Shown: positions 1 to 64,000 of the stretch, piece after piece | Layout: every line of letters begins with the position of its first letter | How positions within the stretch are numbered: the stretch's first letter is position 1 | Source of the DNA: an uncultured Ruminococcus sp. | GTDB taxonomy: Bacteria; Bacillota; Clostridia; Oscillospirales; Acutalibacteraceae | Length of the DNA stretch: 64,000 bases | Reading direction: 5' to 3' | NCBI GenBank assembly: GCA_905233755.1 | Contig: CAJODM010000011.1 | Span: forward strand, 1 to 64,000 | Notes under the pieces: generated by a model | Databases searched by the model: none | What the model was told of the DNA's origin: nothing | What the model saw: only the letters and a program-made list of their open reading frames with translations | Program-made: the position numbers and the translations under genes

Positions 1-1
1 G

Positions 2-421
2 GATGAGAACCTGCCGACCATGACCGCGCTCATCACCGTCGAGAGAGAGGATGGTGAACCCGACGCGCCCGCCGAGGACACCACCGCCCCCGCCGAGGAT
101 ACCACCGCAGCCCCCGCCGAGGACACTACTGTCCCCGCTGAGGATACCACCATCGCTCCCGCCGAGGACACCACCGCGGACGATGGGGACGCGGATATCA
201 TCGACGACGATACCGATGATACCGACGAGACCACTGCTCCGGCAGAGGGCTCGACCTCCTCGACCGAAGAGGACGCCAAGATCCTGAACACCAACATCAA
301 CGCGCCGAAGACCGGCTCGACCGGTGTGGTCGTTCTGTGGGCGGTGCTGCTCGCTGTGGCAGCAGTCATTATCGAGGCGATCTATCTGAAGCGTCGCCCG
401 AAGGCAAAGCACATGAGATAA
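2..421 (+). CDS. C-terminal part of a cell-wall-anchored surface protein (5' end outside window); PAEDTT repeats plus APKTG sortase-type signal, TM helix and basic tail
   Basis: Frame open from window start; repeated PAEDTT/APAEDTT, then NAPKTGSTG-hydrophobic helix-KRRPKAKHMR. Confidence 0.75.
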   Translation, partial: DENLPTMTALITVEREDGEPDAPAEDTTAPAEDTTAAPAEDTTVPAEDTTIAPAEDTTADDGDADIIDDDTDDTDETTAPAEGSTSSTEEDAKILNTNINAPKTGSTGVVVLWAVLLAVAAVIIEAIYLKRRPKAKHMR

Positions 422-434
422 TTATCTAAACGAG

Positions 435-466
435 AAGGCACCGACTGAGTAATCAGTCGGTGCCTT
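435..466 (+). terminator. hairpin downstream of surface protein gene
   Basis: Perfect 14-bp inverted repeat AAGGCACCGACTGA-GTAA-TCAGTCGGTGCCTT; no long T-run. Confidence 0.55.
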
Positions 467-639
467 ATGCTTATCACAGGATCGCTTTATATCGGTTTCA
501 AAAAAAGATATAATATGATGTTAGCGGAAAACTGCGCAGAACGCGACGGGGCGCAGGCGGAATGCCACCCTAGCGATACGCTTACCGAGTACGACGAGCG
601 ACGACGCTGCGCAACAGATGGGAAAGGGATTATTTGAAA

Positions 640-1233
640 TCAGGATGATGTCATGTCATATACTTCGGGACAGATTTCGTTAATTTTCTCTCTAAGAATA
701 ATAAAATCCCTGAGCGCACCCTCCATCTGGTTTTGGTTTCGCAGCACAGCGGCGGGGTGCAGCATCGGCATCATCCATACGTTGCGCCGCTCGAACCATG
801 TACCGTGCTCGCGCGTGATCTTCAGGTCCGGCTTGATGAGCTTCGTCCCCGCGATTCGCCCGAGCGTGACGATGATCTTCGGGCGGATGAGCCGCGTCTG
901 CTCGCGCAGATATCCGATGCACGCGTCCTGTTCCGCCTGTTCGGGGTCGCGGTTATGCGGCGGGCGGCACTTGACGATGTTCGTGATGTAGACGTTCGTT
1001 CGTCGATCGAGGTCGACGGCATACAGCAGCTTATCGAGGAGCTGACCCGCGCGGCCGACGAACGGCTCGCCCTGAAGGTCCTCCTGCTCGCCCGGTCCCT
1101 CGCCGATGAACATCACCTTGGCGTGCGGGTTGCCGACGCCGAACACCACATGATGCCGCTCCTGACACAGCCCGCAGCGCGTACATTCCATACCGGCGTT
1201 GATGAGCTCGTTCCATGTCGTCATTTTGTTCAC
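640..1233 (-). CDS. uracil-DNA glycosylase, family 4/5 type
   Basis: CTRCGLCQ...VVFGVGNPHAKVMFIGEGPGEQEDLQGEPFVGRAGQLLD motif; HPAAVLRN near C-terminus. Confidence 0.9.
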   Translation of the reverse strand: MNKMTTWNELINAGMECTRCGLCQERHHVVFGVGNPHAKVMFIGEGPGEQEDLQGEPFVGRAGQLLDKLLYAVDLDRRTNVYITNIVKCRPPHNRDPEQAEQDACIGYLREQTRLIRPKIIVTLGRIAGTKLIKPDLKITREHGTWFERRNVWMMPMLHPAAVLRNQNQMEGALRDFIILREKINEICPEVYDMTSS

Positions 1234-1312
1234 CTTATTTCTTAAAAAATGTTGAAATCCATCTCTGTTTGATGTAGAATAATGTAAAGTATTAAAGATT
1301 GGTGGTAATGAT

Positions 1313-1885
1313 ATGAAGACAACGATTATGGTAGAAACCTCTGCGCATCATCTGCACGTGACCGCTGAGACCTTTGCGATTCTATATGGCGAGGGCAAGA
1401 CCCTCACCAACAAGAAGGACCTCTCCCAGCCCGGCCAGTTCGCCTGTGCCGAGAAGGTGACGGTCGTCGGCCCCCGCGGCGAGATGACGATGTCCATCCT
1501 CGGACCGTTCCGCCCCGAGGATCAGGTCGAGGTGTCCCTCACCGATACCCGCAAGCTCGGCGTCACCGCGCCGATCCGCGAGTCGGGCGACCTTGCCGGT
1601 ACGCCGGGATGTATTCTGCGCGGCCCTGTAGGAGAGGTCGAGATCGACCACGGCGTTATTGTCGCCAAGCGTCACGTCCATCTGACCCCCGAGACCGCTG
1701 TCGAGTATGGCGTCGAGGATAAGCAGATCGTCAAGGTCGCTGTCGGCGGCGAGGGCAGGAAGCTGGTCTTCGACGATGTGATCGTCCGCGTCTCGCCGAA
1801 CTATGCGCCCGCCGTGCATCTCGATACCGACGAGGCGAACGCTGCCGGTCTTGCCGGCACCACCGATGGTGAGATCATTCTGTAA
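1313..1885 (+). CDS. pduL: PduL-type phosphate acyltransferase (phosphotransacylase)
   Basis: SAHHLHVT...GPFRPEDQVEVS...GVIVAKRHVHLTPETA characteristic of PduL. Confidence 0.88.
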   Translation: MKTTIMVETSAHHLHVTAETFAILYGEGKTLTNKKDLSQPGQFACAEKVTVVGPRGEMTMSILGPFRPEDQVEVSLTDTRKLGVTAPIRESGDLAGTPGCILRGPVGEVEIDHGVIVAKRHVHLTPETAVEYGVEDKQIVKVAVGGEGRKLVFDDVIVRVSPNYAPAVHLDTDEANAAGLAGTTDGEIIL

Positions 1886-1894
1886 GCACCGATA

Positions 1895-1926
1895 GGGGAG
1901 GGCATGAGCCCTCCTCTTTTTTGTTT
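1895..1926 (+). terminator. intrinsic terminator after pduL
   Basis: GGGGAGGGC-ATGA/GCCCTCCTC hairpin then T-run. Confidence 0.7.
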
Positions 1927-2085
1927 TTTGGAGATAGGACTGCCTTATGGGGAACGGCTATGCCTACCCTTTATTTCAGCTCTACGATGGCGAGATCGGG
2001 TGCAGCGTCATGCTGCCTGCTTTAGAGGATATTGCTTCGTTATATTCCCCGCCGTTGTGTCGGCAGCGCGGTTATCACTAAGGGT

Positions 2086-4086
2086 TCAAAAGGCGGGACG
2101 GGGTGCAGCATCATGCTGCCTGAGGATGGTGATGTTCTTCTCGCTGATATCGGGCGAGATCCCGTCATCCGCATATAGCTCATACGCCCGGCCCGTGCCG
2201 AGGAGCACGATGCTGTCGAGATCAATCTCGGCGGTCGTCATTGCCGCATCGGCAAGGGGCATCAGCGCGCCGCTTCGGATGAAGAACACTACGTCGCCGA
2301 GCGGCACGGGGATATAGTGATCGCCTGAGCTTAATTCTTCTGTAGAAATATAGTCCTCGTGCATCCGCACCATCGTCATCGGCTCGGGCAGATAGACCAT
2401 CCGTCCGTCGGCGTTCTGGACATATACCGGCGCGATCATCAGCGAGCTGCCGAGCATGAGCTGATCCTCGATCTCCACAGCGCGGCTGTCGTCGGGATAG
2501 TCGAATACGAGCGGCCGGAACAGCATCTCGTCCCGCAGTGTCGCCTTCATATACTCGCTGTAGAGATACGGGATGAGCCGATAGCGCAGCTCGATGATAT
2601 GGCGGAACGCCTCGGTATCGCCGAACGCGACCGCCTCCTGGGATCGGGTGCCGGCGGCAGCGTGGTTGCGCATCAGCGGGGTGAACACCCCAAGCGACAT
2701 CCATCGAAGCTGCAGATCGCGGGTACAGTTGCCGTTGAATCCCCCGAGATCGCACCCTGTGTACAGGAACCCGCACATATTCATCGACGGGAGCTGTCGG
2801 AGCAATAGGAGGATATGGCTCCACCAGCTATGATTGTCGCCCGTCCAGATCCCCGCGTAGCGGTGCATCCCGATGTAGGACGCACGCGAGAACAGCAGCG
2901 ATCGCTGCCCCGGGCGGCACTCCTTCAGCGCGTCGGCGGCGGACTTGGTCATCCGGTAGCCGTACAGGTTATGTACCTCGCTGTGGCGGATCGACCCCGC
3001 CGGTGTACGGTGATAGAAGCTCTGATAGTCGTCGTCAGAGTTTGCGAGCCGGTTGAGCGTTTCTCTCGCGCGAAAGCAGGTGAACGCGTTCAGCTCGGTA
3101 TCCTCATACGTATGAAGCGCTGCGAACGCCTCCTTCAGCCCCTGCTCAGAGTAGAACAGCGCCGGCTCGTTCATATCGTTCCAGAACCCCTCGATCCCCA
3201 TCTCGGTGAGGGTGCGGTACTGGCTGCCGAACCACGCGGCGGCGTCATCGTTGAGAAAGTCGGGCAGCACGCTCATCCCGGGCCATACGCCGACGATATA
3301 ATCCTCGCCGTCGCGCCCCTTGCAGAAGTATCCGCGCGCATGCCCCTCGTCATACACGCGATACCCCTCCTCGCGCTTGACGGCGGCGTCGATGATGGGG
3401 ATGAGGCGCAGCCCCCGCTCCTTCATCTCTGACACAAACGACGGGAACCGGTCGAACCGTTCGGGGCTGACCGTAAAGTCCTTGAAGTTGTCGAGATAGT
3501 CGATATCGAGATAGATCATGTCCATCGGGATATGCGCGTCGCGATAGCTGTCGGCGACCGATCTGATATCGTCGCGGTCGGCATATCCCCACCGGCTCTG
3601 ACCGTAGCCAAACGCCCACAGCGGCGGGATATAGCTGCGGCCGATCAGCGATCGAAACCGCCGCACGATCTCAGTCGGGGTGTCGCCCTCGATGATATAG
3701 AGCTCGAGCTCCATCGTCTCGGGGGTGACCGTCAGCATAGCGGGGTCGGTATAGCCGATATCAAAGGTGATCCGCGTCGGATAGTCGAAGAACGCGCCGA
3801 ACCGAACCGCGCCGTCGTCGATGAGGATGAAGTTATGCGCGCCGTAGAGCGAGCTCTTGTCCTCGGTGTGAAACGGCTCGTCGGTGCAGTAGGAGCGGTA
3901 GATCCACCCGCGCTTGTTGATGCCGCGCACCTGCTCGCCCAGCCCATAGACCCGCGTGCGGTCGTTCATAGGATAGCGAAAGCTGCCGTCTTCAATTGTG
4001 AAATAGGGGAGAGAGGCGGTCGGCTCGATCTGCTGCACCACCGCGCCGGTATCAATCTTCGGATTATAGGACACTCTTTTTATCAT
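2086..4086 (-). CDS. glycoside hydrolase family 31 (alpha-glucosidase type)
   Basis: PPLWAFGYGQSRWGY, IPMDMIYLDIDY, GIEGFWNDMNEPALF, IWTGDNHSWWSH. Confidence 0.9.
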   Translation of the reverse strand: MIKRVSYNPKIDTGAVVQQIEPTASLPYFTIEDGSFRYPMNDRTRVYGLGEQVRGINKRGWIYRSYCTDEPFHTEDKSSLYGAHNFILIDDGAVRFGAFFDYPTRITFDIGYTDPAMLTVTPETMELELYIIEGDTPTEIVRRFRSLIGRSYIPPLWAFGYGQSRWGYADRDDIRSVADSYRDAHIPMDMIYLDIDYLDNFKDFTVSPERFDRFPSFVSEMKERGLRLIPIIDAAVKREEGYRVYDEGHARGYFCKGRDGEDYIVGVWPGMSVLPDFLNDDAAAWFGSQYRTLTEMGIEGFWNDMNEPALFYSEQGLKEAFAALHTYEDTELNAFTCFRARETLNRLANSDDDYQSFYHRTPAGSIRHSEVHNLYGYRMTKSAADALKECRPGQRSLLFSRASYIGMHRYAGIWTGDNHSWWSHILLLLRQLPSMNMCGFLYTGCDLGGFNGNCTRDLQLRWMSLGVFTPLMRNHAAAGTRSQEAVAFGDTEAFRHIIELRYRLIPYLYSEYMKATLRDEMLFRPLVFDYPDDSRAVEIEDQLMLGSSLMIAPVYVQNADGRMVYLPEPMTMVRMHEDYISTEELSSGDHYIPVPLGDVVFFIRSGALMPLADAAMTTAEIDLDSIVLLGTGRAYELYADDGISPDISEKNITILRQHDAAPRPAF

Positions 4087-4178
4087 ATCATCACCCTCGG
4101 TATTGATTTTTCTGACTTTTTGTGTATAATTAGAGTATATCATCTGGGGATAGTATATGCAAGAGTGAGGTTTTCAAA

Positions 4179-5039
4179 ATGAGCCATCAAGTACATATCA
4201 CCGCCGACATCACCTGCGACCTGAACTGGGAGCTGGAGCAGCGCTACGGCGTTACCTGTATGCCGCTGCATATCGTCATCGGCGGCAAGAGCTATGAGGA
4301 CTGGGTCAACATCACCCCCGAGGAGCTCTATGATATCTTCTACAAGACCAAGGAGCTGCCCCATACCACCGCGGGCAGCGTCGGCGAGTATGTCGATTTC
4401 TTCACACCGATACTGGATGAGGGGTGTGATATCGTACATATCAACCTCGGCTCGAAGCTCTCCGTCACCCACCGCAGCGCGGCGCTGGCGGCCGAGGAGC
4501 TGGACGGTCGGGTGCAGGTCGTGGATTCTCAGAACCTGTCTACCGGTACCGGACTGCTGGTGATCAAGGCGTGCGAGCTGCGCGATCAGGGGCTCTCTGC
4601 GGTCGAGATCGCCGAGCGGCTCAAGGCGATGGTACCGCTGTCCCACGCGTCCTTTGTGCTCGATCGGCTCGACTTCATGCATGCCGGCGGCCGCTGCTCG
4701 ACGGTAGCGATGCTGGGGGCGAATATGCTCAGCTTGAAGCCCTCGATCGAGGTGCTGAATAACGACGGCGGCGCGATGACCGTCGGCAAGAAGTACCGCG
4801 GCAAGTACGGCAAGGTGCTGATCCAGTATATGGAGGACACCCTCGCCCGCTATGACAACATCGACACCGACCGCGCGTTCGTTACCCATGCCGGCGCGGA
4901 TGACGCCTATGTGCAGGGCGTCTATGACGCGCTGCAGGCGAAGGGGATCTTCAAGGAGATCCATATCACCCGCGCCTCCTGCACCATCTCGTCCCACTGC
5001 GGTCCCAACACGCTGGGCGTCCTCTTCATGACAAAGTAA
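4179..5039 (+). CDS. DegV family protein (fatty-acid binding fold)
   Basis: ITADITCDL...HTTAGSVGEY...INLGSKLSVTHRSAALAAEEL...VDSQNLSTGTGLLV. Confidence 0.88.
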   Translation: MSHQVHITADITCDLNWELEQRYGVTCMPLHIVIGGKSYEDWVNITPEELYDIFYKTKELPHTTAGSVGEYVDFFTPILDEGCDIVHINLGSKLSVTHRSAALAAEELDGRVQVVDSQNLSTGTGLLVIKACELRDQGLSAVEIAERLKAMVPLSHASFVLDRLDFMHAGGRCSTVAMLGANMLSLKPSIEVLNNDGGAMTVGKKYRGKYGKVLIQYMEDTLARYDNIDTDRAFVTHAGADDAYVQGVYDALQAKGIFKEIHITRASCTISSHCGPNTLGVLFMTK

Positions 5040-5053
5040 CCGCTAAGATAACA

Positions 5054-5087
5054 TCAGGGCTGCCGCTTCTGTGAACGGCAGCCCTTC
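5054..5087 (+). terminator. intrinsic terminator after degV-like gene
   Basis: GGGCTGCCG...CGGCAGCCC followed by TTCTCT. Confidence 0.6.
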
Positions 5088-5154
5088 TCTGTATCATTCT
5101 ACATTATCCTGTTGTTCTATCTGTCCTTTGTCGTTGATTGGGGAGCGCTCGGCT

Positions 5155-5874
5155 CTATTCCTCAATAGCCCCGATCAACGCCTGATAGGCGGTATCGGCT
5201 GCCATGGGCGAGATGTCACAGACAAGCTTGAACATCGGCGTGCGCTCGATCAGCTCGGACAGCATATCCAGCAGCGCAGACAGATCGCGCTTGTCGGCGG
5301 GGATGACCGTCTGGCGCAGCAGCAGCGTCAGCGCCGTCACCGCATCCACGCGCTCACACCGGTTCTCGTCCCCCTGCTGCAGAAAGTACACCGCGCGTAT
5401 CGGCGCGCTGATGTTGTTCGACAGCCCGTGCTTGCCGTTCCACGGGGTACCGTAGATGATAAAGTCGCCACCCATGCGGCGTACCAACGGCTTATCGTCG
5501 TTGATCATCGTGACCCTGTCCTTGAAGCGTTCGCGCCACATCCGCGCGTGGGTGCTCTTGCCCGTGCCCGACGGCGCGGTGAACACCACCGCCATACCGT
5601 CAATCATCAGGCACGAACAGTGCAGGAAGAACCCGTCATATCGCTCGAGCACCCTGTCACAGATGACGCGCAGGATCGCGATCGCCTCGACCGCCCATTC
5701 GGGCGACGGCTGCTCGGCGTGGTCGCGCTCATAGGCGAGCATTTCATCCGTCACCGTGACCGCAAAGTCACTCTCTGCATCGCTGTCGATGCGATAGTCG
5801 GCGAGGTATTCGGCTGTCCTGTCATAGCGGGGCGTGATCTCAATATCAAGCTCCGCGATATGGTAGATTGCCAT
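5155..5874 (-). CDS. stand-alone HPr-kinase-like P-loop protein
   Basis: VVFTAPSGTGKSTHARMWRERF...TMINDDKPLVRR...YGTPWNGKHGLSNN; no HprK N-terminal domain apparent. Confidence 0.6.
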   Translation of the reverse strand: MAIYHIAELDIEITPRYDRTAEYLADYRIDSDAESDFAVTVTDEMLAYERDHAEQPSPEWAVEAIAILRVICDRVLERYDGFFLHCSCLMIDGMAVVFTAPSGTGKSTHARMWRERFKDRVTMINDDKPLVRRMGGDFIIYGTPWNGKHGLSNNISAPIRAVYFLQQGDENRCERVDAVTALTLLLRQTVIPADKRDLSALLDMLSELIERTPMFKLVCDISPMAADTAYQALIGAIEE

Positions 5875-6056
5875 GGCGCGCCCTCCCTTCTCCTCTATCA
5901 TAGCACAAAGCGAGGCATTTGTACAGCGCGAAAAAATCTCCTATTTCCTATTGGAGAATTTACGGCGCGGCGGTGTATGCTATCATAGAAGTCCCCACCC
6001 GATAGTTCCTGTCGGGCAGATTACGAAACTGTCACCGAAATTTCACAGAATTTTTG

Positions 6057-6110
6057 TTGACGCCACTACATATAGTTGTTATACTGGGATTAGTCAACAA
6101 GATATTGTGT
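6057..6110 (+). promoter_or_regulatory. nrdDG promoter with two NrdR boxes
   Basis: TTGACG-17-TATACT (6057-6085); NrdR-like palindromes CCACTACATATAGTTG (6063-6078) and CAACAAGATATTGTGT (6095-6110), 32 bp start-to-start. Confidence 0.85.
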
Positions 6111-6153
6111 GTTGAATGACTGAATAGAATAACAGAAACAGAGGGAATGTGTG

Positions 6154-8328
6154 ATGAAAATTATCAAGAGAAACGGCTCCGAAGAGTCCTTTGATCCGCA
6201 GAAGATCGTCAACGCCGTCAGAAAGGCGGACATGGCGAACCCGAACGGCCGCCACCTGACCGACGATCAGATCGACAGCATCGCGCTGACGATCCGCGAC
6301 ACCGGCGAGTGTGTCAGCCGCGCGCTGTCGGTCGAGGAGATCCAGGAGCTTGTCGAGACCGAGATCATGAAGCTCGGCGCGTATGAGACCGCCAAGCTCT
6401 ATATCCGCTATCGCTACACCCGCTCACTGGCGCGTACCGCCAACACCACCGATAACCAGATCCTGACCCTCATCGAGTGCAACAACGAGGAGGTCAAGCA
6501 GGAGAACTCCAACAAGAACCCCACCGTCAACGCTGTCCAGCGCGACTATATGGCGGGCGAGGTCAGCAAGGATCTGACCCGCCGCATCCTGTTGCCCGAG
6601 GACATCGTCCAAGCGCACGACGACGGGCTGATCCACTTCCATGATGCCGACTACTTTGCTCAGCATATGCACAACTGTGACCTGGTCAACCTCGAGGATA
6701 TGCTGCAGAACGGTACCGTCATCTCGGGCACCATGATCGAGAAGCCCCATTCGTTCTCGACCGCGTGCAACATCGCCACCCAGATCATCGCCCAGGTCGC
6801 GTCGAACCAGTACGGCGGCCAGTCGATCTCGCTGGCGCACCTCGCTCCGTTCGTGCAGGTATCGCGCAAGAAGATCACCAAGACCGTGCTCGAGGAGTTC
6901 GACGTGCTCGGCGTCACCCCCACCAAGGAGAAGGTCGAGAAGATCGTCGAGGCGCGTCTGCGCGAGGAGGTCAACCGCGGCGTCCAGACGATCCAGTATC
7001 AGGTCGTCACCCTCCTGACCACCAACGGGCAGGCGCCGTTCATCACCGTGTTCATGTATCTGGGCGAGGCAAAGACCGAGCAGGAGAAGAAGGACCTCGC
7101 GCTCATCATTGAGGAGACGCTCGAGCAGCGCTATCGCGGCGTCAAGAACGAGAAGGGTGTGTATATCACCCCCGCGTTCCCAAAGCTCATCTATGTCCTT
7201 GAGGAGCAGAACATCCATGAGGATAGCCCCTACTACTACCTCACCGAGCTTGCCGCCAAGGTCACCGCAAAGCGCATGGTGCCCGACTATATCAGCGAGA
7301 AGAAGATGCTCGAGCTGAAGGTCGACAAGAACGGCGACGGGCACTGCTATACCTGCATGGGATGCCGGTCGTTCTTGACCCCGTATCTCGACGAGAACGG
7401 CGAGCCGAAGTACTACGGCCGCTTCAACCAGGGCGTCGTCACCATCAACCTCGTCGATGTCGCACTGTCCAGCGGCGGCGATATGGATCGGTTCTGGGAG
7501 ATCTTTGACGAGCGGCTCGATCTGTGCTATCGCGCGCTGCTGTGCCGCCATAACCGGCTCAAGGGCACGCTGTCGGACGCGGCGCCGATCCTGTGGCAGT
7601 ACGGCGCGCTGGCGCGTCTTAAGAAGGGCGAGACCATCGACAAGCTGCTCTACGGCGGCTACTCGACCCTCTCGCTGGGCTATGCGGGGCTGTGCGAGTG
7701 TGTTCGCTGCATGACCGGCAAGAGCCATACCGACCCCGACGCGACGCCGTTCGCGTTGTCTGTGATGCAGCATATGAACGACGCCTGCAAGCGCTGGAAG
7801 GAGAAGCACCGCATCGACTTCTCGCTCTACGGCACCCCGCTCGAGAGCACCACCTACAAGTTCGCCAAATGCCTGCAAAAGCGGTTCGGCGTGATCGAGG
7901 GCATCACCGACAAGGGCTATATCACCAACTCCTACCATGTCCATGTCACCGAGGAGATCGACGCGTTCTCAAAGCTGAAGTTCGAGGCCCAGTTCCAGGC
8001 GCTCTCGCCCGGCGGCGCGATCTCTTATGTCGAGGTGCCCGATATGCAGCACAACTTGAGGGCGGTGCTGCAGGTCATCCGGTTCATCTATGACAACATC
8101 ATGTACGCCGAGCTGAACACCAAGTCCGACTACTGTCAGGTGTGCGGCTATGACGGTGAGATCGACATCGTCGACGAGGACGGCAAGCTTGTCTGGGAGT
8201 GCCCCAACTGCGGCAACCACGACCAGGACAAGATGAACGTCGCGCGGCGCACCTGCGGCTATATCGGCACCCAGTACTGGAACCAGGGCCGCACCCAGGA
8301 GATTAAGGAGCGCGTGCTGCACCTGTAA
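6154..8328 (+). CDS. nrdD: anaerobic ribonucleoside-triphosphate reductase
   Basis: N-terminal ATP-cone KRNGSEESFDPQKI; CQVCGYDGEI...CPNCGNHDQDKMNVARRTCGYIG C-terminal zinc/glycyl region. Confidence 0.97.
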   Translation: MKIIKRNGSEESFDPQKIVNAVRKADMANPNGRHLTDDQIDSIALTIRDTGECVSRALSVEEIQELVETEIMKLGAYETAKLYIRYRYTRSLARTANTTDNQILTLIECNNEEVKQENSNKNPTVNAVQRDYMAGEVSKDLTRRILLPEDIVQAHDDGLIHFHDADYFAQHMHNCDLVNLEDMLQNGTVISGTMIEKPHSFSTACNIATQIIAQVASNQYGGQSISLAHLAPFVQVSRKKITKTVLEEFDVLGVTPTKEKVEKIVEARLREEVNRGVQTIQYQVVTLLTTNGQAPFITVFMYLGEAKTEQEKKDLALIIEETLEQRYRGVKNEKGVYITPAFPKLIYVLEEQNIHEDSPYYYLTELAAKVTAKRMVPDYISEKKMLELKVDKNGDGHCYTCMGCRSFLTPYLDENGEPKYYGRFNQGVVTINLVDVALSSGGDMDRFWEIFDERLDLCYRALLCRHNRLKGTLSDAAPILWQYGALARLKKGETIDKLLYGGYSTLSLGYAGLCECVRCMTGKSHTDPDATPFALSVMQHMNDACKRWKEKHRIDFSLYGTPLESTTYKFAKCLQKRFGVIEGITDKGYITNSYHVHVTEEIDAFSKLKFEAQFQALSPGGAISYVEVPDMQHNLRAVLQVIRFIYDNIMYAELNTKSDYCQVCGYDGEIDIVDEDGKLVWECPNCGNHDQDKMNVARRTCGYIGTQYWNQGRTQEIKERVLHL

Positions 8329-8334
8329 CTCGCT

Positions 8335-8862
8335 ATGAACTACTGTAACATCAAATTCTATGATATCGCCGACGGCGAGGGCGTACGCACCACGCTGTTC
8401 GTGTCCGGCTGTACCAACCGCTGCAAGGGCTGTTTCCAGCCCGAAACATGGGATTTTAAATATGGAGAGCCGTTTGACGCATCGGCAGAGCAGCAGATCC
8501 TCGACTCGCTCGCGCCCGACTATATCGACGGGCTGACGCTGCTCGGCGGCGAGCCGTTCGAGCCGCCCAACCAGGCGGCGCTCGTGCCGTTTCTCAGGCG
8601 GGTGCGCGAGCGCCATCCCGACAAGACCGTGTGGGCGTACACCGGATTCCTGCTGGAGGACCTGCTATCCGGCAGCGCCAAGCGCACCCTCTTCACCGAT
8701 GAGATGCTCTCGCTGATCGACGTCCTTGTGGACGGGCCGTATATCGAGGAGCGGCGCAATCTCATGCTCCAGTTCCGCGGCAGCGAGAACCAGCGCGTCA
8801 TCGACCTGCCCGCGACGCTGCAAAAGCGGCGTATCGTCATCTGGGACAAGCTTATCCGATAA
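8335..8862 (+). CDS. nrdG: anaerobic RNR-activating radical SAM protein
   Basis: VSGCTNRCKGCFQPETWDF cluster motif; directly follows nrdD. Confidence 0.95.
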   Translation: MNYCNIKFYDIADGEGVRTTLFVSGCTNRCKGCFQPETWDFKYGEPFDASAEQQILDSLAPDYIDGLTLLGGEPFEPPNQAALVPFLRRVRERHPDKTVWAYTGFLLEDLLSGSAKRTLFTDEMLSLIDVLVDGPYIEERRNLMLQFRGSENQRVIDLPATLQKRRIVIWDKLIR

Positions 8863-8868
8863 ATGGCG

Positions 8869-8902
8869 AACAGGGCTGTCGCAACAACGCGACAGCCCTG
8901 TT
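8869..8902. terminator. bidirectional intrinsic terminator
   Basis: Perfect AACAGGGCTGTCGC-N6-GCGACAGCCCTGTT between convergent genes. Confidence 0.7.
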
Positions 8903-8919
8903 CGGATCTCTATCGTATT

Positions 8920-10002
8920 TTACCACACATGGAACACCGCGGCGGCGATGACCGCGATCAGGATGACCGCACCGTCGACGATGGCACATGTCCTGTCGCG
9001 CATGCGACAGATGAGGGCGTACAGCTTTCTTAGCGGCCACGAGAAGCACGGGATCGCCAGCACCAGCGCACACACCACCGACAGAGTCAGCACCGTCAGC
9101 TTCCACAGCGGATCGCCCAGCCCGTCGATCATCCCGAACACCCCCGCCGCCGTCAGCGCCAGCAGCAGCGGCGTATGCCAGAAGTACACCCCGATGGCGT
9201 TCTGACCCGCCTTTGTCCACAGCGGCAGCCGCCGGTTGGGAAAGAGCGCCACCGCCGCTATCACCATCACGCTCGAGATACCGTAGCACAGCAGCCGGTG
9301 ATAGACGGTGCACCCCTCGATCGGCACCGCCGCATAGGGGTTGCGGCCGGTGAACAGCATCCGCATCGGGTACAGCAGCTCGCGCAGCCGAAAGCACATC
9401 ACAAAGTAGATGACCGTGAACACAAGTCCGGCGATCTTCACATGGTTCTTGTGAGAGAACCGGCGCACCTCCATCGGCGTAAGGTAGTACCCCGCAAAGT
9501 AGAACGGCATGAACACGAAGTACCGCGACAGGTACAGCTCGTCGCGCAGCGGCGTCAGCCCCACGAGCAGCCCCAGCGTCAGCGCCGCTGTGATGACCGC
9601 ATAGCGGTTGAACCGTCCGACGGCGAGCGCGGTGAGCATATACATCGCCAGCACGAACAGGTACCATTCGATGGTCGCGCCGCCGAACAGCGTCAGCCCC
9701 ACCTGTTCGCCGGATGCGCGGCGCATCCCGAACACCAGCAGCTTGAGGGCGAACCCCGCGATCAGGTAGAACGAGAACCGGTGAAGGTCAAACCGATCGC
9801 CCGCCTTATACTGCTTTTGCAGCAGCCCCGAGAGGAAGATGAGCAGCGGTGCGACGAACGAGGACGCAAAGAGGAACCAGCTTCGAAACATATCGGAGCT
9901 GTCGGTATATCCGTCCGCAAAGCTGCTGATGACGACCAGCAGGATCGCGAACATCCGCACGTTATCGAATTTGTAGATACGCGGTTTCTGTATGCTGCCC
10001 AT
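8920..10002 (-). CDS. acyltransferase 3 family membrane protein
   Basis: Multi-TM; RIYKFDNVRMFAILLVV N-terminus and AIGVYFWHTPLLL. Confidence 0.75.
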   Translation of the reverse strand: MGSIQKPRIYKFDNVRMFAILLVVISSFADGYTDSSDMFRSWFLFASSFVAPLLIFLSGLLQKQYKAGDRFDLHRFSFYLIAGFALKLLVFGMRRASGEQVGLTLFGGATIEWYLFVLAMYMLTALAVGRFNRYAVITAALTLGLLVGLTPLRDELYLSRYFVFMPFYFAGYYLTPMEVRRFSHKNHVKIAGLVFTVIYFVMCFRLRELLYPMRMLFTGRNPYAAVPIEGCTVYHRLLCYGISSVMVIAAVALFPNRRLPLWTKAGQNAIGVYFWHTPLLLALTAAGVFGMIDGLGDPLWKLTVLTLSVVCALVLAIPCFSWPLRKLYALICRMRDRTCAIVDGAVILIAVIAAAVFHVW

Positions 10003-10070
10003 AGCGACCTCTTGTACCGTAATATGCCGATATTATACTACTTTCGACAAAAAAAGTCAATTTTTCGCCG

Positions 10071-10099
10071 TTGACACCGCGGCACCGGTATGCTACAAT
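10071..10099 (+). promoter_or_regulatory. sigma-A promoter of hydrogenase-maturation block
   Basis: TTGACA-17 bp-TACAAT. Confidence 0.8.
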
Positions 10100-10103
10100 A
10101 TAT

Positions 10104-10219
10104 GTGACCCTGACCGAAAGGATGACGCACCCGTCACCCTGACTGAAAGGCGATGCCATACGTGCTCGGACAGCGCTGTGCTGTCATGTGACGCCGCACC
10201 GTCGGGGTGCGGTTTTTTT
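10104..10219 (+). promoter_or_regulatory. structured 5' leader with direct repeat and intrinsic terminator (candidate attenuator)
   Basis: ACCCTGACCGAAAGG (10107) and ACCCTGACTGAAAGG (10136) flank hairpin TGACG-CACC-CGTCA; then GACAGC/GCTGTC hairpin and CCGCACC/GGTGCGG+T7 terminator just before the SD. Confidence 0.55.
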
Positions 10220-10239
10220 ACTTTTTTAGGAGGGAAGAG

Positions 10240-10488
10240 ATGGAGAACACCCGTGTCGCGGTGCTGTCTGTGATCGTCGAGGACGACAACGCCACCGCCG
10301 AGCTGAACACCCTGCTGTCCGACTTCTCGCGCTATGTGATCGGTCGCATGGGTGTGCCCTATCGCGAGCGCGGCGTGCGCATCATCAGCGTCGCCGTCGA
10401 TGCGCCCCAGGATCGGATCGCCGCTCTGTCCGGCAGGATCGGCTCGCTGTCGGGCGTCAGCGTCAAGACCGCCTATGCGAATGTTTAG
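10240..10488 (+). CDS. TM1266-like iron-only hydrogenase system putative regulator (ACT-like fold)
   Basis: 83 aa, RVAVLSVIVED...YVIGRMGVPYRERGVRIISVAVDAP; AGGAGG SD; precedes hydG. Confidence 0.8.
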   Translation: MENTRVAVLSVIVEDDNATAELNTLLSDFSRYVIGRMGVPYRERGVRIISVAVDAPQDRIAALSGRIGSLSGVSVKTAYANV

Positions 10489-10585
10489 GTGTCACCGCAC
10501 CATACGCTTGCACGCCTTGCCTGAAGCTTATCCCGTCAACCAACCCGGAAATCGGCATCCATATTGAGTGTAAAGGAGAATCCCT

Positions 10586-12034
10586 ATGCCTGTCTATAAC
10601 CCGTCATCCCTGATCGCGGACGAATTTATCAACGACGCCGAGATCCGCGAGACGCTCGAGTACGCCGAGCGCAACAAGAACAACCTCTCCCTGATCAACG
10701 AGATCCTCGAGAAGGCGCGGCCCATCCCCACCGCCACCGGCTGCCGGTGTCAGGGGCTGACCCACCGCGAGGCGTCGGTGCTGCTCGCGTGTGACGACCC
10801 GGCGGTCGAGCAGCGGATATACGAGATCGCCGAGGAGATCAAGCTTGCGTTCTACGGCAACCGCATCGTGATCTTCGCCCCGCTGTACCTGTCGAACTAC
10901 TGCGTCAACGGGTGCGTCTACTGCCCCTATCATCTCAAGAACAAGACCATCCCGCGCAAGAAGCTGACTCAGGACGAGGTGCGCGCCGAGGTTATCGCCC
11001 TGCAGGACATGGGTCACAAGCGCCTCGCCATCGAGGCCGGCGAGCACCCGCAGATGAACCCCATCGAGTATATCCTCGAGTGCATCGACACCATCTACTC
11101 GATCAAGCACAAGAACGGCGCGATCCGCCGCGTCAACGTCAACATCGCCGCCACCACGGTCGAGGAGTATCGGATGCTGCGCGACGCGGGCATCGGCACC
11201 TACATCCTCTTCCAGGAGACCTACCATAAGGACAGCTACCTGCAGCTGCATCCCACCGGGCCCAAGCACGACTACAACTATCATACCGAGGCGATGGACC
11301 GCGCGATGCAGGGCGGGATCGACGACGTCGGGCTGGGGGTGCTGTTCGGGCTCGAGATGTACAAGTACGAGTTCGCGGGGCTCATCATGCACGCTGAGCA
11401 CCTCGAGGCGGTACACGGCGTCGGGCCTCATACCATCTCGGTCCCGCGCGTCAAGCGCGCCGACGATATCGACCCCGATGAGTTCGACGGCGGCATCTCG
11501 GACGAGACGTTTGAGAAGATCACCGCCTGTATCCGGCTGGCGGTGCCCTATACCGGCATCATTATCTCTACCCGCGAGTCCGAGGCGGTCCGCAGCAAGC
11601 TGCTGCGGCTGGGCGTGTCCCAGGTCTCGGGCGGCTCGCGCACCTCGGTCGGCGGCTATGCCGAGGAGGATCGCCCCCACGATACCGAGCAGTTCGACGT
11701 ATCCGACCAGCGCACCCTGGACGAGGTGGTGGCGTGGCTGATGGAGAACGGCCATATCCCGTCGTTCTGTACTGCCTGCTACCGCGAGGGACGCACCGGC
11801 GACCGGTTCATGTCGCTGTGCAAGAGCGGCCAGATCCTGAACTGCTGTCATCCCAACGCGCTGATGACCCTGACCGAGTACCTCGTCGATTATGCCAGCC
11901 CCCGCACCAAGGAGATCGGCTATCGCATGATCGAGGAGGAGCTGCAGCGCATCCCCAAGGACAAGGTGCGCGCGATCGCGGCACAGAACATCGAGGATAT
12001 CAAGCACTCGAACCGCCGCGACTTCAGGTTCTAG
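10586..12034 (+). CDS. hydG: [FeFe]-hydrogenase maturase, radical SAM tyrosine lyase
   Basis: APLYLSNYCVNGCVYCPYHLKNK; CRCQGLTHREASVLL; C-terminal FCTACYREGRTGDRFM. Confidence 0.95.
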   Translation: MPVYNPSSLIADEFINDAEIRETLEYAERNKNNLSLINEILEKARPIPTATGCRCQGLTHREASVLLACDDPAVEQRIYEIAEEIKLAFYGNRIVIFAPLYLSNYCVNGCVYCPYHLKNKTIPRKKLTQDEVRAEVIALQDMGHKRLAIEAGEHPQMNPIEYILECIDTIYSIKHKNGAIRRVNVNIAATTVEEYRMLRDAGIGTYILFQETYHKDSYLQLHPTGPKHDYNYHTEAMDRAMQGGIDDVGLGVLFGLEMYKYEFAGLIMHAEHLEAVHGVGPHTISVPRVKRADDIDPDEFDGGISDETFEKITACIRLAVPYTGIIISTRESEAVRSKLLRLGVSQVSGGSRTSVGGYAEEDRPHDTEQFDVSDQRTLDEVVAWLMENGHIPSFCTACYREGRTGDRFMSLCKSGQILNCCHPNALMTLTEYLVDYASPRTKEIGYRMIEEELQRIPKDKVRAIAAQNIEDIKHSNRRDFRF

Positions 12035-12049
12035 AAAGGGTAGAGAGCT

Positions 12050-13234
12050 ATGTCACTACACGCTGCCGTATCCGCCGAACGGCCGCATATCGCGTTCTTC
12101 GGACGGCGTAACGCCGGCAAGTCCAGCGTCGTGAACGCCGTCACCAACCAGCAGATGTCGCTCGTGTCCGACACGCTGGGCACCACCACCGATCCGGTGC
12201 GAAAGGCGATGGAGCTGCTGCCGCTGGGCCCTGTGATGATCATTGATACCCCCGGGTTCGACGACGAGGGCGCGCTCGGCGCGCTGCGCGTGGAGCGCAC
12301 CCGCGAGATCCTGCGCCGCACCGATATCGCGGTGCTGGTGGTCGACGCGACGCGGGGGATAGGCGAGACCGAGCGCGAGCTGATCGACGAGTTCCGCTCC
12401 CGCGGGCTGCGCTATGTTCTCGCGTTCAACAAGAGCGATCTGCTGTCGACTGTCCCTGTGACGGGCGACAACGAGGTCTATGTCAGCGCGCTGACCGGCG
12501 ACGGGATCGACGTGCTCAAATCGCGGATCGCGTCGTTCGTGGACACGCGATCTGATCGGCGCATCCTCGAGGGGCTCGTGAGTGCGGGCGATACCGTGGT
12601 GCTGGTGATCCCCATCGACGCCGCTGCGCCGAAGGGTCGGCTGATCCTGCCGCAGCAGATGACGCTGCGCGAGCTGCTCGATACCCGCTGTACGGCGGTA
12701 TGCTGTCAGCCCGGGGAGCTGCGCGATACGCTGCAGAACCTGCATCAGCCACCGGCACTGGTCGTCACCGACTCTCAGGCGTTCGCGTCGGTGTCCGCCG
12801 GTACCCCCGATGAGCTCCCGCTGACCTCGTTCTCGATCCTATTCGCCCGCTACAAGGGCGAGCTGCCCGCGCTGATGATGGGCGTCGACGCGCTACGCGC
12901 GCTCAGCGATGGCGATCGGGTGCTGATAGCCGAGGGCTGTACCCACCATCGCCAGTGCGGCGACATCGGCACCGAGAAGCTCCCGCGATGGATTCGCGAT
13001 TATACCGGCGTAAAGCCGGATTTCAGCTTCTCTTCCGGCAACAGCTTTCCCTCAGACCTTGGCGGCTATCGCATGGTGGTACACTGCGGCGGCTGTATGC
13101 TCAACGAGCGCGAGATGCAGTCCCGCGCTGCGATGTGTGCGGCGGCAGGGGTGCCGATGCTCAACTACGGCGTCGCTATCGCCGAGATGCACGGCGTGCT
13201 CGACCGCGCGCTGCGCGGTGTGCGCGTGCGATGA
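12050..13234 (+). CDS. hydF: [FeFe]-hydrogenase maturation GTPase
   Basis: GRRNAGKSSVVNAVTNQ G1 motif; C-terminal CTHHRQCGDIG and HCGGCMLN cluster ligands. Confidence 0.95.
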   Translation: MSLHAAVSAERPHIAFFGRRNAGKSSVVNAVTNQQMSLVSDTLGTTTDPVRKAMELLPLGPVMIIDTPGFDDEGALGALRVERTREILRRTDIAVLVVDATRGIGETERELIDEFRSRGLRYVLAFNKSDLLSTVPVTGDNEVYVSALTGDGIDVLKSRIASFVDTRSDRRILEGLVSAGDTVVLVIPIDAAAPKGRLILPQQMTLRELLDTRCTAVCCQPGELRDTLQNLHQPPALVVTDSQAFASVSAGTPDELPLTSFSILFARYKGELPALMMGVDALRALSDGDRVLIAEGCTHHRQCGDIGTEKLPRWIRDYTGVKPDFSFSSGNSFPSDLGGYRMVVHCGGCMLNEREMQSRAAMCAAAGVPMLNYGVAIAEMHGVLDRALRGVRVR

Positions 13235-13249
13235 GAGGATAGAAAAAAT

Positions 13250-13292
13250 AAGTGCTTTTGCTATTCGACAGAATAACAGAAGCACTTTTCTT
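13250..13292. terminator. bidirectional terminator between hydF and ABC operon
   Basis: AAGTGCTTTTG..TATTC/GAATA..CAGAAGCACTTTTC hairpin. Confidence 0.65.
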
Positions 13293-13310
13293 TATGATAT
13301 GGGTTAACTG

Positions 13311-14066
13311 TTACAGCACCTTTTTCAGGAAATCCTGTGTGCGCTCGTTCTTCGGCGAGCCGAACAGCTCCTCGGGGGTGCCCTCTTCCATGATGATGCC
13401 GTCCGCCATGAACAGCACCCGATCCGCGACCTCGCGGGCGAATCCCATCTCGTGGGTCACGACGACCATCGTCATGCCCTCGCGCGCGAGCTCCTTCATG
13501 ACCTCCAGCACCTCGCCGACCATCTCGGGGTCGAGCGCCGAGGTTGGCTCGTCGAACAGCATGATATCGGGGTTCATCGCCAGCGCACGCGCGATCGCGA
13601 CGCGCTGCTGCTGTCCGCCGGACAGCTCCCCGGGATATGCCTCGGACTTCTCGCTGAGCCCGACGCGCTTGAGCAGCTCCAGCGCCTTCTTCTCGGCGTC
13701 CGCTTCGGACAGCTTCTTGAGCGTGACGGGCGCCATCATGATGTTCTTCTTGACGGTCATGTTGGGGAACAGGTTGAACTGCTGGAACACCATGCCGATG
13801 TTCTCGCGCACCTTGTTGATGTTGACCTTCTTGTCGGTGATATCATAGCCGTCGATGACGATCTTGCCCGAGGTGACCTCTTCGAGCCGGTTGAGGCACC
13901 GCAGAAAGGTGCTCTTGCCCGAGCCGGAGGGGCCGATCACGCACACGACCTCGCCCTCATAGACGGTGTGGCTGATACCGGTAAGCACCTCGTTCTTGTC
14001 GAAGTACTTGTGCAGGTCGGTGACGACGACCTTCTCGTTTCTCCTCATTGTATCGTTACTTGCCAT
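13311..14066 (-). CDS. polar amino acid ABC transporter ATP-binding protein
   Basis: [52 protein letters not shown]. Confidence 0.93.
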
Positions 14067-14775
14067 GGTGATGTCCCTTCTTCTCCTCATACTGCAGCTT
14101 CTTCTCGATACGGCTCGAGACGATCATCAGCACCGAGATGATGATGAGATAGAACAGCGCGACGAAGATATACGTCGCAAAGAACTCGTAGCTCTTGCCG
14201 ACATAGGTTTTTGCCTTGTTGACGAGCTCCGCCAGCCCGATAACCGAGAGGATAGAGGTATCCTTGATAGAGATGATGAACTGGTTCACCAGCGCGGGGA
14301 TCGAGATCTTCAGCGCCTGGGGCAGCACGACCTTGCGCATCGTCTGGCCCTTGGTCAGCCCGAGCGACCGCGCCGCCTCCGACTGACCCTTCGGGATCGC
14401 CATGATCCCTCCGCGGAAGATCTCAGCCAGATACGCGCCCGCGTTCAGCGACAGCGTGATAACGCCCGCCGTGAACGCATCGAGCCGGAACGACGGCGAC
14501 ATCAGCTGGATGAGCTGCGGGAACCCGAAGAACACGATGAACGCCTGTACCAGCATAGGGGTACCGCGGATCACCCAGATATAGACCTCGGCGATCGCCT
14601 TGAGCACGACGTTGCGCGACATCTTCATCAGACACATCACAAGCCCCACCACGATACCGATAGCGATAGCGAGCAGCGACACGCCGATGGTGAGCTTCAG
14701 CCCCTCCAACAGCAGCGGGGTCGCCTCGCTGAGCACTCTTCCAAAATTCATAAATTCCTCATCTGCCTTTAACAA
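14056..14775 (-). CDS. polar amino acid ABC transporter permease
   Basis: [42 protein letters not shown] loop. Confidence 0.93.
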
Positions 14776-14777
14776 AG

Positions 14778-14807
14778 TTCAGCACGATAATCGCTTACCG
14801 TGCTGAA
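14778..14807 (-). terminator. intra-operon hairpin between binding-protein and permease genes
   Basis: TTCAGCACG...CGTGCTGAA inverted repeat; possible expression-tuning element. Confidence 0.45.
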
Positions 14808-14857
14808 TCCGAAGTTTTATCCGTTCTGTCCCGCGTCAGGGGACGGTGTCGGTGCTA

Positions 14858-15661
14858 TCAGTAGCCGTACTTCGCGAGGATCTTGTCGTACTCGCCGGAT
14901 GCCTTGATGTTGCTCAGACCGGTGTCAAATTTCTCGAGCAGCTCGGCGTTCTCGCCCTTCTTGACAGCAAAGCCGTAGCCCTTGACATTGGTGGGCTCGG
15001 TGATGACGGAGAGCTCGACGCCCTCGCTCTCGATCGCCCAGCCGATGACCGAGAAGTCCTCGATGCACGCATCGGCAGAACCGGTGACGACCGCCTGATA
15101 CATGGTATCGGAGCCCTCAAAGTAGCTGATCTCAAAGTCGTACTCATCCTTGATGCTCTCGCCGTACTCGCCGCCGACGGTAGAGGTCTTGCAGGCAACG
15201 GTCTTGCCCTTGAGATCCTCGAGCGAGGTGATATCGGAGCCGGGCTTGACCACGATGACAACCCCGTCCTCAAAGTACGCCTCGGAGAAGTCGAAGGTCT
15301 CTCTTCTCTCGTCGGTGATGGTCATACCGGCGATCATCGCGTCGGCCTGACCGGACTGGACAGCGCCCATCGACGCATCAAATCCCTCGTTGTGCATCTC
15401 ATAGGAAATACCCTGATCCGCGGCGACAGCAGCCATGATGTCCATGTCCACGCCGACATACGCACCGGACTCCTCGTCGAGATACTCGAACGGAGCGAAC
15501 GCGTTATCAGAGTAGATGATGTAGGTGGTACCGCTGGCGTCAGCCGCATCGGCAGCATCGTCGGCCGCTTCATCGGTCGTGACGCTGACAGAGCAGGCCG
15601 CCAGGGACGCCATCGCTGCGATCATGACGACCGCGAGGATCAGTGCTAATACTTTCTTCAT
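14858..15661 (-). CDS. polar amino acid ABC transporter substrate-binding lipoprotein
   Basis: MKKVLALILAVVMIAAMASLAACS lipobox; FAPFEYLDEESGAYVGVDMDIMAAVA. Confidence 0.93.
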   Translation of the reverse strand: MKKVLALILAVVMIAAMASLAACSVSVTTDEAADDAADAADASGTTYIIYSDNAFAPFEYLDEESGAYVGVDMDIMAAVAADQGISYEMHNEGFDASMGAVQSGQADAMIAGMTITDERRETFDFSEAYFEDGVVIVVKPGSDITSLEDLKGKTVACKTSTVGGEYGESIKDEYDFEISYFEGSDTMYQAVVTGSADACIEDFSVIGWAIESEGVELSVITEPTNVKGYGFAVKKGENAELLEKFDTGLSNIKASGEYDKILAKYGY

Positions 15662-15819
15662 GTTAACATTCTCCTTACAGTAAATTTTGTCACACAACAC
15701 ACACGCATATTATACTGCACAGGACAGGGTTTGTCAATTCTTTTCCGTCATCGGGAGGAATTCGGGTATTGTCATACGGATTTCTGATACAAAGGTCCAT
15801 CAGAATCGGTAGCAAGATA

Positions 15820-15852
15820 GAAAAACGGCTGCACCGCAGCGGGTGCAGCCGT
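15820..15852 (-). terminator. intrinsic terminator downstream of gap
   Basis: ACGGCTGCACC/GGTGCAGCCGT stem, T-run on minus strand. Confidence 0.65.
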
Positions 15853-15878
15853 ATGATCTGTCGGGATGACTTGTCCGA

Positions 15879-16907
15879 TTACAGCTCGGCGAAGTACTTG
15901 ATGGTTCGGACCATCTGAGAGGTGTAGGAGTTCTCGTTGTCATACCACGAGACGACCTGGACCTCATACAGCCCGTCGGCGATCTTCGCAACCATGGTCT
16001 GGGTCGCGTCGAACAGCGAGCCGTAGCGCATACCGATGACGTCGGACGATACGATGGCGTCCTCGTTATAGCCAAAGCTATCCGAGGCGGCGGCCTTCAT
16101 CGCGGCGTTGATGCCGTCGACGGTGACGTTGTCGCCCTTGACAACAGCGGTGAGGATGGTGGTGGAACCGGTGACGACCGGAACACGCTGAGCCGAGCCG
16201 ATGAGCTTGCCGTTGAGCTCGGGGATGACCAGCCCGATCGCCTTGGCAGCGCCCGTCGAGTTGGGAACGATGTTGGCAGCGCCGGCGCGCGCACGGCGCA
16301 GATCGCCCTTTCTGTGCGGACCGTCGAGGATCATCTGATCGCCGGTATAGGCGTGAACGGTGCACATGATACCGGACTGGATCTCAGCATACTTGTTGAG
16401 GGTGTCCGCCATCGGCGCAAGACAGTTGGTGGTGCAGGATGCAGCCGAGATGATGGTGTCCTCGGCGGTGAGGGTGTCCTCGTTGACCGAGAAGACGACC
16501 GTCTTCAGGTCAGAGCCGGCAGGAGCCGAGATGACGACCTTCTTGGCACCGGCGTCGATGTGGGCCTGGCTCTTCGCCTTCGAGCAGTAGAAGCCGGTGC
16601 ACTCGAGCACGACGTCAACGCCCAGCTCGCCCCACGGCAGCTCGGCAGCGTTGGGCTTGGCATAGATGGTGATCTCCTTGCCGTCGACGATGATGGAGTT
16701 CTCGCCCGCCTCTACGGTATGCAGACCCTCGCCGATAGCGCCGCAGTAGCCCTTCTGCGCGGTGTCATACTTGAGGAGGTTCGCGAGCATCTTGGGGTCG
16801 GTAAGATCGTTGATCGCCACGACCTCATACCCCTCTGCGCCGAACATCTGGCGGAACGCCAGACGGCCGATACGACCGAATCCGTTGATTGCAACTTTTA
16901 CTGACAT
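15879..16907 (-). CDS. gap: glyceraldehyde-3-phosphate dehydrogenase, type I
   Basis: [28 protein letters not shown] active site. Confidence 0.97.
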
Positions 16908-17053
16908 AGAATTTCCTCCTAAAAAAGAATTTAATGTAAACGGTTATACATCATTCATATTCTACAACATTTCCCTGTCTAAATCAAGGAAAATTTGAAA
17001 ATACTGACAAATAATTTCCCTTATAATTCCTCCAGAGAAATATGGTTAGCCCT

Positions 17054-18535
17054 TTATTTATTGTACAGCTTCTTGCTCTCGTATTTCGGCTCGGTGGTGA
17101 GCAGCACCCCGAGCTTCTTGAGCGTCTCGGTGTCGGTGCCAGAGAGGATGACGGTGGCGTGCGCCTCGCATCCCGACAGCTGACCGAGCTGCTGCATCGC
17201 AAGCCGCGCGGTGGGGTTGGTGACCGCCGAGATGGACAGCGCGATCAGCACCTCGTCTGTATGCAGCCGCGGGTTCATACTGCCGAAGCTCTCGACCTTG
17301 AGCTTCTGGATCGGCTCGATGACCGCCGGATCGATCAGGTCGACCTTCTGCGGGATTTCGCACAGCGCCTTGAGCGCGTTGAGCAGCATCGCGGCACACG
17401 CGCCCAGCAGGTCCGAGGTCTTGCCGGTGATGATGCGCCCGTCAGGAAGCTCGATCGCCGCAGCCGGCGCGCCGGTCTCCTCCTCGCGCGCCATCGCGGG
17501 GGCGATGACCGCGCGGTCGTCGGCGGATATCCGGCTCTGCTTCATCAGCAGCCCGATCTTGTACGCCTCGTCAGCAGAGGCGTTGCCCTTGGTGGTGTTG
17601 CACAGCGCGGTATAGTAGCGGCGGATGATCTCCTGGTTCGCGGCGGCGCAGGTCGCCTCGTCGTCGATGATACAGTATCCCGCCATGTTGACGCCCATAT
17701 CGGTGGGCGACTTGTAGGGCGAGGTGCCGAGGATGGTCTCGAACATGGTGTTCAGCACCGGGAAGATCTCGATATCGCGGTTATAGTTGACGGTCGTCTC
17801 GCCGTATGCCTCGAGGTGGAACGGGTCGATCATGTTCACATCGTTGAGGTCGGCGGTCGCCGCCTCATACGCGACGTTGACCGGATGCTTGAGCGGCAGG
17901 TTCCATATCGGAAAGGTCTCGAACTTCGCATAGCCCGCCTCGATCCCGCGCTTGTGCTCGTGATAGAGCTGGGACAGGCACACCGCCATCTTGCCCGAGC
18001 CGGGGCCCGGCGCGGTGATGACGATCAGCTTACGCTCGGTCTCGACATACTCGTTGCGGCCGTAGCCGTCGTCGCTGACGATGAGGTCAACGTCGGCGGG
18101 ATAGTTGGGGATGGAGTAGTGGCGATAGACCCGGATCCCGGCGTCCTCGAGCTTCTGACGGAACTTCATCGCCGCCGGCTGACCGGCAAACCGCGTCAGC
18201 ACCACCGACCCGACATACAGCCCGCGCGAGCGGAACACGTCGATGAGCCGCAGCACATCCAGATCATAGGTGATGCCCAGGTCGCCGCGCACCTTGTTCT
18301 TCTCGATGTCGTCAGCGTTGATGACGACGACGATCTCTGCCTCGTCCTTGAGCTGCATGAGCATCTGGAGCTTCGAGTCCGGTCTGAACCCCGGCAGCAC
18401 GCGCGACGCGTGATAGTCGTCATACAGCTTGCCGCCGAACTCAAGGTACAGCTTGCCGCCGAACTGGGCGATCCGGTCGCGGATATGCTGGCTCTGGGTG
18501 GTCAGGTATTTTTCATTGTCAAAACCGATTTTCAT
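17054..18535 (-). CDS. DUF1846 family protein
   Basis: MKIGFDNEKYLTTQSQHIRDRIAQFGGKLYLEFGGKLYDDYHASRVLPGF N-terminus typical of the family. Confidence 0.88.
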   Translation of the reverse strand: MKIGFDNEKYLTTQSQHIRDRIAQFGGKLYLEFGGKLYDDYHASRVLPGFRPDSKLQMLMQLKDEAEIVVVINADDIEKNKVRGDLGITYDLDVLRLIDVFRSRGLYVGSVVLTRFAGQPAAMKFRQKLEDAGIRVYRHYSIPNYPADVDLIVSDDGYGRNEYVETERKLIVITAPGPGSGKMAVCLSQLYHEHKRGIEAGYAKFETFPIWNLPLKHPVNVAYEAATADLNDVNMIDPFHLEAYGETTVNYNRDIEIFPVLNTMFETILGTSPYKSPTDMGVNMAGYCIIDDEATCAAANQEIIRRYYTALCNTTKGNASADEAYKIGLLMKQSRISADDRAVIAPAMAREEETGAPAAAIELPDGRIITGKTSDLLGACAAMLLNALKALCEIPQKVDLIDPAVIEPIQKLKVESFGSMNPRLHTDEVLIALSISAVTNPTARLAMQQLGQLSGCEAHATVILSGTDTETLKKLGVLLTTEPKYESKKLYNK

Positions 18536-18748
18536 GTCCTTTCCCTCTCTGGTTCCCTTTGTTTCTACTATAAGATATACCACAAATCGGCGGCGCTATA
18601 TCACTGTAAAAGAAATAACCCCAAAAAACCGCCAAAAAAACCGGCCGTCCGATGACGGACGGCCATAGAGTACGGTTATAGCGGATGGTATCAAAGAGTG
18701 ATAGAGGTCGTGCGATACCCTCGGCTTCTATCGCGCGGATGCTCTCGG

Positions 18749-19411
18749 TTATTTCCACCGAAAATTCTCCTTGCCGGCGAGCAGCTCGAAGTGGCACTTC
18801 ACGATCCCCAGATCGATCGGCAGACAGGTGCCGATCCTCGGTGTGCTTGCCGCTACGGTGTCGCCGTCGCGGTGAAAACGGAACTTCTGCTGGTTGACGG
18901 CGGTGGGGGCGAGCAGCGCGCCCTCGATCCCGCGCCGATACCATTCGGGCGCGGCGTCGTCGATGTCGCTGACGTCACCGGCGCGCTTGCTGCGGCGTTC
19001 ATGTCCGCTGTGCTGTCCATAGCCCAGCGAGATGAGGATGACCTCCTTCTCGCCCTTGTCGACGACCGCGCGGCTCTTGCCGTGGGTGAGCGCGACCCAG
19101 CAGGTGTTCAGACCGAGCTGCTGCGCCTTGAGCACCAGCAGCTCGCCGAAGTACCCGCACCGCTCGTCGAGGGTGGGCGACTTGCTGCCGACCATGGCGA
19201 TATAGTTATCGGCATTCTCAAACTTGCCGTACTTTGCCATGCGGGACGAGAAGCACTCCGGCTCGTCATAGAGGATCTGGATGTGCAGCCCGCCTGTGCG
19301 ATTGAGCTCGTCGGTATAGGCGTCGAGCTGACACCTGATCTCCTGCGGGATCGGTTTCTTCTGATAGCGGCGCACGCTGTGGCGGCTTTTCATCAACGAT
19401 AGTGTATCCAT
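18749..19411 (-). CDS. nitroreductase family protein
   Basis: SLMKSRHSVRRYQKKPI; FGELLVLKAQQLGLNTCWVAL. Confidence 0.82.
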   Translation of the reverse strand: MDTLSLMKSRHSVRRYQKKPIPQEIRCQLDAYTDELNRTGGLHIQILYDEPECFSSRMAKYGKFENADNYIAMVGSKSPTLDERCGYFGELLVLKAQQLGLNTCWVALTHGKSRAVVDKGEKEVILISLGYGQHSGHERRSKRAGDVSDIDDAAPEWYRRGIEGALLAPTAVNQQKFRFHRDGDTVAASTPRIGTCLPIDLGIVKCHFELLAGKENFRWK

Positions 19412-19425
19412 ATCGGTTCTCTCCT

Positions 19426-22248
19426 TTACTGCTGCAATAGGGGTCGAAGGTACATCCCTGTGAACGATCGCTCGTTCTCGGCGACCGCCTCGGGCGTACC
19501 CTCCGCGACCACGGTACCGCCCATGTCGCCGCCTTCGGGGCCGAGGTCGATGATATGGTCGGCGGTCTTGATGAGCTCGAGGTTGTGCTCGATGACGATG
19601 ACGGTGTTGCCGCCGTCGACGAGCTTCTGCAGCACCTCTACCAGCCGATGTACGTCCGCGATATGCAGCCCGGTGGTCGGCTCGTCGAGGATGTACACGG
19701 TCTTGCCGGTCGGGCGCTTGGACAGCTCGGTCGACAGCTTGACGCGCTGTGCTTCGCCCCCGGACAGCGTGGTGGCGGGCTGGCCGATCTTGATATATCC
19801 CAGCCCCACGTCATAGAGCGTCGATAGCTTTCGCTCGATCTTGGGCACGTTGCGGAAGAACTCCATCCCCTCCTCGACGGTCATCTCCAGCACGTCGTGG
19901 ATGTTCTTGCCCTTGTAGCGCACCTCGAGCGTCTCGCGGTTGTACCGCTGACCCTTGCATACCTCGCACGGGACATAGATATCGGGCAGAAAGTGCATCT
20001 CGATGCGGATGATGCCGTCGCCCTGGCACGCCTCGCACCGGCCGCCCTTGACGTTGAACGAGTAGCGTCCGGCGTTGTAGCCGCGCATCTTGCTGTCCGC
20101 GGTCGTTGCAAAGAGGTTGCGGATATCGGTGAACACGCCGGTATAGGTAGCCGGGTTCGAGCGCGGGGTGCGCCCGATGGGGCTCTGGTCGATGTTGATG
20201 ACCTTGTCGAGATGGGACAGCCCTGTGATGCTCTTGAACTTGCCGGGGGTACACTTGGCGCGGTTGAGCTCGCGGGCAAGGTACTTGTACAGCACCTCGT
20301 TGATGAGCGACGACTTGCCCGAGCCGGACACGCCGGTGACGCACACGAACTTGCCCAGCGGGATGGTGACGTCGATGTCCTTGAGGTTGTTCTGAGAAGC
20401 GCCCTTGATGACGAGCTTCTTGCCGTTGCCGCGGCGCCGCTTGTCGGGCAGGGGGATGCGCCGCACCCCCGACAGGTATTGGCCGGTGACGGATGCGGGA
20501 CAGGCGATGATATCCTCTGCCGTGCCGCAGGCGACGATCTCGCCGCCGTGCACGCCCGCCCCGGGGCCGATGTCGATGATGTGGTCGGCGGCGCGCATGG
20601 TGTCCTCGTCGTGTTCCACCACGATGACGGTGTTGCCGATATCGCGCAGCCGCTTGAGGGTTTCGAGCAGCTTGTTGTTGTCGCGCTGGTGCAGCCCGAT
20701 CGACGGCTCGTCCAGGATGTACAGCACGCCCATCAGCGACGACCCGATCTGGGTTGCCAGCCGGATGCGCTGGCTCTCGCCGCCGGATAGCGTTGCCGAG
20801 GAGCGCGACAGCGTCAGATACCCCAGCCCCACCGATTGCAGAAAGCTCAGCCGCGAGCGGATCTCGCGCAGCACCTCTGAGGCAATCACCCGATCACGCT
20901 GTGACAGCTCCATCGAGTCGAGGAACTCGAGGATCTTGATGACCGACAGATCGCACAGCCGCGCGATGTTCATCCCGCCGACCGTCACGCCCAGCGACAC
21001 CGGCGACAGCCGGTCGCCGCCGCACGCGTCGCACGGGATCTCGGACATATAGCTGCCGATCTCCTCTTTGACCCATGCCGAGGTGGTATCGCGGAACCGC
21101 CGCTCAAGGTTCGGGATGATCCCCTCGAACTCTTTCTCATAGGTGCTCTGGCTAAACGGGGTCTTGCGCACCAGCCGGAGCTTCTCCTCTCCTGTGCCGT
21201 AGAGGATCTTGTCGACCACGCCATCGGGCAGGTCCTTGATGGGGGTGACGAAGTCGAAGTGATACTTCTCGGCGAGCGCCTCCATGTACATCTGGGCGAT
21301 CGTGTTGCCCTCCATCGCCCATCCCGAGCCCTTGAGCCCGCCCTGAGCGATCGACTTGGACGGATCGGGGATGATGAGCTTGGGGTCGACCTTCAGGAAC
21401 ACCCCGAGCCCGGTACACTTCGGACAGGCGCCGAACGGGTTGTTGAAGCTGAACAGCCGCGGGTTCATGTCGGTGATGCTGACCCCGTGATCGGGACAGG
21501 CATAGTTCTGAGAGTAGAGGGTGTCTGCGCCGTCGATCTCGCTGACGAGCACCAGCCCGTCCGCCTGCTTCATGGCGGTCTCCAGCGAGTCGGACAGCCG
21601 CGAGCGCACCGTCTCCTTGATGACCAGCCGGTCGACGACGATCTCGACCGAGTGCTTCTTGTTCTTCTCGAGCTTGATCTCCTCGCTCAGGTCATAGAGG
21701 ATGCCGTCGACGCGCACGCGGGCGAATCCCGACTTTCGCGCCGATTCGAACACCCCGCGATGCTCGCCCTTGCGCCCGCGCACCACCGGCGCGAGCACCT
21801 GGATCTTGGTGCCCTCAGTAAGGGACAGCACCGCGTCAACGATCTGATCGACGGTCTGCTGGGCGATCTCGCGGCCGCACTGCGGACAGTGGGGCACGCC
21901 GATGCGCGCGTACAGCAGCCGCAGATAGTCATAGATCTCGGTGACCGTTCCGACCGTCGAGCGCGGGTTTTTGGAGGTCGTCTTCTGGTCGATCGAGATC
22001 GCGGGGGACAGCCCGTCGATCGAGTCGACCTCGGGTTTCTTCATCTGACCGAGGAACATCCGCGCATAGGACGACAAGCTCTCGACATACCGCCGCTGGC
22101 CCTCGGCATAGATGGTGTCGAAGGCAAGCGAGCTCTTTCCCGAGCCGGACAGCCCCGTCAGCACGACCAGACGATCGCGCGGGATCGTCAGGTCGATGTT
22201 CTTCAGGTTATGCTTTCTGGCTCCTTTGATGACAATTTTATCTTGCAT
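19426..22248 (-). CDS. uvrA: excinuclease ABC subunit A
   Basis: [42 protein letters not shown]; two ABC signatures; zinc fingers. Confidence 0.98.
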
Positions 22249-22313
22249 GGCTCTCTTCTATCGTTCGTTACAGTGCTCTCAGAAAAGGCGGGAGTGATCC
22301 CCCGCCTCGTCTA

Positions 22314-24221
22314 TTATTCTTCTACAGGATCATCTTCGGCGTCATCCGCCACGGCTTTCGGCTCGACATAGGTGCCCGCCATGATCTCTGCGAACACATC
22401 GCCGTTCATCTTCTCGTACTTGATAAGATAGGCGGCGACCTCGTGCAGCTTGCTCATATGCGCGGTGAGGATGCTCTCGGTCTTCTTGTAGGCGTCGGTG
22501 ATGATACGGTGGATCTCCTCGTCGATCGCGTGGGCGGTCTCGTCAGAGTAGTTCTTCACCTGACCCATATCGCGGCCGATGAACACCTCGTTGCTGCCGG
22601 AGCTGTAGTTGACGGTGCCCAGCCGCTCCGACATACCGTACTTGACGACCATGTTGGTAGCGGTCTTGGTCGCCTTTTCGATATCGTTGGATGCGCCGGT
22701 CGAGATATCGCCCAACACCAGCGCCTCGGCGACACGCCCGCCCAGATCCACGACGATCTCCTCGAGCATCTCGCGCTTGGAGCGATAGCTCTTGTCCTCG
22801 GTGGGCAGCGGCATCGTATAGCCGCCCGCCATGCCGCGCGGGATGATCGAGATCTGGTGCACCGGATCCTGGGTCTCGCACGCATAGAACGCGATCGCGT
22901 GCCCTGCCTCGTGATAGGCGGTCAGCTTCTTCTCCTTGTCGCTCATGACCTTGCTCTTCTTCTCGGTGCCGACGACCACCTTGATGGCGGCCTCGTCGAT
23001 CTCGGTCTGGGTGATGGCTTTCTTATCCTTGCGGGCGGCGAGCAGCGCCGCCTCGTTGAGCAGGTTCTCGAGGTCCGCGCCGGTGAACCCGGCGGTCTCT
23101 TTGGCGACGGTCTTCAGCCGCACATCGGGGGAGAGGGGCTTCTCGCGCGCGTGCACCTTCAGGATCGCCTCGCGCCCGTTGATATCGGGATAGCCGACCA
23201 TCACCTGGCGGTCAAACCGCCCGGGCCGCAGCAGCGCCGGGTCGAGGACGTCGGGACGGTTGGTCGCGGCGATCATGATGACGCCTTCGTTTGCGCCGAA
23301 CCCGTCCATCTCGACCAGCAGCTGGTTGAGCGTCTGCTCGCGCTCGTCGTGACCGCCGCCCAGTCCGGTGCCGCGCTGTCGTCCGACGGCGTCGATCTCA
23401 TCGATGAAGACGATACACGGCGCGTTCTTCTTGGCGGTTTCGAACAGATCGCGTACGCGCGACGCGCCCACACCCACGAACATCTCCACAAAGTCCGATC
23501 CGGATATCGAGAAGAACGGCACGCCCGCCTCGCCGGATATCGCCTTGGCGAGCAGCGTCTTGCCGGTACCGGGAGGGCCGATCAGCAGCACGCCCTTGGG
23601 GATACGCGCGCCGAGCTGGTTGTACTTCTCGGGGGATTTCAGGAACTGGACGATCTCCTCGAGCTCCTCCTTCTCCTCATCCGCACCAGCGACATCGTCG
23701 AAGGTGGTCTTCTTCTTCTCGTCGTTCTGGTTCTTGAACTTTGCCTTGCCGAAGTTCATCTCTCGGCCGCCGAGCGCCGAGCCGCCCATGCGGCGCATGA
23801 TGAAGAACCAGAACGCCATCAGCCCGACCACGAGCAGCAGCGTCGGGATCAGCTCGATCCAGAAGCTGTTGTCGGACACGGGCTTGAGGTCATACTGCAT
23901 CGGCGACTTGGGGTTCTTCTCGTTATAGGCGGCGATATCGTCCTTGACATCCTCCCAGAACGTGTCCCAGTCCATCAGCTTCTGGGTGATGGTGGTGCCG
24001 TCCTTGAGCGTCAGGTCGATGCGCGCCGACGAGCTCGACTTCTCTACAACAAAGGTCTCGACCTCCATGTCGTCAAAGTAGGACACGATCTCAGAGTAGG
24101 TATGGGTGTCCGCGGTGTTCTGTGACAGCACCAGCGACATGATGAGGATGATGACGATGGGGATACCGAGGTACAGCAGCAGCGAACGAACTCTGCCGGT
24201 GTTCGGGTTTTTGTTATCCAA
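22314..24221 (-). CDS. ftsH: ATP-dependent zinc metalloprotease
   Basis: [51 protein letters not shown]. Confidence 0.98.
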
Positions 24222-24307
24222 TACTATTCACTCCTTACATTAGTATTGTAGCTTTCTGTTCAAAAATGTATCGACATACCGTTTTCCAGCACAAATCTGA
24301 AGGCCGA

Positions 24308-24847
24308 TCACCCGGCGTACACCTCGGGTTTGAGCACCCCGATATACGGCAGGTTGCGGTAGTATTCGTCATAGTCCAGCCCGTAGCCGACGACGAACTC
24401 GTCGGGGATCTCGAACCCGATGTAGTCCACGTCGATCTCGACCTCGCGGCGCGACGGCTTGTTGAGCAGGGTGCAGATCCGAACCGATTTGGCGTTCTTC
24501 GCGGCAAAGTACTTGGTGATGAAGTGCAGGGTGTTGCCGCTGTCGATGATATCCTCGACGATGATGACGTTCATATCGTCGATCGGCTGGGAGAGATCCT
24601 TGAGGATGTTGACGCGGCCGCTGCTGACGGTGCCCCCGTGATAGCTCGATACGCACATGAAGTCGATCTTGCACTTGCTCTTGATGTTCTTGAGCAGGTC
24701 CGCCATGAACGGCAGGCTGCCCTTGAGCAGCCCCACGAGCAGCAGCTCCTCGCCGGCATAGTCGGCGTCGATACGCTCGGCAAGCGCTTTGGCGGTGGAC
24801 TGGATCTCTTCCTCGGTGATCATCACTTGCTTAATTTCATTTTTCAT
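24308..24847 (-). CDS. hpt: hypoxanthine phosphoribosyltransferase
   Basis: MNVIIVEDIIDSGNTLHFI PRPP motif. Confidence 0.95.
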   Translation of the reverse strand: MKNEIKQVMITEEEIQSTAKALAERIDADYAGEELLLVGLLKGSLPFMADLLKNIKSKCKIDFMCVSSYHGGTVSSGRVNILKDLSQPIDDMNVIIVEDIIDSGNTLHFITKYFAAKNAKSVRICTLLNKPSRREVEIDVDYIGFEIPDEFVVGYGLDYDEYYRNLPYIGVLKPEVYAG

Positions 24848-24878
24848 CAGTAGTACCTCCGTTCGGGTTGATGCAGGG

Positions 24879-26186
24879 TCATAGCAGGGTCAGCCGCACA
24901 GCGTCGCCGCCGTCGGGCATCCCCTGTGCGGATGCGCCGATGCGCTCGCACCACAGCACGGTGCTGCCGTCGGCGACCAGCACGAGCCGGTCGCGCTGCT
25001 CGGCGGGGATATGCAGCTCGTTCATCAGCCGCCGCAGGGGCTTGGTGATCCCGCGATGCGATAGCGTGAACCGGTCGCCCTCGCGCCGATAGCGCACAAC
25101 GGTAGTCGCGGTGATTGCATCGCTGCGGATGCAGTCGGCGAGCACGGCGCTGTCCATACGTTTTAATTCTTCTTTAGAAATATACTCGACGCCGGCATAG
25201 TCGGCGAAAGGGATCTCGAATGAGGAGGCGGGACGGTCGGCGTCTCCATACAGGAATCGCAGCGTCCCCTGTGCGCATACCGCGCGACAGCCCCCCGGCA
25301 GGTCTACGCTCCCACCGGTGCGCATCGCGTCACAGAGCAGTAGATAGTGGCGGAACTCTGCCGAAGCTCCCGCATCCGAGAGCAGATGCCGCAGCGCGTA
25401 GCGGCGGATCGGCTCTCTTAGCGAGAGGACGCGGTCGCACGCATAGCCGTCGGGCGTCCTGCAGTTATTTAATTCTTTTACAGAAATATCTTCCAGATAC
25501 CGGTCAACGTCCGTCATCGTCTGTGACAGCCGCATGATGCTCTCGTCGAGCGCGGGGTTGAGCGATTTCAGCGTCGGCATGACCTGCAGCCGCAGGCGGT
25601 TGCGCGCATAGTCGGGCGAGAGGTTGGTGCTGTCGGTGACATAGGCGAGCCCCTGCTCGCGGCAGTAGGTCTCGATCTCGTCGCGCGTACACTGCAGCAG
25701 CGGGCGGATGATCCGTCCCCGCTGTGCGCGGATGCCGCACAGCCCCGCCGTGCCCGTTCCGCGCACCAGGTGCAGCAGCACCGTCTCGGCGTTGTCAGAC
25801 AGGGTATGGGCGGTCGCGATCTTCGCGTCGGATTGTTCGGCGAGCTCATCGAGCAGCCGGTACCGCACCTCTCGCGCACACAGCTCGATGCTCTGATGCG
25901 CCTTATGAGCGAGCGCGGGGATATCCTCGCGCCTCACACACAGCTCGATTTCGAGCGAGCGGCACAGCGTTCGGACGAACTGCTCGTCGCGGTCCGCCTC
26001 GGCCCCGCGGATCATGTGATTCAGGTGAAAGGCGGTGAGGGAGAGGTTGTATTTTTCTCTCAGAGAATATAGAATATGCAGCAAGCAGACCGAGTCCGCG
26101 CCTCCCGATACGGCGACGATCACCGTGTCGTTCTCGGCGAGAAGCCCGCTGTGCTCGACTGCCGCTACCGCTCGCGGCTTAGCCAT
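24879..26186 (-). CDS. tilS: tRNA(Ile)-lysidine synthase
   Basis: VAVSGGADSVCLLHILYSL PP-loop; HLNHMIRGAEADRDEQFV. Confidence 0.95.
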   Translation of the reverse strand: MAKPRAVAAVEHSGLLAENDTVIVAVSGGADSVCLLHILYSLREKYNLSLTAFHLNHMIRGAEADRDEQFVRTLCRSLEIELCVRREDIPALAHKAHQSIELCAREVRYRLLDELAEQSDAKIATAHTLSDNAETVLLHLVRGTGTAGLCGIRAQRGRIIRPLLQCTRDEIETYCREQGLAYVTDSTNLSPDYARNRLRLQVMPTLKSLNPALDESIMRLSQTMTDVDRYLEDISVKELNNCRTPDGYACDRVLSLREPIRRYALRHLLSDAGASAEFRHYLLLCDAMRTGGSVDLPGGCRAVCAQGTLRFLYGDADRPASSFEIPFADYAGVEYISKEELKRMDSAVLADCIRSDAITATTVVRYRREGDRFTLSHRGITKPLRRLMNELHIPAEQRDRLVLVADGSTVLWCERIGASAQGMPDGGDAVRLTLL

Positions 26187-27534
26187 CGCGGCGCGATTCG
26201 ACGCCCGTAAAGCGCATGAACCCGCCCTGCCAGTGGAGCTTGACGGTGTTCATCTCGCCGTGGCGGTTCTTGGCGACGATACACTCGCCGCTGTTGTTAT
26301 CGACGACGGCGTCGGGCGACTCGTCGCGGTTATAGTAGCCCTCGCGGTAGAGGAACAGCACCACGTCGGCGTCCTGCTCGATCGAGCCCGAGTCGCGCAG
26401 GTCGGACAGTTGGGGACGGTGATCCTGGCGCTGCTCGGACGCACGCGAGAGCTGGGACAGCGTCAGCACCGGAACATCCAGCTCCTTTGCCATCATCTTC
26501 AGCGTTCGGGTGATCTCAGAGATCTCCTGCACGCGGTTCTCGCTGCGCCGTCCGCTCGTCATGAGCTGGAGGTAGTCGATGACGACCAGGTCGATCTTCT
26601 TGAGGCGGCGGAGCTTGGCTTTCATCTCGGGCACGGTGATGCCCGGGGTATCGTCGAGGTAGAGGTCCGCCTTGCTAAGCACATCGCCCGCCTGGATCAG
26701 CCGCTGCCATTCCTCCTCGTTGATCTTGCCCTGGCGGAGCTTGGTGCCCTCGACCAGTGCCTCTGACGACAGCAGGCGGGACGCGAGCTGCTCCTTGCTC
26801 ATTTCGAGCGAGAAGAACGCGACGCTCTTCTTGCCGGTCGAGGCAACGTGCTTGGCGATATTGAGCGCAAAGCTCGTCTTGCCCATACCGGGGCGCGCCG
26901 CCAGCAGAATGAGGTCGGAGCGGTTGAGACCGGTGATCACGCGGTCAAGGTCGGCGATGCCGGTGGACACGGGGGTGACGCTCTCGTCCTTGCGACCCAG
27001 CAGATCAAGCCGGTCAAACGTCTCGATGAGCACCTCGTTGATCCGCTGCAGCCCGCGGATGTTCTTGCCGCGGCGGATGTCATAGATCTTCTGCTCGGCG
27101 GCGTCGATGAGCAGCGACGGCTCGTCCGCGCCGTCGGTGGTGTCCTCGATGATCTCGCGTGCCGCCGACAGCAGCGCGCGCAGGTCTGCGCTGTCGCGCA
27201 CCATCCCGGCATAGGTCGCGATGTTCGAGATCGACGGACAGGTCTCGGCGAGCTGCATGAGATAGGTCTTGCCGGTCGCGCTGTCAAACCCCCGCTCGTT
27301 CTTGAGCGCGGTGAGCACCGTGACGATATCCACGGGCTTGCCCTCGGTGAACATCGACAGCATCACCGCATAGATCGCGCGGTGCGACGCGACATAGAAG
27401 TATCCCGAGTCGGGCAGGATCTCGGCGACCGTCGGCAGCGCGTCGGGCTCCATCAGGATGGCGCCCAGCACCGCCTGCTCCGCCTCGGGGTTATAGGGCT
27501 GTCTGAGCCCGTCATAGGTGGTTTCGTTAGGCAT
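26179..27534 (-). CDS. dnaB: replicative DNA helicase
   Basis: PEAEQAVLGAILMEPDAL; AARPGMGKTSFALNIA; IDYLQLM. Confidence 0.97.
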   Translation of the reverse strand: MPNETTYDGLRQPYNPEAEQAVLGAILMEPDALPTVAEILPDSGYFYVASHRAIYAVMLSMFTEGKPVDIVTVLTALKNERGFDSATGKTYLMQLAETCPSISNIATYAGMVRDSADLRALLSAAREIIEDTTDGADEPSLLIDAAEQKIYDIRRGKNIRGLQRINEVLIETFDRLDLLGRKDESVTPVSTGIADLDRVITGLNRSDLILLAARPGMGKTSFALNIAKHVASTGKKSVAFFSLEMSKEQLASRLLSSEALVEGTKLRQGKINEEEWQRLIQAGDVLSKADLYLDDTPGITVPEMKAKLRRLKKIDLVVIDYLQLMTSGRRSENRVQEISEITRTLKMMAKELDVPVLTLSQLSRASEQRQDHRPQLSDLRDSGSIEQDADVVLFLYREGYYNRDESPDAVVDNNSGECIVAKNRHGEMNTVKLHWQGGFMRFTGVESRRDG

Positions 27535-27564
27535 AGTAGTATGGGACCTTTCGGGGTGGCGGGG

Positions 27565-28011
27565 CTACGCCTTGACCACCCGGATGTTGATATCGGCGGT
27601 CACGCCGGTGTACAGCTTGATCTCGGCGGTATAGTCGCCGACGCGCTTGATATCCTCGCTGACGATGATCTTGCGCTTGTCGATGTCGAGGTGCTTCTGC
27701 TTCTTGATCTCGGCGGACAGCTCCTTTGCGGTGATCTTGCCGAAGAGCTTGCCGCTCTCGCCCGCCTTGGCGGGCATGACAAAGGTCGCCCCCTCGAGCA
27801 CCGCCTTCGCGCTTTCGGCGGCGGCACGCTCTGTCTCGATCTTGTATTTCTTAGACTGCTCGGCGTTGCGCAGCTCGTTCATCGCCTGGGCGTTCGCTTC
27901 CTTCGCCAGGGTCTTCGGGAAGAGGAAGTTGCGCGCATACCCGTCCGAGACGTTCACCAGCTCGCCCTTCTTGCCGAGCGACTTGATATCCTGCAGCAGT
28001 ACGACTTTCAT
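27565..28011 (-). CDS. rplI: 50S ribosomal protein L9
   Basis: [33 protein letters not shown]. Confidence 0.97.
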
Positions 28012-28087
28012 ATACAGTACCTCCTGTTATAATCGGCACACGGATGAGGCGGCTGCCCCATCGTGTCATAGGGTGGGGCGTGGACGA

Positions 28088-30049
28088 TCATACCTCCATG
28101 AGGATCGGCAGGATCATCGGCGAACGCCCTGTCTCGCGGACGATGAGCTTGGCGATATCATCCTTGACGCGGTTCTTGATGACGCCCCATTCGTGGATGT
28201 TCCGGTGCGAGCACTCCTCGAGGATCTCGAGCGAGCGGTCGCGGATCTCGTCCATCAGCCCGCCCGACTCGCGCACATAGACAAACCCGCGCGATACGAT
28301 ATCGGGGCCGCTGACGACATGTCCGTCATAGACATCGAGCGAGGCGACGATGATGATGAGCCCGTCGGTGCCCAGGTGCTTGCGGTCACGCAGCACGATC
28401 GAGCCGACGTCGCCCACGCCCAGCCCGTCGACAAACACCTTGCCGGCGGTGACGGAGCCGACCTCTTTCATACCGTTGTCGGACAGCTCGACGACCTTGC
28501 CGATATCGCCGACATAGATATCCTTCTGCTTCATGCCCAGCGACAGCGCGAGGTTGACGTGCTTTTGCAGGTGCTTCTGCTCGCCGTGGACGGGGATGAA
28601 GTACCGCGGCCGCACCAAGCTGTGGATGAGCTTGAGCTCCTCGCGGCAGGCGTGACCCGAGACGTGCACCTCATACATGCTCTCATATACCACCTCACAC
28701 CCGCGCTTGAGCAGCTCGTCGACGACGTTGCCGACGGTGCGCTCGTTGCCGGGGATGGGGTTCGCAGAGATGATGATGAAGTCGCCCGCGCCGACCTCGA
28801 CCTTGCGGTGATCCGAGTACGCCATGCGCGACAGCGCGGACATTGGCTCGCCCTGTGAGCCGGTGGTCGCCAGCACGATCTTCTCGGGGGGATAGTCCTT
28901 GAGCCGGTCGATATCGATGATAAGGTTCTCGGGGACTTCGATATACCCGAGCTCGGTCGCCACGTTCATATAGTTGATCATCGAGCGTCCCGAGAACGCG
29001 AGCTTTCTGCCGTACTTCTCGGCACAGTTGATGATCTGCTGGATGCGGCTGATGTTGGACGCAAAGGTCGCGATGATGATGCGGTTGCGGCGCGCGCGGC
29101 GGAACAGGGTGTCAAAGCTGTCCGACACCGTCTGTTCGGTGGGGGTATAGCCGGGACGCTCGGCGTTGGTCGAGTCGGCAAGCAGCGCGAGCACGCCCTC
29201 GTCGCCCAGCTGGGCAAACCGCGACAGATCGATCATGCCGCCGGATATCGGGGTGTAGTCGATCTTGAAGTCGCCGGTGTGCACAATGGTGCCCGCGGGC
29301 GAGTGGATCGCAACGCCGACCGAGTCGGGGATCGAGTGGTTGACATGGATGAGCTCGACGTCAAAGCACCCAAGCCGGATATGATCGCCGGCGTGGCGGT
29401 CGAGGAGCTTGACCTCGTGACCGAGACTGTGCTCCTTGAGCTTGTTGCCGATAAGCCCGATGGTCAGCGGGGTGGCATAGACCGGAACGTTGACCTTTGC
29501 CAACAGATACGGCAGCCCGCCGATGTGATCCTCGTGGCCGTGGGTGATGACAACGCCCTTGATACGGTCGCTGTTCTCCTCCAGATAGCTGAAATCCGGG
29601 ATCACCATATCGACGCCCAGCATATCCCCGTCGGGGAACGCCATGCCGCAGTCGACGATGATCATGTCGCCCTGACACTCGAACACGGTCAGGTTCTTGC
29701 CGATCTCGTTGAGCCCGCCGAGAAACGCGATGCGGATGGGCGGGCGGTCGTCCTGCTTGCGCTGGTTCTTGCCCTTGGGCTGAGATTTGCGCACGGTCAG
29801 CTTCTGCTGGCGCGGCTTCTTCTCCGGCTTTTTCTCTACCTTTTTCTCGGGCTTCTTCTCGGGCGCCTTCGATGCGGATGCGCGCTTTTGAGCATTTTTC
29901 GGTTCACTCTTCGATGCGCGCTTTGGGGCGACGAGCTTCTCGCCCGTCAGCGACTGATCCGCCGCCTTCGACAGCTTCTCATACTTGCGGCTGTTCGATA
30001 CGTAATTCGGCTTTGAGCTGATAGGGGTCTTCTTCTTGCTGTTGCTCAA
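28088..30049 (-). CDS. rnj: ribonuclease J (probable UUG start)
   Basis: GGLNEIGKNLTVFECQGDMIIVDCGMAFP; GHEDHIGG; AGGAGG positioned upstream of TTG at 30049; basic N-terminal extension. Confidence 0.93.
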   Translation of the reverse strand: MSNSKKKTPISSKPNYVSNSRKYEKLSKAADQSLTGEKLVAPKRASKSEPKNAQKRASASKAPEKKPEKKVEKKPEKKPRQQKLTVRKSQPKGKNQRKQDDRPPIRIAFLGGLNEIGKNLTVFECQGDMIIVDCGMAFPDGDMLGVDMVIPDFSYLEENSDRIKGVVITHGHEDHIGGLPYLLAKVNVPVYATPLTIGLIGNKLKEHSLGHEVKLLDRHAGDHIRLGCFDVELIHVNHSIPDSVGVAIHSPAGTIVHTGDFKIDYTPISGGMIDLSRFAQLGDEGVLALLADSTNAERPGYTPTEQTVSDSFDTLFRRARRNRIIIATFASNISRIQQIINCAEKYGRKLAFSGRSMINYMNVATELGYIEVPENLIIDIDRLKDYPPEKIVLATTGSQGEPMSALSRMAYSDHRKVEVGAGDFIIISANPIPGNERTVGNVVDELLKRGCEVVYESMYEVHVSGHACREELKLIHSLVRPRYFIPVHGEQKHLQKHVNLALSLGMKQKDIYVGDIGKVVELSDNGMKEVGSVTAGKVFVDGLGVGDVGSIVLRDRKHLGTDGLIIIVASLDVYDGHVVSGPDIVSRGFVYVRESGGLMDEIRDRSLEILEECSHRNIHEWGVIKNRVKDDIAKLIVRETGRSPMILPILMEV

Positions 30050-30442
30050 TGAACTATTCCTCCTAAAATTTAGAATCGTCAGCATCCGTGCGGCAGCTCT
30101 GTGAGCGGCGCCGGCTGACGGTATGGGTTCTGCCCGCTCGAACGCACAGGAGCGGACGGATTAACATTCTGTTCCAGCATAAAGCTATACATATTTATTG
30201 TACAGGAAATATGCAGTTCGGTCAAGAGTCACTGCACCAAAGATTTCCTGTTATTTCACTGTTTTTTGGTAAAAATACCATTATCGGGAGCATGCCCGCC
30301 GTACCGAAATGATAATCAACAAAAGGGGTTGCAAATATATAAATTTGTGATATAATGAACGATGACAGCGTTTTCCTACTTTAATGATAGGTTAGTCGCT
30401 GCTAATATCGCACTTAACGCCGTATGAAGGAGGTGCCCCAAC

Positions 30443-30883
30443 ATGAAGCAGGTAACGATCTATACCGACGGCGCATGTTCGGGCAACCCCGGCCCCGGCG
30501 GATGGGGCGCGGTGCTGCGCTATAAGGACACCGAGCGGGAGCTCAGCGGCGGCGAGCCGATGACCACCAACAACCGCATGGAGCTGATGGGCGTGATCGC
30601 GGCGCTCGAGCTGCTGCGCGAGCCGTGCGAGGTGACGCTGTACTCGGACAGCCAGTATGTCTGCAACGCGCTCAAGCTCGGCTGGGCGCGCAAGTGGCAG
30701 CAGAACGGCTGGATGCGCAACAAGCGCGAGCCCGCGCTGAACCCCGAGCTGTGGGAGCGGCTGCTCTCGCTGTGCGATATCCACGACGTCACCCCCGTAT
30801 GGGTCAAGGGTCACGCCGGCCATCCCGAGAACGAGCGGTGCGACCGCCTCGCTGTCGCCCAGTCGCAGCGGTTCAAGTCATAA
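30443..30883 (+). CDS. rnhA: ribonuclease HI
   Basis: [32 protein letters not shown]. Confidence 0.97.
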
Positions 30884-30917
30884 GTATTCCTACAGAACCA
30901 TGTCACAGGAGGGTTAT

Positions 30918-32105
30918 ATGAGAAAGATATACGCCGATAACGCGGCGACCACCGCGCTCGATCCCCGTGTGCTCGAGCAGATGATGCCGTATCTGACGAC
31001 CGTGTACGGCAACCCGTCGTCGCTCTACCGTATCGGAGCGCAGGCAAAGGACGCCGTCGAGACCGCCCGCGAGAAGATCGCCTCGCTCATCGGGGCGAAG
31101 AGCGCGTCCGAGATCTACTTCACCTCGGGCGGGTCCGAATCCGACAACTGGGCGATCAAGGGCGTTGCCCGCGCCATGAAGAAGCGCGGCAAGACCCATA
31201 TCATCACATCCAAGTTCGAGCACCACGCGGTGCTGCATACCGTCCACGCCCTGAAGAAAGAGGGCTTCACCGTCACGATGCTCGATGTATATGAGAACGG
31301 GCTGGTGCGTCCCGAGGATGTCGCAGAAGCGATCCGCGAGGACACCGCCATCGTGTCCGTGATGTATGCCAACAACGAGATCGGCACCATCCAGCCGATC
31401 GCCGAGATCGGCGCGATCTGCCGGCAGAGGGGCGTGATCTTCCACACCGACGCGGTACAGGCGATGGGGAACACCCCCATCGACGTCGAGCAGCAGCAGA
31501 TCGACCTGCTCTCGATGACCGCCCATAAGCTCCACGGCCCCAAGGGGGTCGGCGCGCTGTATATCCGCAAGGGCATCCGCCCCTCGATCCTGATCGACGG
31601 CGGCGCCCAGGAGCGCGGGATGCGTGCCGGTACCGAGAACGTCGCCGGTATCGTCGGGTTTGCGGCGGCGCTGGAGCTTGCGATCGACGGGATGCAGCAG
31701 AGGATCGACCATGTCGTCCCGCTGCGGAACCGTCTGATCGACGGGCTGCTGCAGATCGAGCGGTCGCGGCTCAACGGCGACCGCGACGCACGTCTGCCCG
31801 GCAACGTGAATATGTGCTTCGAGGGGATCGAGGGCGAGAGCTTGCTGCTGCGGCTGGATATGAACGGCGTATCGGCGTCGTCGGGCTCGGCGTGTACCTC
31901 CGGCTCGCTCGACCCGAGCCATGTGCTGCTCGCGATCGGGCTCCCGCACGAGGTCGCGCACGGCAGCATGCGGCTGAGCTTCTCGGACGATATCAGCGAC
32001 GAGGACATCGACTATCTGCTCGAGCTCGTCCCGAACATCGTCACCTATCTGCGCAACATGTCCCCTTTGTGGGAGACCATCAAGAAGAACGAAAGGAACG
32101 GTTAA
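30918..32105 (+). CDS. nifS: cysteine desulfurase (NifS/IscS family)
   Basis: [40 protein letters not shown]. Confidence 0.94.
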
Positions 32106-32107
32106 GT

Positions 32108-32548
32108 ATGGCATATTCTGAGAAGGTCATGGATCACTTTGCCAACCCGCGCAACGTCGGCGAGATCGAGGATGCCGACGGTATCGGCGAGGTGGGCAAC
32201 TCTCGCTGCGGCGATATCATGAAGATGTACATCAAGGTCGACGGCGATACCATCACCGACTGCAAGTTCAAGACCTTTGGCTGCGGCGCGGCGATCGCGA
32301 CCTCATCCATGGCGACCGAGATGGTCAAGGGCAAGTCGATCGACAACGCCCTGCAGCTCACCAACAAGGCGGTCATGGAGGCGCTCGACGGGCTCCCGCC
32401 CGTGAAGGTGCACTGCTCGGTGCTCGCCGAAGAGGCGATCAAGGCGGCGCTGTCCGATTATTATGAGCGCAAGGGCATCGACCCCAAGCTGATCATCGGC
32501 GCACCGTCCACCTCGGACGACGAGCGCGAGGATCCGACCTGTAACTGA
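32108..32548 (+). CDS. nifU: Fe-S cluster assembly scaffold NifU/IscU-like
   Basis: MAYSEKVMDHFANPRNVGEI; GNSRCGDIMKMYIKV. Confidence 0.95.
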   Translation: MAYSEKVMDHFANPRNVGEIEDADGIGEVGNSRCGDIMKMYIKVDGDTITDCKFKTFGCGAAIATSSMATEMVKGKSIDNALQLTNKAVMEALDGLPPVKVHCSVLAEEAIKAALSDYYERKGIDPKLIIGAPSTSDDEREDPTCN

Positions 32549-32563
32549 ATCGAGTGAAATCTA

Positions 32564-32596
32564 CACGGGGCTGCCGCGTCATGCGACAGCCCCGTG
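32564..32596 (+). terminator. intrinsic terminator after nifU
   Basis: CACGGGGCTG/CAGCCCCGTG stem. Confidence 0.55.
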
Positions 32597-32677
32597 CTGT
32601 ATATCCCGAGCGGGACAATTCGTGTTGCTTACTATCGTATGATAGATAGGCGACGGATGTTAGCCCGACAGAAAGAG

Positions 32678-32703
32678 AAAAACCGCCCGGCATGGGCGGT
32701 TTT
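32678..32703 (-). terminator. intrinsic terminator after nrdR
   Basis: AAAACCGCCC-GGCAT-GGGCGGTTTT. Confidence 0.7.
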
Positions 32704-32717
32704 CGTATTATACTCGA

Positions 32718-33173
32718 TCACTTCTCGGACAGGAGCTTGTTCAGCTCATCCATGAAGGTGTTGATATCCTTGAACTGGCGGTACACGGACGCGAACCGCA
32801 CATAGGCGACCTCGTCCACGTTCTTGAGCTGCTCCATCGACAGCTCGCCGATGGTCAGCGAGGTGACCTCGCGGTCGAGCGAGCTCTGCAGCTTGGTCTC
32901 GATGGCGTCCACCATCTTCTCGATCTGCTCGATCGAGACGGGGCGCTTCTCACACGCGCGCAGCAGCCCGGCCGTCAGCTTGTTGCGGTCGAACACCTCG
33001 CGGGATTTGTCGCGCTTGACGACGATGATCGGCACGGTCTCGATGACCTCGTGCGTCGTGAAACGCTTGGAACACTTCAGACACTCTCTGCGGCGACGGA
33101 TCCGCTCGCCCTCATCCGCAGGCCGAGAGTCGATAACCTTGCTTTCTTCATATCCACAGTACGGACACTTCAT
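32718..33173 (-). CDS. nrdR: transcriptional repressor NrdR
   Basis: [42 protein letters not shown]. Confidence 0.97.
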
Positions 33174-33485
33174 TCGGTACACCCCATTTATCTAAATCAT
33201 AATTCCTATAATGAAATTATAAATACCCCGTATCGAATAAGCAAGTTATAATTTTGTAATATAAAGTTACAGTTTTTGTAAGACTTTGACCAAAGCCGTA
33301 TGACCGGCGGGAGAGATTGATTTTCTGTGAATTTTGCGCGGGTGTTGCAGGATCATATGCAATTTTCGGCGAATTCGCGCCATAGGTGAAGGGGGGAGAT
33401 GCGCCCCGCTGCTATTCCCCCGACGCTGCCCCGTCCGCTGCATCCCGCACGCTGCCTGTAAATAACAACCGGAACAACCCAAAAC

Positions 33486-33575
33486 ACCCCCCCTTGTATC
33501 AAAAACAACCCCCCTTGAATCAAAAACAACCCCCCTTGAATCAAAAACAACCCCCCTTGAATCAAAAACAACCCC
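33486..33575. repeat. tandem 21-bp repeat, four units, C-tract phased
   Basis: CCCCCC TTG(A/T)ATCAAAAACAA repeated four times, ending in CCCCC. Confidence 0.95.
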
Positions 33576-33599
33576 CAACAACCAATAAAAAGAAAAAGA

Positions 33600-33646
33600 A
33601 GAAGAAAAAGAATAGGAAGAAGAAAACGTACTATTCTTTTTCTTCT
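33600..33646. repeat. perfect 16-bp purine/pyrimidine inverted repeat
   Basis: AGAAGAAAAAGAATAG (33600-33615) / CTATTCTTTTTCTTCT (33631-33646). Confidence 0.9.
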
Positions 33647-33671
33647 ATAGAAAAGCTGTAGAAAAGATGTT

Positions 33672-33711
33672 TGTTCAAAATCCGCGTTTATGCGGACGCG
33701 GATTTTGAACA
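33672..33711. repeat. perfect 16-bp inverted repeat upstream of ctsR promoter
   Basis: TGTTCAAAATCCGCGT-N8-ACGCGGATTTTGAACA. Confidence 0.95.
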
Positions 33712-33734
33712 TTTTGTGAATATTGAAATTAGAC

Positions 33735-33790
33735 CTTGACTTTCTTTGACTTTTGATGTACACTGTAGTCAAAGGTCAGGAAAAGTCAGA
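33735..33790 (+). promoter_or_regulatory. ctsR promoter with CtsR operators
   Basis: CTTGACT-TTC-TTTGACT (reverse of RGTCAAA-NAN-RGTCAAA) overlapping -35 TTGACT, -10 TACACT; second imperfect site GGTCAGG-AAA-AGTCAGA. Confidence 0.8.
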
Positions 33791-33848
33791 ACCGCTGATG
33801 CGGAGTTTGGCTCCCGCCTTTCGGATTCTGTCACAGGGAGATGGTTTG

Positions 33849-34304
33849 ATGCGTATCAGCGATTTGGTCGCTCAGTATATCACACAGCTGCTCGACGAGC
33901 AGGACGGCGCTGCCGAGATCAAGCGCAACGAGGTCGCCCAGCGGCTGGGGTGTGTCCCCAGCCAGATCAACTATGTGATCACCTCGCGGTTCACGCCCGA
34001 GCAGGGGTACATCGTCGAGTCACGGCGCGGCGGCGGGGGATATATCCGCATCACCCGCATCGACGCCACCCGCCAGACGATGCTGATGCACATCATCAAC
34101 AGCATCGGCAAGTCGCTCGACTGCTCGACCGCCGAGGTGATGACCGCCAACATGCTCGCCCGCGGGATCATCGGTCAGAACGACGCGCGGCTGATGCTGG
34201 CAGCACTGGGCGAGCGGGCATATGCCGACGTGCCCCAGCAGTACCGCGATCGGCTGCGTGCCGCCGTCATGAAGCAGATGCTCCTGACGGTTCTCCACAG
34301 ATAA
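33849..34304 (+). CDS. ctsR: transcriptional repressor CtsR
   Basis: RISDLVAQYITQLL; SQINYVITSRFTPEQGYIVESRRGGGGYIRI. Confidence 0.96.
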   Translation: MRISDLVAQYITQLLDEQDGAAEIKRNEVAQRLGCVPSQINYVITSRFTPEQGYIVESRRGGGGYIRITRIDATRQTMLMHIINSIGKSLDCSTAEVMTANMLARGIIGQNDARLMLAALGERAYADVPQQYRDRLRAAVMKQMLLTVLHR

Positions 34305-34357
34305 CTACAGAATAATGCCATCGGTATATGATACACTTAGATCAGGAGGTAACGGTT

Positions 34358-34858
34358 ATGTTATGTCAACACTGTCATGAGAGAGAGGCCACCACACATC
34401 TGAGACGGACGATCAACGGCGCTACAGAGGAGTATATGCTGTGCTCTGACTGTGCCAAGGAGATGGGGGTCGGGAGCATCTTCTCCGACTTCTCGACGGA
34501 CTTCAACACCCTGCTCGGGTCGTTCTTCTCCAACGCGCTGCCCGCCCGCACGGGTGCGGTACGCTGTTCGTCCTGCGGCAGCACGCTCAACGATATCGCC
34601 CGAACGGGGATGGTCGGATGCGCCGACTGTTATGAGACGTTCTACAGCGAGCTGCAGCCGACGATACGCAACGTCCACGGCAACACCGAGCACTGCGGCA
34701 AACACCCCCATCGCAGCATTGAGGAGCCGCCCGCCCCGCAGCCGGACAACTCGCTCGACGCGCTGAAAGCTGAGCTGCAGCAGGCGATCGAGAAGCAGGA
34801 CTTTGAGCGAGCGGCTAAGCTGCGCGACGAGATCAAGGATAAGGAGGCACAAGCATGA
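34358..34858 (+). CDS. mcsA: McsA, activator of protein arginine kinase
   Basis: MLCQHCHEREATTHL CxxC motifs; C-terminal UVR-like domain. Confidence 0.93.
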   Translation: MLCQHCHEREATTHLRRTINGATEEYMLCSDCAKEMGVGSIFSDFSTDFNTLLGSFFSNALPARTGAVRCSSCGSTLNDIARTGMVGCADCYETFYSELQPTIRNVHGNTEHCGKHPHRSIEEPPAPQPDNSLDALKAELQQAIEKQDFERAAKLRDEIKDKEAQA

Positions 34859-35832
34859 GCGAAGTAGTCGTATCGACGCGCGTCCGGCTGGCGCGCAACC
34901 TCAGAGAGTTCCCCTTTCCGGGGAGGTTGTCGGATCAGGCGGCACAGCAGGTCGCTCAGCGCGTAACCGCAGCGCTCAACACCGCCGACGTGACATTCCA
35001 CACCGTCCGGCTGTCCGAGATGACCGCTATCGAGCGTTCGGCGCTCGTCGAGCGGCACCTCATCAGCCCCGAGTTCACCGAGCCGCGTCCCGGACGCGTG
35101 CTGCTGCTCTCCGACGACAACACCGTCAGCGTCATGCTCAACGAGGAGGATCATATCCGGCTGCAGGTCATCCTGCCGTCGCTGGAGCTCGACAGAGCGT
35201 ACGAGATCGCGAACGCCCTTGACGACGTGCTCAGCCGCGAGCTGGAGCTGGCGTTTGATGAGCGGCTGGGGTATCTGACCCGCTGTCCCACGAACCTGGG
35301 CACCGCGATGCGCGCCTCGGTGATGCTGCATCTGCCCGCACTCGAGCAAAGCGGTGCGGTCGCCCGCATCGGCGCGAACCTTGGCAAGCTGGGGCTGACG
35401 ATGCGCGGGCTGTACGGCGAGTCGTCGAAGCCCGCCGGATCGTTCTACCAGCTATCGAACCAGGTGACGCTCGGCATCAGCGAGCGCGCGGCTGTCGAGA
35501 ACCTGCACAACATCACCACCCAGCTCATCACCCAGGAGATCAAGGCGCGGGATACCGTGCTGTCCGATATCACGGTCGTCGACCGCATCCACCGGGGGCT
35601 CGGGGTGCTCAGAACCGCGCGGCTGATGGATCACAGCGAGGCGATGCGGCTGTTGTCGCTGCTGCGGCTGGGCGTATCGTCCAAGCTGTTCGATACCCTG
35701 TCCACCGACAGCATCGACCGCCTGATCGTCGAGGTCCAGCCCGCCAACATCCTGACCCGCTTCGGCGATACCTGTGACGAGCGCGAGCGGGATATCCGGC
35801 GCGCTGCGCTCATCCGCGAGCGGCTGCAGTAA
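34855..35832 (+). CDS. mcsB: protein arginine kinase McsB
   Basis: VVSTRVRLARNLREFPFP; GYLTRCPTNLGTAMRASVMLHLPAL. Confidence 0.96.
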   Translation: MSEVVVSTRVRLARNLREFPFPGRLSDQAAQQVAQRVTAALNTADVTFHTVRLSEMTAIERSALVERHLISPEFTEPRPGRVLLLSDDNTVSVMLNEEDHIRLQVILPSLELDRAYEIANALDDVLSRELELAFDERLGYLTRCPTNLGTAMRASVMLHLPALEQSGAVARIGANLGKLGLTMRGLYGESSKPAGSFYQLSNQVTLGISERAAVENLHNITTQLITQEIKARDTVLSDITVVDRIHRGLGVLRTARLMDHSEAMRLLSLLRLGVSSKLFDTLSTDSIDRLIVEVQPANILTRFGDTCDERERDIRRAALIRERLQ

Positions 35833-35891
35833 GTATGGGCAACCAAACAGATAACTGAACAGACAACTGAATATGGTAGGAGGAGAAGGTT

Positions 35892-38339
35892 ATGAAATAC
35901 AATTTTAACGGATTTACCGAGAAGGCGAATACAGCGCTGAACCTTGCCGTATCGTCGGCGCAGGAGCTTGGGCACGACTACATCGGCACCGAGCATATCC
36001 TGCTGGGACTTGTGAAAGAGGGCAGCGGCGTTGCTGCCGCCGCGCTGCGCGATAACGGCATCACCGCCGAGAAGACCGAGGAGCTGATCCGTTCTGCGAT
36101 CGGTCAGGGCGAGCGGACGATGCTCTCCCCGTCCGACTTCACCCCGCGCGTCAAGCGCATCATGCAGAACGCCGTTGCGCTGTCGGCGCGGGCGGGTTCG
36201 GGCTATGTCGGCACCGAGCACCTGCTGGCGGCGCTGCTCATCGAGCGCGACAGCTATGCGGTGCGGTTCATCACCGAGATGAACGCCGACCCGTCGGCGA
36301 TCGCCGGCGCGATGAAGGAGGCGTTGAGCGGAACGTTCGCGGGCGTCGAGGAGGAGAGCTATCCGTCTGCATCGGCCGGCGGCGCGACCAAGACCCTCGA
36401 TACGTTCTCGCGCGATCTGACCAAGGCGGCGCGAGAGGGCGAGATCGACCCCGTCATCGGCCGCGAGGAGGAGATCAGCCGTATCATCCAGATCTTGTCC
36501 CGCCGAACCAAGAACAACCCCTGTCTCATCGGCGAGCCGGGCGTCGGCAAGACCGCCGTCGCCGAGGGGCTCGCGCTCTCGATCGCCGAGGGCGAGGTGC
36601 CCGAGCATCTGCGCGACAAGCGGATCCTTGCGCTCGATCTGACCGGCATGGTCGCGGGCGCCAAGTACCGGGGTGACTTTGAGGATCGTATCAAGAACGC
36701 CATCGACGAGGTCAAGCGCTCGAAGAACGTCATCCTCTTCATCGACGAGCTGCATACCATCATCGGCGCGGGCTCGGCAGAGGGCTCTGCCGATGCCGCC
36801 AATATCCTCAAGCCCTCGCTGGCGCGCGGCGACTTTCAGGTGATCGGCGCGACCACGCTCGAGGAGTACCGCAAGTATATCGAGAAGGACGCCGCCCTCG
36901 AGCGCCGGTTCCAGCCGGTGAGCGTCGGCGAGCCGAGCGAGGAGGACGCTATCGCGATCCTGCGCGGGCTGCGCGACCGATACGAGGCACATCATAAGGT
37001 CAAGATATCGGACGAGGCGATCGAGAGCGCGGTGCGGCTGTCGTCGCGCTATATTGCCGACCGGTACCTGCCCGATAAGGCGATCGACCTGATCGACGAG
37101 GCAGCGTCCAAGGTGCACCTCGGCGTGCTGACCTATCCCGAGGAGATCAAAGAACTCGAGGCGGCTGTCGCCCGCGCCGAGCAGGAGAAGACCGCCGCCG
37201 TGAACGCCCAGGACTTTGAGCGTGCCGCCGAGCTCAGAGATGAGCAGAAGGCGCTATCTGAAAAGCTCGAAAAGGCAAAGTCATCCTGGCAGGAGAAGAG
37301 CAGCAGCGTATCCGGCGAGGTGACGAGCGAGGATATCGCGTCCATCGTATCGTCCTGGACCAAGATACCGGTCGTAGAGCTCACCCGTGAGGAGAGCGAC
37401 CGGCTGCTGCATATGGAGGATATCCTGCACGACCGCGTGGTCGGTCAGCATGAGGCGGTATCGGCGGTATCGCGCGCCATCCGCCGCGGCAGGGTCGGCA
37501 TCAAGGACCCGAAGCGGCCCATCGGCTCGTTCATCTTTCTCGGACCCACCGGTGTGGGCAAGACCGAGCTGTGCAAGGCGCTCGCTGCGGCGATGTTCGG
37601 CGACGAGAACGCGATGCTGCGGCTGGATATGAGCGAATATATGGAGAAGCATACCGTGTCGCGTCTGGTCGGCTCGCCTCCCGGGTATGTCGGTTATGAC
37701 GAGGGCGGCCAGCTCACCGAGGCGATCCGCCGCAAGCCCTACTCGGTGGTGCTGTTCGACGAGATCGAGAAGGCGCACCCCGATGTGTTCAATATGCTGC
37801 TCCAGATCCTCGAGGACGGACGGCTGACGGACGCCCAGGGACGCACCGTCGACTTCAAGAACACCGTCATCATCATGACCTCGAACATCGGCGCGCGCCG
37901 CATCAGCGAGAAGCAGACCGCGCTCGGGTTCGGCGGTGCGAGCATCACCGGTGCGGACGATATCCGCGCGCTCGTGATGGATGAGCTCAAATCGGTGTTC
38001 CGACCCGAGTTTCTCAACCGCGTGGACGACGTGATCGTGTTCAGCAAGCTCTCACATGACGAGATCAAAGAGATCGCCGGCAAGATGCTCTCCACCCTGT
38101 CTGACCGGCTGCGCTCGCTCGACGTCGAGCTAAAGTTCTCGGACGCGGCGGTGGCAAAGATCGCCGACGAGGGATTTGACGAGACCTACGGCGCACGTCC
38201 GCTGCGCCGCGCCATCACCATGAGCATCGAGGACAAGCTCAGCGAGCGGATGCTCGAGCCCGACTTTGACAAGAGCGTGCCGATCCTGTGCGACTATGAC
38301 GGCGAGACGTTCACCTTCTTGCCCGATACAGCGTCCTGA
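35892..38339 (+). CDS. clpC: ATP-dependent Clp protease ATP-binding subunit ClpC
   Basis: Clp-N repeats, GEPGVGKTAVAEGLA, UVR motif, GPTGVGKTELCKALA. Confidence 0.97.
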   Translation: MKYNFNGFTEKANTALNLAVSSAQELGHDYIGTEHILLGLVKEGSGVAAAALRDNGITAEKTEELIRSAIGQGERTMLSPSDFTPRVKRIMQNAVALSARAGSGYVGTEHLLAALLIERDSYAVRFITEMNADPSAIAGAMKEALSGTFAGVEEESYPSASAGGATKTLDTFSRDLTKAAREGEIDPVIGREEEISRIIQILSRRTKNNPCLIGEPGVGKTAVAEGLALSIAEGEVPEHLRDKRILALDLTGMVAGAKYRGDFEDRIKNAIDEVKRSKNVILFIDELHTIIGAGSAEGSADAANILKPSLARGDFQVIGATTLEEYRKYIEKDAALERRFQPVSVGEPSEEDAIAILRGLRDRYEAHHKVKISDEAIESAVRLSSRYIADRYLPDKAIDLIDEAASKVHLGVLTYPEEIKELEAAVARAEQEKTAAVNAQDFERAAELRDEQKALSEKLEKAKSSWQEKSSSVSGEVTSEDIASIVSSWTKIPVVELTREESDRLLHMEDILHDRVVGQHEAVSAVSRAIRRGRVGIKDPKRPIGSFIFLGPTGVGKTELCKALAAAMFGDENAMLRLDMSEYMEKHTVSRLVGSPPGYVGYDEGGQLTEAIRRKPYSVVLFDEIEKAHPDVFNMLLQILEDGRLTDAQGRTVDFKNTVIIMTSNIGARRISEKQTALGFGGASITGADDIRALVMDELKSVFRPEFLNRVDDVIVFSKLSHDEIKEIAGKMLSTLSDRLRSLDVELKFSDAAVAKIADEGFDETYGARPLRRAITMSIEDKLSERMLEPDFDKSVPILCDYDGETFTFLPDTAS

Positions 38340-38352
38340 TAAACACAACAAA

Positions 38353-38386
38353 CCGGACTGTCAATACGGCAGTCCGGCGTTTTTTT
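38353..38386 (+). terminator. intrinsic terminator after clpC
   Basis: CCGGACTG...CAGTCCGG then T7. Confidence 0.8.
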
Positions 38387-38530
38387 AGTGAATAGTGAAG
38401 GGTGAAGAATGAAGAGTGAATAGTGAAGAGTGAATAGTGGTGGGAAACGCTATCGCGTTTTGGATTCCTAAAAATGTCCGAGCAAAGCGAGTGACCACAA
38501 CTCTTCATTCTTCACTCTTCATTCTTCACT
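38387..38530. repeat. intergenic element with heptamer arrays at both ends (copy 1)
   Basis: Eight phased RRTGAAK-type 7-mers (38387-38442), core GGAAACGCTATCGCGTTTTGGAT, then inverted AGTGAAG/AATGAAG heptamers to 38530. Confidence 0.85.
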
Positions 38531-38542
38531 GCTGATAACCAT

Positions 38543-39085
38543 TTATTTTTCGTTATTCATAGTTGCAAAGTCTTTCTTCGTCATGCGGTGGTAGGAGGCG
38601 TGACCGAGCTCAAGCTCGAACAGATAGACAAAGCTGTCGGGCACATTATCGCCAAAGCAGATGACATAGTTATACTCCTCATCCTCGGCGCGCTCGCACA
38701 CTACATCGTCGCCGTAGCGGCGGAACACCGAGAGCACATCGTCGAGCCCGATCGTCCTTTGCTCTCGCAGCAGCGCCACAAGCTCAGTCAAAAACCCGCT
38801 GTCGCTGACGTTCTCGTGCACATAGCGCACGCCGTCTTTCGGTACTGTCAGGCAGAACTGGCCGTCATACCGCGACAGGGCGATCCGCCCGAGCGGGTCC
38901 TCGGCATAGCGTGCAAAGTCGTGCAGTACGATCATCATCGCGTCGTCATCCAGCTCCTCTTCGAGCAGGTTGTTCAGCGAGTAGAGCGGATAGTTCACCG
39001 AGCAGGCGTTGTCGGTATAGCCGATCTTGATCTGGGATTCGAGCAGGACATAGATGAGGTTATCCTTCAGGGCTTTGTAGTTCAT
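38543..39085 (-). CDS. conserved hypothetical protein (possibly DUF3877 family)
   Basis: MNYKALKDNLIYVLLESQIKIGYTDNACSVNYPLYSLNNLL; family name from memory only. Confidence 0.5.
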   Translation of the reverse strand: MNYKALKDNLIYVLLESQIKIGYTDNACSVNYPLYSLNNLLEEELDDDAMMIVLHDFARYAEDPLGRIALSRYDGQFCLTVPKDGVRYVHENVSDSGFLTELVALLREQRTIGLDDVLSVFRRYGDDVVCERAEDEEYNYVICFGDNVPDSFVYLFELELGHASYHRMTKKDFATMNNEK

Positions 39086-40856
39086 GGGCACTCCTCTTAT
39101 CTGTCAGTTTGTCGGCGATGGTCTTCATGATGCGAACCGACATCGCGTCGGTGTACCACCCCAGCGGGATCTCGTCGTCGCCGAGCAGCAGGTACACCTG
39201 TACCGTGCCGCAGTCGATGAGTGCGCTGCCCGAGGCATGCGCGGGGAACGTATCCCGAAAGCGGATCGTCTCGAGCGCGGGACAGTCGACGATGGCGTGT
39301 GATTCGATCGTGTCGATGCTCGACGGTACGGTGAGCGTTTGCATCGTGCTACAGTCGGTGAACGCACCGGCGGCGACCGCCGTCACCTCGCCTTCGCGGT
39401 CGGGGATCGTGACGTCAGCATCCGTGCCGATATATTCGATGACGGTGCTGCCCGATGGGTCATAGCCGAACGCCGAGCGGAACGTCGCGACAAATGTCAC
39501 CGGCCCGTCATAGGACAGCCGTCCGACGCTCTCGCCGCCATAGAAGTAGTAGTCGTCCTGCAGCTCGCTGAGCGACAGCCACTCGGGGGTCTTGGAGCCG
39601 CGCCGATAGCCGTACGACTTGCCGTCGCACGCCCGCTCGAGATAGTACCCGACAAACACGAACCCCGGCTTGACAAAGGTGTTCTCGGGGACGGTGAAGC
39701 TCTCGTCATATTGCACCGAGAACGGCGCGATCTCGCCCTCGGCGTTGTCGGAAGCAAAGCGGACGTCATAGCGCTCGTTGACCCACGTCGCGGTCATGGT
39801 GACGGAGCCGTACTTGACGGTTCGTGCGACCGACGCCTTATCGCGAAAGAGCTTGTAGCTGTCAAGCTCGCTTTCGGTGAGCCACTCGGGGGTCGAGGAG
39901 CCGCGGCGGTACCCAAGTATGCGCTTGTCCATCGAGCGCGTGGCGTACCATCCAGAGAAGAAGTAGCCGTCGCGAGTGAAGGTGTTCGCCCTCAGCGGCG
40001 TCATCTCGCCGTAGTGGACGCGGGTGTTCTGCATCGTGCCCGTGCCCTTTCCGGCGTCATACTTGACGGTATAGGAGATGCGGGTGCTCTGTGAGAACCC
40101 GATGCGGTGGATATAGTTGCCGTAGTAGTGCAGGGTGGTGTAGAAGTTGTTCCCCGCGTGGAAGATGTTCTCCACCTCATAGCTGCTCTTTAGCGAGAAG
40201 CTCCCGACAAGGCCGCCGTTGTGGTCATAGACGACGACAAGGTTGCTGCCGCCGCTCTGGGCAAAGTAGACATACTTGTCGTCACAGTCGCACCCCTGGC
40301 GCGTATAGCCCGAGGTAGAACCGGCGAATTTCTTTCTAACATTGAAGTCCGGCCCCAGCCGCGCAAAGCTGTACCCGCCCGAGATCCCGACATAGTAGCA
40401 GTCCTCGCTCTCGCAGTAGGCGATCGAGTAGATCTTGAGCGTCAGCTTGACGGTGCCGACGACCTTGAGCGTATCGGGGTCGAGCAGCGTTACGGTGTCA
40501 TAGTCGGGGGCATTGTTCGATACGACGATGAGGTTGCGGCGCGAGTTGAACGTCATGTCGTTGGCATGGCCCAAGGGGAGCGAGCCGCGCTTCTTGACAA
40601 GCCGGAACGAGCTAAGGCGGTACTTCAGCACGGTGGCAGAGCCGTTGGGCATGGCGACATAGGCGTAGGTGCCGTCGCTGCACGCGCCCTGAGCTGAGAC
40701 ATAGGAGCTCAGCCCCGCGTCCTTCTCGATATTCGATTTGATCTTCAGCATCTCTGCCGACGTATCGAGCGCGGATGCCGACGCGGCGGGGATGAGCTGA
40801 CAGATGACGCATAGCAGGATGAGCCATACCGTCGCTGTTCTGGTGAATCTTTTCAT
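39060..40856 (-). CDS. secreted multidomain protein: propeller-like region, duplicated InlB/Flg_new-like modules, LRR_5-like C-terminus
   Basis: Signal peptide; two YRRGS(S/K)TPEWL modules; VTIPDREGEVTAVAAGAFTDCSTMQTLTVPSSI. Confidence 0.65.
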   Translation of the reverse strand: MKRFTRTATVWLILLCVICQLIPAASASALDTSAEMLKIKSNIEKDAGLSSYVSAQGACSDGTYAYVAMPNGSATVLKYRLSSFRLVKKRGSLPLGHANDMTFNSRRNLIVVSNNAPDYDTVTLLDPDTLKVVGTVKLTLKIYSIAYCESEDCYYVGISGGYSFARLGPDFNVRKKFAGSTSGYTRQGCDCDDKYVYFAQSGGSNLVVVYDHNGGLVGSFSLKSSYEVENIFHAGNNFYTTLHYYGNYIHRIGFSQSTRISYTVKYDAGKGTGTMQNTRVHYGEMTPLRANTFTRDGYFFSGWYATRSMDKRILGYRRGSSTPEWLTESELDSYKLFRDKASVARTVKYGSVTMTATWVNERYDVRFASDNAEGEIAPFSVQYDESFTVPENTFVKPGFVFVGYYLERACDGKSYGYRRGSKTPEWLSLSELQDDYYFYGGESVGRLSYDGPVTFVATFRSAFGYDPSGSTVIEYIGTDADVTIPDREGEVTAVAAGAFTDCSTMQTLTVPSSIDTIESHAIVDCPALETIRFRDTFPAHASGSALIDCGTVQVYLLLGDDEIPLGWYTDAMSVRIMKTIADKLTDKRSAHELQSPEG

Positions 40857-40883
40857 GCAGTTCCTTAATGGGGATGGTTTAGT

Positions 40884-42989
40884 TTATGAGGCGGTACCGA
40901 TGCCATAGCTGTCGGCATAGTGTGCAAGGTACCGCTGGATAGCGGTGACGTCGCTGATGTTCAGCGCGCTGCCGTCGGTAACGTGGGAGCGGGCGGCAAT
41001 AGAGCCGTCGGCGTCGGCGACGATATGCGCCAGCACGCGCTGGACGGTCGTCGCATCGAGAATGTCCACCGTACCGTCGCCGTTCGCGTCGCCGATGGTG
41101 TAGGACGCGGATGTACTCGCTGCGGTCGATGCGGATGTACTCGCTGCGGTCGATGCGGCAGTTGCCTCAGTCGATGCGGCAGGTGCTGCGGTCGATGCGG
41201 CGGTCGCCGTTGTGTAGGACAGCGTCAGCGTGCCGTTGCTGTTCTCCCTTAGGGTGAAGGTGAGGGCGGTGTTCCCGGGGACAAAGAGCTTGTCGGCGTT
41301 TGAGAGGGTATCGGTGTTATACAGCGTCACCGAGGTGACCTGACCCTGCCAGCCGCTGGTCATGTACCAGCCGGCGTTGTTCGCGGACTTGACCGCGACA
41401 TAGGAGTCGGCAGTGAAGGTCGCGCTGAGCGTTCCGTCGGAGCCGAACCGGTAGCTGCCCATGTTCGCATAGTCCTCTTCACAGGCATAGTTGCTGCCGT
41501 TGATATAGCCGAACAGGTAGTAGTCGGTCGACAGGGCTGCACCGGCGGTGGACTCGGTCGTCGAGGAGGACTCGGGGTTATAGACGACCGCGACGCCGGT
41601 GCTGCCGACGGTGCCGGTGATCTTGCCGGACGACACGGTGAAGGTGTTGCCGGTGATCTGGTCGGTATAGGTGCCGCTTGCCATCTTGTTCGCGGTGAGC
41701 GATACGCTGCCCGCGCCGTCGAGGTTGACGATCACCACACCCGAGGTGCCGCGCTCGTTATAGGCGACGTTGCCGGATGAGGAGAGATACTCGCTCTGAC
41801 CGTAGAAGTAGTTCTTGAACTTGTTGACCTCGGCGACAGCGGTCGACTTCCAGGTGGTGTCGGATGAGGCGGCGCCCATGGTGGCGTTCGGTCTGGCAAA
41901 GAACAGCGAGGTCGACTTGCTGCGCGAGCCGACGATCGCCCATGCGCGGATGATGTCGCTGTCTGAGACCGACGCGGTGTTCTGGAGCGTCGAGGTGCCC
42001 GAGTTGCCAAAGTAGGTGTCGTGGCTCTCGGCCCACAGCACCGCCTTGCTGACGAGCTTGTTGTCGTCGATATCGTTGTTGTAGTCCGGGTCTGCCAGCC
42101 CCTCGGCGTCGCCGCTGTACGCGGACGCCAGCGCATGATCGCCCGGGTACATATCGGTGACGTGCATATAGGTGGTATAGTTGGTGATGTTGATGCCGGG
42201 ATATCCCTCGACCTCGCCGTAGATGAACAGCTCGTCCTCGGCGGCGTCCTCGGCAGCGCCGATGACGTTCGGCCAGAAGTTGCTCCGATAAGATGTATCG
42301 TCCGTGGGCACCTCGATATGCCCCGCCGCATCGAACCGGAACCCGTCGACGCCCAGCTCGACACACTCGGTCACAAGATCCTCATACAGCCCCTGGACAT
42401 AGCTGCTGCCGGTGTTCAGGTCGGGCATGTTGATATGACCGAGCACCTTGGACTCGCGGTCATCGTCGAACCCGCTGAGGGTGTTGACGTGCCAGTAGCT
42501 GCTGCTGCCCCTCAAGGTAGAGTTGATCCCCGTGTTCAGATAGGTCATCGCGGGGCCGTTGGTGCCGTTGTTCGCCATGTGGTTAGCGACGATGTCGACG
42601 ATGACCTTGATGCCGTAGTTGTCGGCAGCGTCACACAGCGACCTAAGTTCTGACTTGGTGCCAAGCCAGCTGTTGCCGTCGGCGATCGCGATATCGAGGG
42701 GCTGGTACAGCTTCCACCACTGACCGGATGTGTCCGTCCAGTAAGCGTTGTAGTCCTTGGGCGGCTGAATGGGCGAGGTCTGTACCGCAGTGTAGCCGGC
42801 GGCATAGATATCGGCCAGGTTCGCCTTGATGGTGTTGTATGACCAGTCCAGACAGTGCAGGATCGCGCCGCCCTCGACCGAGTCCTTGGCATACCGGCTG
42901 TCGGTCGACGCGGTAGTGCCGACGACAGCAGCCGCTATACAGCCGATGAGGATCAGTGTCGAGAGGATGATGCTGACCAGCTTTTTCAT
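40884..42989 (-). CDS. secreted GH13 alpha-amylase with C-terminal module, Ala/Ser/Thr linker and type I dockerin
   Basis: Signal peptide; GVDGFRFDAAGHIEVP, YGEVEGYPG, ESHDTYF; YYLFGYINGSNYACEEDYANMG; C-terminal GDANGDGTVDILDATTVQRVLAHI. Confidence 0.88.
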   Translation of the reverse strand: MKKLVSIILSTLILIGCIAAAVVGTTASTDSRYAKDSVEGGAILHCLDWSYNTIKANLADIYAAGYTAVQTSPIQPPKDYNAYWTDTSGQWWKLYQPLDIAIADGNSWLGTKSELRSLCDAADNYGIKVIVDIVANHMANNGTNGPAMTYLNTGINSTLRGSSSYWHVNTLSGFDDDRESKVLGHINMPDLNTGSSYVQGLYEDLVTECVELGVDGFRFDAAGHIEVPTDDTSYRSNFWPNVIGAAEDAAEDELFIYGEVEGYPGINITNYTTYMHVTDMYPGDHALASAYSGDAEGLADPDYNNDIDDNKLVSKAVLWAESHDTYFGNSGTSTLQNTASVSDSDIIRAWAIVGSRSKSTSLFFARPNATMGAASSDTTWKSTAVAEVNKFKNYFYGQSEYLSSSGNVAYNERGTSGVVIVNLDGAGSVSLTANKMASGTYTDQITGNTFTVSSGKITGTVGSTGVAVVYNPESSSTTESTAGAALSTDYYLFGYINGSNYACEEDYANMGSYRFGSDGTLSATFTADSYVAVKSANNAGWYMTSGWQGQVTSVTLYNTDTLSNADKLFVPGNTALTFTLRENSNGTLTLSYTTATAASTAAPAASTEATAASTAASTSASTAASTSASYTIGDANGDGTVDILDATTVQRVLAHIVADADGSIAARSHVTDGSALNISDVTAIQRYLAHYADSYGIGTAS

Positions 42990-43137
42990 AGGGGCACCTC
43001 CGAGAAAAAGGTTAAAGAATTGTTACCTTTTAATGATACCGCAAAATCGCCCGCGATACAAGGGGTTCGGGTGTACAATAACCGACGCGATTTTTGGCTA
43101 TTTTGATGAATCCGCCACGATTATTTACAGATTTCAG

Positions 43138-43166
43138 TTGACAACACGGGGGAGTTTTGCTATAAT
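43138..43166 (+). promoter_or_regulatory. consensus sigma-A promoter of tRNA-Leu
   Basis: TTGACA-17-TATAAT. Confidence 0.9.
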
Positions 43167-43238
43167 AATGCTTGCGAAAAGACGATATGTCCCGCCTCGG
43201 CTCTCTCCGCCGTGTAGAAATAGGAGAGCAACAGAACT

Positions 43239-43326
43239 GCAGGTATGGCGGAATAGGCAGACGCGCATGGTTCAGGTCCATGTGAGCATTACGCTCATGC
43301 AGGTTCAACTCCTGTTACCTGCACCA
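43239..43326 (+). tRNA. tRNA-Leu(CAG), CCA encoded
   Basis: GCAGGTA/TACCTGC acceptor, anticodon loop TTCAGGT, long variable arm, GGTTCAACTCC T-arm. Confidence 0.95.
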
Positions 43327-43370
43327 ACAACGGCAGATACACACACCCGTGTATCTGCCGTTGTTATTTT
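43326..43370 (+). terminator. intrinsic terminator of tRNA-Leu
   Basis: AACAACGGCAGATACAC/GTGTATCTGCCGTTGTT + ATTTTT. Confidence 0.85.
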
Positions 43371-43372
43371 TG

Positions 43373-43471
43373 CTTTATAAGAAACTGCTCGTTTCTTATA
43401 AAGTAAAAAGATTGATATGCCCACCGATTTTGCAAAAGCAATAATCGGTGATGGCTATACGAAATGCGCGC
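43373..43471. repeat. 99-bp two-hairpin intergenic element, copy A
   Basis: 95/99 identity to 60025-60123. Confidence 0.95.
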
Positions 43472-43472
43472 T

Positions 43473-44939
43473 CTAAGATTCGGGATAAGCCGACCGCATC
43501 GGCTTTACCTTCAGTCCCCGCTGACGGTCAAAGTAGTTCTCGGTGATCCGCGCGACAGATCCGCTGAGCGCGACGAGGGCGATCAGGTTCGGCACCGCCA
43601 TCAGCCCGTTGCAGGTGTCGTCGATCGCCCAGACAAGGTCGCTTTTGACACAGGTCGAAGCAGCGATCACCAGCACATAGCATAGCCGGAAGAGGGTGAC
43701 GGGAAGGGGACGCCATATTTCTTTTAGAGAACGAAAGCAGAACCCGACCGCCTTCTCGCCATAGTACGCCCACGCGAGCACCGAGGTGAACGCGAACAGC
43801 GGCAGCATCACCGAGAACGCCGCTGTGCCAAACCCGCCGAAGTTGTTCGAGAACATCGCCATCGCCATCGCGCTGTCCTCCATATCGGCACACAGCGCGC
43901 CTGTGTCAAAGGTCAGCAGGAACATCAGCGCCGTCAGCGTACAGATGACGAACGTGTCAAAGAACACCTCGAACACGCCCCACATCCCCTGGACGACCGG
44001 TTCATCCGTGTCGGACGCCGAGTGGGCGATGACCGACGACCCCAGCCCCGCCTCGTTCGAGAACACCCCGCGCGCCATGCCCTTTCTCACCGTTTGGGCG
44101 AACGTGTAGCCGAGGATCCCGCCGCCCGCCGAGCGAACGCTGAACGCGCTCGAGAAGATCATCGAGAACACCCCCGGCACCCCCTTCAGATGCATGAGCA
44201 CCGTCGCCGTCGACAACAGGATGAACACCACCGACAGCGCGGGCACCGTCATCGCGGCGACCCTGCCGATGCGCCGGATCCCGCCGAGGATGACAAGGGC
44301 GGTGACGGCGGCAACGCCGACCCCGACGATCAGGCGTGTCCGGTCGACGCTTGACAGCGGCAGGATGTCCGACACCGCGCCCGCGACGGTGACGGCGATC
44401 TTGTTGGTTTGCACGCCGCTCATCCCGAACGACGCGAGGATGCAGAACACCGCCGCAGCGAACGCCGCGCCCTGCCGCCCCACCCCGTACGCGATGTAGT
44501 AGAACGCCCCGCCTGAGTACCCGCCCGAGGGCTCTCGCCTGCGATAGTAGATGCCCAGGACGTTCTCGGCATAGTTGGTCGCCATCCCGAAGAACGCCGA
44601 TACCCACATCCAGAACACCGCGCCGGGGCCCGCCGTGAGGATCGCGGACACCACGCCGATGATGTTGCCGGTGCCGACCGTGCCGGCGATCGCGGTCGCA
44701 AACGCCTCAAACGGCGATACGGCGCCGCTGCGGCGGGGCTGTCGTCGGGTGATCCCCTTGAGCGTCGGGATGACGGTGAGCCGCAGCACCTGTGCCGCCC
44801 GCGTCAGTTGTATCGCCCGTGTGCGAACGGTCATCAGCACGCCGGTGCCAAGGATCAGCAGGATCATCGGCATCCCCCAGACGATGCTGCTTACATAGCT
44901 GTTCGCGCGCTCGATCAGCGACAGAATCGGTTCTTTCAT
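43473..44939 (-). CDS. alanine/glycine:sodium symporter (AGCS family)
   Basis: FEAFATAIAGTVGTGNIIGVVSAI; GVFSNEAGLGSSVIAHSAS. Confidence 0.93.
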   Translation of the reverse strand: MKEPILSLIERANSYVSSIVWGMPMILLILGTGVLMTVRTRAIQLTRAAQVLRLTVIPTLKGITRRQPRRSGAVSPFEAFATAIAGTVGTGNIIGVVSAILTAGPGAVFWMWVSAFFGMATNYAENVLGIYYRRREPSGGYSGGAFYYIAYGVGRQGAAFAAAVFCILASFGMSGVQTNKIAVTVAGAVSDILPLSSVDRTRLIVGVGVAAVTALVILGGIRRIGRVAAMTVPALSVVFILLSTATVLMHLKGVPGVFSMIFSSAFSVRSAGGGILGYTFAQTVRKGMARGVFSNEAGLGSSVIAHSASDTDEPVVQGMWGVFEVFFDTFVICTLTALMFLLTFDTGALCADMEDSAMAMAMFSNNFGGFGTAAFSVMLPLFAFTSVLAWAYYGEKAVGFCFRSLKEIWRPLPVTLFRLCYVLVIAASTCVKSDLVWAIDDTCNGLMAVPNLIALVALSGSVARITENYFDRQRGLKVKPMRSAYPES

Positions 44940-45084
44940 ACCGTTCCCCCTTCTATACTATTCTATGAGAGAGCCGACCGAGAAAGAAGCGGCGCTGACG
45001 CGAACTTTTCTCTATCAAAAGGGAATTATCCCTTTACTTTCGCTCAACCCTTCGCTATAATGAAGAAAAGCAGAAGAGAGGAGA

Positions 45085-46215
45085 ATGATGATGACGCCGA
45101 ACAGGTTCTTTGAGGAGATACAGGGGCGGTTCGCCTTCGGCTGTATGCGGCTGCCCGAGAGGGACGGCAAGATCGACTATGAAGAGTTCACCCGCATGGC
45201 GGATGCGTTCATAGATGCGGGGCTGAACTACTTTGACACCGCCCACGGCTATCACAACGGCCATAGCGAGACCGCGATCCGCGACTGTGTGACGCGCCGA
45301 TACGACAGGAGCCGCTATGTCCTGACCGACAAGCTGACGGACGTCTACTTCAAAGAAGAGGGCGATATCCGTCCGTTCTTCGACCGACAGCTCGAGTGGT
45401 GCGGCGTCGACTACTTTGACTTCTATCTCATGCACGCCCAGGACGCGCGCAACTACCCGCAGTTTCGGCGGTGCCGCGCGTATGAGACCGCGTTCGAGCT
45501 CAAAGCCGAGGGCAGGATCCGCCACGTCGGTATCTCATTCCACGACAAGGCGGACGTGCTCGACCGGATCCTCACCGACTATCCCGACATCGAGGTGGTG
45601 CAGATCCAGCTCAACTATGCCGACTATGAGGACGAGAGCGTCGAGAGCCGCAAGGTCTATGAGATATGTGAGAAGCATAATAAGCCCGTGCTCGTGATGG
45701 AGCCCGTCAAGGGCGGGTCGTTGGTGCGCCTGCCCGAACAGGCACAGGCGGTGTTCGACCGTCTTGACGGCGGCAGCTATGCGAGCTACGCGCTGCGGTT
45801 TGCGGCGGATTTTGAGAACGTGTGTGCGGTGCTGTCGGGCATGAGCACGATGGAGCAGATGCAGGATAACCTCAGCGTCATGACCGATATCCGGCCGCTG
45901 AGCGCTGCTGAGCGCGAGGCGATCGAGCAGGTGTGCGGCATCCTCAAGGGACAGAACACCATCCCCTGTACCGCGTGCCGCTACTGTGTCGAGGGATGCC
46001 CCAAGGGGATCTCGATCCCCGACCTGTTCTCGTGCTACAACGCGAAGGAGCACTTTCACGATTGGAACCAGGACTATTACTATGACATCATCACCGCCAA
46101 GGGCGGCAGGGCGTCCGACTGCATCCGATGCGGACGGTGCGAGCGGGCGTGTCCCCAGCACCTGTCGATCCGCGACCTGCTCGCGGCGGTGGCAACGAGC
46201 TTTGAGAGGAGATAA
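45085..46215 (+). CDS. aldo/keto reductase with C-terminal 4Fe-4S domain
   Basis: FGCMRLPERDGKIDYEEFTRM; CTACRYCVEGCPKGI and CIRCGRCERACPQHL. Confidence 0.93.
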   Translation: MMMTPNRFFEEIQGRFAFGCMRLPERDGKIDYEEFTRMADAFIDAGLNYFDTAHGYHNGHSETAIRDCVTRRYDRSRYVLTDKLTDVYFKEEGDIRPFFDRQLEWCGVDYFDFYLMHAQDARNYPQFRRCRAYETAFELKAEGRIRHVGISFHDKADVLDRILTDYPDIEVVQIQLNYADYEDESVESRKVYEICEKHNKPVLVMEPVKGGSLVRLPEQAQAVFDRLDGGSYASYALRFAADFENVCAVLSGMSTMEQMQDNLSVMTDIRPLSAAEREAIEQVCGILKGQNTIPCTACRYCVEGCPKGISIPDLFSCYNAKEHFHDWNQDYYYDIITAKGGRASDCIRCGRCERACPQHLSIRDLLAAVATSFERR

Positions 46216-46218
46216 ACG

Positions 46219-46767
46219 ATGAACGCTACATCTGTCAGAACAAACCTATCCATCGGGGCGCGTGCCCTTTACACCATCGGGGCGATCGCCGCGGCGGTCG
46301 CGCTGCCGCAGCTGTTCCATGTGATCGGGCGTGTGTCCTTGTCGGGCACGGCGCTAGGCGAAGCGTTCCTGCCGATGCACCTGCCGATCATCCTGGTCGG
46401 GATGCTGGCGGGGCCCGTTGTCGGGTTGATCGCGGGGGTGCTGTCGCCGCTTTTCAGCTTTCTGATGACGGGGATGCCGATAGCGGGGATGCTGCCGTTT
46501 ATGATGATCGAGCTGTGCGTGTACGGGTTGACGGCGGGGCTGCTCAGAGGAACCCGGCTGCCGGTTCTGCTGCAGGTGGTGATCGTCCAGCTCGCCGGAC
46601 GCGCGGTGCGCGCGGCGGCGATCCTGCTCTCGGTATATGCGTTCGGCTATACGGCGGTCGATCCCGCGGTGATCTATACGAGTATCACAGCGGGGCTGTT
46701 TGGCATCCTGCTGCAGTGGGCGCTGATCCCGCTTGTCATGTACCGCGTGGAGCATCCCCGTGGATGA
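46219..46767 (+). CDS. ECF transporter S component-like membrane protein
   Basis: Small hydrophobic protein with LPMHLPIILVGMLAGPVVGLIAGVLSPLFSFLMTG. Confidence 0.75.
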   Translation: MNATSVRTNLSIGARALYTIGAIAAAVALPQLFHVIGRVSLSGTALGEAFLPMHLPIILVGMLAGPVVGLIAGVLSPLFSFLMTGMPIAGMLPFMMIELCVYGLTAGLLRGTRLPVLLQVVIVQLAGRAVRAAAILLSVYAFGYTAVDPAVIYTSITAGLFGILLQWALIPLVMYRVEHPRG

Positions 46768-47188
46768 GCTCGCCCGGGTCAAGGGGATGCTGCATCAGGG
46801 GGGATATACCCTGGTGCTCCTCTGCGGCGAGCAGGTCTATACGAGCGATGAGCGCGGGATCCGGCCGCTGTTGGAGCGCGTTCTTTCGGGAACGGACGAC
46901 AGCGGTGGGTATGCCGCCGACCGGATCGTCGGCAGGGCGGCTGCGATGCTGTATATCCTCTTGCGGGTGCGGGCGGTCTATGCCGATGTGATGAGCAAGG
47001 ATGCCGCGTTGCTGCTTAAGGACGCGGGGATCACCGCATCGTATGGTACGCTCACCGATACGATCATGAACCGCGATGGCACCGGCTCGTGTCCGATGGA
47101 GGCGGCGACAGCGGCGCTCACCGACCCCGCCGACGCGCCGCGCGCGCTGATAGCGGCGCTGAAGCGTCTGCGCAACACGGGAGGATAA
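46760..47188 (+). CDS. DUF1893 family protein (GTG start)
   Basis: ADRIVGRAAAMLYILLRVRAVYADVMSKDAALLLKDAGI...IMNRDGTGSCPME. Confidence 0.8.
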   Translation: MDELARVKGMLHQGGYTLVLLCGEQVYTSDERGIRPLLERVLSGTDDSGGYAADRIVGRAAAMLYILLRVRAVYADVMSKDAALLLKDAGITASYGTLTDTIMNRDGTGSCPMEAATAALTDPADAPRALIAALKRLRNTGG

Positions 47189-47196
47189 TATAACAT

Positions 47197-47224
47197 CAGG
47201 GCTGTCGAGCGACAGCCCTGTTTC
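47197..47224 (+). terminator. intrinsic terminator
   Basis: CAGGGCTGTCG-AG-CGACAGCCCTG-TTT. Confidence 0.7.
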
Positions 47225-47261
47225 TCTATAGATGATGATGGATGATGCGGAATCTGCGGGA

Positions 47262-47768
47262 TCATCGACGGATATCCTCGGGTCTCCAGCGGCTCTCGCC
47301 GAGCATCATATATCCGTCCATATCTCTGAACCCCATGCTCCGGTACAGCCGCTCGGCATCGAACGAGGTCTCGAGATAGATCTTGCTGATCCCCTGTGCC
47401 TGTGCCTGCTCGATCATATGGCGGATCAGCGCGGTGGCGACGCCGTGTCCGCGGTAGCGCGCCTTGGTATAGATGTTCATCAGATAGGCGCATCCGCCGC
47501 CGAGGTTGTCGGGGGAGGGGAGCTCGCGGTGAACGCATACCCCGCCGCATCCGACGATCATACCGTCGAGAAGCGCCAGATACGCGATATGCTCGCCGCT
47601 TTGCATCGTCTGTCGGTAGTAGGCGCGGGTGTTCTCCTCGATAGCGGCCCATTCGGCGTCGTCGATCAGGTGATCGACCGGAGCGAACACCTCGCGCAGC
47701 GTCTCCATCCGCCAGATGAGCACGGTCTCGAGCTCGTCGGGTGCTGCCTGTCTGATGTTGATATCCAT
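47262..47768 (-). CDS. GNAT family N-acetyltransferase
   Basis: AYLMNIYTKARYRGHGVATALIRHMIEQAQAQGI. Confidence 0.9.
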   Translation of the reverse strand: MDINIRQAAPDELETVLIWRMETLREVFAPVDHLIDDAEWAAIEENTRAYYRQTMQSGEHIAYLALLDGMIVGCGGVCVHRELPSPDNLGGGCAYLMNIYTKARYRGHGVATALIRHMIEQAQAQGISKIYLETSFDAERLYRSMGFRDMDGYMMLGESRWRPEDIRR

Positions 47769-47886
47769 GGGGATCCCTCGCTTTCCTTGTATAGTTCAGT
47801 ATAGCACGTACGGATGAGAATGTCCAATCTTTTTGACAGCGCGGGCAGCGCGGTGTATAATAGGAGAAACGAAAGGAGAATGTCCT

Positions 47887-48327
47887 ATGCAGTACAGAAG
47901 ATTTGGTGAGCAATACTATGTCCGTCTCGATCCGGGGGATGAGATCATCCGCACCCTGAGTGATGTGTGCGCGCGCGAAGGGTTGACGACCGCGTCGATC
48001 CACGGGATCGGCGGATGCGACACCGCCACGGTCGGCGTCTTTGATAGAAAGACAAAGTCGTATCATCCGACGACGGTGACCGCCCTTTTGGAGATGGTGT
48101 CGCTCGACGGGAACCTGACGCGCTATGAGGGCGCGCCGTATCTGCATCTGCACGCGCTGTTCGCCTATCGCTCCAGTGACGAGAACGCGGTGCTGACGGG
48201 GCATCTGCTCGAGGCGGTGATCGGGCTGACCGGCGAGATCGTGATCACCCCGGCAGATGGTGTGATCGGCAGGCGGTATATCGACGAGCTGGGGATCCGC
48301 GTGTGGGATTTTGAGCCGTCGGAATAG
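47887..48327 (+). CDS. PPC/DUF296 domain protein
   Basis: RLDPGDEIIRTLSDVCAREGLTTASIHGIGGCDTATVG; HLHALFAY. Confidence 0.88.
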   Translation: MQYRRFGEQYYVRLDPGDEIIRTLSDVCAREGLTTASIHGIGGCDTATVGVFDRKTKSYHPTTVTALLEMVSLDGNLTRYEGAPYLHLHALFAYRSSDENAVLTGHLLEAVIGLTGEIVITPADGVIGRRYIDELGIRVWDFEPSE

Positions 48328-48644
48328 CGGGCACAGCGGTTTTGGCGGATGAAGAATCGGTGACAGATTCGGTAACAGCATAAGGATAGCCGCCACAACA
48401 TCTGGTGCTCTGAGCCCCGATGAACACCGGATTTGGTGACAGATGTGTCACACTCGGTTTCAACTTCGTCACACTCTGCGAAAATATCACAGAAAAGTCG
48501 AAAAAAGTATCATTTTCTTCATTATTATTCTGATATGCAATTATAAAGCAAATGTGATGTTGTATAGTGATATTGCTTGTAATTGTGGCATTTTGTGCCA
48601 TATACAGTTTTTAGTTTAGGAAATTCAAAAAAGGAGAAATCAAA

Positions 48645-49301
48645 ATGAAGAAGAGAGTTTTGCCTATCGTTCTGGCGATAGCCATTGTCGCTGCCTTCAC
48701 CTCCGTTCTCGCTATCGGTGTCTATGCGTGCGAGACCGGCAAGGCGTTCGCAGAGCCCCAGAAGATCACCGCCGACTCCGGCAAGACGAATCCCGAGGTC
48801 AAGCCCGCTCAGCCCGAGTGCAAGCCCGAGGTCAAGCCCGCTCAGCCCGAGTGCAAGCCCGAGGTCAAGCCCACTCAGCCCGAGTGCAAGCCGGTCAAGC
48901 CCGTCAAGCCCACCTGCACGCCCGTCAAGCCCACCTGCCCCGTGATCGAGCCGACCGACGAGCCGACCGAGGAGCCGACCGAGGAGCCGACCGAGGAGCC
49001 GACCGAGGAGCCGATTGAGGAATCGACCGAGGAGCCGACCATCGAGCCGACCATCGAGCCGACCGATGAATCGATCGAAGAGCCGACCGACGAGCCGGCC
49101 GAGGATCCCACCGACCCCGAGGAAACCGATCCCGAGGAAGAGGACGTTGCGACCCCCGATGAGGCGCCCGCTACCTCGAACCCCAAGACCGGCGATTCGG
49201 TGATGCTGTATGTGTTCCTGCTGGTCATCGCTTCGATGTCGATCGCCGCTACCGCAGTCTACGGCAAGAAGACCGCTTTCGCTCCCAAGCACACGAAGTA
49301 A
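48645..49301 (+). CDS. small sortase-anchored stalk protein (KPAQPECKPEV and EPTEEPT repeats, NPKTG signal)
   Basis: Signal peptide; 33-bp (11-aa) Cys/Pro repeats, 12-bp EPTE repeats, TSNPKTGDSVMLYVFLLVI. Confidence 0.85.
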   Translation: MKKRVLPIVLAIAIVAAFTSVLAIGVYACETGKAFAEPQKITADSGKTNPEVKPAQPECKPEVKPAQPECKPEVKPTQPECKPVKPVKPTCTPVKPTCPVIEPTDEPTEEPTEEPTEEPTEEPIEESTEEPTIEPTIEPTDESIEEPTDEPAEDPTDPEETDPEEEDVATPDEAPATSNPKTGDSVMLYVFLLVIASMSIAATAVYGKKTAFAPKHTK

Positions 49302-49321
49302 TCGCGTAGTATAACATGGAT

Positions 49322-49350
49322 GAAGACCGGCAGTAACCCTGTCGGTCTTC
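49322..49350 (+). terminator. intrinsic terminator after stalk gene
   Basis: GAAGACCGGCAG/TGTCGGTCTTC hairpin, T-rich tail. Confidence 0.65.
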
Positions 49351-49414
49351 TTTGACTTTTTTCTTACAGGACGGTCGGCCGGTCGAAAGACGGGCGACGG
49401 ACGGATGGTGACAT

Positions 49415-50233
49415 ATGGATCGGTACAATGCGAAGCACGGCGGCAAGCAACGCCGCGGCGGACAGAACAGGATATTCATCGCGGTGGTGATCCCGCTCTT
49501 GGTGGCGGTGGTCGCCTTTGCGGGATACAAGCTCTATACATGGCTTTGCGAGAACGCTGCGTCGCGCTCTGTCATCGACGAGGTACAGTCGGCGATCACC
49601 GTCGCCGATACGCCCGACACAGCGGATGCCGATGCGGACAGCCGGTATGAGGTCGACTTTGAGCGGTTGCTCGCGCTGAACCCCGACACCGTCGGATACC
49701 TGAGGGTAGAGGGCACCGCGGTCTCTTATCCGGTGGTGCAGAGCGGCGACAACGACTTCTACCTTACGCATAGCTTCGACGGCGCCGAGAACTCGGCGGG
49801 GTGGGTGTTCCTTGACTTTCGCGATCATATCGGGCAGAGCCGCAACCTTGTGATCTACGGCCACAACCGCCGCGACGGCTCGATGTTCGGCTCGCTGTCG
49901 GCGGTGCTTGACGACAGCTGGTGTGACAACCGGGAGAACCGTATCCTCACCTTCGTCACGCCCGACGACTATGCGCGCTATGAGGTGTTCTCGGTCTATA
50001 CCGTGAAGGCCGAGGACTACTATATCACCACCGATTTTGCCGATGACGAGAGCTATGCAGCGTTTTTGACGACGATCCGCGGCCGGTCGGTGTATGACTT
50101 TGGCGTCGAGGTGGGGGCGAGTGACACGATCCTGACGCTGTCGACCTGTTCGAACGTCGACAGCTACCGCACCGTCCTCCATGCCCGACGGCTGACGGCG
50201 ACCGCCGCCGACGGCGAGAACACGCTCAGGTGA
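49415..50233 (+). CDS. srtB: class B sortase
   Basis: GTAVSYPVVQSGDNDFYLTHSF; NLVIYGHNRRDGSMFGSL; ILTLSTCSN catalytic Cys. Confidence 0.92.
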   Translation: MDRYNAKHGGKQRRGGQNRIFIAVVIPLLVAVVAFAGYKLYTWLCENAASRSVIDEVQSAITVADTPDTADADADSRYEVDFERLLALNPDTVGYLRVEGTAVSYPVVQSGDNDFYLTHSFDGAENSAGWVFLDFRDHIGQSRNLVIYGHNRRDGSMFGSLSAVLDDSWCDNRENRILTFVTPDDYARYEVFSVYTVKAEDYYITTDFADDESYAAFLTTIRGRSVYDFGVEVGASDTILTLSTCSNVDSYRTVLHARRLTATAADGENTLR

Positions 50234-50237
50234 TCGT

Positions 50238-51014
50238 ATGACACATGAAGAACAGCGTATTTGGCTGATCAAAGAACTGCAAAAAGAGCCATCTCAGCTC
50301 AGCCGCTACAGGATCCCTGCGGACGAGCAGGGGCAGAAGGATCTGCTCCGCGCACTGATGAATCTCTGGATGCCCAAGCCCCTGAGCGACGAATATCTGA
50401 GGATCGAGGGCGAGTACCTGAGAGCCGAAGCACAGGCGAAGGGGATCACCGAACTCTCCGACCTCGAGCCGATCGACGGCGATCTGTATCTGTGGCAGGG
50501 GGATATCACTACGCTCAGTGTAGACGCGGTGGTGAACGCCGCGAACGCCCAGCTGTTAGGGTGTTTCAGGGTCTTGCATTCCTGCATCGACAACTGCATC
50601 CACAGCGCGGCGGGGCTATCTCTGAGATACCGGTGCTTTGAGATCATGCGGCAGCAGGGGCACGAGGAGCCGACAGGTCAGGCGAAGATCACGCCCGGCT
50701 ATAACCTGCCGAGCAGCTATGTGCTGCACACGGTCGGCCCAATCGTCAGCGGAAAGCTGACAGATGAACACTGTGAAGGGCTCAGTAGCTGCTACCTCTC
50801 CTGCCTGAAGCTCGCCGAGGAGAACGGGGTCAACAGCATCGCGTTCTGCTGTATCTCAACGGGCGTGTTCGGGTTCCCGCAGAGAAAGGCGGCTCAGATC
50901 GCTGTATCTACCGTAAAAGAGTACAAAATAACAACAGGTAGCGATATCAAGGTCATCTTCAACGTGTTCAAGGATGACGACCTATCTATCTATCGCGACG
51001 TGCTGAGTTGCTGA
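50238..51014 (+). CDS. Zn-type macrodomain ADP-ribosylhydrolase
   Basis: WQGDITTLSVDAVVNAANAQLLGCFRVLHSCIDNCIHSAAGLSLRYRC; CISTGVFGFP. Confidence 0.9.
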   Translation: MTHEEQRIWLIKELQKEPSQLSRYRIPADEQGQKDLLRALMNLWMPKPLSDEYLRIEGEYLRAEAQAKGITELSDLEPIDGDLYLWQGDITTLSVDAVVNAANAQLLGCFRVLHSCIDNCIHSAAGLSLRYRCFEIMRQQGHEEPTGQAKITPGYNLPSSYVLHTVGPIVSGKLTDEHCEGLSSCYLSCLKLAEENGVNSIAFCCISTGVFGFPQRKAAQIAVSTVKEYKITTGSDIKVIFNVFKDDDLSIYRDVLSC

Positions 51015-51017
51015 TCT

Positions 51018-51072
51018 TGGAGTCGGGGAACCGGCTCCTTTTTGTATCAACAAGCGCGTACAGGCGCTTTTT
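51018..51072 (+). terminator. tandem hairpin terminators after macrodomain gene
   Basis: GGAGTCGG/CCGGCTCCTTTTT and AAGCGC/GCGCTTTTT. Confidence 0.65.
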
Positions 51073-51248
51073 GTCATCGCTCTGGCAGGATTCGGGACTA
51101 TATTAGCGCAGTAAACCGGGTGTATTATCTGTCATAACAAAGACCTCCTATAGCAGCTTCTCTATGCTGCCACAGGAGGTCTCATTTCTATTATTGTCCG
51201 TATCAGAGGAGCGGTTCACCCTGCGACAGCTCCGTGTTGATCGGTTGA

Positions 51249-52112
51249 TCACAGCTTGCCGCCGAACACGGGGAAGTACCCCGCATCGCCATAGTCGAGC
51301 GGCTCTACATGCTCAAGGTACGCCATATCCTCGTCAGAGATACAGAAGTCGAGCTCGGCGTTCGCCTTCATATGGGCGAGGTTCGCGGTTTTGGGCAGGA
51401 CGACCGTATCGAGCTGCAGGTCATATCGGATGCAGAGCTGCGGGATGGTGACGCCGTACTTTGCGGCCATGTCAGCGATCGCGGGGTTCTGCATCGCCGC
51501 GCCGTGGGCGACGGGCGAGTATGCCTCGACCACGATGTCGTGCTGCCTGCAGTACTCGATGAGCGAGAGCGGGGTGTTCGCGATATGGACGAGGATCTGG
51601 TTGACCATGGGGCGGATGCGGCACCCGTCGAGCAGGTTCTTTAGATCCTGCTCTTCAAAGTTCGATACGCCGATAGCGCGGAGCTTTCCGGCATGGTACG
51701 CATCTTCGAGCGCCCGCCACACCTCTTTGTTCTCGCTATAGTACCGGTCGTCGGATTGGTTGACCTCGACCCACGGCTGGGGCGAGTGAATGATCATCAT
51801 GTCAAGGTACTCGAGCCCCATCACCGCCAGGGTGCGGTCGATGCTCTCTGCCGCGCTGTCATAGCTCTTGCACTCGGCGGCGACCTTGGAGGTGACGAAG
51901 ATATCCTCTCTGGGAACGCCGCAGGTGCGCACGCCCTCGCCGACGCCGCGCTCGTTGCCGTATGCCTGGGCGGTGTCGATATGGCGATAGCCGATGCACA
52001 CCGCCTGACGAACCGCCTCGGCCGCCTTGTCGTCGTCGATGAACCAGGTGCCCAGACCGAGCTTTGGGATCGCTACCCCGTTATGAAGGGTGAAAGTCTC
52101 GTTGAAAATCAT
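51249..52112 (-). CDS. aldo/keto reductase
   Basis: IPKLGLGTWFIDDDKAAEAVRQAVCIGYRHIDTAQAYGNE. Confidence 0.92.
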   Translation of the reverse strand: MIFNETFTLHNGVAIPKLGLGTWFIDDDKAAEAVRQAVCIGYRHIDTAQAYGNERGVGEGVRTCGVPREDIFVTSKVAAECKSYDSAAESIDRTLAVMGLEYLDMMIIHSPQPWVEVNQSDDRYYSENKEVWRALEDAYHAGKLRAIGVSNFEEQDLKNLLDGCRIRPMVNQILVHIANTPLSLIEYCRQHDIVVEAYSPVAHGAAMQNPAIADMAAKYGVTIPQLCIRYDLQLDTVVLPKTANLAHMKANAELDFCISDEDMAYLEHVEPLDYGDAGYFPVFGGKL

Positions 52113-52133
52113 AGCTTCTCCTCCGTGATATTC

Positions 52134-52607
52134 TCAGAATTTGTCGGCAAACGCCCTGAGCTCTGCCTGAGTCGGGCTGCCGTTGAGGATCGCGCCCTCG
52201 ACGATAACGGCGTTCGGCGCGCTCGGCTGCAATCCGGCGACCGTCTTGCCGAATCCCGACCCGCCCGAGGTCGCAAACAGCACGATCTTCTTGCCGCTAA
52301 AGTCATACGCCTCCAGAAAGCTGTTGATGATCGTCGGCGCGACGTACCACCAGATCGGGAACCCGACGAACACGGTGTCAAATCCTGCGACGGGCGCGCT
52401 CGTATCCGAAAGCGCCGGGCGAGAGCTCTTGTCGCGCATTTCGACAGAGCTCCTCGACTGCTTGTCCATCCAGTTGAGGTCGGATTTGGTGTAGGGGACA
52501 GCGGGGGTGATCTCATACAGATCGGCGTCGATCGCTCTCGACAGGTTCTCGGCGACGCGCGCGGTCACGCCGCTTGCCGAGAAGTAGGTGACGAGTATCT
52601 TGCTCAT
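52134..52607 (-). CDS. flavodoxin family protein
   Basis: MSKILVTYFSASGVTARVAENLSRAI; GFDTVFVGFPIWWYVAP. Confidence 0.9.
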   Translation of the reverse strand: MSKILVTYFSASGVTARVAENLSRAIDADLYEITPAVPYTKSDLNWMDKQSRSSVEMRDKSSRPALSDTSAPVAGFDTVFVGFPIWWYVAPTIINSFLEAYDFSGKKIVLFATSGGSGFGKTVAGLQPSAPNAVIVEGAILNGSPTQAELRAFADKF

Positions 52608-52650
52608 CGTAAGTCCTCCTTGTTGATACGTTGATGACGTCGGGCGGACG

Positions 52651-54534
52651 CTATACCATCAGCCCGAACACGAGGTCGGCGATCTGTGAGGGGTTGTCGA
52701 TCGACAGCCCGCTGACGAGCCGCGCCTGGGCATAGAGGATCTTGGTATAGTCCGACAGCTTCGATTTGTCATGTGCAAACAGCTCGAACAGCCGCTCCTT
52801 GATGGCGTGGTCGGTGTTGATCTCGAGCACCGTCTCCGCCTTGATGTGCTCGTTCTCGGTGCCGGGCATCTTGTTGAGGATCTGCTCCATGCCGACCGAC
52901 AGCGTCCCCTCGCTCGACAGCGCGACGGCGTGCGATCCGAGCGCGCCGGTGAACCGAACCTTGGCGACTGCGCCCTCGAGCGCGTCTTTCATATACCCGA
53001 GCAGATCGGCGGCGTTATCGTTGAGCTCGCGCACCTTCTCTTTGGCGTCGTCATCCGAGAGGTCGAGGTTCTCGGTACAGACGTTGAGGAATGATTTGCC
53101 GTCATAGGCGGACAGGATCTGGATCGCAAACTCGTCGATATCCTCAGTCAGGTACAGCACCTCGAACTCCTTGCCGATCACCGCCTCGACCTGCGGCAGC
53201 AGCGAGATCTTGCCGATGCTCTCGCCGACGGCATAGTAGATCTTGTCCTGATCGGGCTTCATCCGCTCGACATACTCCTTGAGCGTGACATACTTCTGCT
53301 CGGCAGAGGACTTGAACAGGATGAGTTCCTGCAGCGTGTCCTTGTGCGCGCCGAACGACGAGTAGATGCCCCACTTGAGCGCGGCGCCGAACGATGAGAA
53401 GAACTGCTCGTACTTCTCGCGATCCGTCCGCAGCATCTTGGACAGCTCGGAGGTGATCTTCTTCTCGATCGCTTTTGCGATGATCTTGAGCCCACGGTCG
53501 TGCTGCAGCATCTCGCGCGAGATGTTCAGCGACAGATCGGCGCTGTCCACCAGCCCCTTGACAAAGCTGTAGTGATCCGGCAGCAGCTCCTTGCACTTCT
53601 CCATGATGAGCACGCCGCTGGAGTATAGCTGCAGCCCCTTCTCGTACTCGCGGCTGTAGTAGTCGTACGGCGCGTGGGACGGGATGAACAGCAGCGCGGT
53701 ATAGTCCGCCGTACCCTCGGTCTTCTGGCGGATGACCTTGAGCGGCGCGTCATAATCCATGAACTTGTCCTTATAGTAGTTGGCATAGTCCTCGTCGCTG
53801 ACGTCTGACGGGGATTTCCTCCAGATGGGGATCATGCTGTTGAGTGTCTCGTCCTCGTGCACGGTCTCGTATTCGTCGCTGTCGTCTTTCTTGTGCCTTT
53901 GCTCGGTGAGCATCCGGATGGGGTAGCGGATATAGTCGCTGTACTTCTTCACCAGCTCGCGCAGCCGATAGGTCTCGAGGAACGGGGTGTACGGCTCGTC
54001 GTCGGTGTCCGGCTTGATGTGCAGGGTGATGACGGTGCCCGCCGTGTCCTTGTCGCACGGCTTGACGGTATAGCCGTCGGCGCCCGCGCTCTCCCATACA
54101 TACGCTTCGTCAGCGCCGTAGGCGCGGCTCTCGACGCGGATGTTGTCGGCGACCATGAACGCCGAGTAGAACCCGACGCCGAACTGGCCGATGATGTCGA
54201 TCTGATCGCCGCTCTCCTCGGAGCGCTTGAAGTCGAGCGAGCCGCTCTTGGCGATCGTGCCGAGGTTGTTTTCGAGCTCGTTCTGCGTCATGCCGCAGCC
54301 GTTGTCCTCGATCGTCAGCGTGCGCGCGTCCTTGTCGGCGGTGATGCGAATCTCATAGTCATCGCGCGAGAGCGTGACCGAATCATCCGTCAGCGACCGA
54401 AAGTACAGCTTGTCGATCGCGTCGCTTGCGTTGGAGATGAGCTCGCGAAGAAAAATCTCCTTGTGGGTGTAGATGGAGTTGACCATCATGTCGAGCAGCT
54501 TCTTGCTCTCGGTTTTGAACTGTTTTTTTGCCAT
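52651..54534 (-). CDS. htpG: molecular chaperone Hsp90
   Basis: ELISNASDAIDKLYF; IEDNGCGMT; GQFGVGFYSAFMVAD. Confidence 0.97.
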   Translation of the reverse strand: MAKKQFKTESKKLLDMMVNSIYTHKEIFLRELISNASDAIDKLYFRSLTDDSVTLSRDDYEIRITADKDARTLTIEDNGCGMTQNELENNLGTIAKSGSLDFKRSEESGDQIDIIGQFGVGFYSAFMVADNIRVESRAYGADEAYVWESAGADGYTVKPCDKDTAGTVITLHIKPDTDDEPYTPFLETYRLRELVKKYSDYIRYPIRMLTEQRHKKDDSDEYETVHEDETLNSMIPIWRKSPSDVSDEDYANYYKDKFMDYDAPLKVIRQKTEGTADYTALLFIPSHAPYDYYSREYEKGLQLYSSGVLIMEKCKELLPDHYSFVKGLVDSADLSLNISREMLQHDRGLKIIAKAIEKKITSELSKMLRTDREKYEQFFSSFGAALKWGIYSSFGAHKDTLQELILFKSSAEQKYVTLKEYVERMKPDQDKIYYAVGESIGKISLLPQVEAVIGKEFEVLYLTEDIDEFAIQILSAYDGKSFLNVCTENLDLSDDDAKEKVRELNDNAADLLGYMKDALEGAVAKVRFTGALGSHAVALSSEGTLSVGMEQILNKMPGTENEHIKAETVLEINTDHAIKERLFELFAHDKSKLSDYTKILYAQARLVSGLSIDNPSQIADLVFGLMV

Positions 54535-54573
54535 AATAAACCCTTCTTTATCTTGAAACTTATGATAGAAAAA

Positions 54574-54802
54574 TTGAAAACGGAAAGTGGAAAATCCCGG
54601 TCACTCAATTGCTCGGAAAAAGGGATTCGTTACGGATGATGAGATTCCCCTCACAGGGGAATCTCACCGTCCGTTATCAATGCAAAGCGGTCATAGACCT
54701 TCCGGATGATGTGGTCATCATCCCTACGATTCTATGCAGCGTTTTCGTGACACCGTAGGGACGGTGACCACACCGTCCGCAACTCTTCACTCTTCACTAT
54801 CC
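54574..54802. repeat. mosaic intergenic repeat (copy 2, inverted relative to copy 3), overlaps nnrD 3' end
   Basis: TGGAAAR-type heptamers 54574-54594, shared block to 54665, hairpins 54704-54723 and 54759-54778, CTTCACT heptamers 54785-54798. Confidence 0.85.
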
Positions 54803-55647
54803 AAGAACACCTGCGGCAGGTGCTCGATGATATCGCTCGGGAGCATCGCGGTTCGGCTCAAGTGCTGAGCGGCGATATCGCCCGCGAGCGCGTGGATATG
54901 CACGCCCATCACAGCGGCGTCGAACGCGTCGGCGCCCTGTGCCATGAGCGAAGCGATGATCCCCGACAGCACGTCGCCCGAGCCGCCCTTCGCCATCCCG
55001 GGGTTGCCGGCGGTGTTGAGGAGCATCCCATCGCACGACGCGACGATGGTGCGATCCCCTTTGAGCACCAGCACGGTGTTCGGATAGGCGTCGATGAACC
55101 GCTCTGCGGCGTCCGCTCGCTTGCTGTCGGTCGTGCCGACCGATATCCCCGTCATCCGCTCGAACTCCTTTGGGTGCGGGGTGAGCACCGCCCCGGCGGT
55201 GCGCGCACACAGCGCGTCCATATCCGCACACAGCGCGTTCAGCCCGTCGGCATCGAGCAGCAGGGGAGAGGTACACTCCCTGACGACTTGGGCGATCAGC
55301 GGGCGGGTCGAGTCGGTGTTGCCGATGCCGCACCCTATCACAGCCGCGTTGCAGGCGTTCATCCGCCTGAGGATCATATCGGCGTGTGCTGCCGAGAGCA
55401 CTCCGTCGAGCGGCAGGCACACCGCCTCGGGAGCATAGGCGGTGAAGGCGGGATAGATGCTCTGCGGCAGCATCTGGTACAGCAGCCCGACGCCCGAGCG
55501 CAGCGCGGCGCGTGCACACAGCATCGCCGCGCCCGCATAGCCGTAGCTGCCGGTGACAGCGCACAGCGACCCCATCGTGCCCTTGTGGGCGTTATCGGGG
55601 CGGGGCGGCAGATGCTCCCGGATATCGTCGCGTGTGATCGTTCTCAT
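54787..55647 (-). CDS. nnrD: ADP-dependent NAD(P)H-hydrate dehydratase
   Basis: HKGTMGSLCAVTGSYGYAGAAMLCARAALRSGVGLL; GNPGMAKGGSGDVLSGIIASL. Confidence 0.92.
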   Translation of the reverse strand: MRTITRDDIREHLPPRPDNAHKGTMGSLCAVTGSYGYAGAAMLCARAALRSGVGLLYQMLPQSIYPAFTAYAPEAVCLPLDGVLSAAHADMILRRMNACNAAVIGCGIGNTDSTRPLIAQVVRECTSPLLLDADGLNALCADMDALCARTAGAVLTPHPKEFERMTGISVGTTDSKRADAAERFIDAYPNTVLVLKGDRTIVASCDGMLLNTAGNPGMAKGGSGDVLSGIIASLMAQGADAFDAAVMGVHIHALAGDIAAQHLSRTAMLPSDIIEHLPQVFLDSEE

Positions 55648-56195
55648 AGGAGCTTGTCGTGATAGACAGCGAGCGCGACCTCGCGGTTGAAGTACGGCTT
55701 CATCGCTGTGAGGATCTTCTCCTTCGGGCAGAAGACGATCGCGTTCTTCCGACCGTTCTCAGCGGGGAAGGTGGCGACCAGGTTCTGCTCGTCATAGCTG
55801 CGCGCGGCGACATCATATACCTTATTGAGCTTGAGCGCGGACATTTTCTCATCGCTGTAGAAGAAGATCCCGTCAATCTCCTTGATGTCGAGCTTGAGCA
55901 CCTTCTTGCGCCGACGCTGGGCGATGACCTTATCGACGCGGAACGTCGAGCCGAGGACGGCATATTCGTACTCGAACTTCAGCGAGGTGATGAAGTACCA
56001 CGCGAGATAGACCGCAAACAGCAGCAAAAACAGCCCGATCACCACCAGATAGTACCGTTCGATGAGCTTGCCCAGCACCATGAAGAACGCGGGCACGGCC
56101 GCCGCTATGAGGATGATCAGCACCACGTTCAGCGTATAGCGCGGGGTGCGGTCGCGCCGCACCACCTGTTCGACCAGAGTATCCATATCATTCAC
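55644..56195 (-). CDS. conserved hypothetical membrane protein (possibly DUF6106)
   Basis: Two N-terminal TM helices, RRRKKVLKLDIKEIDGIFFYSD; 4-bp overlap with nnrD; family name from memory only. Confidence 0.5.
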   Translation of the reverse strand: MNDMDTLVEQVVRRDRTPRYTLNVVLIILIAAAVPAFFMVLGKLIERYYLVVIGLFLLLFAVYLAWYFITSLKFEYEYAVLGSTFRVDKVIAQRRRKKVLKLDIKEIDGIFFYSDEKMSALKLNKVYDVAARSYDEQNLVATFPAENGRKNAIVFCPKEKILTAMKPYFNREVALAVYHDKLL

Positions 56196-56287
56196 TTCCT
56201 TTATACGGTACTATAACATATTTCAATCCCTTTTTCAATAAAAAAGCTTGCAAAACCCGCTCCTTGGTGCTAAAATATACCCGATAA

Positions 56288-56525
56288 CGTGATGACGGAG
56301 AGAGTAGTCCCCGATCCGTTCGCCAAGAGAGCGCGTGCCATGGGCTGAGAGCGCGCGCCGAACGCCGAGGATGAAGTTCACTCCCGAGCGGCCCGACTGA
56401 ACCCTTAGCAGTAGGTCGGGACGACTGACCTGCGTTATAGGGTCGATGAGCGCCCGCCGTCACGGCGGGAATATGGGTGGTACCGCGGATCCTCCGTCCC
56501 TGTCGGGATGGGGGACTATTTTTTT
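56288..56525 (+). ncRNA. T-box leader, Phe specifier (TTC at 56377-56379)
   Basis: GATGAAGTTCACTCC specifier loop, TGGTACCGCG T-box at 56478, terminator with T-run, upstream of pheS. Confidence 0.93.
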
Positions 56526-56541
56526 ATCTAGGAGGAACGAT

Positions 56542-57597
56542 ATGAAAGAGAAGCTCGAACAGCTACGAGAACAGCTCGCCGCCGAGCTGTCGGAGGCCGT
56601 CGATATGCAGTCGATCGAGAACCTGCGCGTCAAGTACCTCGGCAAGAAGGGCTCCGTCACCGACCTGCTCAAGGGGATGAAGGATCTGTCGAATGAGGAG
56701 AAGAAGCATTTCGGCATGCTCGTCAACCAGCTCAAGTCCCAGACCGCCGAGAGCATCGCCCGCCGCTCAAGCGAGCTCAAGGAGCTCGAGATCAAACGCG
56801 AGATCGAGCTGATGCCCGCGTTCGATCTGACGATCCCGTCGTCCGCCGAGCGTGGCTCCTATCATCCCATCACGCTGGTACAGCGCGAGTGTGAGCGCAT
56901 CTTCACCACCATGGGATTCAACGTCGAGGACTATCCCGAGGTGGTGACCGACTATGAGTGCTTCGAGGCGGTCAACGTCCCCAAGGATCACCCCGCCCGC
57001 GATATGCAGGACACCTACTATCTCGAGAACGGCGAGCTCTTGAAGTCCCAGACATCCGCCGCCCAGAACGCGATCCTGCGCAAGTACGGCTCACGGCTGA
57101 TCGAGGACGGGATGCCGATCCGCGCGATCTTCCCGGGGAGGTGCTTTCGCAACGAGGCGACCGACGCCACCCATGAGAACACGTTCTTCCAGATGGAGGG
57201 CGTGATGGTGGATCGGAACATCTCGATCTCCAACCTCATCTACTTTATGAAGACGATGCTCTCCGAGGTGTTCCAGAAGGACATCAAGGTGCGGCTGCGG
57301 CCCGGGTTCTTTCCCTTTGTCGAGCCGGGGTTCGAGCTGGATATCAGCTGTCTGATCTGCGGCGGCGACGAGGGATGCCCCTCGTGCAACCACTCGGGCT
57401 GGCTCGAGCTGTGCCCCTGCGGGATGATCCATCCCGCGGTGCTGCGCGAGGGCGGGATCGACCCCGAGGAGTACACCGGATTTGCGTTCGGGCTGGGGCT
57501 GACGCGGCTGGCGATGATGAAGTACGGGATCAAGGATATCCGTGATCTGAACGCGGGCTCCCTGAGGGTGCTCGACCAGTTCTGTGAGGACAAGTAA
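56542..57597 (+). CDS. pheS: phenylalanyl-tRNA synthetase alpha subunit
   Basis: GKKGSVTDLLKGMKDLSNEEKK; FRNEATDATHENTFFQMEG. Confidence 0.97.
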   Translation: MKEKLEQLREQLAAELSEAVDMQSIENLRVKYLGKKGSVTDLLKGMKDLSNEEKKHFGMLVNQLKSQTAESIARRSSELKELEIKREIELMPAFDLTIPSSAERGSYHPITLVQRECERIFTTMGFNVEDYPEVVTDYECFEAVNVPKDHPARDMQDTYYLENGELLKSQTSAAQNAILRKYGSRLIEDGMPIRAIFPGRCFRNEATDATHENTFFQMEGVMVDRNISISNLIYFMKTMLSEVFQKDIKVRLRPGFFPFVEPGFELDISCLICGGDEGCPSCNHSGWLELCPCGMIHPAVLREGGIDPEEYTGFAFGLGLTRLAMMKYGIKDIRDLNAGSLRVLDQFCEDK

Positions 57598-57610
57598 GGG
57601 AGGCAGTCGG

Positions 57611-59968
57611 ATGTTTTTATCAATGAATTGGATCAAGGACTTCGTTGATCTGTCGGGGCTCGACGAGCTCGAGCTGATCAACCGGTTCTCGCTGTCGACC
57701 GCCGAGGTCGAGAACGATATACAGCACAAGGGCAGCGATATCAGCGGCGTCGTCGTCGCCGAGATCCTGTCGGTCGAGCCACACCCCGAGTCGAAGAAGC
57801 TGCACCTGCTTAAGGTGGACGCCGGCGGCGATACGCCCACCGACGTCGTGTGCGGCGCGCCGAACGTGCGCGTCGGGATGAAGACCGCGTTCGCACCGGT
57901 GGGGGCGCGCCTGGGCGAGATCGAGATCGCGCCGCGTCCGCTCGCGGGATATATGAGCCACGGGATGTGCTGCTCTGAGCGCGAGCTCGGCATCAGCGAC
58001 GATCACGCGGGGATCATGGAGATCACCGATGACGTCGTCAACGGCACCGATATCAAGGAGCTGTACGCGATCGACGACATCATCTTTGAGGTGGACAACA
58101 AGTCGCTGACCAACCGCCCCGATCTGTGGAGCCACTACGGGATCGCGCGCGAGTTCTCGGCGATCGCCCGCCGACCGCTACGCGCGCTGCCGACAGAGGA
58201 TCTGACGGCGTATGATGCGCTGCCGCAGGTGGACATGAAGATCGAGGATCCGCTGTGCCAGCGCTATAGCTGCCTGCAGTTCGAGAACATCTCGCGGTTG
58301 ATCTCGCCGGTGAATATGCGTATCCGGCTGTACTACTGCGGGATGCGCGCGATCAACTTCCTCGCCGATATGACCAACTACCTGATGCTCGAGATGGGCC
58401 AGCCGATGCACGCGTTCGACTCCCGCAAGGTAGGGAGCATCCGCATCAAGCGGTTCGACCATGAGTTTGACTTTACGACCCTCGACGGCGTACAGCGGCA
58501 TATCGACACCGATACGCTGATGATCTGCAACGGTGATACGCCGGTCGCCATCGCCGGTATCATGGGCGGGCTCGACTCTCAGATCGTCGAGGATACCCAT
58601 ACCCTGACGCTCGAGTCGGCGACCTTTGACGCGGTGTCTATCCGCAAGTCTACCGTGCGCCTGTCCCACCGCACCGACGCCTCGATGCGATATGAGAAGT
58701 CGCTCGATCCCGCGTTGACGACTGCGGCGATAGCGCGGTTCGTCTATCTGCTGCGGCAGTATGACAGCGGGGTGCAGGTGAAGTCGTCGCTGACCGACGA
58801 CTATGCCTATCATTATCCCGAGATCACCCTGAGCTTTGACAAGGCGTACGTCGACCGCTATACCGGTATCGCGATCGACAACGACACCATCGTCGATACG
58901 CTATCGCGGCTGGGGTTCGCGGTGACGCTGTCGGGCGACGACTTCACCGTTACGGTGCCCTCGTGGCGCGCCACCAAGGACGTCACCATCAAGGCGGATA
59001 TCATCGAGGAGATCACCCGTATCTTCGGGTATGATAACTTTGAGGTGCATACCGCGGCGGCGCCGCTGTTCCCGACGCGCCCCGAATATGTGAAGAAGGA
59101 CGAGGACAACATCAAGGATATCCTTGTCAAGAAGTATAACCTGCACGAGGTACACTCGTATATCTGGAACTATGTGGACGAGCTCTCCGATATCGGGATC
59201 GACAACGTCGGCCGGATCAAGCTGCAGAACGCCTCGAACCCCAACATCGAGACCATCCGCAGCTCGATGATCCCGACACAGCTCTGTCAGGTGAGGTCGA
59301 ACCTCGGCTACGCGCCGTCGTTCGGGATATTCGAGATCGGCAGGGTCGTCACCGGCATGAAGGACGGCCTGTGCATTGAGGAGAAGCACCTCGCCGTCAC
59401 CCTGTATCAGAAGGGCGCCGACGTGCGCTCGCTTTACTATCGGCTCAAGGAGATGATCGAGGAGCTTGCGCTGGAGCTCAAGCACCTGCCGGTCGCGTTC
59501 GCGCCGGTATCGCCCGAGCGAGAGTATGAGCACCCGACGAACCTGTACGAGATCATCGTCGACGGCACATCCATCGGTCGGATCGGCATCCTGCACCCAT
59601 CGGTGCAGAAGAAGCTTGACCGCCGCGCCGTGGTGGTGTTCGCCGAGCTGGATGTGGATCGGTTCGCAGCGATAGATAGCGCCGATATCGTGTATGACGA
59701 GCCGTCCAAGTACCCGAGCATTGAGATCGACCTGAGCTTCCTGACGTCCCGTTTCGAGCCGATCAAGAAGGCGATCGACGCTGCATCCTGTGCTTTGATC
59801 CGAAAGGTGGAGGTCATCGATATCTATGAGGCGGAGGACGCGTCGTCCATTGCGGTGCGCCTGACGTTCTCGGACAACACCCGCACGCTGACGCGCGACG
59901 AGGTCACCGCTGTCAGCGACAGCATCGTCGATACCCTCGAGCAGTCCGGTATCCGGCTGAAGGGATAA
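57611..59968 (+). CDS. pheT: phenylalanyl-tRNA synthetase beta subunit
   Basis: MFLSMNWIKDFVDLSGLDELELINRFSLSTAEVE; tRNA-binding, B3/B4 and FDX-ACB regions. Confidence 0.97.
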   Translation: MFLSMNWIKDFVDLSGLDELELINRFSLSTAEVENDIQHKGSDISGVVVAEILSVEPHPESKKLHLLKVDAGGDTPTDVVCGAPNVRVGMKTAFAPVGARLGEIEIAPRPLAGYMSHGMCCSERELGISDDHAGIMEITDDVVNGTDIKELYAIDDIIFEVDNKSLTNRPDLWSHYGIAREFSAIARRPLRALPTEDLTAYDALPQVDMKIEDPLCQRYSCLQFENISRLISPVNMRIRLYYCGMRAINFLADMTNYLMLEMGQPMHAFDSRKVGSIRIKRFDHEFDFTTLDGVQRHIDTDTLMICNGDTPVAIAGIMGGLDSQIVEDTHTLTLESATFDAVSIRKSTVRLSHRTDASMRYEKSLDPALTTAAIARFVYLLRQYDSGVQVKSSLTDDYAYHYPEITLSFDKAYVDRYTGIAIDNDTIVDTLSRLGFAVTLSGDDFTVTVPSWRATKDVTIKADIIEEITRIFGYDNFEVHTAAAPLFPTRPEYVKKDEDNIKDILVKKYNLHEVHSYIWNYVDELSDIGIDNVGRIKLQNASNPNIETIRSSMIPTQLCQVRSNLGYAPSFGIFEIGRVVTGMKDGLCIEEKHLAVTLYQKGADVRSLYYRLKEMIEELALELKHLPVAFAPVSPEREYEHPTNLYEIIVDGTSIGRIGILHPSVQKKLDRRAVVVFAELDVDRFAAIDSADIVYDEPSKYPSIEIDLSFLTSRFEPIKKAIDAASCALIRKVEVIDIYEAEDASSIAVRLTFSDNTRTLTRDEVTAVSDSIVDTLEQSGIRLKG

Positions 59969-59988
59969 TTCTGTAGAAGAAAATACAC

Positions 59989-60023
59989 GCAGTCGTGTCC
60001 GGCGGGCACGGCTGTGCTTTTTC
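59989..60023 (+). terminator. intrinsic terminator after pheT
   Basis: CACGCAGTCGTGTCC-GGC-GGGCACGGCTGTG + CTTTTT. Confidence 0.65.
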
Positions 60024-60024
60024 A

Positions 60025-60123
60025 CTTTATAAGAAACTGCTCGTTTCTTATAAAGAAAAAAGATTTATATGCCCACCGATTTTGCTGAAGCAATAATCGG
60101 TGATGGCTATACGAAATGCGCGC
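60025..60123. repeat. 99-bp two-hairpin intergenic element, copy B
   Basis: 95/99 identity to 43373-43471. Confidence 0.95.
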
Positions 60124-60139
60124 AAAGCGCGCTTTCTTG

Positions 60140-60477
60140 AGTGAATAATGAAGACTGAAGAATGAAGAATTGCGGGAAACCCCTACGGGTTTTTGGATTT
60201 ATATTCGGACGGTGTGGTCACCGTCCCTACGGTGCCGAGGAAACGCCCGCATGGGCGGACGGTGCATTTTGCGGACGGTGTGGTCACCGTCCCTACGGCA
60301 TCAAGGAAATGTCCGTTAAAAATGTAGGGATGATGACTCCTCCAGCGAGGACGGCTCACCCTTTTGTCCGCGATGCGGACATTTCCCCTCACAGGGGAAT
60401 CTCATCATCCGTAACGAATCCCTTTTTCCGAGCAATTGAGTGACCGCAATTTTCCGCTTTCCATTTTCCACTTTCCA
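60140..60477. repeat. mosaic intergenic repeat (copy 3)
   Basis: AGTGAAT/AATGAAG heptamers 60140-60167, two GGACGGTGTGGTCACCGTCC hairpins, block shared with copy 2, CTTTCCA heptamers 60450-60477. Confidence 0.85.
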
Positions 60478-60567
60478 TTGAACAGGGGGTGGAAAAAGTT
60501 ATGACTTGCATTATTTGTCAATATGGTGTATACTATATGCGTAATGGTATATGACGGAGGTGTTTCT

Positions 60568-60813
60568 ATGTTAGATAAGACGATGATTTTCTCCTTAGGC
60601 GGCAACAAGGACGATGAGCTCAAGGCGGCGCTCACGACTGTCTATGACGCGCTCAAGAAGAAGGGCTACAACCCGGTCAATCAGATCGTCGGGTACATCC
60701 TGAGCGAGGATCCCACCTATATCACTACATACGGTAACGCCAGAAACATTATCAGCAAGATCGACCGCGACGACCTTCTCGAGGCGATGCTGAAGTCGTA
60801 CCTGAATATCTAA
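60568..60813 (+). CDS. IreB family regulatory phosphoprotein (DUF965)
   Basis: MIFSLGGNKDDELKAALTTVYDALKKKGYNPVNQIVGYILSEDPTYITTY. Confidence 0.93.
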   Translation: MLDKTMIFSLGGNKDDELKAALTTVYDALKKKGYNPVNQIVGYILSEDPTYITTYGNARNIISKIDRDDLLEAMLKSYLNI

Positions 60814-60837
60814 TCACTATAGAAGGGACTGATCCTT

Positions 60838-61125
60838 TTGGCTGAGAAGGAGTTTTCGACCTATAAGGGCAAGCCGTTGGTTCGGTGCGGCGATGAGCTG
60901 TACTATGGCAGCATGGACCAGCGGTTTGTCATCCGCATGCAGATCAAATCCAAGAAGCAGGTGGGCGATCTCGAGGTCGCCGATAAGGTAGCGATCCAGC
61001 TGCTGTGCACCGACCCCGACCTGAGCCCCCGCAAGCAGCTCGTCAAGTCCAGCGAGAAGAACGGGCTGTATCTTGCGCTCGATATCGCCGATGTATGGCT
61101 CGAGCGCGCGCTGAAGAACCAGTAA
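60838..61125 (+). CDS. conserved hypothetical protein, 95 aa (TTG start)
   Basis: ORF opens at TTG preceded by GAAGGG; immediately follows ireB-like gene. Confidence 0.65.
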   Translation: MAEKEFSTYKGKPLVRCGDELYYGSMDQRFVIRMQIKSKKQVGDLEVADKVAIQLLCTDPDLSPRKQLVKSSEKNGLYLALDIADVWLERALKNQ

Positions 61126-61140
61126 ACGCTCCGGCATGGT

Positions 61141-61220
61141 GAAAGCATAGCGAAGAGTGAAGATCGAATAGCTGGGAGAAACCCTGCGGAGTTTTGGATC
61201 TCTACAGGGATTTTGCTTTC
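61141..61220. repeat. degenerate short copy of the heptamer/hairpin intergenic element (copy 4)
   Basis: AGCGAAG-AGTGAAG-ATCGAAT heptads, AGAAACCCTGCGGAGTTTTGGAT core, GAAAGCA/TGCTTTC ends. Confidence 0.6.
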
Positions 61221-61278
61221 ATCTCTTAGATGCTGTTGGCTATGGGGCGCGAGATCGCTCATAACAGATCGAAATAAC

Positions 61279-61312
61279 AACGGGGTCGGGCGGTGTGTCC
61301 GACCCCGTTTTT
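61279..61312 (+). terminator. intrinsic terminator
   Basis: AACGGGGTCGG/CCGACCCCGTT + TTT. Confidence 0.75.
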
Positions 61313-61377
61313 GGCTATATCGAATGCGGCTTTGCCGCGATCATGATCGCGATCATGATGATGAAGAGGTGATTCGG

Positions 61378-62376
61378 ATGCAAGACAACTATGATTCTCT
61401 GCCGAACGGGTATCAGGAGACGATCCGAAAGGGGCTTGCCGCGCTGCGCGGATTCAGCCATATCAGCAACGGCATCGGCACCAAGGAGGAACAGATACAA
61501 CGGCTGAGTGTAGAGCTGAACACCGCCGACGCGATCCTGATCGGTGCGGGGGCGGGACTGTCCACCTCTGCGGGGCTGACCTACAGCGGCGAACGGTTTG
61601 AGCGCTGGTTCTTCGATTTTGAACGCCGGTTCGGGATCAAGGATATGTATGCGGGTGGATTCTATCCGTTTCCCGATGCTCAAACGCGCTGGGCGTGGTG
61701 GGCAAGGCACATCTACTTCAATCGTTATATAGAAGCTCAAAAGCCCGTGTACCCCGAGCTGCTGGAGCTTGTGAAAGACAAAGATTACTTTGTCATCACG
61801 ACAAACGTCGATCATCAGTTCCAGAAGGCGGGATTTGACAAGAGCCGCCTGTTCTATACGCAGGGCGACTACGGTCTGTTCCAATCCGTGAACCCAAAAC
61901 TGCAGAAAACCTATGACAACGAACCATGGGTGATGCAGGCGATGGAGGCACAGGGATTCGTCAAAGATGAGAGCGGTGTGTTCTGCCTGCCTCATGACAG
62001 CAAGATAAAAATGCAGATACCGACATCTCTGATCCCCAAGTGCCCCGATGACGACAGCGATGTGGTGATGAACCTGCGCGCGGACGACAGCTTTGTCGAG
62101 GATGAGGGCTGGCACAGGGCATCGGCAGCGTACGCCGACTTTCTCAGAAAGCACGAGCACGACCATGTCCTCTATCTGGAGCTCGGTGTCGGGGCCAACA
62201 CCCCCGTCATCGTGAAGTACCCGTTCTGGCAGATGACGCTGGCAAACGAGAACTCCGTCTATGCCTGTATCAACTACACAGAAGCTATCTGTCCAAAGGA
62301 GATAGAGGACAGAAGTATTTGTATAGACAATGATATCGGGGCGGTGATACAGAGGATCAAGAGGGGAGACTGCTGA
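61378..62376 (+). CDS. class M sirtuin (SirTM-like)
   Basis: AILIGAGAGLSTSAGLTYSGERFERWF; DMYAGGFYPF; FVITTNVDHQFQKAGFDKSRLFYTQGDYG. Confidence 0.88.
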   Translation: MQDNYDSLPNGYQETIRKGLAALRGFSHISNGIGTKEEQIQRLSVELNTADAILIGAGAGLSTSAGLTYSGERFERWFFDFERRFGIKDMYAGGFYPFPDAQTRWAWWARHIYFNRYIEAQKPVYPELLELVKDKDYFVITTNVDHQFQKAGFDKSRLFYTQGDYGLFQSVNPKLQKTYDNEPWVMQAMEAQGFVKDESGVFCLPHDSKIKMQIPTSLIPKCPDDDSDVVMNLRADDSFVEDEGWHRASAAYADFLRKHEHDHVLYLELGVGANTPVIVKYPFWQMTLANENSVYACINYTEAICPKEIEDRSICIDNDIGAVIQRIKRGDC

Positions 62377-62472
62377 CCCGACCACGGCACACAAGGAGGG
62401 AACTTCTGTATTTGACGAAATCAAACCTTTCGGCTATAATAATATGCGAATCCTGTCGAAAGAAGTCCCCCT

Positions 62473-63252
62473 ATGAAACTAAGCTATCTGTACTACAAGA
62501 TGATCCGCGGGATACTGCGGCTATGCTTTCCGCACTCTTCTACCATCTATGAAGAACAGCCCGACAGCGAGCCGGCGGTGTTTGTCTGTAACCATGCCGC
62601 TATCCGCGGGCCCGTGATGATGACCCTCGACTTTCGGCGCAAGCATCAGACCTGGACGGTGAGCTGTGCGCTGGACAGCCATGCTGCTGTCAACTATGCC
62701 TTTCACGATATTTTCTGCGGCAACAGCCGGCGCTGCAAATGGTTCTGGCGCATGCTGTCACATATTGTAGCAAAGGGGCTGCCGCCGCTGCTGCTCTACT
62801 CCGAAACGATTCCCGTCTATCACAACAAATCGATCGTCAAAACCTTCAAGCAAAGCATAACGGCGCTGACACACGGCGATGATCTGGTTATCTTTGCCGA
62901 ATCGCCCAAGCGGTACTCTAACTATATCAATGAGCTGCAGCCGGGATTTGTTGATATCGCACGTCTGTATTATCGCAGAACACACAGGGCGATCCGGTTC
63001 TATCCCGTCTATGTCGAGAAGAAGAACGCCGTCATCCTCGTCGGCGATCCGATCGCATATGACCCGGATGAGCCGCTTGACGAACAGCGCGGAACGATCG
63101 CTGCCTATCTGCGCGACAGCATCGACCGACTTGCCGCAACGCTCCCAAAGCACAAGCCGATCCCCTTCCTGTCCGATCGCTGGTATCGCGCCTATGGCAG
63201 TTATGAGGACGATGCTCCGGGGTATTGGAAGATGATAGAAGAGAACCGATGA
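62473..63252 (+). CDS. lysophospholipid acyltransferase (PlsC-like)
   Basis: VFVCNHAAIRGPVMM (NHxxxxG variant), DDLVIFAESPKRYSNY. Confidence 0.7.
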   Translation: MKLSYLYYKMIRGILRLCFPHSSTIYEEQPDSEPAVFVCNHAAIRGPVMMTLDFRRKHQTWTVSCALDSHAAVNYAFHDIFCGNSRRCKWFWRMLSHIVAKGLPPLLLYSETIPVYHNKSIVKTFKQSITALTHGDDLVIFAESPKRYSNYINELQPGFVDIARLYYRRTHRAIRFYPVYVEKKNAVILVGDPIAYDPDEPLDEQRGTIAAYLRDSIDRLAATLPKHKPIPFLSDRWYRAYGSYEDDAPGYWKMIEENR

Positions 63253-63279
63253 GTCATCGGATGAAAAGGAGTGTATCGT

Positions 63280-63849
63280 ATGAAGAAAGACAGATTTGTC
63301 GCGTTTTTTGATGCGATCATGGCGATCATTATGACGATAGCCGTGCTCGAATTTGCCGTGCCGAATGGCGCGCGGTGGAGCGACCTGAACGAGCTTGCGT
63401 TCCAGGTCGTCGTATATGCGCTGTCGTTCTTCTGGCTCGGGATGATGTGGGTCAACATCCACAACCTGTGGAATTATGCCGACTATATCTCCCGTCCCGT
63501 GATCGTCGTCAATATCGTGATGCTGTTTTTCTCTTCGATGATCCCGTTTCTTGTCATCTATGTCGGACGGTTTTCTGACGAGCTCGTACCGCAGATGCTG
63601 TACGGAATCGACGTGATCTGTATCTCCATATGCAATCATATCAGCAGCGAGCTGCTGATAAAAGAGAACCCTCAGCTTAAGGGAGCGGTGAAAGCGCTCC
63701 GCCTGATCGATGCGACCGATATGGGCATCAAGCTGTTGGGATTTGTCATCGGTATGACGGTCTATCCGCCCGCGGTGATGTTCTCTGTCTTTATCGCAGC
63801 GGTCATTCTGCTGCTCAGTTTCTTTATGATGAAGAAGAGAATCCGGTGA
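63280..63849 (+). CDS. TMEM175 family (DUF1211) putative potassium channel
   Basis: KKDRFVAFFDAIMAIIMTIAVLEFAVP; FWLGMMWVNIHNLW. Confidence 0.88.
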   Translation: MKKDRFVAFFDAIMAIIMTIAVLEFAVPNGARWSDLNELAFQVVVYALSFFWLGMMWVNIHNLWNYADYISRPVIVVNIVMLFFSSMIPFLVIYVGRFSDELVPQMLYGIDVICISICNHISSELLIKENPQLKGAVKALRLIDATDMGIKLLGFVIGMTVYPPAVMFSVFIAAVILLLSFFMMKKRIR

Positions 63850-63920
63850 TCCATTATGCTTCAGGGCTGTCGCATAAACAAAATATCATCCTGAACGGAC
63901 ACCGTATCCGCACAGGATGA

Positions 63921-64000
63921 CAAAACTTCGGGGCTATCGCGACCGCGCTGATGCCGCCGCTGTGTACCTGCGGCTATTCTATCGCCAACGGCAACCGGAA
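63921..64000 (+). pseudogene. N-terminally truncated fragment resembling DUF389 membrane family (continues past window edge)
   Basis: QNFGAIATALMPPLCTCGYSIANGNR directly after in-frame TGA (63918-63920). Confidence 0.5.

Follow-up and report, generated by a model that had tools for sequence, protein, structure and literature searches.

The leader of a TM1266-hydG-hydF operon carries a member of a class-wide cis-regulatory RNA for [FeFe]-hydrogenase maturation. As judged by comparing leaders across Clostridia, the RNA is real and new, and its predicted role as an attenuator is well supported. The conserved part is a hairpin of ~32-45 nt with which the transcript begins. The leader is very probably an attenuator RNA, of a class that is undescribed. 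We propose that it acts in cis, and probably as an OFF-type feedback on TM1266-hydG-hydF.

To our knowledge, little has been established about how cells adjust H-cluster maturation to demand, and we know of no target for TM1266, which is so far a putative regulator. The control of H-cluster maturation can be approached through a compact RNA that hydE, hydF, hydG, aspA-hydF, and a nitrogenase-like operon have in common. Such an RNA would define a new class of orphan riboswitch or of protein-dependent attenuator, it would assign TM1266 a role or exclude one, and it would tie aspA and the nitrogenase-like cluster to the same signal. In the engineering of hydrogen production, it might also serve as an anaerobic sensor of metallocofactors.

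The leader upstream of TM1266

All positions refer to the window, which is the whole 64,000-nt stretch of DNA that was analysed. The leader (10100-10239, about 135 nt) lies between a promoter and the ATG of the TM1266 gene. The features of the leader and the operon are:

10071-10099, + strand: sigma-70-type promoter TTGACA-17-TACAAT, with 11 of 12 matches to the consensus and a TG ahead of the -10 box
10107-10121, + strand: first repeat, ACCCTGACCGAAAGG, the 5' strand of the hairpin
10123-10136, + strand: apical hairpin UGACG-CACC-CGUCA, the tip of the longer repeat hairpin (from the sequence and the MFE fold)
10136-10150, + strand: second repeat, ACCCTGACTGAAAGG, the 3' strand of the hairpin
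10169-10185, + strand: linker hairpin GACAGC-GCUGU-GCUGUC
10193-10213, with a T tract to 10219, + strand: intrinsic terminator GCCGCACC-GTCGG-GGTGCGGT
10228-10234, + strand: Shine-Dalgarno sequence AGGAGGG
10240-10488, + strand: TM1266-family gene (TIGR03959), 82 aa, ATG at 10240, first in the operon
10586-12034, + strand: hydG (TIGR03955, 904 bits)
12050-13234, + strand: hydF (TIGR03918, 532 bits)

The first-pass annotation of this DNA had described a promoter before the leader, a 15-nt direct repeat, a GACAGC/GCTGTC hairpin, and an intrinsic terminator before the Shine-Dalgarno sequence of the TM1266-like gene. All four are present, though the GACAGC/GCTGTC hairpin is not conserved among the closest relatives. 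The two repeats, the first of which starts 8 bp past the -10 box, are the only sites in the window at up to 2 mismatches (0.16 expected; none of 100 shuffles reached 2). The annotation had also placed the repeats on either side of the TGACG-CACC-CGTCA hairpin. That hairpin is there, but the repeats also pair with each other, so that it becomes the tip of one longer hairpin. The folding energy of the whole leader corresponds to ordinary stability (z = -1.3), so the significance of the leader rests on its conservation and not on its folding energy.

Some other elements are nearby or look similar. A divergent promoter (TTGACT-17-TATAAT, 10032-10060, minus strand), 10 bp from the leader promoter, serves an acyltransferase gene (8920-10002). 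The window also contains a T-box leader at 56283-56504 (RF00230, 119 bits). Several copies of the repeat core ATCTGACCGAAAGG are found elsewhere in the genome, but these are part of an unrelated interspersed element that begins with TGTCATCCTGAGC, and we rejected them. The genome has a MITE-looking interspersed element of ~150 bp (TGTCATCCTGAGCATTAGCGAAG...GAATGACA) with inverted ends and ~11 copies; loci with this element are L034, L036-L040, L044, L047, L048, L053, L054, and L056.

A nearly symmetric hairpin with two internal loops

In relatives, the leaders of TM1266 share a motif directly after the promoter, CCUGA-CAC-AAAGA..UCUGA-GUG-AAAGG, or a variant with a 4-bp centre, CUGA-CACC-GAAAU..AUUGA-GGUG-AAAGG. 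Because the motif is shared in this form, we interpret the direct repeats as the 5' and 3' strands of one pseudo-symmetric hairpin (10109-10150 in the window). The strands are CCUGA-stem-AAAGG / CCUGA-stem-AAAGG, with two GA/AA internal loops. Since each strand carries the same consensus (CCUGA-N3-AAAGG), a half turn maps the hairpin nearly onto itself.

Across the aligned copies, the consensus of the motif is CYUGA-N3/4-RAAR..YUGA-N3/4-AAAGG. The elements are, in order, P1 (CCU/AGG), a GA/AA loop, P2 (3-4 bp), an AA(GA)/GA loop, and P3. The unpaired GA/AA of the loops are among the most conserved nucleotides of the motif. In the window, these elements are:

10109-10111 with 10148-10150, + strand: P1
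10112-10113 (GA) and 10117-10118 (AA), + strand: loops of the 5' strand
10114-10116 with 10143-10145, + strand: P2, with a C.U mismatch
10119-10121 with 10138-10140, + strand: P3, capped by UGACG-CACC-CGUCA
10141-10142 (GA) and 10146-10147 (AA), + strand: loops of the 3' strand

From 24 leaders, we built R1, a covariance model of 35 nt with 9 pairs. Covariation in these leaders was 0.464, as compared to 0.207 (sd 0.026) after shuffling, and it was 0.533 among 105 copies of the motif, as compared to 0.217 (sd 0.012), although the value for the 105 copies is inflated somewhat, as their alignment (A4) was fitted to the model and leans to the structure. The safer evidence is from the class-wide matches (see below) and from slid structures, which reached at most 0.157 for the 24 leaders and 0.152 for the 105 copies. 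Many of the 105 copies were absent from the training set of R1. Among them, there are compensatory changes at 8 of the 9 pairs, and both sides have changed in 208 cells, versus 75 expected. For example, the stems include CACC/GGUG, CGUC/GACG, CUUC/GAAG, and CAG/CUG. This comparison shows that the predicted hairpin, with its two GA/AA internal loops, is maintained by compensatory changes.

Distribution across Clostridia

We used R1 for unanchored genome-wide searches of 197 genomes from the order and 393 genomes from the class. In the order, 35 of the 39 matches with at least 25 bits are a short distance upstream of TM1266, hydG, or a GNAT-hydG pair. Of the others, three are cut by contig ends and one (in G126) is elsewhere. 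In the rest of the class, where the matches fall on sequences that were outside the building of the model, 24-25 of the 27 matches with at least 25 bits are at TM1266-hydE/G/F, hydG, hydE, hydF, or aspA-hydF. The matches in G348 and G596 fall within coding sequence, and the match in G407, where TM1266 is on the opposite strand, is uncertain. Matches away from hyd genes with less than ~24 bits are mostly in coding sequence, and we disregarded them as noise. We did the same for the matches in G126, G348, and G596, even though these exceed ~24 bits.

The window has this match:

10108-10152, + strand: the motif, an aptamer-like hairpin (R1, 24.3 bits, E = 0.003)

This is the sole match to R1 in its own genome up to E = 2. 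With 24.3 bits and a C.U mismatch in P2, it is a divergent member of the family.

The commonest place for the motif is in front of TM1266. At 80 named TM1266 loci, 47 of the 48 motif matches are on the same strand as TM1266, and nearly all are upstream of the gene. Six TM1266 loci that we initially counted as lacking the motif have it as well. A promoter is found ahead of 81 of the 105 copies (24.6 expected from shuffles), and the motif mostly starts 5-16 nt past the -10 box. Some loci have a second copy before hydG (L015, L087, L226, L268, L284, and L308), and some have tandem hairpins (L008, L015, L157, and L182). In two of the tandem loci (L157 and L182), a GNAT acetyltransferase gene lies between the motif copies and hydG.

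In L217, L218, and L219, the motif precedes aspA (aspartase), with hydF directly after it, which links aspA to H-cluster maturation. In L216, the motif and TM1266 are followed by a small membrane protein that resembles the S component of an ECF transporter, and not by hyd genes.

The motif is also found in genomes that lack a true match to HydG. In G052, G071, G065, G124, and G169, the matches to the HydG model are weak and below the cutoff, and are consistent with other radical-SAM proteins. The motif still lies ahead of TM1266 and a FecCD permease. Downstream, G052, G065, and G124 encode an ABC ATPase with a C-terminal TM1266 domain, a NifH/CfbC-like protein, and proteins similar to nitrogenase component 1 (Oxidored_nitro); the operon of G052 additionally encodes HydE and a periplasmic binding protein. 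These operons (L318, 690-8525, in G052; also L317 and L320) encode a nitrogenase-like system under the same RNA.

Predicted switching between terminator and antiterminator

A terminator-like hairpin follows 91 of the 105 copies of the motif, with a median spacing of 35 nt. The 3' strand of the motif pairs with its own terminator at a mean of -17.6, as compared to -14.5 (sd 0.32) if terminators are permuted (z = -9.7). Often, GAAAGGC in the motif pairs with GCCUUUC in the terminator arm. The proposal in the first-pass annotation that the leader is an attenuator gains its support from this complementarity. For the window, the pairing with its own terminator is -23.1, which is in the top 7%, and the antiterminator is:

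10135-10143, + strand: 5' strand of the antiterminator, CACCCUGAC, with 9 contiguous pairs to GUCGGGGUG at 10201-10209

This antiterminator uses another arm than most relatives do, and it is predicted to exclude the terminator as well as the aptamer fold. In nearest-neighbour energies, which take no account of the extra stability of G.A pairs and under which the full aptamer pairing, if forced, costs energy, the minimum for a transcript that ends with the U tract is the terminator state, in which P1 and P3 are present (-40.9 kcal/mol, versus -39.7 kcal/mol for the antiterminator, or a gap of 1.2). If the fold is extended to the start codon, then the antiterminator becomes the minimum (-46.7 kcal/mol). 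So, a terminator and an antiterminator that are mutually exclusive are predicted within a 5' leader, as in transcription attenuators. Also, as in riboswitches, a conserved and covarying aptamer domain is joined to an expression platform.

Other copies would act at the Shine-Dalgarno sequence. About ten copies that precede hydG or hydE, either intercistronic or close to the start, have the 3' strand of the motif in or beside this sequence (L199, with UUUGAAAGGUGGACUAAAAAUG, and L202, L204, L205, L268, L284, L308, L015, L087, and L207). Because the layout with the terminator and the layout with the Shine-Dalgarno sequence both imply the same polarity, we infer that the closed hairpin is likely to be the OFF state.

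In the proposed mechanism, a closed and bound hairpin would block the antiterminator (10135-10143 with 10201-10209). The terminator (10193-10219) would then form, and transcription would stop before TM1266-hydG-hydF. With nothing holding the hairpin, the antiterminator would form and the operon would be read. This would be OFF-type negative feedback.

What might hold the hairpin closed

The likeliest trigger would be an oligomer of TM1266 that responds to a metal or cofactor signal and binds the symmetric hairpin, much as PyrR does at the repeated attenuators of the pyr operon. We tentatively favour TM1266, acting in the manner of PyrR, as the putative binder over a small-molecule riboswitch. 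TM1266 is predicted with high confidence to fold into a beta-alpha-beta-beta-alpha-beta domain, and its best matches among solved structures are TM1266 from T. maritima (2nzc), the nickel-binding regulatory domain of NikR, and then ACT domains. The predicted structure of this 82-aa protein has no DNA-binding part.

Where the motif is away from TM1266 (at hydG, hydE, or aspA), TM1266 is still present in the genome for 35 of the 41 genomes tested. Of the six genomes without it, five have matches in coding or unrelated sequence or were not followed. The sixth is G293, which has the motif and no match to TM1266, and whose contig ends beside the operon. However, ~95% of the order's genomes with HydG have TM1266, so the co-occurrence of the motif and TM1266 is weak evidence; with TM1266 near-universal in these genomes, we rejected co-occurrence as proof of a trans factor. 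TM1266 is also present in 64 of the 80 HydG-positive genomes that have no match to the motif, and after correction, no residue of TM1266 separates loci with the motif from loci without it. Given how common TM1266 is without the motif, and with no such signature, there is no direct tie of TM1266 to the RNA. On the other hand, the motif precedes the operon with TM1266 and the nitrogenase-like genes where a genome lacks a true HydG match, which makes a ligand that only HydG makes unlikely. These operons argue that the common element is TM1266, or a signal that both systems share.

Could the conserved element be DNA instead? Direct repeats near promoters are typical operators, and here the first repeat lies close to the -10 box. 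A dimeric repressor might bind direct repeats spaced 29 bp apart past the -10, with the RNA structure being incidental. But what is preserved between the two copies is complementarity and not identity (as in the stem pairs listed above), their spacing changes with the length of the hairpin loop, and copies of the motif are found inside operons, directly before hydG at the Shine-Dalgarno sequence. Complementarity to the motif's own terminator is also a property of the transcript. We consider an operator to be very improbable. We give equally little weight to a constitutive leader (plain read-through or protection of the mRNA) or a chance similarity, with no regulated switch: the ordinary folding energy of the whole leader would fit, but the covariation, the gene specificity, and the complementarity to the terminator are far beyond the controls.

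A true riboswitch, in which two symmetric pockets of the hairpin would themselves bind an ion or small molecule and shut the operon with no need for a protein, is a serious competitor to TM1266, if a somewhat less probable one. Candidates for the ligand would include iron, precursors of the Fe-S or Fe-CO/CN kind, and a radical-SAM product that is common to both regulons. The strong conservation of the unpaired GA/AA, the terminator and Shine-Dalgarno layouts (which are typical of riboswitches), the tandem aptamers, and the presence of TM1266 beyond the motif-bearing genomes are all consistent with this. But a plain hairpin without a junction or pseudoknot is small for an aptamer, the genomes with a clear motif have TM1266 too, and control of TM1266 and the nitrogenase-like operon where a true HydG match is lacking disfavours a HydG-only ligand. 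A narrower form of this idea seems rather a long shot: that the two twofold-symmetric pockets directly sense a metallocluster precursor (iron, Fe-S, or organometallic) that is common to H-cluster assembly and the nitrogenase-like system. Finally, a general factor or an RNA-binding protein other than TM1266 might be what binds the attenuator. The RAT/CAT system shows that a protein dimer can read a hairpin with two internal loops (PMC3369936), and TM1266 lacks a residue signature for the motif. But no other gene is common to all of the motif's loci, and we saw no gene for a known RNA-binding regulator beside the motif, so another protein is unlikely. TM1266 thus remains our preferred, if tentative, candidate.

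Comparison with known systems

The first-pass annotation did not recognise the leader as a standard riboswitch class, and this holds: at the gathering threshold, Rfam 15 has no family in the leader or in the leaders of 16 related loci. At relaxed E-values, there was one irrelevant viral match or nothing, and the T-box covariance model did not match the leader. The annotation had also suggested aligning the leaders of related operons. When we did so, the leader proved to be conserved, with covariation, upstream of orthologous operons. Both checks leave its claim standing. We did not find any report of such an RNA in the literature that was searched. Surveys of orphan riboswitch candidates (PMC6429828, PMC8632094, PMC11109978, PMC2864571) do not mention hydrogenase. 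Their candidates are similar to our motif in that they are conserved, covarying RNAs upstream of the genes of one pathway, with control by a terminator or at the Shine-Dalgarno sequence.

The closest analogs are two protein-dependent systems, the PyrR attenuators for the proposed mechanism and the RAT hairpins for the architecture, but the motif belongs to neither family, as both the sequences and the proteins differ. In the Bacillus pyr operon, whose attenuators are controlled by PyrR, the anti-antiterminator is a 5' hairpin, and its closure terminates transcription (PMC7430163). There, the gene for the regulator is first, and extra attenuation sites lie between later genes. Similarly, TM1266 (whose role as a regulator is assumed) is first in most of our loci, and there are sites between genes. 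However, the RNA differs in sequence and structure: by inspection, the consensus of the PyrR binding loop, ARUCCAGAGAGGYU (PMC7430163), is absent from the leader. The proteins differ as well, as PyrR is a uracil phosphoribosyltransferase while TM1266, the putative binder, is ACT/NikR-C-like. And unlike the PyrR sites, some copies of our motif are predicted to act at the Shine-Dalgarno sequence.

The RAT elements of LicT/SacY/BglG are also stems with two internal loops that are mutually exclusive with a terminator, and a protein homodimer reads the two loops alike (PMC3369936). Our motif differs in that its loops are GA/AA and nearly symmetric, and no CAT/PRD protein was seen at its loci. The polarity also appears to be opposite: a RAT hairpin prevents termination, while the closed hairpin that we describe would favour it.
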